NCBI GenBank assembly: GCA_031276485.1 | Contig: JAISMY010000011.1 | Coordinates: 1 to 34,065, forward strand | From: Desulfovibrio sp. | GTDB lineage: Bacteria > Desulfobacterota > Desulfovibrionia > Desulfovibrionales > Desulfovibrionaceae | Reading direction: 5' to 3' | Length of the DNA: 34,065 nt | Part shown: piece by piece, positions 1-34,065 of the stretch | How positions within the stretch are numbered: the first letter of the stretch is position 1 | How the letters are laid out: each line of letters begins with the position of its first letter | Translations under genes and position numbers: made by a program | The notes under the pieces: generated by a model | Told to the model about the DNA's origin: nothing | The model's database searches: none | What the model saw: only the letters and a program-made list of their open reading frames with translations

Positions 1-2
1 TT

Positions 3-887
3 GGTTTTTCATTCCATGATACACCTGAAATGATGCAAAAAATACTTGATGATCATTTATGGGATTTTGTACAAATACAGCTTAATTATATTGATTGGGA
101 AATATGTAGATCATGTAAATCTAAAGAACTTTATGAGATATTAACTGAACGAAAGATACCTATAGTCATCATGGAGCCTGTCAGGGGGGGGGGGCTGACA
201 GATTTGGGAGAAGAAGCAAACAGATTACTTAAAAAAACTGCTGCTGATAGCAGTATAGCATCATGGGCAATCAGATATGCCGCATCTCTTCAGAATGTAA
301 TGACTGTGCTTAGCGGAATGAGTACAATAGAGCAAGTTGAAGATAATCTCAAAATTATGATGAATTTCGAGCCATTATCTGATAACGAGCGGAAAATCCT
401 TGCTGAGGCAGCCGCTATTTTTTTGTCCACAGGCGAAATTCCATGCTCAGGATGCGGTAATTGCAAATTTTGCCCCAATGGTGTGGATATACAAACGAAC
501 TTTATTGTGTATAACCTCAGAAAATGGAATGGTTTTAGTCTTTATTACCGCACTATTGCAGAAAATACAAAAGCTCACCATTGCACGGCTTGTAATGAAT
601 GCGTTAAACTCTGCCCCCAGAGAATAGATATCCCTACAAAATTGCAAGAAATTGCTGCTCTAGCTAATGATGAAAATCCTATATCTTTGTCATCTGCTCA
701 AAAAAAATCCTTTGAGAAAATATGGCGTCTTTTTGGTATTATCCCATTTATTACGATGAAAAAAATAAATGATTATAAATTTAAATATTATCTATTCAAT
801 TCTGTTCCTCTTCTTACACTTTCTTTGAAATATGGCCCTTATCCAAATTTTTTACGACAAATAAAAGAAAAATTATTTCCAAGATGA
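3..887 (+). CDS. Aldo/keto reductase with C-terminal [4Fe-4S] dicluster domain (5' truncated)
   Basis: The frame is open from the left edge, so the N-terminal half of the TIM barrel lies outside the window; the first in-window ATG (30) is internal. Visible barrel motifs are GFSFHDT, the substrate-face stretch FVQIQLNYID and PIVIMEPVRGG. After the barrel come two ferredoxin-like motifs, CSGCGNCKFCP and CTACNECVKLCP, each able to hold one [4Fe-4S] cluster. Known of the family: such reductases are cytosolic and occur in many anaerobes; the physiological substrate is usually unknown, so I name none. The gene is AT-rich with A/T-ending codons, unlike all the GC-rich genes to its right, which suggests acquisition by transfer. 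An 11-base G run lies in the coding sequence at 184-194. The stop is TGA at 885-887 and no clear terminator follows. Confidence 0.85.
   Translation, partial: GFSFHDTPEMMQKILDDHLWDFVQIQLNYIDWEICRSCKSKELYEILTERKIPIVIMEPVRGGGLTDLGEEANRLLKKTAADSSIASWAIRYAASLQNVMTVLSGMSTIEQVEDNLKIMMNFEPLSDNERKILAEAAAIFLSTGEIPCSGCGNCKFCPNGVDIQTNFIVYNLRKWNGFSLYYRTIAENTKAHHCTACNECVKLCPQRIDIPTKLQEIAALANDENPISLSSAQKKSFEKIWRLFGIIPFITMKKINDYKFKYYLFNSVPLLTLSLKYGPYPNFLRQIKEKLFPR
184..194 (+). repeat. 11-base poly-G tract inside the aldo/keto reductase
   Basis: Eleven consecutive G residues encode part of R-G-G-G in the EPVRGG region of the barrel. Such long G runs are rare in AT-rich coding DNA. They are prone to slipped-strand changes in vivo and to errors in sequencing. 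In the given length the frame is intact through to the second iron-sulfur motif. Confidence 0.9.
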
Positions 888-903
888 TATTATATATAGA
901 TAG

Positions 904-1140
904 TCAATGTGAGCGCCGCACATGATCACAGGCACTTTTCAGATCTTTGCTGCGATCGGCGAGATTTGGATTTGAGTGATTATAGGCTATGGCTATGTGC
1001 GTGATGGCGTGATGCCATTCAAATACACATGTATCGGGAAGAGCCATCTTGTAGCGATCCAGGGAAAGTCTGAAGCGGTGCAGTTCATTCCTCCAAAGAT
1101 CTTTGAAGTAACGATATGAACTGTCTGTGGGTGAATTCAT
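904..1140 (-). CDS. Small protein of unknown function (second gene of a coupled pair)
   Basis: I do not recognise this family. The frame could begin at 1164, but ATG at 1140 is preferred because it overlaps the stop of the upstream gene as TGATG, a typical translational coupling arrangement; this gives a 78-residue product. The sequence is rich in aromatic residues and His/Arg (FEWHHAITHIAIAY) with a basic C-terminus (DHVRRSH). The pattern of amphipathic helices ending in a D-x-x-R-R-type segment is loosely reminiscent of small HEPN-like helical proteins, but this is only an impression. The protein ends abruptly at the border with AT-rich DNA, so it may be C-terminally truncated. Composition is intermediate between the AT-rich left edge and the GC-rich core. 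Confidence 0.5.
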   Translation of the reverse strand: MNSPTDSSYRYFKDLWRNELHRFRLSLDRYKMALPDTCVFEWHHAITHIAIAYNHSNPNLADRSKDLKSACDHVRRSH

Positions 1141-1400
1141 CACTCGGCGCTTCCCTTCCAGCAAGAGAACATCAATGCCCCTAAACGCTCTTCAATGCCG
1201 GCATCTGCGGAAACATCCAGATACACAGCCGGCAACACGTTGCCTCGGCTAAATTCACTCTGCCGCTGAGAATCCCTACGGCCTTCAGGCAAGATTTCAA
1301 GCCCGCGCAACTCTTCAGCGCCAACCGCCAGAAACTCATCCAGGTACTCGTCTGTAATCCGGTCTTCAACTTGGCCTAACGGCTGAACATTATCAGACAT
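1140..1400 (-). CDS. Small acidic protein of unknown function (first gene of a coupled pair)
   Basis: An 86-residue product, acidic in its first half (VEDRITDEYLDEF) and with a conserved-looking DVSADAGIEERLG segment. A GTG at 1409 is in frame, but ATG at 1400 has an AGGAG ribosome-binding site (1413-1409) eight bases upstream, and the GTG lies on that site, so ATG is chosen. Its TGA overlaps the ATG of the next gene by one base. Two small coupled genes, one acidic and one basic, standing alone beside accessory DNA fit a toxin-antitoxin or other small accessory module, but neither protein carries a motif I can name. Confidence 0.55.
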   Translation of the reverse strand: MSDNVQPLGQVEDRITDEYLDEFLAVGAEELRGLEILPEGRRDSQRQSEFSRGNVLPAVYLDVSADAGIEERLGALMFSCWKGSAE

Positions 1401-1828
1401 GGCAGGCACTCCTGGTTACAATGTATTCGGAGCCGCTTGGGAGCTTTTTTGATATGCCTTCCTCACAACTCAATGCGCGACGACCTTGTTTCAATCCACG
1501 GCCGACGCAATCCGCCACCCGACTCCGTCCCGGCGGATAGGAGCCGGGTGGATTGCCCCTCCCTGAAGGAAGGGGTTTCAGGGAAGGTAGGCCCGGCTTC
1601 GCCGGGCGTCAAGCGAGAATATCCCCGGAAGACATTCCCGCTACCATCCTTTCCGAATGCGGCGCGGTATCGCGGTTGGTCAAGTTTTATCCGAAAGCCG
1701 CCTCTGCTTCCGGTATTCAAAGCGGCATTCTTACCTTTGAGATAAATGTAAATATTTGCCCCAGAAATATATTTCACGGCCAATCTCGCTCCGTTTCTTC
1801 GCATTCCTGCCTTTCGCCGACAAAATAA
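1401..1828. other. Gene-free interval with three consecutive hairpins
   Basis: No convincing gene here. Three inverted repeats follow each other. A long one at 1507-1556 pairs GCAATCC with GGATTGC, then ACCCG with CGGGT, then CTCC with GGAG. A second at 1561-1583 pairs CCCTGAA with TTCAGGG. A third at 1591-1607 pairs GCCCGGC with GCCGGGC around a TTC loop. None is followed by a clean T run on either strand. The hairpins could end the glycosyltransferase operon coming from the right, or be a structured RNA. 1610-1828 shows nothing clear. Confidence 0.45.
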
Positions 1829-2965
1829 TCATTCAGGGCAAAAAAGTTTCGGTAAATCGCTTGAGCGACAGGCGCGTTCAAAATATTCCCGCATACGGCG
1901 GTCGAAAACCTCCGTGTCGAAGTGCGCCGCCCAGGCGGAAAGCGCCGCGGGGTCAAAGGCATCGTACCTCGCTTCCAGACGATCCAGGCCGGCGTTCAGG
2001 CTTTCCGGCGTCTGTTCCGAAAAAAACAGTCCGGTCACGCCGTCCCTGACCGTTTCCAGCGCGCCCCCGCGGGCGTAAGCCAGGACGGGACGGCCGGCGG
2101 CGGCGGCTTCCAGCGGCACGATGCCGAAGTCTTCTTCACCGGGGAACACAAGCGCGCGCGACGCAGCGAGCAGGCGCGCCGTTTCGGCGTCATCCCGGCG
2201 CAAGGCGAAGGTTACGTTCGGGCCGGCCTCGGCCTGAAGTTTTTTGCGCTGTTCGCCGTCGCCTATAATCAGCAGCCTGCGCCCCGAAGCGTTGAAGGCC
2301 CTTACCGCCAGATCGGCCTTTTTGTAAGCGACGAGCTGCCCCAGGAACACATAGGGAGCGTCCGCCGCCGGAGGTGCGAAAACGCCGTCGGCCGGCCGGA
2401 AGCGCGCGCAGTCCACCGGCGGGTATATAACATCGGCCTCCCGGCGGTAGTATTTGCGAATGCGTCCCGCCACCGCGCGCGAATTGGCGATGAAACGATC
2501 CACGCGGGCGGCCGAGGCATAATCCCACAGGCGCAGGCGGTGCGCGAAAAGTCTGAACGCCGTCCGGGTCACGGGGCCGAAGCTCTCCAGGTACTCCTGG
2601 TAAAAATCCCAGAGATAGCGCATGGGGCTGTGGCAGTAACAGATATGCAGGCAGTCGGGGCCGGTCAGCACGCCTTTGGCCGGCCCGGACTCGCTGCTGA
2701 CGACCAGATCGTAGCCGCGCAGGTCGATCTGCTCCAGAGCCGCCGGCATGAGCGGCAGATAGTGCCGGTAACGGGTGACCGCGCCGGGCAGGCGGGCTAT
2801 GAAGGTCGTGCGGATGTCGTGCCTCAGGATCTCTTCCGGGACGGCGGACCTGTCGATGACGTGCGTGTAGATGTCGGCCCGCGGAAAAATGCGGCACAGG
2901 CGTTCGAGAACTTTCTCGCCGCCGCGCATGCCCGTCAGCCAGTAATGAACAAGGGCGACTTTCAC
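1829..2965 (-). CDS. GT4-family glycosyltransferase
   Basis: A GT-B fold, group 1 (GT4) glycosyltransferase of 378 residues that would transfer a sugar from a nucleotide donor in cell-envelope or polysaccharide synthesis; donor and acceptor cannot be told from sequence. The N-terminus KVALVHYWLTGMRGGEKVLE is the acceptor-side domain with its glycine-rich turn. The donor domain holds FLGQLVAYKKADLAVRAF and the E-x7-E signature region EEDFGIVPLEAAAAGRPVLA. ATG at 2971 is possible, but GTG at 2965 sits seven bases after AAGGA and gives the standard N-terminus, so I prefer it. No signal peptide or membrane segment is seen, so it is cytosolic or peripheral. It is the last gene of the aminotransferase-hom-rsm22 run, 57 bases after rsm22. 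Confidence 0.85.
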   Translation of the reverse strand: MKVALVHYWLTGMRGGEKVLERLCRIFPRADIYTHVIDRSAVPEEILRHDIRTTFIARLPGAVTRYRHYLPLMPAALEQIDLRGYDLVVSSESGPAKGVLTGPDCLHICYCHSPMRYLWDFYQEYLESFGPVTRTAFRLFAHRLRLWDYASAARVDRFIANSRAVAGRIRKYYRREADVIYPPVDCARFRPADGVFAPPAADAPYVFLGQLVAYKKADLAVRAFNASGRRLLIIGDGEQRKKLQAEAGPNVTFALRRDDAETARLLAASRALVFPGEEDFGIVPLEAAAAGRPVLAYARGGALETVRDGVTGLFFSEQTPESLNAGLDRLEARYDAFDPAALSAWAAHFDTEVFDRRMREYFERACRSSDLPKLFCPE

Positions 2966-3022
2966 CGGCATTTCCTTATGAGCTGACGCGAAAATTTGTG
3001 CGTTACATGATTCCAGAGCAAT

Positions 3023-4306
3023 TTACGAATGAAACGAGTGAACTGCCCTATAGACGGGCAGCCCGCTTTTGGCGTCCCGCAGCTCTTTGCCGGCGGAGTC
3101 CCTGCGCGCCGAAGCCCGGACAAGCGCCGCCGAAGGAATATGCCGCGCGTCCGCCAGCAGCGCCAGGCCGTTTTCCGAACACGCGTAGCGCGCCGGCGCG
3201 CTTTCTCCGGCCACGGCTATGGGGTCGGAAAGCACGCGCAGTTCCAGCGGCGCTTTCCCGGCATTTTCAGCGGAACCCGGCCGGCCGGCCGCGCTTCCTT
3301 CTCTTCCGGCCGGCGTTGCCGGTGGAATATCCCCGTCTTTTGCCGCGAGCAGAAAGCTGAAGGCGAGACGTTTTTTTTGCAGTCCGGCCTGCCGGGTCAG
3401 TTCCCGCAGGGCGTCAGGAGCGTTGTCGGCCGGGCATGTGAAGTGGCACCAGCCGGACGGGCGGGCGCTCGCCGCCCGCGCGCCGCGCGCAGCCGCGTCA
3501 TCCGGCTCCGGGCGCGCGGCGCGGAGCATGGGACAGGGGGCCTGATGCGTACAGGGCGCAAGTACCCTGCAACCGTGCGCCGTCGCGCCCTTGCGCAGCA
3601 GCGCGGTAAGTTTGCCGCCCAGGCGCGTGCCCGGCTCCAGAATCAGGAGCCTGCCGCCCGGCCTCAGACGCGCCGCTGCCGCCGCCGCCAGACCGTCCAG
3701 GTCGTCTTCCAGGGTTTCCGCTTCCCTGTTGCCGCGTCCCCCGCGCAGTTCATTCAGGACGTTGAGGGCGGCAATCAGATCGTAAGAGCTTCCCCGGCGC
3801 GGGAACAGCATGCGTTCCAGCGAAGCGCGCGCCGTGCGTATGCTCCAGGGAGAGCCGGCCCCGGCCAGGGCGCGGAAAATCTCCCTGCCCAGTTCCAGAG
3901 GATGCGGAGCAATATCCGCGCAAACAAATTCAAGCGGCACGGAACGCAGCTCCGGGCGGGCGCACCAGAGCGCCGTCGCCAGGGTCAGGGGACCGCTGCC
4001 CGCGTCCAGAATGCGCGCGCCGGGACCGAGTCCCAGGTCCAGGTCCGGCAGCAGCCGCGCCAGGCGGCAGATGTTCCAGGGCAGGAAATAGCGCAGATAG
4101 GCGGACGTCAGACGCGGCGTCCGCCAGTAGGAAGCGGTCGCGCTCCCCCGCTCCGTCGTCAGCAGGCGCGAGAGGTCGCGCACGGCCGCGGGCAGGTCCG
4201 CGCGCCGGGACGCGGGAACAGGGTACGCGGCGTCCAGAGCCGCCTGAATCCCGCTCATGTCCCCGGACGCGGCCGGACGACGGACCGCCGGGGCGCGGAC
4301 CGGCAT
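3023..4306 (-). CDS. Rsm22-like ribosomal small subunit methyltransferase
   Basis: A 427-residue Rsm22/METTL17-type protein, a class I SAM-dependent methyltransferase fold linked to small-subunit maturation. Motif I LDAGSGPLTLA is near residue 100, an ADIAP motif follows, and LLILEPG lies near 222. The family's cysteine-rich box is present as CTHQAPCP (about 252-259) and WCHFTCP (about 286-292); homologous mitochondrial proteins bind an iron-sulfur cluster through such cysteines. Between these two parts is an Ala/Arg-rich insert, and the C-terminal part has another low-complexity Pro/Gly/Ala stretch. TTG at 4324 or ATG at 4258 are alternative starts; ATG at 4306 is chosen although its ribosome-binding site is weak. 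It is 50 bases downstream of hom. Confidence 0.75.
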   Translation of the reverse strand: MPVRAPAVRRPAASGDMSGIQAALDAAYPVPASRRADLPAAVRDLSRLLTTERGSATASYWRTPRLTSAYLRYFLPWNICRLARLLPDLDLGLGPGARILDAGSGPLTLATALWCARPELRSVPLEFVCADIAPHPLELGREIFRALAGAGSPWSIRTARASLERMLFPRRGSSYDLIAALNVLNELRGGRGNREAETLEDDLDGLAAAAAARLRPGGRLLILEPGTRLGGKLTALLRKGATAHGCRVLAPCTHQAPCPMLRAARPEPDDAAARGARAASARPSGWCHFTCPADNAPDALRELTRQAGLQKKRLAFSFLLAAKDGDIPPATPAGREGSAAGRPGSAENAGKAPLELRVLSDPIAVAGESAPARYACSENGLALLADARHIPSAALVRASARRDSAGKELRDAKSGLPVYRAVHSFHS

Positions 4307-4356
4307 ACTCACGGCCTGCCCCAAGGTATCGTCGTCATAGAGCCGCCGCCGTTTCC

Positions 4357-5748
4357 TCAGCTTCCTGCGCGCAGGCGCGGCAGCTCGCCGCTTTTGCCGG
4401 TGAGGACGCGGAAGCGGACCGGGCTTTCGCGGACGAACGGCAAGGCGGCCAGGGCGGTGACGGCTTTGTGGACGGCATCGTCCGACGCCTTGTGGGTCAT
4501 GAGGATCAGCGACGCGGTGTACGGCCCGGCTTTGCCTGCCGGCGGCGGAGCCGTTTCCGCGGCGTCGTCCTTTTGGATGACCTGGGCGAGGGAGATGGCG
4601 TGGTCGGCCAGGACGGCGGCCACATCGCGCAGGACGCCGGGGCGGTCGGCGACGTTCAGGCGCAGGTAATGCGGGCTGAAAGACTCACGCGGGCCGATGA
4701 CCCGCGCGGGCGCTGTCGGATGCGGGCCGGCGAAGCCGGTATTGCAGGGGGGCACGTTTTTGGCGATATCCAGAATGTCGGCCGCTACGGAACTTCCGGT
4801 CGGCAGATCGCCCGCGCCTTTGCCGTGCAGAAAGACGGACCCCGCCGCGTTGCCTTCGACGCGCACGGCGTTGTAAGCGCCTTCGACGCGGGCCAGAAGA
4901 AAGCGTTCGTTGACGAGGGCGGGGCAGACGCCGGCCTCGATGCCGCCGCTGCGCGGGTCGTCGCCGTGCAGGCGGGCGTAGCAGATGAGCTTGACGCGGC
5001 AGCCGAACTCCCGCGCGTAGCGGATATCGGCGGGCGACACGCCGGTGATGCCGCTCACGGGTATGGCCGCGTAAGGGTATTCCGCTCCCCAGGCCAGGCG
5101 GATGAGCAGGTACAGTTTTTGCGCGGCGTCGCGGCCGTCTATGTCGAGAACCGGGTCGGCTTCGGCATAGCCGCGCGTTTGGGCCTCTTTCAGCGCCGCG
5201 GCGAAGTCCATTCCCTTGTCGCTCATTTCCGAGAGAATAAAATTGCTGGTGCCGTTGAGGATGCCGACGATGCTGTCCAGGCGGTCGCCGGCAAGGGCTT
5301 CGCGCAGGGTGCGGATAATCGGGATACCGCCGCAGACGGAGGCTTCGTAGCCGAGGTGCAGTTTTTTTTCCGCGGCCAGGGCGAAAATTTCGTTGCCCCG
5401 CTCGGCCAGCAGGGCCTTGTTGGCGGTAACGACGTGCTTGCCCGCCCGCAGGGCCTTTCCGACAAGCTCGCCGGCAGTTTCGATGCCGCCGATGAGTTCG
5501 ACGAAAACGTCTGTTTCCGGATCCTTGAGCAGGTCGTCGGGGTTGTCGGTCAGACGCGCGCCGTCGGGCGGAGGGCAGGCCCGCGCCTTGGAGAGGTCGC
5601 GCACAAGCACGCTTTTGACCCGCACTTCGCGGCCGGTCCGGGCGGTTATTTCCGCGCGGTTTTCCCGCAGGATACGGAGCAGTCCCGAACCCACGGTTCC
5701 GAAGCCGGCGATGCCCAGGGTCAGAGGAGGGTTGTGTCCGTCAGCCAT
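4357..5748 (-). CDS. hom: Homoserine dehydrogenase with C-terminal ACT domain
   Basis: Reduces aspartate semialdehyde to homoserine with NAD(P)H, the branch point to threonine and methionine. The 463-residue product has the Rossmann motif [12 protein letters not shown] near residues 13-24, the [12 protein letters not shown] loop, catalytic-domain motifs [11 protein letters not shown] and [19 protein letters not shown], and a C-terminal ACT domain ([18 protein letters not shown]) that normally senses an end-product amino acid such as threonine. The frame is open upstream to 5883, but that stretch overlaps the aminotransferase and does not look like Hom, so ATG at 5748 is used; it overlaps the aminotransferase stop by eight bases, implying translational coupling. 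The ACT domain holds an Ala/Pro-rich insert (about [12 protein letters not shown]). Confidence 0.95.
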
Positions 5749-6940
5749 CGCCGCCTGCCTTTGAAAGAGCTTTTTTGATGCCGCGCACGGCCTGGTTGGT
5801 GCGCTGCCGGTTTTCGATAAGGGCGAAACGCACGTACTCGTCGCCCCGGGAGCCGAAGCCCAGTCCCGGCGAAACGGCCACATGCCCTTCGCGGAGCAGG
5901 AGCTTGGAAAACTCCACGGAACCCGCTTTGCGGAACTCTTCGGGAATGCGCGCCCATACGAACATAGTGGCCTTGGGGGCGGGCACTTCCCAGCCGATGC
6001 GGTTCAGTCCTTCAATCAGCCAGTCCCTGCGTTGCCTGTAGGTATCGCGGATTTCCGCGACGCCGTCGTCCACGCCGTTGAGGGGGGCGTTCAGGGCCAC
6101 CGCCGCCGCTATCTGGACGGGCTGGAAGATGCCGTAGTCCAGGTAGCTTTTGATGCGCTGCAGGGCATGCACCATGTCGCGGTTGCCCACGCAGAAGCCC
6201 ACGCGCCAGCCGGCCATGGAATAGCTTTTGGACATGGAGAAAAACTCCACGCCCACGTCCGCGGCGCCTTCGGCCTGCATGAAGCTCGGGGCCGTGTAGC
6301 CGTCGAACACCAGGTCGGCGTAGGCCAGATCGTGTACGACCATCATCTTGTGTTCTTTGGCGAACGCGACGATTTTTTGGAAAAATTCGCGGGAGACGAC
6401 TTCGGTGGTCGGGTTGTGCGGGTAGCTGATGAAGAGTATTTTGGGCTGCGGCCAGGTCTGGCGGCCGGCCGTCTGCAGGTCTTCAAAAAAATCCCTGTCC
6501 CTGTCGATGGGTATGCGGCGCACGTCGGCGCCGGCGATGATGGGCGCGTACGTGTGGATGGGATAGGTGGGGTCGGGGGTCAGCACCACCTCGCCGGGCG
6601 AGAGCAGGGCCAGGGCCAGGTGGGCCAGCCCTTCCTTGGCGCCCATGGTGGCGATGGCCTCGCTTTCCGGGTCCAGGCGGACGTCGTAGCGGCGCCGGTA
6701 CCAGTCGCAGACGGCCTTTCTGAGGTTGGGTATGCCGCGCGAGGCGGAGTACCTGTGGTTCACGGGTTTGGCCGCGGCTTCAATGACCTTGTCCACGATG
6801 AACCGGGGCGTGGCCAGGTCCGGGTTTCCCATGCCGAAATCCACGACGTCGATATTGTTCCTGCGCATCTGCATTTTGAGATCCGTCACCGTCGAGAAGA
6901 CGTAGGGCGGCAGACGCAGCATCCTGGGAAACTGTTCCAT
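5741..6940 (-). CDS. PLP-dependent class I/II aminotransferase (AlaC-like)
   Basis: A 399-residue fold-type I aminotransferase. The Schiff-base lysine is in [15 protein letters not shown] (about K238); YPHNPT (N176) and HDLAY (D204) bind the cofactor. The start [10 protein letters not shown]-type motif ([15 protein letters not shown]) and overall sequence resemble the alanine/glutamate transaminases of the AlaC group, which also includes enzymes annotated as aspartate aminotransferase or LL-diaminopimelate aminotransferase; exact specificity is inferred only. ATG at 6940 has AGGAG eight bases upstream and is preferred over the in-frame extension to 7081, which would run over the promoter and the uvrB start. 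It leads the operon with hom and is transcribed away from uvrB. Confidence 0.88.
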
Positions 6941-6958
6941 GCGGGGGCTCCTGAAATT

Positions 6959-6987
6959 TTGCCTAAACGCGGAAGACACCTTATATT
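6959..6987 (+). promoter_or_regulatory. Probable sigma70 promoter of uvrB
   Basis: TTGCCT (6959-6964), a 17-base spacer and TATATT (6982-6987) lie 41 bases before the chosen uvrB start. The -10 overlaps the -10 of the divergent aminotransferase promoter, so the two polymerases could not bind at once. I see no obvious LexA-type palindrome, but the LexA box of this group is not known to me. Confidence 0.6.
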
Positions 6988-7009
6988 CGCAGTGCAGAGC
7001 TTGTGTCAA
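6980..7009 (-). promoter_or_regulatory. Probable sigma70 promoter of the aminotransferase-hom operon
   Basis: Reading the minus strand, TTGACA (7009-7004) is followed after 18 bases by TATAAG (6985-6980); ATATAA with a 17-base spacer is the alternative. The start codon is 40 bases further on. Its -10 shares bases with the -10 of the divergent uvrB promoter. Confidence 0.65.
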
Positions 7010-7028
7010 AGGGGAAAGGGAGAGGCGA

Positions 7029-9116
7029 ATGGACGGGAACGGCGCGCGGGGCGCGGGGCTTGAACCCGCCTGCTTCAGCATGGAAACGGACTATACGCCG
7101 CGCGGAGATCAGCCCGAGGCCATAGCGGCCATTGCCGCGAACCTGAATCAGCGGGTGCCCGACCAGATTCTGCTGGGCGTCACGGGGTCGGGAAAAACCT
7201 TCACCATGGCCGGGGTCATCGCCGCAACGCGCAGGCCGGCGCTGATTCTGGCGCCGAACAAGACCCTGGCCGCGCAGTTGTACAACGAATTCCGCGGGCT
7301 TTTTCCGCGCAACGCCGTCGAATATTTCGTAAGCTATTATGATTACTATCAACCTGAGGCTTACGTCCCGTCCTCCGACACCTATATCGAAAAAGATTCC
7401 GCCATCAACGACAACATAGACAAGCTGCGTCATGCCGCCACCCATGCCCTGCTGACCCGCCGGGACACGATTATTGTGGCGTCCGTGTCCTGCATTTACG
7501 GCCTTGGGTCGCCGGAATACTACGCGCGGCTGGTCATCCCGGTGGAGGCCGGGCAGCGCCTGAGCATGGAAAACGTGATTTCCCGCCTCGTGGACATCCA
7601 GTACGAACGCAACGACTACGACTTTCACCGCGCGACCTTCCGGGTGCGCGGGGACGTGCTGGAGGTGATTCCGTCCTATGAAAACGAGCGCGCCCTGCGC
7701 CTGGAGTTTTTCGGGGACGACCTTGAAATCCTGTCGGAGATAGACCCGCTGACCGGGGAAACCCTGGCCCGCATCGGCAAAAGCGTCATCTTTCCGGCCA
7801 GCCACTACGTTTCGGACCGGGACAACATGAACCGGGCGGCGGGTTGCATCCGCGAAGAGCTTAGGGAATGTCTGGCCGAATACAGGGCGGCGGGCAAGCT
7901 TGTGGAAGCTCAGAGGCTGGAGCAGCGCACCATGCGCGATTTGGAAATGATGGAACAGATAGGCTACTGCAGCGGCATAGAAAATTATTCCCGGCATCTG
8001 GACGGGCGGGCGCCGGGTTCCGCGCCTTTTTGCCTGCTGGATTATTTTCCGGAGGATTATCTGCTTTTCGTGGACGAGTCGCACATCACCATTCCCCAGG
8101 TGGGGGCCATGTACAAGGGCGACCGATCCCGCAAGAGCACCCTGGTGGAGTACGGTTTCCGCCTGCCCTCGGCGTTGGACAACCGGCCCCTGAGTTTCGA
8201 CGAGTTTTTGCGCCGCACGCGGCAGATTATTTACGTGTCGGCCACGCCCGGCCCCTGGGAACGGGATCGCGCCCAGGGGCTGGTCGTTGAGCAGATCATC
8301 CGTCCCACCGGTCTTGTGGACCCGGAAACGGAGGTGCGCAGGAGCAAGGGACAGATCGACGACCTGCTGGCCGAGTGCCGGGCCCGGGCGGACGGCGGCT
8401 CCCGCGTGCTGGTTACGACGCTGACCAAGCGCATGGCCGAAGATTTGACCGAACATATGAATTCCATGGGCGTACGCGCCAAATTTCTGCATTCGGACAT
8501 CGACACCCTGGAGCGCATGAGCATCATCCGTGCCCTGCGCAAGGGCGATTTCGACGTGTTGGTGGGCATCAATCTGCTGCGCGAGGGTCTGGATATTCCG
8601 GAGGTGTCGCTGGTTGCCGTGCTGGATGCCGACAAGGAAGGTTTTTTGCGTTCGGAGGGGTCGTTGATCCAGACTTTCGGGCGGGCGGCGCGCAATGTGG
8701 AGGGGCGGGTGATCATGTATGCCGACAGGGTCACGGCGTCGATGCGCGCGGCCATGGAAGAAACGGCCCGCAGGCGCGAGCGGCAGCGCGTGTTCAACCG
8801 GGAGCGGGGAATCACGCCCGCGAGTATCAGGAAAGAGGTGGATACGCCGTTTGACGCGCTGTTCGCTCCGCCCGCGGCGGGCGGCGTTCCGGGCGGGCGG
8901 CGCGGCAGACTGCGCGGTGGCGGGGGCGGCGGCAGGGGCGACGAGAACGCCGCGCTTTCCGATCCGCGCGAACTGGCGCGGCTTATCCAGTCTCTGGAAC
9001 GCGAAATGCGCGGCGCGGCGCGTGAGCTGGAATTTGAACGGGCCGCCGAACTGCGCGACCGTGTCCGCGCCCTGCGCAGCCGGCTGCTCGCTGCGGACGG
9101 CAGACCCGCCGCGTGA
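7029..9116 (+). CDS. uvrB: Excinuclease ABC subunit B
   Basis: DNA-damage recognition helicase-like subunit of nucleotide excision repair, acting with UvrA and UvrC. The 695-residue product has Walker A GVTGSGKT (residues 50-57), the beta-hairpin region [16 protein letters not shown] used to pry open damaged DNA, the DEAD-like box FVDESH, helicase motifs ending in QTFGRAARN, and a C-terminal UVR domain ([17 protein letters not shown]) that contacts UvrC. A glycine/arginine-rich linker ([18 protein letters not shown]) separates helicase and UVR domains. ATG at 7029 has a GGGAGAGG ribosome-binding site; ATG at 7080 lacks one, and the open frame back to 6939 would cross the promoter. Product is cytosolic. 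Single-gene unit as far as seen. Confidence 0.96.
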
Positions 9117-9135
9117 AACGGCGCGTTTTTTCCGG

Positions 9136-9150
9136 GGAAACGCTGCTTAA
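9136..9150 (+). repeat. Solitary terminal repeat of the MITE-like element
   Basis: GGAAACGCTGCTTAA matches the ends of the two full MITE-like copies; its first 13 bases are identical to the right end of the copy at 28546-28699 read in reverse. It stands alone 20 bases after the uvrB stop with no core behind it, so it is probably a deletion remnant. Confidence 0.55.
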
Positions 9151-9176
9151 TACCGAAATATCCGGCGCACACAGCG

Positions 9177-9204
9177 GTAACTCCCAGGCTTTGCCTGGGG
9201 TTAC
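9177..9204. repeat. GC-rich palindromic hairpin element
   Basis: GTAAC-T-CCCAGGC, loop TTT, GCCTGGG-GTTAC: a 12-bp stem with one bulged T. Elements of the same design (G/C stem closed by GGC-TTT-GCC or a close variant) occur at 1591, 33474 and 33712. No T run follows, so it is a weak terminator candidate for uvrB; a REP-like palindrome is equally possible. Confidence 0.6.
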
Positions 9205-9212
9205 AGATATTA

Positions 9213-9367
9213 GGTAAACGCTGATTTATTCTTTTGAAAGGCATGGGGATGGATTCTTCGCTGCGCTTCAGAATGACAAAAGCGTGGCCATTCTGAGCCG
9301 CAGCGAAGCGAAGGCGAAGAATCCATCCTGATGTCTTTTGCCTTTTCCGCATTTAATCAGCGTTTCC
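9213..9367 (-). mobile_element. MITE-like palindromic element, copy A
   Basis: About 155 bp bounded by inverted ends (GGTAAACGCTGATT at left, AATCAGCGTTTCC at right). Inside is a long imperfect hairpin whose 13-base outer arms are GATGGATTCTTCG (9248-9260) and CGAAGAATCCATC (9315-9327). Its reverse complement matches copy B at 28546-28699 with only a handful of differences. It encodes no protein, so any movement would rely on a transposase elsewhere. The right end abuts the stop codon of the cytidylate kinase fusion gene (9371-9369). Confidence 0.75.
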
Positions 9368-9368
9368 G

Positions 9369-10601
9369 TTAAGTGAGCGCTCTCATGGGAGAATGCGCCT
9401 GCGTCCCTTGCCTTTCCGGCACCGGCCGGAGCCTGGCCTTCCCGCTCAATAATTCAGGAACAATGCGGTACACCGCCGTGTTCTTCAAACTGCGCTCCGC
9501 ATAGATCGCGGCCTTGTCCGCATGCTCCGGGGAATATTTTTCCGCCAGCAGCACCAGGGCGCGTTTTTTCTCCTCCTCGTCCGCGACCGGGAACACTCGC
9601 CCGATGACTGTCGCACTTGCGTAATACGTCGAGAAAGACTTGTCGTACACCGGCTCCGTATCCGCAACCACGCTGAAGCAGACCCGGTTGTTGCGGGCCA
9701 TGATTGCCACTTTGCGCCCCGCCGGCGCGCAATGGAAGTACAGTGCCCCATCGGACAGCACATAGGACAAAGGCACGGCATACGGCCAGGAGCTTCCGTC
9801 GTCCAGGGCCAGCACCCCGTATTCGCCACGCTCCAGTAATTTCAGGACGTCGTCGCGCCCCGTTTCCCGATCCCGCCTGCGCATGCGCACGGCAACGGGC
9901 GCGGCCGCCTGCGCCTCGCGCACCGCCCGCATGATCGCCGCAAAGACCGCGTCCGCATCCATGTCCGTCGTATCTATAATAACGGCGTCGTCCGCGGGGC
10001 GCAAAGGGGCCGACGCCCGGCTCTCGTCCTGTACGTCCCGTGCCCGGATCCGCGCCTCAATCTCACGGATATCGGCATCCCGGCCGGCAGCGCGCAACTG
10101 CAGCAGACGCCGCCCGGCCCGCACCCGCGCCGAGGCCGACAGGTAAATTTTGCAGAAGGCATCGGGAAAAACAACCGTGCCCATGTCCCGCCCTTCCGCG
10201 ACCAGAGCGTGCCTGTCGCCCAGCGCCCTCTGGGCCTGTTTCATAAATTCGCGCACCTCGGGCAGAACGGCGATCGCGGCGGCCGCCATGCCTGTCTGCT
10301 CGGCGCGGACCTCGTCGCCGACCGGCTCTCCCCGGCATAAAAGACGGGATGAGACCCCAACTCCTTCAAGGCTGAACACGCAGGCGGCAAAACAGCGCGC
10401 CGGTTCCGGGGTTCCCGGCGGCCCGGTGCGCGCCGGGTCGAAACCCGCGCGCTGCAATTCCAGGGCCAGGGTCCGGAACATGGCCCCGGTATCCAGGCAG
10501 GGTACGCCGAGTTCCTCTGCTACGCGCACGGCCAGCGTACTCTTGCCCGCCCCGGCCGGGCCGTCGACGGTTACAATCATGCTGCGGGCGCGCTTCGTCA
10601 T
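9369..10601 (-). CDS. cmk: Cytidylate kinase fused to a Nim-like FMN split-barrel domain
   Basis: A 410-residue two-domain protein. Residues about 8-230 are a cytidylate kinase that phosphorylates (d)CMP with ATP: P-loop GPAGAGKST (14-22), LDTGAMFR (36-43), and AEGRDMGTVVFPDA (135-148). Residues about 238-390 match the pyridoxamine-5'-phosphate-oxidase-like split barrel of the Nim (nitroimidazole reductase) type: MRRRDRETGRDDVLKLLE, YGVLALDD, YAVPLSYVL, LYFHCAPAGRKV and a late VYRIVPE strand. Such barrels bind FMN; the substrate is unknown. Stand-alone Cmk is about 220-230 residues, so the second half is an added domain in one unbroken frame. ATG at 10601 has GGAGGG seven bases upstream; the frame extends to 10799 but would overlap hisC. 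It follows hisC by 100 bases and is probably cotranscribed. Confidence 0.88.
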   Translation of the reverse strand: MTKRARSMIVTVDGPAGAGKSTLAVRVAEELGVPCLDTGAMFRTLALELQRAGFDPARTGPPGTPEPARCFAACVFSLEGVGVSSRLLCRGEPVGDEVRAEQTGMAAAAIAVLPEVREFMKQAQRALGDRHALVAEGRDMGTVVFPDAFCKIYLSASARVRAGRRLLQLRAAGRDADIREIEARIRARDVQDESRASAPLRPADDAVIIDTTDMDADAVFAAIMRAVREAQAAAPVAVRMRRRDRETGRDDVLKLLERGEYGVLALDDGSSWPYAVPLSYVLSDGALYFHCAPAGRKVAIMARNNRVCFSVVADTEPVYDKSFSTYYASATVIGRVFPVADEEEKKRALVLLAEKYSPEHADKAAIYAERSLKNTAVYRIVPELLSGKARLRPVPERQGTQAHSPMRALT

Positions 10602-10701
10602 ACGTGCGCCCTCCGGCATCGGCGTACGCCCGCCGTTACGCATGCGCAAGCCGTCGGCTCCCGGTGCAGGCCCGCCTTTCCGATGTGCAGGAAACCTTCC
10701 C

Positions 10702-11817
10702 TCATATGCATAACTCACGAATATAACGGATAAATTCCTTGTTTTCCCGCTCCGTGCCCACGCTGACCCGCAGGTATTCCTCAAGCCCGTAGCTCGCAAG
10801 CCGGCGGATAATCACTCCGCGGGCAAGCAGTCCCTCGAATATTTCCGCAGCGTTCAGGCTGTGTTCCGTTCCCGGCCTGAACATAAGAAAGTTGGCCTGC
10901 GAGGGATACACTACAAAGCCCAGAGCCGACAGTTCCTTGTGCAGCAGGGTGCGGCCCTCGGCGACGACGCGCCGCGTTTCCCCGTAAAACGCCCTGTCGC
11001 CCAAAGCGGCGATGCCTGCCGCCTCGGCCGCGGTATTAACGGAAAACGGCATATGCACCGAGCGCAGCACCGCGGCAAGCGCCGGGGGCAGGATGCCGCA
11101 GCCGAGACGCAGTCCGGCCAGCCCGTAGATCTTGGAGAAAGTGCGCAGGACGGCGACATTGCCGAATTCGTCCAGCAAGCGCAGAAAGGACTGCGCTTCG
11201 GGATCGACGCAAAAGTCTATGTAGGCCTCGTCCAGCACCAGAAGACAGGAGGGCGGAAGCCGGCGGGCCAGAGCTTCCACCTCCGCGCGCTCGGGACAGG
11301 CGCCCGACGGATTGTCCGGCATTGTAAGGAAGAGCAGCGCGGTCCTGTCGTCCGCAGCAGCCGCCAGACCGGGTATGTCGAAGGAAAAATCCTCCCTGCG
11401 CGGCACGCTCCGGAACTCCACCCCGCACAGCCTGCTCAACACCCTGTACATGCTGAAGGACGACCTGGAGGCAACCACGTTGTGCCGGCCGGGCACAGGG
11501 CAGACCCGGAGCAGCAGGTCGATGATCTCGTCCGAGCCGTTGCCGGGGACGAAACGCTGTTCGGGCAAGGAGTAGTGTGCGGCCAGAGCCGCGACAAGGT
11601 CCGGGTTGCCTTCGCGCGGGTAACGGAAGCCGAGTCCGGCATTACGCCGCACGGCCTCAAGCGCTGCGGGAGAAATGCCCAGGGGGTTCTCGTTGCCCGC
11701 CATCTTGATCACCGTGGAGAGCCCGAAACGCTCACGGACCCCGGCAACGGAAAGCCCCGGCACATACGGGTCAAAATCCGCCGCTTCCGGGCGGAGATGA
11801 AAGGCAGTCCTGTTCAT
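10702..11817 (-). CDS. hisC: Histidinol-phosphate aminotransferase
   Basis: PLP enzyme that converts imidazole acetol-phosphate to histidinol phosphate in histidine synthesis. 371 residues, normal for the family. It shows the N-terminal GNENPLGISP motif (41-50), GNGSDEIID (92-100), DNPSG (168-172), DEAYIDF (196-202) with the PLP aspartate and tyrosine, and the Schiff-base lysine in TFSKIYGLAGLRLG (K229). HisC-type enzymes can also act on aromatic amino acids, so broader activity cannot be excluded. ATG at 11817 is preceded by AAGGAT at a longish spacing. No other his genes are in the window; the partner is the cmk fusion gene downstream. Confidence 0.93.
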   Translation of the reverse strand: MNRTAFHLRPEAADFDPYVPGLSVAGVRERFGLSTVIKMAGNENPLGISPAALEAVRRNAGLGFRYPREGNPDLVAALAAHYSLPEQRFVPGNGSDEIIDLLLRVCPVPGRHNVVASRSSFSMYRVLSRLCGVEFRSVPRREDFSFDIPGLAAAADDRTALLFLTMPDNPSGACPERAEVEALARRLPPSCLLVLDEAYIDFCVDPEAQSFLRLLDEFGNVAVLRTFSKIYGLAGLRLGCGILPPALAAVLRSVHMPFSVNTAAEAAGIAALGDRAFYGETRRVVAEGRTLLHKELSALGFVVYPSQANFLMFRPGTEHSLNAAEIFEGLLARGVIIRRLASYGLEEYLRVSVGTERENKEFIRYIRELCI

Positions 11818-11892
11818 TTGCGCGCTTTATCCTTATTTTCCGCGCGCGACCGGCGCGCATACGTCTGCCGCCGCCCCCGCCGCATCGCCGGC

Positions 11893-11920
11893 AGCATACA
11901 ACAACGCGCGGAATTTGCAA
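11893..11920 (-). promoter_or_regulatory. Candidate promoter of hisC
   Basis: On the minus strand TTGCAA (11920-11915), a 16-base spacer and TATGCT (11898-11893) precede hisC by about 76 bases. The surrounding DNA is locally AT-rich and carries the direct repeat GCAAATT twice. Moderate match only. Confidence 0.35.
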
Positions 11921-12105
11921 GTTATACAAATTTGCTTTCAGCAGAAAGCGGATGTATGGTGGAGGCGAAGCCGCCGCCCGCAGCATCAGCATCAGCATCC
12001 TCCGGCAGAACAGCTTGATGCTTTGCAGGGGATTTTCGCTGATGCTCCCTGAGAGCGGCCGAGCGCGGACCGGGGAATTTTTTTCTTGCAGACGAAGAAA
12101 AGACC

Positions 12106-12134
12106 TTGACCGCCGAAATCCGATGATGTATACG
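12106..12134 (+). promoter_or_regulatory. Sigma70-type promoter of the ribosomal protein cluster
   Basis: TTGACC (12106-12111), a 17-base spacer and TATACG (12129-12134), with an A/T-rich block (AATTTTTTTCTT, around 12077-12088) upstream that could act as an UP element. Transcription would start near 12141, giving a leader of about 390 nt before rpsJ. 11921-12105 otherwise holds small GCATCA repeats but no gene. Confidence 0.7.
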
Positions 12135-12140
12135 CTCCCT

Positions 12141-12526
12141 TCGCGTTGCCTAAGGGCCGTTGCCGCAATTGCCGCAACACGCCTGCCTTCGGCAAAGCGG
12201 GAGGCGGATGGATTCCGCCTTGGAGTTCCCGGTCGCACCTTCGCCGACCGGGGTTGACATTTGCAGGCGCGCCGGCTTTTCCGGCGTCCGATGCAGGAGC
12301 CGCGTACACGCGCCGGCTCCGCCCGCAAAAGCCTGCAAATCTCCGTGGACCGCACAGCGGTTCAGCCGGCGGGCACAGGTGACGACATGAAGGAAAACCG
12401 TCGTGTGGAGCCGGTTTTTTCTTTTATCAGAGACGCCTTACGGTTTGCGGCATGTCCCTTCCGGACAGGGAGGACAAGCCGGCCGGAACGGGATGCGGAC
12501 TGAAACAGGCATGACGGGGTAAGGTG
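12141..12526 (+). promoter_or_regulatory. Long structured 5' leader of the S10 operon
   Basis: The leader contains an ordered set of inverted repeats: AGGCGGA/TCCGCCT (12202-12220); CCCGGTCG/CGACCGGG (12228-12252); a 10-bp perfect stem ATTTGCAGGC/GCCTGCAAAT (12259-12268 with 12331-12340) that encloses two hairpins, CGCCGG/CCGGCG (12270-12286) and GGAGCCG/CGGCTCC (12296-12320), forming a three-way junction; GGACCGC/GCGGTTC (12347-12363); and AAAACCG/CGGTTTT (12394-12418) followed by a T-rich run. CCGGCTCC (12313-12320) can instead pair with GGAGCCGG (12407-12414). In Escherichia coli L4 controls the S10 operon through such a leader; here any ligand is unknown and only inferred. Confidence 0.6.
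12387..12503 (+). CDS. Candidate 38-residue leader peptide upstream of rpsJ
   Basis: ATG at 12387 is preceded by AGGTGA (12377-12382) with a four-base gap, and the frame runs 38 codons to TGA at 12503, 23 bases before rpsJ. The product begins MKENRRVEPVFSFIRD and is basic. It overlaps the AAAACCG/CGGTTTT hairpin, so translating ribosomes would disrupt that structure. The position suits a regulatory upstream reading frame, but the peptide matches nothing I know and could be a chance frame. Confidence 0.3.
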   Translation: MKENRRVEPVFSFIRDALRFAACPFRTGRTSRPERDAD

Positions 12527-12844
12527 ATGACCACAGTAAGCAGCGACCGGATCAGAATCAAACTCAAGGCGTACGACTACCGCATTCTCGACAAGGCGGT
12601 AGGGGAAATCGTGGATACGGCCCGCAATACCGGCGCCGGCGTGGCCGGCCCCATCCCGCTGCCTACCGGCATCCATAAATATACCGTGAACCGCAGTGTG
12701 CATGCGGACAAAAAATCGCGCGAGCAGTTCGAAATGCGCATACATAAACGGCTGGTGGACATCATTGAACCCACGCAGCAAACCGTCGATGCCCTCGGCA
12801 GGTTGTCCCTGCCCGCCGGCGTGGATGTGGAAATCAAGCTGTAG
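12527..12844 (+). CDS. rpsJ: 30S ribosomal protein S10
   Basis: First protein of the cluster; 105 residues, the usual length. The product uS10 sits in the 30S head and, as NusE, joins the antitermination complex with NusB. Family sequence is clear: [37 protein letters not shown], and the C-terminal [22 protein letters not shown] at 12527 is used; GTG at 12524 is just upstream in frame, and AAGG (12521-12524) is unusually close, with GGGG (12516-12519) as an alternative ribosome-binding site. It is 10 bases ahead of rplC. Confidence 0.97.
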
Positions 12845-12854
12845 GGAGGCCGGC

Positions 12855-13484
12855 GTGGCTGCAGCATCGGGAATTTTGGGCAGAAAGCTGGGCATGACCC
12901 GCGTCTTCGCGAGCGACGGCTCGGCAGTCGCCGTGACGGTCATTGAAGCCGGCCCCTGCCCCGTCATCCAGCTCAAGAACAAGGAAAAAGACGGCTACAA
13001 CGCCGTGCAGCTCGCCTTCGGCGCGCTTCGGGAAAAGCTGGTCGGCAAACCTCTGGCGGGGCATTTCGGCAAGGCGGGCGCGGGCTGCTTCCGCAGCCTG
13101 CGGGAAATGCGCGCGGACAGTTCGGACGGGCTGAACGTCGGAGACAGCGTGGACGTCACGATGTTTTCGCCCGGCGATCTGGTCAGGGTGACGGGCCGGA
13201 GCATAGGCAAAGGCACGGCGGGCGTGATGAAACGCTGGAATTTCCGCGGCGCCTGCGCATCGCACGGCGCGGAAAAGGTACACCGGAACGCCGGCGGCAT
13301 CGGCAACAATACCGAGCCCTCCAAGGTCTGGAAAGGTAAAAAGATGGCCGGCCGCATGGGCAACCGGCGGGTGACGGTCAAAAATGTGAAAATCGTCGCC
13401 GTCCGCCCCGAAGACAATGTGATCCTGGTCGGAGGACCGGTGCCCGGTCCCAGAAACGGCCTGGTTCTGGTGCGCAGGCAGTAG
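12855..13484 (+). CDS. rplC: 50S ribosomal protein L3
   Basis: uL3, an early assembly protein that reaches toward the peptidyl transferase centre; 209 residues. Starts at GTG 12855 with AGGGAGG (12843-12849) upstream and the N-terminus [15 protein letters not shown]; the long upstream open frame overlaps rpsJ and is not used. The conserved central loop with [16 protein letters not shown] and [24 protein letters not shown] carries the residue region methylated on Gln in some bacteria; here that position reads as His/Asn-rich and is not certain. 159 bases follow before rplD, long for this cluster. Confidence 0.97.
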
Positions 13485-13643
13485 CGTCATGTCCTTCGCG
13501 GAAGGACGTGACTCCGGACGCCCGGCGCGGCCGGGAGCGCCGCCGCAGACGGCGCGCGCAAAGCGGAAACCAGGTTTTCAGCTTTGCGGTCTTCACGCCT
13601 GTTGCGGCAGTACCGGCGAGCTATCTCAGCAGAGGACAGCGTA
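13485..13643 (+). promoter_or_regulatory. Long rplC-rplD spacer with a strong hairpin
   Basis: Most gaps in the cluster are under 25 bases; this one is 159. It begins with a 10-bp stem, CATGTCCTTC paired with GAAGGACGTG around 13488-13510 (one G-U pair), followed by further GC-rich palindromic stretches. No gene is supported in it. It lies just before rplD, whose product L4 is the autogenous repressor of this operon in enterobacteria. Confidence 0.4.
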
Positions 13644-14300
13644 ATGGCCCAGGTACCGGTTTTTGATCAGGAAAACAACGAAGCCGGGAGCGTCTCCCTG
13701 GCTCCGGAAGTCTTTGAGGTGCAGGCAAGGCCGGAGATACTCAACCTTGTCGTGCGCGCGCACCGCGCCGCCCTCCGCTCAGGCTGCCACTCCACCTTGA
13801 ACCGCGCGCGCATGAAAGGCGGCGGCAGTAAACCGTGGAGGCAGAAAGGCACCGGGCGCGCCCGCTCCGGCTCCAACATCTCTCCCGTCTGGACCGGCGG
13901 TGCCGTCGCCTTCGGCCCCACGCCGCGCGACTACGGCTTCAAGGTGAACAAGAAAGTCCGGCGTCTGGCCCTGCGCATGGCCCTGTCTTCACGACTCGCC
14001 GCGCAACGCCTGACGGTGATCCGGGATATCGTTCTGCCTGAAGCGCGGACCCGACTTTTCGTTGCCGTGCAAAAAGCCCTCAACCTGGAAAAATCCCTGC
14101 TGGTCGCCCCGGCCGAGGCGCACAATCTGGTGCTCTCCGCGCGCAACGTGCCGGGCGTCACCGTGCTGCCCCCCGAACGGCTCAACGCCTACGAAGTGCT
14201 CCGCCACAGAAGGCTTGTGCTGCTGGAAAGCGTACTGGAACCCGTCACCGCGCGCCTCGCGCCCCGCGCGGACGACGACGGCGCGACAAACGCGGAATAA
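13644..14300 (+). CDS. rplD: 50S ribosomal protein L4
   Basis: uL4, 218 residues, lines the exit tunnel and is an early binder of 23S rRNA. Signature regions: the tunnel loop STLNRARMKGGGSKPWRQK followed by GTGRARSGS, and FGPTPRDYGFKVNKKVRR. C-terminal Rossmann-like part LVLSARNVPGVTVLPPERLNAYEVLRH is intact, followed by a short acidic tail (ADDDGATNAE). ATG at 13644 has AGAGGA upstream; the frame is open to 13584 but that stretch is not L4-like. In Escherichia coli L4 represses its own operon via the leader and by premature termination; whether that holds here is unknown. Confidence 0.97.
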   Translation: MAQVPVFDQENNEAGSVSLAPEVFEVQARPEILNLVVRAHRAALRSGCHSTLNRARMKGGGSKPWRQKGTGRARSGSNISPVWTGGAVAFGPTPRDYGFKVNKKVRRLALRMALSSRLAAQRLTVIRDIVLPEARTRLFVAVQKALNLEKSLLVAPAEAHNLVLSARNVPGVTVLPPERLNAYEVLRHRRLVLLESVLEPVTARLAPRADDDGATNAE

Positions 14301-14311
14301 GGAAGCCGGTC

Positions 14312-14611
14312 ATGGAGTATACGCAGATTCTCATCAAGCCGCTCATTTCCGAAAAAGGCACCTTCCTCAAGGAAAAGGCCGGGCAGGTGGCCTTCTATGT
14401 GCACCGCGACGCAGATAAGCAGCAGGTCAAAAAGGCGGTTGAAGCGGCCTTTTCGGTTACGGTCAAGGCGGTGAACATCGTGGTGAAAAAGCCCCGCGAC
14501 CGCGTGTTTGCGCGCGGCCGCTCGCGCCGCACGGGCCGCGTCCCGGGCGGCAAAAAGGCCTATGTGACCCTGTCGCCGGGCGACAAGATCGAGTTTTTCG
14601 AGGGAGTGTGA
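14312..14611 (+). CDS. rplW: 50S ribosomal protein L23
   Basis: uL23, 99 residues, at the exit of the peptide tunnel, docking site for trigger factor and signal recognition particle. Family motifs: [47 protein letters not shown] and [18 protein letters not shown]. The region between ([15 protein letters not shown]) is the basic flexible loop. Starts at ATG 14312 with GGAAG upstream, 11 bases after rplD; its stop is one base before the start of rplB, so the two are translationally linked. Confidence 0.97.
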
Positions 14612-14612
14612 G

Positions 14613-15437
14613 ATGGCCGTACGCACATTGAAACCGACCTCGCCGGGCAGGCGTTTTCAAACCGTTTCCGATTTTGAGGAAATAAGCTCCTCGCAGCCGG
14701 AAAAGTCGCTGACCGTCGGTCTGCGCAAGAAGGCGGGAAGGAACAACAACGGACGCATTACCAGCCGCCGGCGCGGGGGCGGGCACAAACGGCTGTACCG
14801 CATCATAGACTTCAGGCGCGACAAGACGGACATCAGCGCGACCGTGGCGAGCATCGAATACGACCCCAACCGCTCGGCGCGTATTGCCCTGCTGCGCTAC
14901 GCGGACGGGGAAAAACGCTACATCATCGCCCCGGTCGGCCTGAACGTCGGCGATGCCGTCGTCGCCGGAGCGGGTGCGGACATCAAGCCGGGCAACGCCC
15001 TTCCCATGGTGAAAATTCCCGTGGGAACCCTGGTCCACAACATCGAACTGCACCCCGGGCGCGGCGGCGTGTTCTGCCGCAGCGCCGGATCCTACGCCCA
15101 GGTCGTGGCCAGGGAAGGAAAATATGTGACCCTGCGCATGCCATCGGGCGAGGTGCGCAAGGTGCTCTCGGCCGGGTACGCATCCATAGGCCAGGTGGGC
15201 AACATCCAGCACGAAAACATTTCCCTCGGCAAAGCGGGCCGCAACCGCCTGCTCGGCCGCCGGCCCAAGGTCCGCGGCGTGGCCATGAACCCTGTGGACC
15301 ACCCCCTGGGCGGCGGCGAAGGCAGAAGCTCGGGCGGCCGGCATCCGGTCAGCCCCTGGGGCGTGCCTACCAAGGGGTACAAAACGCGCGACCGCAAAAA
15401 ATCCTCGTCCAAGCTCATCCTCAATCGCCGGAAGTAA
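14613..15437 (+). CDS. rplB: 50S ribosomal protein L2
   Basis: uL2, 274 residues, close to the peptidyl transferase centre and needed for subunit association. The RNA-binding core is present ([37 protein letters not shown]) and the C-terminal catalytic-region loop [20 protein letters not shown] carries the conserved histidine. The highly basic tail ([18 protein letters not shown]) ends normally. The start ATG is one base from the rplW stop. Nothing unusual. Confidence 0.98.
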
Positions 15438-15452
15438 GTCTGGAGTGCCGAG

Positions 15453-15737
15453 ATGCCGAGATCGTTGAAAAAAGGGCCGTTTATCGACGGCCACCTGCTG
15501 CGCAAGGTCGAAGCGGCCAATGCGGGCAACGAGCGCCGCGTGATCAAAACCTGGTCGCGGCGTTCCACCGTGCTGCCCGAAATGGTGGGCCTGACCTTTG
15601 CCGTGCACAACGGCAGGAAGTTCATACCCGTGTTCGTCACAGAAAATATGGTCGGCCACAAACTCGGGGAATTTTCCGCCACGCGCGTCTTTCACGGCCA
15701 TTCCGGCGACCGGAAGGCCAAGGCAGCCAAAAAGTAG
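15453..15737 (+). CDS. rpsS: 30S ribosomal protein S19
   Basis: uS19, 94 residues, in the 30S head where it contacts S13 and the A-site finger bridge. Typical sequence: [62 protein letters not shown]. Starts at ATG 15453, 15 bases after rplB, with GGAGTG upstream. Ends with a short Lys/Ala tail. Confidence 0.98.
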
Positions 15738-15746
15738 GTCTATGCC

Positions 15747-16079
15747 ATGGAAGTCAGAGCAACATTGAAAGCCGTGCGCCTTTCACCGCGCAAGGCCAGG
15801 CTGACGGCCGCGAACGTGATCGGCCTGGAAACCTCCAGGGCGCTGGACATTCTGCGCTTCATGCCGCAGAAGGCCGCCGGCATACTGCGCAAGGTCATGT
15901 ATTCGGCTCTGGCCAACAGCGCCGCCGATACGTCTCTTGATCCGGACACGCTGCTGGTCCGGCGCATCATCATCAACGAAGGCCCGAGCTGGAAGCGTTT
16001 CATGCCGCGCGCCCAAGGACGGGCCACGTCTGTCAGGAAACGCACCAGCCATATCACCGTCATTCTTGCCGAGTACTAG
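15747..16079 (+). CDS. rplV: 50S ribosomal protein L22
   Basis: uL22, 110 residues; its long beta hairpin lines the exit tunnel constriction, the site of macrolide resistance changes. Shows [36 protein letters not shown], the hairpin region [20 protein letters not shown] and the C-terminal [10 protein letters not shown]. No deletion or insertion is apparent in the hairpin. ATG at 15747, nine bases after rpsS; ten bases before rpsC. Confidence 0.97.
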
Positions 16080-16089
16080 GAACGTCATC

Positions 16090-16737
16090 ATGGGTCAGAA
16101 AGTCAATCCCTTCGGTTTCAGGCTCGGTTACAACAAGAACTGGCAGTCCCGCTGGTACAGCAAAAAGGAATACCCGGCCTATGTGCTGGAAGACCACAAG
16201 ATCCGCGGGTATGTGAAAAAGCTTCTGTACGCTTCGGGGCTGGCGCGCATAGAAATAGAGCGGCCCGGCGACAAGGCGCGGCTTATCCTCTCCACGGCGC
16301 GCCCCGGAATCGTGATCGGGCGCAAGGGCGTGGAAATAGAAAAGCTGCGCGTGGATTTGCGCAAACGCTTCGGACGCGACTTCACCATAGAAGTGAATGA
16401 AATCCGCCGCCCGGAAATAGAGGCCCAGCTTGTGGCCGAGGGCGTGGCTCAACAGCTTGAGCGCCGCGTGGCCTTCCGGCGCGCCATGAAGCGCACTGTT
16501 TCCATGGCCCGCAAATTCGGAGCCGAAGGCATCAAAATCGGCTGCGCAGGCCGGCTGGCCGGCGCGGAAATCGCCCGCAGCGAGTGGTATCGCGACGGGC
16601 GTGTGCCCCTGCAAACGCTGCGGGCGGACATTGATTACGGGTATGCCGAGGCCAAAACCACCTACGGCGTTATCGGCGTCAAGGTCTGGGTTTTCAAGGG
16701 GGAAATTCTGGACCACGAGGTATTCGGCAATGCTTAG
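16090..16737 (+). CDS. rpsC: 30S ribosomal protein S3
   Basis: uS3, 215 residues, part of the mRNA entry channel and its helicase activity. The N-terminal [17 protein letters not shown], the KH domain with GXXG-type [11 protein letters not shown], and the C-terminal domain ([32 protein letters not shown]) are all present. ATG at 16090 follows AGGAA; the longer open frame starting in rplV is a shadow. Its last eight bases overlap the start of rplP, so the pair is probably coupled. Confidence 0.97.
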
Positions 16738-17146
16738 TCCAAAAAGAACCAAATTTCGCAAGCTGCAGAAAGGCCGTCTCAAGGGCCCCGCCACGCGCGG
16801 GGCTGATGTGGCCTTCGGGGACGTCGGCCTGAAAGCCCTGGAACACGGCAAGCTGACCGGCCAGCAGATAGAGGCCGCGCGTATCGCCATGATGCGCCAC
16901 ATCCGGCGCGGCGGCAAAGTCTGGATCCGCGTTTTCCCGGACCGCTCCTACACCTCCAAGCCGCTTGAAGTGCGCATGGGCAAGGGCAAGGGCGCTCCGG
17001 CGGGCTGGTACGCGGCCGTGAAGCCCGGACGCATCCTTTACGAATTGAAGGGCGTTTCCCTTGAACTGGCGCGCGAAGCGCTGACCCGCGCGGCGCACAA
17101 GCTGCCCGTCAAGACGCGCATCGTCACCAGGGAGGACTTCGCATGA
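16730..17146 (+). CDS. rplP: 50S ribosomal protein L16
   Basis: uL16, 138 residues, near the A- and P-site tRNA elbows. [19 protein letters not shown] is the standard N-terminus, followed by [38 protein letters not shown], and [20 protein letters not shown], the loop holding the arginine that is hydroxylated in some bacteria. ATG 16730 overlaps rpsC by eight bases and its TGA overlaps the rpmC ATG by four (ATGA). Confidence 0.97.
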
Positions 17147-17496
17147 GCAGAGCGCCGCGCAAGTGCAAAAAACGCGAGGCCTGGCGCGCCGCGAACAAAG
17201 CGCGCGGCCCTGCGCGCAGCCCCGGCAGAGGGCGCGCCGCCGCGCGTGAAGCGGGGCGCTGCAACCTCCGTCTCGACCTTGCCCGCAAAAAAGTCGCCGG
17301 GCGCGCCGTGCGCGAATTTGAAAACCTGAGCGACGGGGAACTGCAGACACGGCTGAGCGACGCGCGCAAGGAACTGTTCCGCCTGCGCTTCCGCAGGGCA
17401 ACGGGGCAACTGGAAGATACCGCGCAGCCGGGCCGGCTGCGCAGGCGCATTGCCCGCATCTTGACGCTCATCAGGCAAAAGGAAACGGTGTCGTAA
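17143..17496 (+). CDS. rpmC: 50S ribosomal protein L29 with a long basic N-terminal extension
   Basis: uL29 binds near the tunnel exit beside L23. The family core is residues about 57-114 ([20 protein letters not shown], then [16 protein letters not shown]). Bacterial L29 is usually 60-70 residues; this frame gives 117 because of a 55-residue extension with about 13 Arg and 6 Lys against 3 acidic residues. ATG 17143 has an excellent AGGGAGGA (17129-17136) six bases upstream and overlaps the rplP stop, so the start is well supported. The alternative is GTG at 17308, which would give a normal 62-residue protein but has no visible ribosome-binding site and would leave a 161-base gap. The stop is one base before rpsQ. 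Confidence 0.85.
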
Positions 17497-17497
17497 G

Positions 17498-17764
17498 ATG
17501 AATGTCCATCTCGAACACAAAAAGGGCCGCTCCCTGGTGGGCACGGTGGTCAGCAACAAAAACGACAAAACCATCGTCGTCCGCGTCGAGACGCTGGTCC
17601 GCCACCCTTTGCTGAAAAAATTCATACGCCGGCACAAAAAGTTCACGGCGCACGACCCCGACAATACCTGCGGCATGGGGGACAAAGTGAAAATCATCGA
17701 ATTTCGCCCCCTGTCCCGCAACAAGCGCTGGCACCTCGTTTCCGTTCTGGAAAAGGCCGAATAA
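17498..17764 (+). CDS. rpsQ: 30S ribosomal protein S17
   Basis: uS17, 88 residues, an OB-fold primary binder of 16S rRNA in the 30S body. Family motifs: [61 protein letters not shown]-type segment and [13 protein letters not shown]. Begins one base after rpmC. A 60-base gap to rplN follows, opening with a CTTCG/CGAAG hairpin and ending with a good AAGGAG site. Confidence 0.97.
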
Positions 17765-17824
17765 CTTCGCGCGAAGAGCGCGGAGGCGGCTGCGGCGGTG
17801 CGCCGGCATTAAGGAGTCCCGTAC

Positions 17825-18193
17825 ATGATACAGGTTGAATCTTCTCTGGAAGTCGCCGACAATTCCGGCGCGAAAAGCGTTGCCTGCATCAAGGTGCTGG
17901 GCGGCTCCAAACGCCGCTACGCATCGGTCGGGGACATCATCGTGGTTTCGGTCAAGGATGCCATGCCGCACAGCAAGGTGAAGAAAGGGGAAGTCATGCA
18001 GGCTGTGGTGGTACGCACCGCCAAGGAACTGCGCCGCATGGACGGTTCCTACATCAAGTTCGACACCAACGCCGCCGTATTGCTGACCAAGCAGGGCGAA
18101 CCCATAGGTACGCGCATCTTCGGACCCGTGGCCCGTGAACTGCGCGCCAAAAATTTTATGAAAATCGTCTCCCTGGCCCCCGAGGTGTTGTAG
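17825..18193 (+). CDS. rplN: 50S ribosomal protein L14
   Basis: uL14, 122 residues, exactly the usual bacterial length; forms intersubunit bridges with 16S rRNA and is the docking site of the silencing factor RsfS. Sequence is standard: [71 protein letters not shown] 17825 has AAGGAG upstream. Ten bases separate it from rplX. Confidence 0.98.
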
Positions 18194-18203
18194 GAGCGCC
18201 GCC

Positions 18204-18566
18204 ATGAAACAATTCCGCATTCATACGGACGATGTGGTGCAGGTCGTCGCCGGCAGGGACAAAGGCAAAGTCGGCCGCGTCCTCAAGGTATTGCACAAAA
18301 AAGACCGCGTTCTGGTGGAAAAGGTGAATATCGCCGTGCGGCACATCAAGCCGAACCCTCAGATTCAGCAGCCCGGCGGCCGCATTGAGAAGGAAATGCC
18401 CCTGCACGTATCTAATGTCATGCTCCGCTGCCCGGTCTGCAACAACCCTACGCGCGTGGGTTACCGCTACCTGGAAGAGACGAAGGACGGCAAAAGCGAA
18501 CGCAGGCGGGTGCGCTTTTGCAAAAAATGCAACGAAATACTGGCTCAGGGTGGTAAGAAGAAATGA
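18204..18566 (+). CDS. rplX: 50S ribosomal protein L24 with a C-terminal zinc-ribbon-like motif
   Basis: uL24, 120 residues, an assembly initiator that contacts 23S rRNA near the tunnel exit. The KOW motif is [38 protein letters not shown] follows. The C-terminal part has two CxxC pairs (CPVC and CKKC) spaced as in a zinc ribbon, more elaborate than in enterobacterial L24, though cysteine-bearing L24 occurs in other bacteria. Its stop overlaps the rplE start as ATGA. Confidence 0.96.
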
Positions 18567-19102
18567 CGCGCCTTGAAAAAGAATACCGCGAGAGGGTAGC
18601 GCCTGGACTGCAGAAGGAATTCGGCTACAAGAGCGTGATGCAGATCCCGGGCATAGAGAAGGTTGCCCTGAACATAGGCCTGGGCGCCGCTTCCCAGAAC
18701 AACAAGCTGATGGAAGAAGCGGTGACCGAACTCACGGCCATAGCCGGGCAGAAAGCCATCGTCACGCGCGCCCGCAAATCCATAGCCGCCTTCAAACTGC
18801 GCGAAGGCATGCCCATCGGCTGCCGGGTCACCCTGCGCGGGCCCAGGATGTGGGATTTTCTCGATAAACTGCTCAATTTCGCCCTGCCCCGCGTGCGCGA
18901 CTTCCGGGGCATTCCGGACAAGGGCTTCGACGGCCGCGGCAACTTTACCCTGGGCATCAGGGAACACACCATTTTTCCGGAGCTGGAGATAGACCGCGTG
19001 GACAACCCCAAGGGGATGAACATCACCATTGTCACCACGGCGGCTTCAGATAAAGAAGGCAAGCAGCTTCTCGAACAACTGGGGATGCCTTTCAGAAAAT
19101 GA
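18563..19102 (+). CDS. rplE: 50S ribosomal protein L5
   Basis: uL5, 179 residues, binds 5S rRNA and the P-site tRNA region of the central protuberance. Motifs: [24 protein letters not shown]-type KVALNIGLG, the [16 protein letters not shown] loop, and [22 protein letters not shown] 18563 overlaps rplX by four bases. A 60-base gap follows before rpsN. Nothing unusual. Confidence 0.97.
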
Positions 19103-19162
19103 ACCGTCTTAAACTCGCCCGGATGCGCTTTTGCCGTGAAAATCGTATAAGGAGAACCTGCC

Positions 19163-19348
19163 TTGTCCCGTACATCCCTTGAAGTGAAAGCCGCGCGCAA
19201 GCCCAAGTTCAGTTCCCGCGGCTACAACAGGTGCCCGATTTGCGGCCGGCCGCGCGCGTACATGCGCAAATTCGGGCTTTGCCGCATTTGTTTCAGAAAT
19301 ATGTCGTTGCGCGGCGAGCTTCCCGGCGTGCGCAAATCAAGCTGGTAA
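19163..19348 (+). CDS. rpsN: 30S ribosomal protein S14, zinc-binding (type Z)
   Basis: uS14 of the short zinc-containing type, 61 residues. Two CxxC pairs (CPIC and CRIC, about residues 24-27 and 40-43) flank [11 protein letters not shown] and form the zinc knuckle; the C-terminus [10 protein letters not shown] is standard. The start is TTG at 19163, decided by AAGGAG at 19149-19154 and by alignment to the short S14 family; no suitable ATG is present. Lies 24 bases before rpsH. Confidence 0.95.
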
Positions 19349-19372
19349 GCGGATGTTCTCAAGGAGTGCTGC

Positions 19373-19753
19373 ATGTTGACCGATCCCATTGCCGATATGC
19401 TGACGCGTATCCGCAACGCGCACCTGGCCCTGCACAAGGAAGTGCGTGTGCCGAACTCAAAGATGAAAAGTGCCCTTGCCGGCATCCTGAAGCAGGAAGG
19501 TTACGTCGATGAAGTCCGTGAGGAAGGCGGAAACATCGTCATAGCCCTCAAGCATTACGGGGGCAAGCCGGCCATCCGCGGCCTCAAACGGATAAGCAAG
19601 CCGGGCCGGCGCGTTTATGTCGGGTCCTCCGGGATTCCCAGGGTGCAGAACGGCCTCGGCATCTGCATCGTATCCACCTCGAAGGGAGTGCTTGACGGAG
19701 CAAGCGCCGCCGAACGGCGTGTCGGGGGCGAACTTTTGTGCGAAATATGGTAG
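19373..19753 (+). CDS. rpsH: 30S ribosomal protein S8
   Basis: uS8, 126 residues, a primary 16S rRNA binder; in Escherichia coli it also represses the spc operon by binding near rplE. Motifs: MLTDPIADMLTRIRNAHLA, VPNSKMKSALAGILKQEGY, RISKPGRRVYVGSSGIPRV, and the C-terminal GLGICIVSTSKGVLDG...GGELLCEIW. ATG 19373 with AAGGAG upstream. Ten bases before rplF. Confidence 0.97.
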   Translation: MLTDPIADMLTRIRNAHLALHKEVRVPNSKMKSALAGILKQEGYVDEVREEGGNIVIALKHYGGKPAIRGLKRISKPGRRVYVGSSGIPRVQNGLGICIVSTSKGVLDGASAAERRVGGELLCEIW

Positions 19754-19763
19754 GGATGCGAAT

Positions 19764-20303
19764 ATGTCGAGAATAGGAAAAATACCGGTTCCCCTGCCCA
19801 AAGGCGTGGAAGCCGCGCCGCAGGACGGCATCATCCGGGTCAAGGGTCCGAAAGGCAGCCTGGAAACCCCGCTGGACGAATATCTGAACTATGAATTCAG
19901 GGACGGCGAGGTGCTGATAACGCGCAAGGACGATTCACGTACGGCGCGCGCCCGGCACGGCCTGCGCCGCACCCTGCTCGCGAACTGCGTCGAAGGCGTG
20001 GACAAGGGGTTTTCCAAAACCCTGGAGGTCATCGGCGTGGGCTACAGGGTGGCGGTCAAGGGGCGGACGGTGGAACTGGCCCTGGGCTTTTCCCACCCCG
20101 TGCCGGTGGACCTGCCGCAGGGCATTGAGGCCAAGGCCGAAGGGCAGAAACTCACGCTTTACGGCATCGACAAGGAACAGGTCGGCGAACTTGCGGCGCG
20201 CATCCGGCGCCTGCGAAAGCCTGAACCGTACAAAGGCAAAGGCATCCGTTACGAGAACGAGGTGGTCCGCCGCAAGGTCGGAAAGTCCGGCAGCAAGAAA
20301 TAG
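19764..20303 (+). CDS. rplF: 50S ribosomal protein L6
   Basis: uL6, 179 residues, near the sarcin-ricin loop where translation factors bind. [16 protein letters not shown] opens the protein; the two duplicated alpha/beta domains are seen, with [23 protein letters not shown] in the second and the C-terminal [24 protein letters not shown] 19764 with AGGGA upstream is chosen; the open frame back to 19617 overlaps rpsH and is a shadow. Confidence 0.97.
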
Positions 20304-20315
20304 GCTGGTGAGCAA

Positions 20316-20681
20316 ATGACTGTTGTTTCCAAAGAAACGGCGCGCAGAAAGCGCAAGGTGCGCATCCGCAAAAAAATTTCCGGAACGGCCGAGCGTCCGC
20401 GTCTTGTCGTTTTCCGCTCCAATCTCCATATCTACGCCCAGCTTGTGGACGACGGGCCGGGCAGGACGCTGGTCGCGGCGTCTACGCTGACCCTGCGCCG
20501 GAACGGCGTTGAGGACGCCCGCTGTACGCGGGCCGGAGGCGAACTGGTGGGCAGGGAGATTGCCCGCCTGGCCGGAGAAAAGAGTATTGCGCGGGTCATC
20601 TTCGACCGCAACGGTTACCTGTATCACGGGCGCATCAAGGCCGTGGCCGACGGCGCGCGCGCCGCCGGCCTGGAATTTTAA
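20316..20681 (+). CDS. rplR: 50S ribosomal protein L18
   Basis: uL18, 121 residues, binds 5S rRNA with L5. Basic N-terminus ([18 protein letters not shown]), then [21 protein letters not shown], and the C-terminal [22 protein letters not shown] followed by AAGLEF. ATG 20316, 12 bases after rplF and 16 before rpsE. No anomalies. Confidence 0.97.
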
Positions 20682-20697
20682 TCCGGTAAGGCAGCAC

Positions 20698-21189
20698 ATG
20701 GAACAGAACGAAGGCGTAGTGGTCGAGAAGGTTGTTTCTCTCAACCGCGTTGCGAAGGTGGTCAAGGGCGGGCGCAGATTTTCCTTCTCCGCCCTGGTGG
20801 TGGTCGGCGACGGCAAAGGCGCAGTCGGCTTCGGTCTTGGCAAGGCCCAGGAAGTGCCGGAAGCGCTGCGCAAGGCCACTGAGCGGGCCAAAAAATCCAT
20901 GATCCGGGTACCCCTTGTCGAAGGCACCCTGCCCTATGAAGTCCTCGGCGCCTACGGGGCCGGCCGGGTGCTGCTCAAACCCGCCTCGCGCGGCACGGGT
21001 ATTATTGCGGGCGGGGCGGTACGCGCCGTGATGGAGGCCGTCGGCGTTTCCGACGTGCTGTCCAAGGCCATAGGCACCAACAACCCGCACAATGTGCTGC
21101 GGGCCACGGTGCAGGGACTGGCTTCCCTGCGCGGCGCCGGCGACGTCGGCGAAATGCGCGGGAAACAACTCATTACCCCGCGCAAGTAG
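20698..21189 (+). CDS. rpsE: 30S ribosomal protein S5
   Basis: uS5, 163 residues, at the mRNA entry channel and important for decoding accuracy. Contains the N-terminal double-stranded RNA-binding-like domain ([40 protein letters not shown]), [18 protein letters not shown], and the [17 protein letters not shown] motif. ATG 20698 after GGTAAGG is used; the frame opening at 20509 overlaps rplR. Nine bases before rpmD. Confidence 0.97.
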
Positions 21190-21198
21190 GTGTTCGCC

Positions 21199-21369
21199 GT
21201 GCTCAAGGTCAGACTCATCCGCAGCGCTATCCGCGGTACGCCCAAGCAGCGTAAAATACTGGCCGCCCTCGGGTTGCGCCGCATGTACCAGGAAAAGGAA
21301 CTCAAGGATGATGCCTCCGCACGCGGCATGATAGCAATGGTGCGGCATATGCTCAAGGTGGTGGAATAA
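21199..21369 (+). CDS. rpmD: 50S ribosomal protein L30
   Basis: uL30, 56 residues, typical of the short bacterial form. Begins at GTG 21199 with the sequence (M)[19 protein letters not shown], then [13 protein letters not shown] and the C-terminal [22 protein letters not shown] element partly formed by the rpsE stop precedes it. Its TAA shares one base with the ATG of rplO (TAATG). Small size and GTG start make it easy to miss, but its position between rpsE and rplO and sequence are decisive. Confidence 0.95.
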
Positions 21370-21878
21370 TGGACCTCCATGATCTGTACCCCTTTCCTGA
21401 GGAACGCAAGGCGCGCAAGCGGGTCGGGCGCGGTTCCGGCTCCGGCTGGGGTTGCACGTCGGGCAAGGGCAACAAGGGCCAGAACGCGCGCTCCGGCGGC
21501 GGGGTGCGGCCCGGTTTTGAAGGCGGGCAGATGCCGCTGCAACGCAGGCTGCCCAAGCGCGGCTTCAAGAATCATCCGTTCCGCAACCGCTACAGCGTGG
21601 TCAACCTGGCGCTCCTGGCCGCGCGCTTTGCAGGCGCAACGGCAATAAGTCTGGAAGACATCTATGCGCGCGGTCTGGCGGACGCCGGCAGCCCGGTCAA
21701 GGTGCTGGGCGACGGAGAACTTTCCGCGCCCCTGAACATTGAAGCGCACACCTTCAGCGCCTCGGCCCTGCGAAAGATTGATGCCGCGGGCGGAGTCGCA
21801 AGGGCGCTGGAGGAGAAAACGGAACGCAAGCCCGGCTTCAACAAATTCAAAGCCGCTTGCGCCGGGGCCGAAGGCTAG
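21369..21878 (+). CDS. rplO: 50S ribosomal protein L15
   Basis: uL15, 169 residues, a long extended protein that binds 23S rRNA late in assembly. [22 protein letters not shown] and the glycine-rich [21 protein letters not shown] are the typical N-terminus; [19 protein letters not shown] and the C-terminal globular domain follow, ending with an Ala/Lys-rich tail that is slightly longer than usual. ATG 21369 overlaps the rpmD stop by one base. secY starts three bases after its stop. Confidence 0.97.
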
Positions 21879-21881
21879 GCC

Positions 21882-23198
21882 GTGTCCGTCCGGGGCATTC
21901 AAAACATGGCGCACATGCCGGAGCTGTGGCGCAAGCTGGGCTGGACCTTCCTGCTCCTGCTCGCCTACCGCGTAGGCATTCACGTGCCCATGCCCGGAGT
22001 GAACACCGCAGCCATGGCCGCCTTTTTCGAGCAGGCGAGGGGCACGCTGTTCGGCGTGTTCGACATGTTTTCCGGCGGCGGTCTGCGCCATGTTTCCATC
22101 TTCACCCTCGGGGTCATGCCCTATATCTCGGCATCCATCATCATGCAGCTCATGCAGGTGCTGAGTCCCGACCTCAAGCGTATGGCCAAGGAGGAGGGGG
22201 CGGCGGGACGGAAAAAGATCACCCAGTACACGCGCTACGCCACCGTGCTGATCACCGTGATCCAGGGTCTCGGCCTGGCCTTTATGCTTGAAGGCATGCA
22301 AAGCCCGAACGGCGCGGCCATGGTGCCCGTCCCCGGTGCCGTGTTCCGCTTCGTGACCGTCATCACCGTGGCCGCGGGCACCGTTCTGCTCATGTGGATA
22401 GGCGAGCAGATGACGTCCAGAGGCATAGGCAACGGCATCTCGCTGATCATCTTCGCAGGCATCGTAGCCGGCATTCCCACGGCCCTGATCCAGACGTATT
22501 CGCTGGCCGGAGACGGCATCCCGTATATATTGCTGCCGATCGTCGGGGCGCTCATGCTCGCCGTCATGTTTGCCGTGGTTTTCGTGGAGCGCGCGCAGCG
22601 GCGCATTCCCGTGCATTACGCCAAGCGTCAGCAGGGCCGGCGCATGTACGGCGGTCAGAGTACGCATCTGCCTCTGCGCCTGAACACCGCCGGCGTGATC
22701 CCGCCCATCTTTGCCGGTTCCCTGCTCGTCTTCCCGGCCACCATCGCCGATCTGTCGCAGAACCCCATACTCCGGAATTTTTCCGGCTGGTTCTCGCCCT
22801 CGACGGTGTTGTACAATGTCCTGTATGTCGGGTTGATTATCTTTTTCTGCTATTTCTACACGGCGATTATTTTTGACCCCAAGGATATCGCGGAAAACCT
22901 TAAAAAACAGGGCGGCTTCGTCCCCGGCATCCGGCCCGGCGACAAAACCAGGGAGTACATCGACGGCGTATTGACGCGCATAACCTTGTGGGGCGCCCTG
23001 TACATCAGCCTCGTCTGCCTGCTGCCGCAGTTTTTGATGCAGTACCTGAACCTGCCCTTTTATTTCGGGGGCACCAGCGTACTCATCGTCGTCGGAGTGG
23101 CCATGGACTTTATGAGCCAGGTCAATTCGTACATGATTTCACGTCAATATGAAGGTCTGCTGGGCAAGGCCAAGATCAAGGGCCGGTATGGTCAGTGA
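21882..23198 (+). CDS. secY: Protein translocase subunit SecY
   Basis: The channel-forming core of the Sec translocon in the inner membrane; 438 residues with about ten hydrophobic segments. Family motifs: [18 protein letters not shown] (TM1), the plug region [21 protein letters not shown]-type stretch, [32 protein letters not shown] and the cytosolic loop [26 protein letters not shown] 21882 is chosen because it keeps the conserved N-terminal helix; ATG at 21906 is an alternative. It is three bases after rplO and its TGA overlaps the GTG of map. Confidence 0.97.
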
Positions 23199-23968
23199 AG
23201 AAGTTTCGCGGGATTTTTCTCAAGAATGACAATGAAATCGCCGTGATGCGCGAAGCGAACCGTATCGGGCGGAGCATACTGGATGCCGTATGCGCTGCCG
23301 TCAAGCCCGGCGTGTCCACCATGCGCTTTGAGGAAATAGCGCAGGATATGTGCCGGACCTGGAAAGTGCGTCCCGCCTTTCAGGGATATTGCGGGTATCC
23401 CTTTGCCCTGTGTTGTTCGGTCAATGAGGTCGTGGTACACGGTTTTCCCTCCCTGACGCGCAAACTTGCCGACGGGGATCTGATAAGCATTGATTTTGGG
23501 GTGGTTTTCGAGGATTTTTTCAGCGACTGCGCGCGGACGATCGGGGTCGGCGAGGTGTCCGGGGATATCGCGCGGCTGATCCGGGTTACGGAAGAATGCC
23601 TGGCGGCAGGCGTTGCCGAGGCCAAACCGGGCAATACGTTGCGCGACATCTGCGCGGCCGTGCAGAAACACGCTGAAGGGCACGGCTATGCCGTGATCCG
23701 GCGTTTCGTGGGCCACGGCGTAGGCAGGAGCCTGCACGAAAAACCGGAAATACCCAATTTTACTTCGCCCCTTTCCCTGCCCCTGCCCCTGAAAGCGGGC
23801 ATGGTGCTGGCCATAGAGCCGATGCTGGCCATGGGCACCTGGGAAGTCGAGGTGTTGTCCGACAACTGGACAGCCGTGACCAAGGACCGCAAACCGGCGG
23901 CGCATTGCGAGCACAGTGTGGCCGTACTGCCGCACGGGCCGGAAATCCTGAGCCTGCCCGCCGCCTGA
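23195..23968 (+). CDS. map: Methionine aminopeptidase, type I
   Basis: Removes the initiator methionine from nascent proteins. 257 residues. Metal ligands are visible: the two aspartates in [19 protein letters not shown], His in [10 protein letters not shown], Glu in AIEPML and Glu in [10 protein letters not shown]. It begins at GTG 23195, overlapping the secY stop by four bases (GTGA), so translation is coupled. It lacks the N-terminal SH3-binding extension of some homologues. In many bacteria adk lies before and infA after it; both are missing here, as I remember for Desulfovibrio. The 164 bases after it carry a new promoter. Confidence 0.96.
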
Positions 23969-24046
23969 AGCCGGTTGCATGGAATTTTGGACTATTGCCG
24001 CGCATGTTGCGGCATGCAAGTGCTTGCGGGGATACCCCGGATTCAC

Positions 24047-24075
24047 TTGACAAGCGGTCGCCGAAGGAGTATGAC
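24047..24075 (+). promoter_or_regulatory. Internal sigma70 promoter before rpmJ (alpha operon)
   Basis: TTGACA (24047-24052), a 17-base spacer and TATGAC (24070-24075), in the 164-base gap between map and rpmJ. It would give a leader of about 50 bases containing a 7-bp hairpin, CGGCGCC/GGCGCCG (24099-24117). This would let rpmJ-rpsM-rpsK-rpsD-rpoA-rplQ be made independently of the upstream cluster. Confidence 0.6.
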
Positions 24076-24098
24076 TTACGGTTCCGACCTGCGTCAAC

Positions 24099-24117
24099 CG
24101 GCGCCGCCGAGGCGCCG
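24099..24117 (+). promoter_or_regulatory. Hairpin in the rpmJ leader
   Basis: CGGCGCC, loop GCCGA, GGCGCCG: a 7-bp GC-only stem 15 bases upstream of the GTG of rpmJ and downstream of the predicted internal promoter. No T run follows, so it is not an obvious terminator; it could shape the ribosome-binding region (GGAG at 24123-24126). Confidence 0.45.
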
Positions 24118-24132
24118 ATACCGGAGTATGCC

Positions 24133-24246
24133 GTGAAAGTAAGGCCTTCAGTCAAGAAAATGTGCCCCAAGTGCAAGATAATCCGGCGTTGCGGCATATT
24201 GCGCGTCATTTGCGAAAACCCCAGGCACAAGCAGCGTCAGGGCTAG
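24133..24246 (+). CDS. rpmJ: 50S ribosomal protein L36, zinc-binding
   Basis: bL36, the smallest bacterial ribosomal protein, 37 residues. The sequence (M)[20 protein letters not shown] and the C-terminal [13 protein letters not shown] are unmistakable. Zinc ligands are C11, C14, C27 and H33. The start is GTG at 24133 with GGAG upstream; an ATG at 24128 is in another frame and stops after two codons. 19 bases before rpsM. Confidence 0.96.
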
Positions 24247-24265
24247 GCGTTCGGGAGCACAGGAT

Positions 24266-24634
24266 ATGGCAAGAATCGCCGGAGTGGATTTGCCGCGCGG
24301 CAAGCGCGCCGATATAGCGCTCACCTATATTTACGGCATAGGACGGGCTTCCGCCTTGAAGATACTCGACCGCACCGGTGTGAACTGGGCGCGGGGCATC
24401 GACGATCTTTCAGCGGATGAAATCAACGAAATCCGCAAGGAGATCGAGCAGCACCACAAGGTGGAAGGCGATCTGCGCCGCGAGGTGGGGGCCGGCATCA
24501 AGCGCCTCATGGACATAGGCTGCTATCGCGGCCTGCGCCACAGAAAGGGCCTGCCCGCCAGAGGTCAGCGCACACATACCAACGCGCGCACCCGGAAGGG
24601 ACCGCGGCGTGGCGCCGCGCCGAAGAAAAAATAG
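24266..24634 (+). CDS. rpsM: 30S ribosomal protein S13
   Basis: uS13, 122 residues, in the 30S head where it forms bridges to L5 and touches the P-site t[36 protein letters not shown], the helix-hairpin region [22 protein letters not shown], and the tRNA-contacting tail [18 protein letters not shown] are present. The 88 bases that follow contain two hairpins, GCGGG/CCCGC (around 24647-24660) and GCAGGAT/ATCCTGC (around 24667-24683). Confidence 0.97.
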
Positions 24635-24722
24635 CCGGCGCAGGGCGGGCATACCCGCTGCCGCCTTGCAGGATTTATCCTGCGCAGCAAAACTACACCA
24701 ACAGATACCCTGAGAGTCAGCC

Positions 24723-25112
24723 ATGGCCAAAGCCAGACGCGCCGTCAAAAAGAAAGAAAAGAAGAATGTGCCTGTGGGGCTGGCCCATATCCAGGCCTCC
24801 TTCAACAATACGATAATCACCTTCACCGACACCAGGGGCAACGCGGTATCCTGGGGCAGCGCCGGGCAGGCGGGATTCAAGGGGTCGCGCAAGTCCACGC
24901 CCTTCGCCGCGCAGGTCGCGGCCGAACAGGCGGCCCGCAAGGCTCAGGAGCACGGCATGCGCACCGTCGGCATCTATGTGCTCGGTCCGGGGTCGGGCCG
25001 CGAGTCGGCCATGCGCGCCGTCAACAACGCCGGGTTCAAAGTGGCGTTCATCAGGGACGTGACTCCCATACCCCACAACGGCTGTCGTCCGCCCAAACGC
25101 CGGCGCGTGTAA
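24723..25112 (+). CDS. rpsK: 30S ribosomal protein S11
   Basis: uS11, 129 residues, on the 30S platform beside the mRNA exit. Motifs: [47 protein letters not shown]-type [17 protein letters not shown], and the C-terminal [18 protein letters not shown]. This protein often carries an isoaspartate near the N-G of HNGC. ATG 24723. A 177-base gap follows before rpsD. Confidence 0.97.
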
Positions 25113-25289
25113 TGTCGAATGCGCCGCTCCGGGGCCGTTGCGCGTGTACGGCAGGGGCGACGCGGGACATTTCGTCGCGTTGCCGCGCGTCGTATTCCGG
25201 AAGGCGCGGCCGGCCCGCGACGGAAGCGCAGGCCGCGCGCCCGCGCGCGCTCACCGTTGTTGCGCGCAAACAGAACAAGGAGGAAGACC
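25113..25289 (+). promoter_or_regulatory. Long rpsK-rpsD spacer, palindrome-rich
   Basis: 177 bases without a gene, the longest internal gap in the cluster, very GC-rich with many GCGCG and GGCCGGCC-type self-complementary stretches. It ends with a perfect AAGGAGG (25277-25283) for rpsD. The rpsD frame is open through it, but the sequence there is Arg/Ala-rich and unlike S4. It precedes the gene of S4, the autogenous repressor of the alpha operon in Escherichia coli. Confidence 0.4.
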
Positions 25290-25916
25290 TTGGCCAAGTA
25301 TAACGATTCCAAGTGTCGCCTGTGCCGCCGCGAAGGGGTCAAGCTGATGATCAAGGGCGACCGTTGCCATACGGAAAAATGCGCTTTCGACCGTCGGCCC
25401 TACGCGCCCGGGCAACACGGCAGGGCGCGCAAGAAAGTTTCCGACTATGCCCTGCAACTGCGCGAAAAGCAAAAAGTGCGCCGCATTTACGGGGTGCTGG
25501 AACGCCAGTTCCATACCTATTTCACCAAGGCGGACTCGGCCAAGGGCATTACCGGGCACAACCTGCTCATCAGCCTTGAACGCCGCCTGGACAACGTCGT
25601 GTACCGCCTGGGCTTTGCCTCCTCGCGCCAGCAGGCGCGGCAGCTCGTGCGCCACGGTCTGTTCACGCTCAACGGGCGCAAGGTGAACATCCCCTCCATC
25701 CTGGTAAGGTCCGGCGACGTGCTGGAAGTGCCGGAAAAAAAGCGCAAGACGGAAGCGTTGGCGCACGCGCCGCAGGCCATAGCGCGCAGAGGGCTGCCGG
25801 GCTGGCTCGAAATCGACGGCCCGGCTTTTCGCGGCACGGTCAAGGCCCTTCCACAGCGGGACGACATCCAGACCCCGATCAATGAAGACCTTATTGTCGA
25901 ACTTTACTCCAAGTAA
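25290..25916 (+). CDS. rpsD: 30S ribosomal protein S4, zinc-binding type
   Basis: uS4, 208 residues, a primary 16S rRNA binder at the 5' domain; represses the alpha operon in some bacteria. Starts at TTG 25290, fixed by AAGGAGG six bases upstream and by the family N-terminus [18 protein letters not shown]. The CxxC plus a later cysteine pair (GDRCHTEKC) form the zinc-containing variant. The S4 RNA-binding domain reads [25 protein letters not shown] and [16 protein letters not shown]-terminal [13 protein letters not shown] is normal. Confidence 0.96.
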
Positions 25917-25945
25917 AGGCCGTATCCCGGCCGGCGGGGACGCAT

Positions 25946-26989
25946 ATGATTTTTAAACAGGGCGAGAGGATGATCAATTCGCGCAACTGGTCGGAGCTGG
26001 TCAAACCCGAGCAGGTAACGCGGACGGGAGACTCGTCGGATTCCATGTACGGGCGTTTCGTTTGCGAACCCCTGGAGCGCGGCTACGGCACCACCATAGG
26101 CAACGCGTTGCGGCGCGTTCTGCTTTCCTCCCTGCAGGGAGCCGCTTTTGTGGCCGTGAAAATCCGCGGGGTGCAGCATGAATTCACCACCATACCCGGC
26201 GTGCTGGAAGACGTTACGGACATCATCCTGAACATCAAACAGGTCCGCATGGCCATGGACACGGACGAAGCGCAGCGCGTCCTGCTCAAGGCCGCCAAAG
26301 TCGGGCCGGTAACCGCGGCGAACCTGGAATGCACGCACCACATTATTGTCCTCAATCCGGAACAGCACCTGTTCACCATTACCGATCCCGGGGAAGTGGA
26401 ATTTGAACTGGAAGCCAGGATGGGCAAAGGGTATGTGCCCGCCGAAATGCACGAGGGCATCGGCGAGGAAATCGGCCTCATCGCCCTGGATGCCGGTTAC
26501 GCGCCGGTGCGCAAGGTTTCCTACACCGTTGAGCAGGCCCGCGTCGGCCAGATGACCGACTACGACCGTCTTATCCTTGAAGTCTGGACAGACGGCTCGC
26601 TCAGTCCTGATGACGCTCTTGCTTACAGCGCCAAGATTTTGAAGGATCAACTCACGGTCTTCATCAATTTCGACGAGCGCATTTCCGGGGAACCACCGGA
26701 CGACGGCTCCGGCGGCGGGGAACTGAACGAGAACCTGTTCAAGTCCATTGACGAACTCGAACTCTCCGTACGCGCCACCAATTGTCTGAAATCGGCCAAT
26801 ATCGTGCTGGTCGGGGAAATCGTCCAGCGCCACGAAAACGATATGCTCAAGACCAAGAACTTCGGCAAAAAATCTCTGGACGAAATCAAAAAGGTGCTGG
26901 CGGACATGGGCCTTGATTTCGACATGAAAGTGGACAATTTTGAGAAAAAATACCAGGAATGGCTAAGGAAACAGCAAAATGAGGCATAG
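25946..26989 (+). CDS. rpoA: RNA polymerase subunit alpha
   Basis: 347 residues. The N-terminal domain (dimerisation and assembly with beta and beta') holds [20 protein letters not shown] and [16 protein letters not shown]; the flexible linker reads [15 protein letters not shown]; the C-terminal domain, which binds UP elements and activators, holds the DNA-contact region [20 protein letters not shown] and [20 protein letters not shown]-rich site precedes ATG 25946. Its last 11 bases overlap the start of rplQ. Confidence 0.98.
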
Positions 26990-27404
26990 AAAGTCCGGAC
27001 GCAAGCTCGGCAGAAACCCTGCCCACCGCAAGGCTCTTCTCCGCAATCTGGCCAAGGCGCTGATCGTGAGCAGCCGCATCACCACTACTGAAGCCAAGGC
27101 CAAGGATCTGCGCGGCGTTGTGGAGCCGCTGATTACCCTGGCCCTGAAAAACGACCTGCATGCCCGCCGGCAGGCCTATCGGGTACTCGGCAATCACCGT
27201 CTGGTGCAGAGGCTCTTTGACGACTTCGGCCCTCTGTTCAGCGCGGGGGGCGGCGGATATACGCGCGTCGTCAAGCTGCCCTTGCCGCGCAAGGGCGATG
27301 CCGCGCCCCTGGCCATCATCGAATTCACGCGCAAGCCGGAGGTCATATCCCTCAGCGAGGGAAAAAAGCCCGTCCCCGCGGCGGAAGATGCCTCCGAATC
27401 CTGA
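26979..27404 (+). CDS. rplQ: 50S ribosomal protein L17
   Basis: bL17, 141 residues, near the tunnel exit. The N-terminal [20 protein letters not shown] followed by [25 protein letters not shown] is diagnostic; the C-terminal part [27 protein letters not shown] is intact, with a short extra tail. ATG 26979 overlaps rpoA by 11 bases. Last ribosomal gene of the cluster; a diguanylate cyclase frame begins within its final 17 bases and no terminator lies between. Confidence 0.97.
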
Positions 27405-28428
27405 CGGCGCAGCGCCGCCGCATCCGTATGTCGTCCCGCAGCCGGGAGATAAAACGCTTCCGGATCCCGCCGGCCTTTGCCTTGCCCGCCAGGATTCCGA
27501 TGAGGATTGGCGGAAGATGGAACTCGGTCGAGCCTATACCGTCCTGACCGCGGACGGCGAGGAAGCCGCCCGCGCGCAACTGTATCGCCTGCTGGCCCCG
27601 GAGTGCGAAGTTCTCACGGCAGCTTCCGTCGATGAGGCCCTGTCGCACTTTTCCGACGGCAGGCCGGATATTGTTCTGCTGGATGCGGACCTTGTCGGCG
27701 GCAAGTTCAGCGAGGTTCGGGCCCTGCTTCAGGACAGAGCCGGCGGCCGCGCCCTCCCCATCATCATCATGGCCGGGCCTGAGGCCGGCAACGCCGTAGA
27801 GCACTGCCTGCTGCACGGCGCGGCGGATTGCCTTGAAAAACCTTTGAGAAACGCCGTTGTCAAGGCGAGGGTCAAGACCCATATTCAAATTGCGCGACAG
27901 ATGCGCCTGATTCAAAAACTCGGCTTTATCGACTCCCTCACGAATATTCCCAACCGGCGCAGCTTTGATGAGCATATGAACAAGGAATGGCGGCGCGCCG
28001 TCCGCGAAAAAAAGCCCATATCCTTTTTGATGATCGATCTTGACAACTTCAAGAGCTACAATGACACCCACGGGCACCTGCAAGGGGACGAGATGCTCAA
28101 GGCCGCCGCAAAAATCTTCGCCGATGCGGCCAGGCGGCCGGGCGATCTCGCCGCCCGGATCGGCGGCGAGGAATTCGGAATCATCCTTCCGGATACGGAT
28201 ATGCAGGGCGCCAGGAACATCGCCGAAAACATCCGCAAGGCCGCGGAGAGAGGGCGCGTCATTGTGCCCGGCTCAAAGCAGGCGCACGCCGTGACCGTCA
28301 GTATCGGCATTGCTTCCGGTACGCCTGCGGAAGGAGCCGTATTGCGGGAATTCATCGCCAAGGCGGACGCTTTCCTCTATGTCGCCAAGCGGGCGGGCAG
28401 AAACAGGGTGTGCCCCGGTATCCTTTGA
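27388..28428 (+). CDS. REC-GGDEF diguanylate cyclase response regulator
   Basis: 346 residues: a disordered Pro-rich start (1-43), a receiver domain (about 46-165) with phosphoacceptor D99 in LLDADL and K151 in EKPL, and a GGDEF domain (about 180-343) that makes cyclic di-GMP from GTP. The active-site loop is GGEEF (259-263), metal ligand D217 is in MIDLDN, and an inhibitory I-site RPGD (250-253) lies five residues before the loop, so activity and feedback inhibition are expected. The first acidic cluster of REC reads ADGEE, slightly degenerate. ATG 27388 overlaps rplQ by 17 bases; ATG 27517 is an alternative that keeps both domains. No histidine kinase is nearby. Downstream, CCGCCG/CGGCGG forms a weak hairpin without a T run. 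Confidence 0.9.
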
Positions 28429-28545
28429 TCCCGCGCCGGCGCGTAGCGGACCCGCCGATACGCCGGCGGAATGAGTGCTGCCGAGTTGCAATCAATACAG
28501 TGTGCATGCGATGAAATATGCATCGTATTATACTGATACATTTAG

Positions 28546-28699
28546 GGAAACGCTGATTAAATGCGGAAAAGGCAAAAGACGTCAAAGATGGATTCTTCGC
28601 CTTCGCTTCGCTGCGGCTCAGAATGACCATGCTTTTGTCATTCTGAGCGCAGCGAAGAATCCATCCCCATGCCTTTCAAAAGAATAAAGCAGCGTTTCC
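28546..28699 (+). mobile_element. MITE-like palindromic element, copy B
   Basis: About 154 bp with ends GGAAACGCTGATTAA and GCAGCGTTTCC, nearly identical to the reverse complement of copy A (9213-9367). The internal hairpin has 13-base outer arms GATGGATTCTTCG (28587-28599) and CGAAGAATCCATC (28653-28665) and an inner CAGAATGA/TCATTCTG arm. It lies between the diguanylate cyclase and the M16 peptidase gene; the A/T-rich sequence just past its right end (TATTTTTATAAAATAA) could serve as a -10 region for the next operon. Core hairpins of this look are, in my memory, common in many bacterial genomes. 28429-28545 shows nothing else. Confidence 0.75.
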
Positions 28700-28819
28700 T
28701 CAGCATATTTTTATAAAATAACTGCCTGTTGCCGCCGGCTTGGCATGAAGTCCGCCCGCGTCCCGATCCGGCGCGGCAACCGTCCGGCGGTTATCAAAAC
28801 TTCCTTTACGGGAGAGCCT

Positions 28820-31570
28820 ATGCGTTTATTCATCCACGTTACAGCGGGGTTGCTTATGACTGTATGCGCGGCTGTTTCGGCGGCGGCGCCGCCGCCGTCC
28901 CTGCCTGACGAGGCGCGTCCCGCGGCGCGTCCGGCGGAAGACGCCTCGGCCGCAAGCGCGCGTCCTCTGCGCCGCCTGGCCAACGGTCTGACGGTTCTGG
29001 TGCTGCCGGACCGGCGTTTCCCCCTGGTCTCCATGCGCCTTTATGTGCATGCCGGATCAGCCTACGAACAGCCCGAAGAGGCGGGCATCAGCCACATGCT
29101 GGAGCACATGGTTTTCAAGGGTACGGAAAAACGTCCGCGCGGACAGGCCGCGGCGGATGTCGAAAAAAGCGGCGGCTACCTCAACGCGGCCACCAGCTTC
29201 GACTATACCGTCTATATCACGGATATGACGCGCGAACACTGGAAAACAGGCCTGGACGTGCTCCGGGACATGGCCTTTCATCCCTCGCTGGACCCCGCGG
29301 AACTTGCGGCGGAAAAAGAAGTGGTCATTGCGGAACTCAAACGCGGCGAAGATGACCCCGGCCGGCGCCTGTTCCGCATGACGCAGCAGGAAGCCCTGCG
29401 CGGCACGCCCTACGAACAGCCGATTATCGGCTTCGAGTCGACGGTGCGCGCCCTGAGCGCGGAAAAAATACGCGCCTACATAGACAGGCTGTACCAACCC
29501 CAAGCCATGCTCCTGGTACTCTGCGGGGACGTGGACGCAGACGAGGCCTTTGCCGAGGCGGACAAGTTGTTCGGCGGACTGGGCAACAGCCGCGGCGTCA
29601 CCCCGCCTGCGCCGGTTCGCGGAGCCGCGCCTCCGCCTTTCGGCATCACCCTGGAAGAAGGCCCCTGGAACAAGGTCTACCTCTCCCTGGCCCTGCCCGC
29701 GCCCGGCACGGGCGATGTCCGCTCTCCGCGCCTGGATGTGCTGGCCTACATCCTGGGCGGCGATGCCGGATCCCGTCTGCCCAGGCTGCTGAAATACGAA
29801 AAACGCCTTGCCGATGCGGTTTCGGTCTCTTCCTACAGTTTTGAACGTCTGGGGATGCTCTACCTTCACGCCGTTCTCGACGAGGACAAGCTGGAACGCT
29901 TCTGGAAAGAATTGTGCCGCGAACTGGCCGTGACCGGCAAAAACGGTTTTACCGACGCAGAACTGGCTCGGGCCGTGCTGAATCTTGAGGACGAACTCTA
30001 CCGGTCACGGGAAACCTTGGGCGGATACGCCTCAAAGCTCGGCTATTTCACCTTTTTCGACCGGGGAGAGCAGGGCGAGGCCAACTATCTGCGCACCTTG
30101 CGCGAAACGACCCCGGCCATGCTGACCGAAGCCGCGCGCGAATTTCTGAACCCCGAGCTGCTGCGCGCGGCCCTGCTCATTCCTGAAAGCAACCCGGCCG
30201 GTAAACCCGAAAGCGGCGCATCAGGCAAAAACGCCGGAGAAATCTCCGCAGGACGCGTCGAAGCTTGGAAAACCCGCCTGGCTGCCGCCGTGAAAAGCGC
30301 CTGGCCGGCTCCGGCCGGGGCGGCGAAAAAAGGCGCCGCGGTTGAACAGCCGGACGCCGGCGCAACGGAAGTGCTGGATCTGGGCAAAGGACGCACCCTG
30401 GTGCTGCTTCCCGACCGAACCATGCCCTACGCGGCCGTCAACATGCTGTTCAGCGGCGGCGATGCCCTGCCGGACGAAAAGGACCAGGGGCTTGCGGCCT
30501 TCACCGCAGGTCTGCTGACTAAAGGCACCAAGCGTCTGAACGCCGTGGAAGTGGAAGATTTCCTGGCCGACCGGGCGGCGACTTTTTCCGCCTCAAGCGG
30601 ACGGCGCAGCTTTTCCCTGCATCTGGAAAGCCCGGCCCGTTTTACGGAAGACATGTTCGGTCTGCTTTCGGAGACCCTGGTCACCCCGGCCATGAAGGAA
30701 GACGAGGCGGCGCGGGTGCGCGAAAACCAGATCGCCGCCGTCGTCATGCGTGAGGATATGCCCACGAGTCTGGCCTTTCGCCGCATGTTCCCGTTTTTTT
30801 TCAAAAAGCATCCCTACGGCCGGCTGCAGTTGGGTGAAAAGGAACGCATCGCGGCGTTCAAGGCCAGGGACGCAAGGGAATTCTGGCGTAAACAGACCCT
30901 GCGGCCCTGGACGCTGTCGGTCTGCGGCACCTTCGAGCGCGCGCAGATCATCGCCGCCGCGCAAAAGCTCCCCGTGCCTGCGGCCGAGGAACACAGCGTC
31001 CCGACCCCGGTCTGGGGCGCGGAAAAGACCCTCGTCCTGCGGTTGCCGGAGCGCAACCAGGCGCATTTGTTCATGGTTTTTCCAACTTCCGGGCGCGGAG
31101 CGGAAGACGAAGCCGGGCTGGATTTGCTGGAGAACATCCTGAGCGGGCAAAGCGGGCTGCTTTTCCGCGACCTGCGCGACGCGCAGGGTCTGGGGTACAC
31201 GGTTACGGCCATGGGCTGGAAAGCGGAAAAAACCGGGGCGCTGATCTTTTACATCGGCACCGATCCGAAGACCCTGGAGCGTTGTCGAGAAGGCTTCCGC
31301 AAAATAGCTGCCGACCTGCGCGACAATCTTCTGCCCGAGGCCGAGATTGAACGCGGCAAAAACCTCACGGCCGGCGATTATTACCGGAGCCGGCAAAGTC
31401 TGGACGCCCGCGGGGCCGAGGCGGCGGCCCTGGTTTCCCTGCGACTGCCGCCCGATTATGCCCGCAGACTGGTGGAGCGGAGCGCAACCGTGACGGCTGA
31501 AGAGCTGCGCGAACTGGCCCGCCGATACCTTGACCCCGAACGAGCCTACCTTGTCGAGGTTCTGCCGTAA
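28820..31570 (+). CDS. Periplasmic M16-family zinc metallopeptidase (two-domain)
   Basis: 916 residues. A signal peptide is clear (MRLFIHVTAGLLMTVCAAVSAAA), so it is exported. The N-terminal M16 domain has the inverted zinc motif HMLEH (H92, E95, H96) with the third ligand probably E172 in VVIAELKR. The second M16 domain (after about residue 540, starting near LVLLPDRTMPYAAVNMLF) lacks HxxEH, the usual state in the pitrilysin/processing-peptidase type where one half is catalytic. A low-complexity Ala/Lys linker (about 455-520) joins them. Substrate unknown; small periplasmic peptides are likely from the family. ATG 28820 follows GGGAGAG; ATG at 28745 would add 25 residues ahead of the signal peptide. 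ftsE starts directly after its stop. Confidence 0.92.
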   Translation: MRLFIHVTAGLLMTVCAAVSAAAPPPSLPDEARPAARPAEDASAASARPLRRLANGLTVLVLPDRRFPLVSMRLYVHAGSAYEQPEEAGISHMLEHMVFKGTEKRPRGQAAADVEKSGGYLNAATSFDYTVYITDMTREHWKTGLDVLRDMAFHPSLDPAELAAEKEVVIAELKRGEDDPGRRLFRMTQQEALRGTPYEQPIIGFESTVRALSAEKIRAYIDRLYQPQAMLLVLCGDVDADEAFAEADKLFGGLGNSRGVTPPAPVRGAAPPPFGITLEEGPWNKVYLSLALPAPGTGDVRSPRLDVLAYILGGDAGSRLPRLLKYEKRLADAVSVSSYSFERLGMLYLHAVLDEDKLERFWKELCRELAVTGKNGFTDAELARAVLNLEDELYRSRETLGGYASKLGYFTFFDRGEQGEANYLRTLRETTPAMLTEAAREFLNPELLRAALLIPESNPAGKPESGASGKNAGEISAGRVEAWKTRLAAAVKSAWPAPAGAAKKGAAVEQPDAGATEVLDLGKGRTLVLLPDRTMPYAAVNMLFSGGDALPDEKDQGLAAFTAGLLTKGTKRLNAVEVEDFLADRAATFSASSGRRSFSLHLESPARFTEDMFGLLSETLVTPAMKEDEAARVRENQIAAVVMREDMPTSLAFRRMFPFFFKKHPYGRLQLGEKERIAAFKARDAREFWRKQTLRPWTLSVCGTFERAQIIAAAQKLPVPAAEEHSVPTPVWGAEKTLVLRLPERNQAHLFMVFPTSGRGAEDEAGLDLLENILSGQSGLLFRDLRDAQGLGYTVTAMGWKAEKTGALIFYIGTDPKTLERCREGFRKIAADLRDNLLPEAEIERGKNLTAGDYYRSRQSLDARGAEAAALVSLRLPPDYARRLVERSATVTAEELRELARRYLDPERAYLVEVLP

Positions 31571-32425
31571 ATGATCCGTGTGCGCCGTCTCTCCCACAGC
31601 TTCGGCGCCGACCCTGTGCTGAAGGATGTGAGCTTTTCCCTGGAAAAGGGCGACTTTGTTTTTCTGTCCGGACCGTCCGGAGCGGGCAAGACCACGCTGC
31701 TGCGCATCCTGTACGCGGCCCTGCCGCTGCAGGCGGGCGAGGTCACCGTCGCAGGCATCAACCTGAGCAGGCTTCCGGCCTCACGCGTCCCTCTGCTGCG
31801 CAGGCAGGTGGGCGTGGTCTTTCAGGATTTCAAAGTACTGCCCCGGCGCAGCGTGGAGCAGAACATCGCTCTTCCTCTGGAGATCCGCGGTCTGGCTCCC
31901 AAACACATTGCGCGCCGGGTCATGGCCGTCAGCCGCGCCCTGGGCCTGCAGGACCGCATCCGCCTCAAATGCGGCGAGCTTTCGGGGGGGGAACAGCAAC
32001 GCGTGGCCATTGCCAGGGCCTTTGTGGTCAACCCCAAAGTGCTGCTGGCCGATGAACCGACGGGCAATTTGGACCGGGAACTTGCCTACCGGCTTATGGA
32101 ACTTTTCAAGCAATTTCAGGCCTACGGGGCGACCGTGCTGTTTGCGACGCACAGCGAGGACCTCATGCGCCGGCATCCGGGCGCCTACTTCATGCGTCTG
32201 GAAAAAGGCCGGATCACGGCCGCCGATTGGCCCGGCGCCGGCGTCTTCACAGGCGGGGCAGAGCGCATCGCCGGCAGAGATGCCGGGGGTCGGACCGCCC
32301 GCCTGTACCCGGCCGGGCGGCCGGGCCGGGCCGGGCCGGCCTTTCCGGACGAGCGCCTGCCGCCGGACGGATCTTTGTCCGCGGACGAGCGCCTGCTTCC
32401 GGATCTCCCCCGGCAGCGACGATGA
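31571..32425 (+). CDS. ftsE: FtsE, division ABC transporter ATPase, with C-terminal tail
   Basis: Cytoplasmic ATPase of the FtsEX complex, which controls cell-wall hydrolases at the septum. Walker A GPSGAGKT (34-41), Q-loop at Q85 (VFQDFKVL), signature LSGGEQQR (137-144), Walker B VLLADEP (157-163), and switch H194. FtsE is normally about 220-230 residues; here a 60-residue tail rich in Gly, Pro, Arg follows residue 219. The tail holds a 12-residue repeat, DERLPPDGSLSA then DERLLPDL, from a 15-base direct repeat 36 bases apart (32346 and 32382). ATG 31571 lies directly against the M16 stop; the stop overlaps the ftsX start (ATGA). Confidence 0.93.
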   Translation: MIRVRRLSHSFGADPVLKDVSFSLEKGDFVFLSGPSGAGKTTLLRILYAALPLQAGEVTVAGINLSRLPASRVPLLRRQVGVVFQDFKVLPRRSVEQNIALPLEIRGLAPKHIARRVMAVSRALGLQDRIRLKCGELSGGEQQRVAIARAFVVNPKVLLADEPTGNLDRELAYRLMELFKQFQAYGATVLFATHSEDLMRRHPGAYFMRLEKGRITAADWPGAGVFTGGAERIAGRDAGGRTARLYPAGRPGRAGPAFPDERLPPDGSLSADERLLPDLPRQRR

Positions 32426-33312
32426 AGCGCATCATCCTGCGTCTCATAGGGCGGGGCATCGCCGACCTGGCCCTGGACCCGGCGGGCACGGTGGGGGCAC
32501 TGTGCGCCGTCACCCTGACCTCGTTCCTGGCCGGGCTGTTTTTCATGCTCCTGACTACCCTGGACATCCGGCTCAGCACGGCGCGGGGCGAAAGCATCTT
32601 TCAAATATACTGGCGGGAAGGCGTGAATATGGAGCTGGTGCGCCGGCAATGGCAGGAATATGTGCATCTGCCCGGTTTTCGTTCCGTCAGAACCTATACC
32701 CCGGAGCAGGCACTGGAGGAACTCGGCCGGCGCATAGGGCGCGCCGGGGGCGAGCTGGACAAGTCCTTTCCTTTCCTGGCGGTCAACGCTCCGTTGCCCG
32801 CCACGGCGCTGGTGGCCCTGAGCCCGACCGGCCCCGACCCGGAACGGTGGTTTGAGGAAACCCTGACCTATTTCCGCACCCAGCACGGGGTGGCGCGCGT
32901 GACGGCCGCGCCGCTGCAGGACGAGTTCGCGCGGGCCTGGAAGCGGGTCGGCAACTATGTGCTGTGGCCCGCCGCGGTGTTGCTGTTGCTGGCGCAGGCG
33001 TTGAGCGTGGGCAATACCGTGCGTCTGGCGGTGCGCGCCAAGGAACACGAAATCGAAATCCTGCAGTTGGCCGGGGCCTGCAACTGGTATATACGCCTGC
33101 CCCTGGCGGCGGGAAGCGCGGCTCTGGGACTGGCCGGCGGGCTGTGTTCCCTGGCGCTGCTTCTGCTGCTTCAGGACCGGCTCGGCGAGGCGTTGAACTT
33201 CCCGCCTCTGTCCCTGCGGCTGCATTTTCCCTCGGCACGGATAGTCGCGGCCTTGCTGCTCACCCAGGCGCTTACCTCCGCCCTGGCCGGAATTCTGGCC
33301 GTCCGGAAGTGA
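32422..33312 (+). CDS. ftsX: FtsX, division ABC transporter permease
   Basis: 296-residue inner-membrane partner of FtsE. Four membrane segments: one near residues 22-46 (TVGALCAVTLTSFLAGLFFM), then a periplasmic domain (about 47-170) that in other bacteria binds peptidoglycan hydrolase activators, and three C-terminal segments (WPAAVLLLLAQALSVGN, GSAALGLAGGLCSLALLLLL, AALLLTQALTSALAG). The cytoplasmic loop RAKEHEIEILQLAGACNWYIR is the FtsE coupling region. ATG 32422 overlaps ftsE by four bases; the longer frame from 32227 is a shadow of the ftsE tail. A GCGCG/CGCGC hairpin just after the stop may end the operon. Confidence 0.92.
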   Translation: MKRIILRLIGRGIADLALDPAGTVGALCAVTLTSFLAGLFFMLLTTLDIRLSTARGESIFQIYWREGVNMELVRRQWQEYVHLPGFRSVRTYTPEQALEELGRRIGRAGGELDKSFPFLAVNAPLPATALVALSPTGPDPERWFEETLTYFRTQHGVARVTAAPLQDEFARAWKRVGNYVLWPAAVLLLLAQALSVGNTVRLAVRAKEHEIEILQLAGACNWYIRLPLAAGSAALGLAGGLCSLALLLLLQDRLGEALNFPPLSLRLHFPSARIVAALLLTQALTSALAGILAVRK

Positions 33313-33473
33313 GGCGCGAGCCGCGCTTGCCGTACGCTTCAGGATCGCCCATGCCTGCGGAGGGGAGCGTAGCCCGAGTTTAACAAAATTGAAGAAAAAA
33401 TTAATAATTTCAGCATTTTGTATTTTTGTATGGCACAACAGTTTTTATAGCTTAATTAATTAAAATCGGTAAA

Positions 33474-33492
33474 CCCCCGGCTCTGCCGGGGG
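33474..33492. repeat. GC-rich palindromic hairpin element
   Basis: CCCCCGGC, loop TCT, GCCGGGGG: eight perfect pairs. Same design as the hairpins at 1591, 9177 and 33712. Downstream of ftsX by 160 bases and beyond an AT-rich block. Confidence 0.6.
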
Positions 33493-33711
33493 ACTCACAA
33501 AGTTTGACTTTTCCAGAAGGGACGGCGTCATTTGCATCATCGACTCCCGAGATTGCCCTTGAACAGTGGCGTAGGCACAACTTGGGACATTCCATCGCAA
33601 AAGGCATTTGCGCGACATCGGCGGGCAGCAACAGGGAATTACCGCCAGCCCGCAGATTGAGCTGTCTTCTGCCTTTTGTCTTTGCCGCTTTGAGCGGCTA
33701 ATGCTATCTCA

Positions 33712-33733
33712 AGCCTCCGGCTTTGCCGGGGCT
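33712..33733. repeat. GC-rich palindromic hairpin element with bulged T
   Basis: AGCC-T-CCGGC, loop TTT, GCCGG-GGCT: nine pairs and one bulged T at the same place as in the element at 9177-9204, with different outer bases that still pair, which argues that the structure matters. Confidence 0.6.
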
Positions 33734-33789
33734 ACATGACTTGTAAGCTGTGGAAAACAACATGCTGCGCTTTTCAAGCAGATTCAATG

Positions 33790-34065
33790 ATTTCAGGCAC
33801 TTTACCACGTGAGCGCTTACGCCCAAGCGATGCCTGATGCTCAGACAGTCAGCGCCTGCAAGAGCCTCAGTCAGGTGGAGAGGGCATTTCGTGCGATGAA
33901 AACGACCAGCCTTGAAATTCGTACCATCTACCATTGGCGTGCGCATCGTGTGCGCGGGCATGTCCTGTTGTGCATGCTCGCCTACTATGTCGAATGGCAT
34001 ATGCGCAAGCAGCTTGCGCCGTTACTGTACGATGAAACAGATCATGAAGCAGCGGCAGCCTTACG
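33790..34065 (+). pseudogene. IS1634-type transposase, C-terminal remnant
   Basis: In one frame the DNA encodes CKSLSQVERAFRAMKTTSLEIR, then IYHWRAHRVRGHVLLCMLAYYVEWHMRKQL, the typical C-terminal part of IS1634-family (IS4-like DDE) transposases, including the E of the QVERAFR helix in the catalytic triad region. The frame is closed by a stop just before 33790 and the N-terminal two thirds are absent, so this is a 5'-truncated copy; it also runs off the right edge. It marks the right flank as accessory DNA. Confidence 0.75.

What the first reader, a model, noticed from the sequence alone, without database searches (positions are those of the whole stretch)
12141..12526. Long, ordered structured leader RNA before rpsJ
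Seen: a good promoter (TTGACC-17-TATACG) nearly 400 bases before rpsJ, then five or more consecutive inverted repeats, including a perfect 10-bp stem (12259-12268/12331-12340) that closes a three-way junction with two inner hairpins. Known: ribosomal leaders for L4 control S10 operons in gammaproteobacteria. Inference: this may be a ribosomal-protein or other ligand-sensing leader of the Desulfovibrio lineage; I know of no described equivalent but cannot search.
Basis: partly seen in the sequence, partly recalled or inferred. Interest (0 to 1): 0.72.

Follow-up and report, generated by a model that had tools for sequence, protein, structure and literature searches.

The report
New leader RNA controlling ribosomal proteins
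In front of a large block of ribosomal-protein genes, over 150 species of one sulfate-reducing bacterial family carry a long RNA segment whose folded shape has been kept by evolution, most likely as a switch that shuts the genes off when enough ribosomal protein is present; no RNA database or paper that I could search describes it.

Summary
A conserved promoter (12106-12134) starts a ~385-nt 5' UTR before rpsJ, the first gene of an S10 operon (rpsJ-rplC-rplD-rplW-rplB-rpsS-rplV checked). Relatives show strong covariation: 20 of 23 pairs in the 5' domain change on both sides (0 of 500 shuffles match). A model of that domain hits 154 of 288 genomes of the same family (one has two hits), and none in 60 genomes of sister families. 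In all 118 loci with enough sequence, rpsJ lies downstream. Nothing reaches Rfam's thresholds. That helix competes with, or forms a pseudoknot with, a conserved local hairpin (GACAU/AUGUC), mostly lost in the window. In all 14 species of the genus the leader ends in an intrinsic terminator next to the Shine-Dalgarno; in the window itself an ~85-nt insertion (12428-12512) separates the two. Best reading: a new ribosomal-protein leader controlling the operon by transcription attenuation, analogous to the E. coli L4/S10 leader but different in structure. The ligand (L4 is the best guess) and the switching are inferred, not shown.

The parts
12106..12134 (+). Promoter: -35 TTGACC (12106-12111), 17-nt spacer, -10 TATACG (12129-12134)
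   Evidence: Sequence; same element in the same place in 98 of 103 homologous leaders vs 1.8 expected; aligned in all 14 species of the genus
12141..12526 (+). Leader RNA (5' UTR of the S10 operon); transcription start inferred at about 12141
   Evidence: z = -3.3; homologous leaders in 154 genomes
12142..12181 (+). First hairpin, CGCGUUGC (12142-12149) with GCAACACG (12174-12181)
   Evidence: CGCGnnGC/GCnnCGCG seen in most of the genus alignment; not formally counted
12182..12201 (+). Hairpin A, CCUGC/GCGGG
   Evidence: Covariation helix 1 (3 of 4 pairs change on both sides)
12202..12220 (+). Hairpin B, AGGCGGA/UUCCGCCU
   Evidence: Covariation helix 2 (8 of 8 pairs change on both sides)
12228..12252 (+). 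Hairpin C, CCCGGUCG/CGACCGGG
   Evidence: Covariation helix 3 (8 of 8 pairs change on both sides)
12259..12340 (+). Long-range helix P2 (12259-12268 with 12331-12340) closing a three-way junction; inner hairpins 12270-12286 and 12296-12320
   Evidence: 9-10 of 10 pairs in 13 of 14 species of the genus; the family-wide equivalent has 90.3% of cells paired, with compensatory changes
12256..12288 (+). Remnant of local hairpin P1 (GACAU/AUGUC in most relatives); only GAC 12256-12258 with GUC 12286-12288 is left in the window
   Evidence: Present in most other genera (helix 1: 91.5% of cells paired); degenerate here
12347..12363 (+). Small hairpin GGACCGC/GCGGUUC between P2 and the terminator
   Evidence: Complementary bases recur in the relatives with changed letters (read; not formally counted)
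12365..12420 (+). Intrinsic terminator: GCCGGC 12365-12370 with GCCGGU 12410-12415, inner ACGAC/GUCGU 12382-12386/12400-12404, then a U tract 12415-12420
   Evidence: GC stem plus U run in 14 of 14 species of the genus; outer stem 96.7% paired, 3 pairs with compensatory change
12428..12512 (+). ~85-nt insertion between the terminator and the Shine-Dalgarno, in this species only
   Evidence: Absent from the other 13 leaders; weak partial copies elsewhere
12527..12844 (+). rpsJ (ribosomal protein S10), first gene of the S10 operon
   Evidence: Pfam PF00338, 4.4e-35
12855..16079 (+). Downstream genes checked: rplC, rplD (L4, 13584-14300), rplW, rplB, rpsS, rplV
   Evidence: Pfam hits

Best explanation
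This is a ribosomal-protein leader, an autoregulatory 5' UTR of the S10 operon, not described in the sources searched and restricted to part of one family (the Desulfovibrionaceae group). A dedicated promoter starts a ~300-650 nt leader. Its 5' hairpins and the domain closed by long-range helix P2 form the sensing part, and a terminator just before the Shine-Dalgarno is the output. Proposed mechanism in the window genus (inferred): the 3' strand of P2 (GCCUGCAAA) can pair upstream with UUUGCAGGC (P2) or downstream with GCAGGCGAC, the 5' arm of the terminator. If an operon-encoded r-protein (most likely L4, by precedent) is in excess and stabilises the P2 domain, the terminator forms and transcription stops before rpsJ. 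If not, the 3' strand of P2 pairs with the terminator arm and RNA polymerase reads through. Shown: conservation, covariation, promoter (by conservation), terminator, exclusive link to rpsJ. Inferred: the switch, the ligand and the direction of control.
For: Covariation in the 5' domain: 20 of 23 pairs change on both sides, 98 such cells vs 34.6 in shuffles, 0 of 500. P2, P1 and hairpin E: 47 double-change cells vs 15.5, 0 of 500; sliding the strands destroys the signal. P2 is re-made with different letters in several genera, e.g. ACAGG/CCUGU in G317-G320 and GUCUUACAU/AUGUGAGAC in G229. 154 of 288 genomes of the family have it, one per genome save one; all 118 testable loci have rpsJ downstream. 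Conserved promoter, 98/103. Terminator in 14/14 species of the genus. The 3' strand of P2 can pair with the terminator arm in all 14. Precedents: E. coli L4 acts on the S10 leader through a Rho-independent terminator, and the B. subtilis rplJL leader uses anti-antiterminator, antiterminator and terminator (PMC10931766).
Against: No ligand binding can be tested here. No sequence similarity to E. coli 16S/23S rRNA or to 2.1 kb of a relative's rRNA-operon sequence was found; the relative's 16S and 5' 23S were masked. The antiterminator pairing is short (mostly 5-7 bp), only marginally better than shuffles in some species, and changes in step only in one sub-branch. U tracts before the Shine-Dalgarno are present in 58 of 89 leaders of other genera, so the output may differ there. 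Promoter and transcript start are predicted only.
Confidence: 0.62

Rival explanations
1. The leader is a metabolite or ion riboswitch that happens to control the S10 operon.
For: Size, long-range helix with a competing hairpin, and a terminator are riboswitch-like.
Against: Only one copy per genome and always before rpsJ; riboswitch classes usually recur before several genes of one pathway. No Rfam riboswitch match.
Confidence: 0.1
2. Control is mainly translational: the last hairpin next to the Shine-Dalgarno blocks ribosome access, and the U tract is incidental.
For: The final hairpin ends close to the GGAG site, and about a third of the leaders in other genera lack a T4 run there. E. coli L4 regulates both transcription and translation.
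Against: In the window genus the U tract after the GC stem is kept in 14 of 14 species, including G007 and G003, whose stems are re-made with GGCUGA/UCAGCC. In the window an ~85-nt insertion separates hairpin and Shine-Dalgarno.
Confidence: 0.15
3. The leader's role is processive antitermination, with S10 (NusE) and NusB acting on a boxA-like element, so that the long operon is read through.
For: rpsJ encodes S10/NusE, and E. coli NusB-NusE represses suhB through boxA (PMC10931766).
Against: boxA-like words are no more frequent in the leaders than in shuffled sequence; conservation is in paired helices.
Confidence: 0.05
4. A leader peptide with ribosome stalling controls attenuation.
For: Some leaders hold short ORFs with a plausible Shine-Dalgarno.
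Against: No ORF is conserved; 5 of 14 species of the genus have none.
Confidence: 0.02

Closest known systems
E. coli (gammaproteobacterial) S10 leader, regulated by L4
   Same: Long structured 5' UTR of the S10 operon with a Rho-independent terminator in the leader (PMC10931766).
   Different: Restricted to some gammaproteobacteria; I recognised none of its hairpin arrangement here, but made no direct alignment. Here the core is a long-range helix competing with a local hairpin, in a distant lineage.
rpsJ motif of Peptostreptococcaceae (C. difficile) and the Firmicutes S10 leader
   Same: Candidate r-leaders before rpsJ or for S10 (PMC11109978; PMC7247131).
B. subtilis rplJL leader (L10(L12)4)
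   Same: Anti-antiterminator, antiterminator and terminator logic (PMC10931766), which the proposed pairing scheme would match.
   Different: Different operon and ligand; no kink-turn was looked for or seen here.
Deltaproteobacteria L20 r-leader
   Same: An r-leader predicted in Deltaproteobacteria (PMC7247131).
   Different: It precedes rpsT; unrelated genomic context.

Membership tests
Ribosomal-protein leader (r-leader), as used by Eckert and Weinberg 2020 | Consistently located upstream of r-protein genes | tested here: met
   118 of 118 testable loci have rpsJ downstream; the one other was cut by a contig end
Ribosomal-protein leader (r-leader), as used by Eckert and Weinberg 2020 | Conserved secondary structure supported by covariation | tested here: met
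   0 of 500 shuffles reach the observed covariation
Ribosomal-protein leader (r-leader), as used by Eckert and Weinberg 2020 | An operon-encoded r-protein binds the leader and represses | not testable with these tools
   Needs binding and reporter assays
Transcription attenuator | Intrinsic terminator between promoter and first gene | tested here: met
   14 of 14 species of the genus; less uniform in other genera
Transcription attenuator | Conserved alternative antiterminator pairing | tested here: inconclusive
   Possible in all 14 (mostly 5-7 bp), average shuffle fraction 0.08; little independent covariation
E. coli L4-type S10 leader | Same hairpins and L4 site as in gammaproteobacteria | not tested
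   No Rfam family matches, but I did not establish that Rfam holds an E. coli S10-leader model
Metabolite riboswitch | Found upstream of genes of a metabolic pathway, often in several copies | tested here: not met
   One copy per genome, only before rpsJ
Peptostreptococcaceae rpsJ motif | Its published consensus | not tested
   Consensus is in a figure that is not held

The most novel reading that the evidence does not exclude
A structurally new class of ribosomal-protein leader, built around a conserved ~15-bp long-range helix that competes with (or forms a pseudoknot with) a local hairpin beside its 5' strand. It evolved within one family, mostly where the S10 operon left the fusA-tufA block, and its r-protein ligand may not be L4.
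Probability: 0.45. Interest if true: 0.68.

Novelty: new member of a known kind. Interest (0 to 1): 0.55.

Why it matters
The S10 operon is one of the largest and best-studied r-protein operons, yet (to my knowledge) its autoregulation is established experimentally only in some gammaproteobacteria; how other lineages balance it is open. A leader kept in more than 150 species gives a defined, testable RNA for that question and a case where an independent leader appears mostly where the operon has been separated from its old neighbours. It would also be a new RNA-protein pair for comparing how r-proteins recognise unrelated RNAs.

Tried and rejected
Rfam at gathering score on the window and 14 relatives: nothing; at E up to 10 only a chance-level Pseudomon-Rho match, 19.4 bits against a cut-off of 45. 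rRNA mimicry by sequence: none above shuffles; a k-mer comparison with the unmasked 2.1 kb of a relative's rRNA operon gave nothing; the relative's masked 16S and 5' 23S could not be used. boxA: not enriched. Leader peptide: no conserved ORF. Plasmid search: no match. Literature on S10 operon, Desulfovibrio and leader together: no paper.

Full report
OBSERVATION. The window is a whole contig (34,065 bp) of an incomplete 2.2-Mb genome. A promoter-like TTGACC-17-TATACG lies at 12106-12134 and rpsJ begins at 12527. The intervening RNA folds better than all 100 dinucleotide shuffles (z = -3.3). The genes that follow (S10, L3, L4, L23, L2, S19, L22) are an S10 operon by Pfam.

CONSERVATION. RpsJ was found in 89 of 99 relatives. 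A DNA search with the leader found convincing homologues only in the same genus, but reading the upstream regions showed shared motifs in many other genera. I aligned 26 of these (A1). RNAalifold gave 23 pairs, 20 of which are kept through changes on both sides. Counted against shuffles: 98 double-change cells versus 34.6 expected, 0 of 500 shuffles as high, and the signal collapses when strands are slid by one base.

DISTRIBUTION. A covariance model of this 5' domain (R1) hits 154 of 288 genomes of the family, in 17 of 44 genera, once per genome except in one genome that has two hits and 4% contamination. A search of the whole order added 60 genomes from other families and no hit. All 118 loci in which rpsJ could be looked for had it downstream (the set includes a few loci fetched by rpsJ itself). 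Two named loci with the leader are Desulfovibrio MAGs; 25 rpsJ loci from other lineages or leaderless relatives gave no R1 hit.

PROMOTER. TTGAC-(16-18)-TA occurs 55-230 nt upstream of the GACAUUU motif in 98 of 103 leaders, against 1.8 expected from block-shuffled sequence. The median predicted 5' UTR is about 510 nt. In the window's genus the promoter aligns in all 14 species.

GENOMIC CONTEXT. In 37 of 41 sampled genomes classed as lacking the leader (one, G047, does have a weak R1 hit; one is cut too short to tell), tufA or fusA lies directly upstream of rpsJ. With 1.5 kb of upstream sequence, 27 of 28 leader-bearing loci show no such neighbour; one genus (G034) keeps fusA ~760 nt upstream with the leader in between. 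So the leader goes largely, but not strictly, with separation of the S10 operon from the str block.

CORE ARCHITECTURE. After three hairpins (12182-12252) comes GACAUUUGCAGGC. In other genera, GCAGG-(CG)-UUACCAAAUG pairs with CAUUUGGUGA-C-CCUGC about 100 nt downstream (helix P2), enclosing hairpin E (GCCGUUCCAGCCC...GGGCUGUAAGG). P2 is 90.3% paired over 43 sequences; with P1 and E there are 47 double-change cells versus 15.5 expected, 0 of 500. P2 is re-made with other letters in several genera: ACAGG/CCUGU in G317-G320, GUCUUACAU/AUGUGAGAC in G229, GUCGCUGAC/GUUAGC-A-GAC in G020. A local hairpin P1 (GACAU/AUGUC) is conserved in most genera (91.5% of cells). Strand order P1-P2-P1'-P2' means that P1 and P2 either form a pseudoknot or exclude one another; in the window's genus their 5' strands overlap, and P1 is reduced to 3 bp in the window itself.

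OUTPUT. In all 14 species of the genus a GC stem (GCCGGC/GCCGGC or close variants; GGCUGA/UCAGCC in G007 and G003) is followed at once by 5-8 U and then, ~15-24 nt later except in the window, by the ATG. The outer stem is 96.7% paired, with compensatory changes in 3 of 7 pairs. In the other genera a T4+ run within 55 nt of the ATG, with a hairpin close upstream, occurs in 58 of 89 (no shuffle control, so only suggestive). The 3' strand of P2 (GCCUGC) can also pair with the 5' arm of the terminator (GCAGGC) in all 14 species, mostly over 5-7 bp, with duplex energies on average better than about 92% of shuffles. This gives a possible antiterminator, but the support is modest.

MECHANISM. Shown: a conserved RNA, covarying helices, a conserved distant promoter, a conserved terminator in the window genus, and an exclusive link to rpsJ. 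Inferred: an operon-encoded r-protein binds the P2 domain and favours the terminator. L4 is the best guess because it is the known regulator of the E. coli S10 operon, where it acts partly through a Rho-independent terminator (PMC10931766). Eckert and Weinberg used the same 'prior ligand' argument and warn that it is uncertain (PMC7247131).

KNOWN OR NOT. No Rfam family reaches its threshold on the window or on 14 relatives. The 20 r-leaders of Eckert and Weinberg do not include it. The published 'rpsJ motif' is reported from three genera of Peptostreptococcaceae (PMC11109978). A computational ncRNA survey of Oleidesulfovibrio alaskensis does not mention rpsJ or S10 in its text. Most subscription papers could not be searched.

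ALTERNATIVES. A riboswitch is unlikely because of the single, rpsJ-only location. boxA is not enriched and no leader ORF is conserved. rRNA sequence mimicry is absent in what could be tested, but structural mimicry and the masked rRNA parts are untested.

Noticed in passing
window 12428-12512: An ~85-nt insertion separates terminator and Shine-Dalgarno in this species only and coincides with a weaker Shine-Dalgarno (GGGG instead of GGAG). Partial copies (~80-92% over 25-45 nt) exist in this genome (C21:17824-17867) and in sister species, perhaps a short dispersed repeat.
   Followed up: partly
window 9369-10799 (minus strand): One open frame joins a cytidylate kinase domain (residues 76-294) to a pyridoxamine-5'-phosphate-oxidase-like domain (315-454), an apparent fusion.
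   Followed up: no
L188 (Candidatus Desulfovibrio kirbyi), upstream of rpsJ: The leader is missing although a TTGACG promoter-like element lies about 130 nt before rpsJ and a ...TTTTTGTAAACGGAG... end is kept; apparent loss of the leader in this lineage.
   Followed up: no
L017 (G034), upstream of rpsJ: The leader lies between fusA and rpsJ, a possible intermediate between the str-linked and the independent S10 operon.
   Followed up: partly
other genera, e.g. L022 (G053) region upstream of the rpsJ start: A conserved GUGAAGGA...CCCGCGC hairpin...GCGCGGGAUGUUUUUGCAAACGGAGUAG end precedes rpsJ in many species; its short UUUUUGCAAAC next to the Shine-Dalgarno is unexplained.
   Followed up: partly
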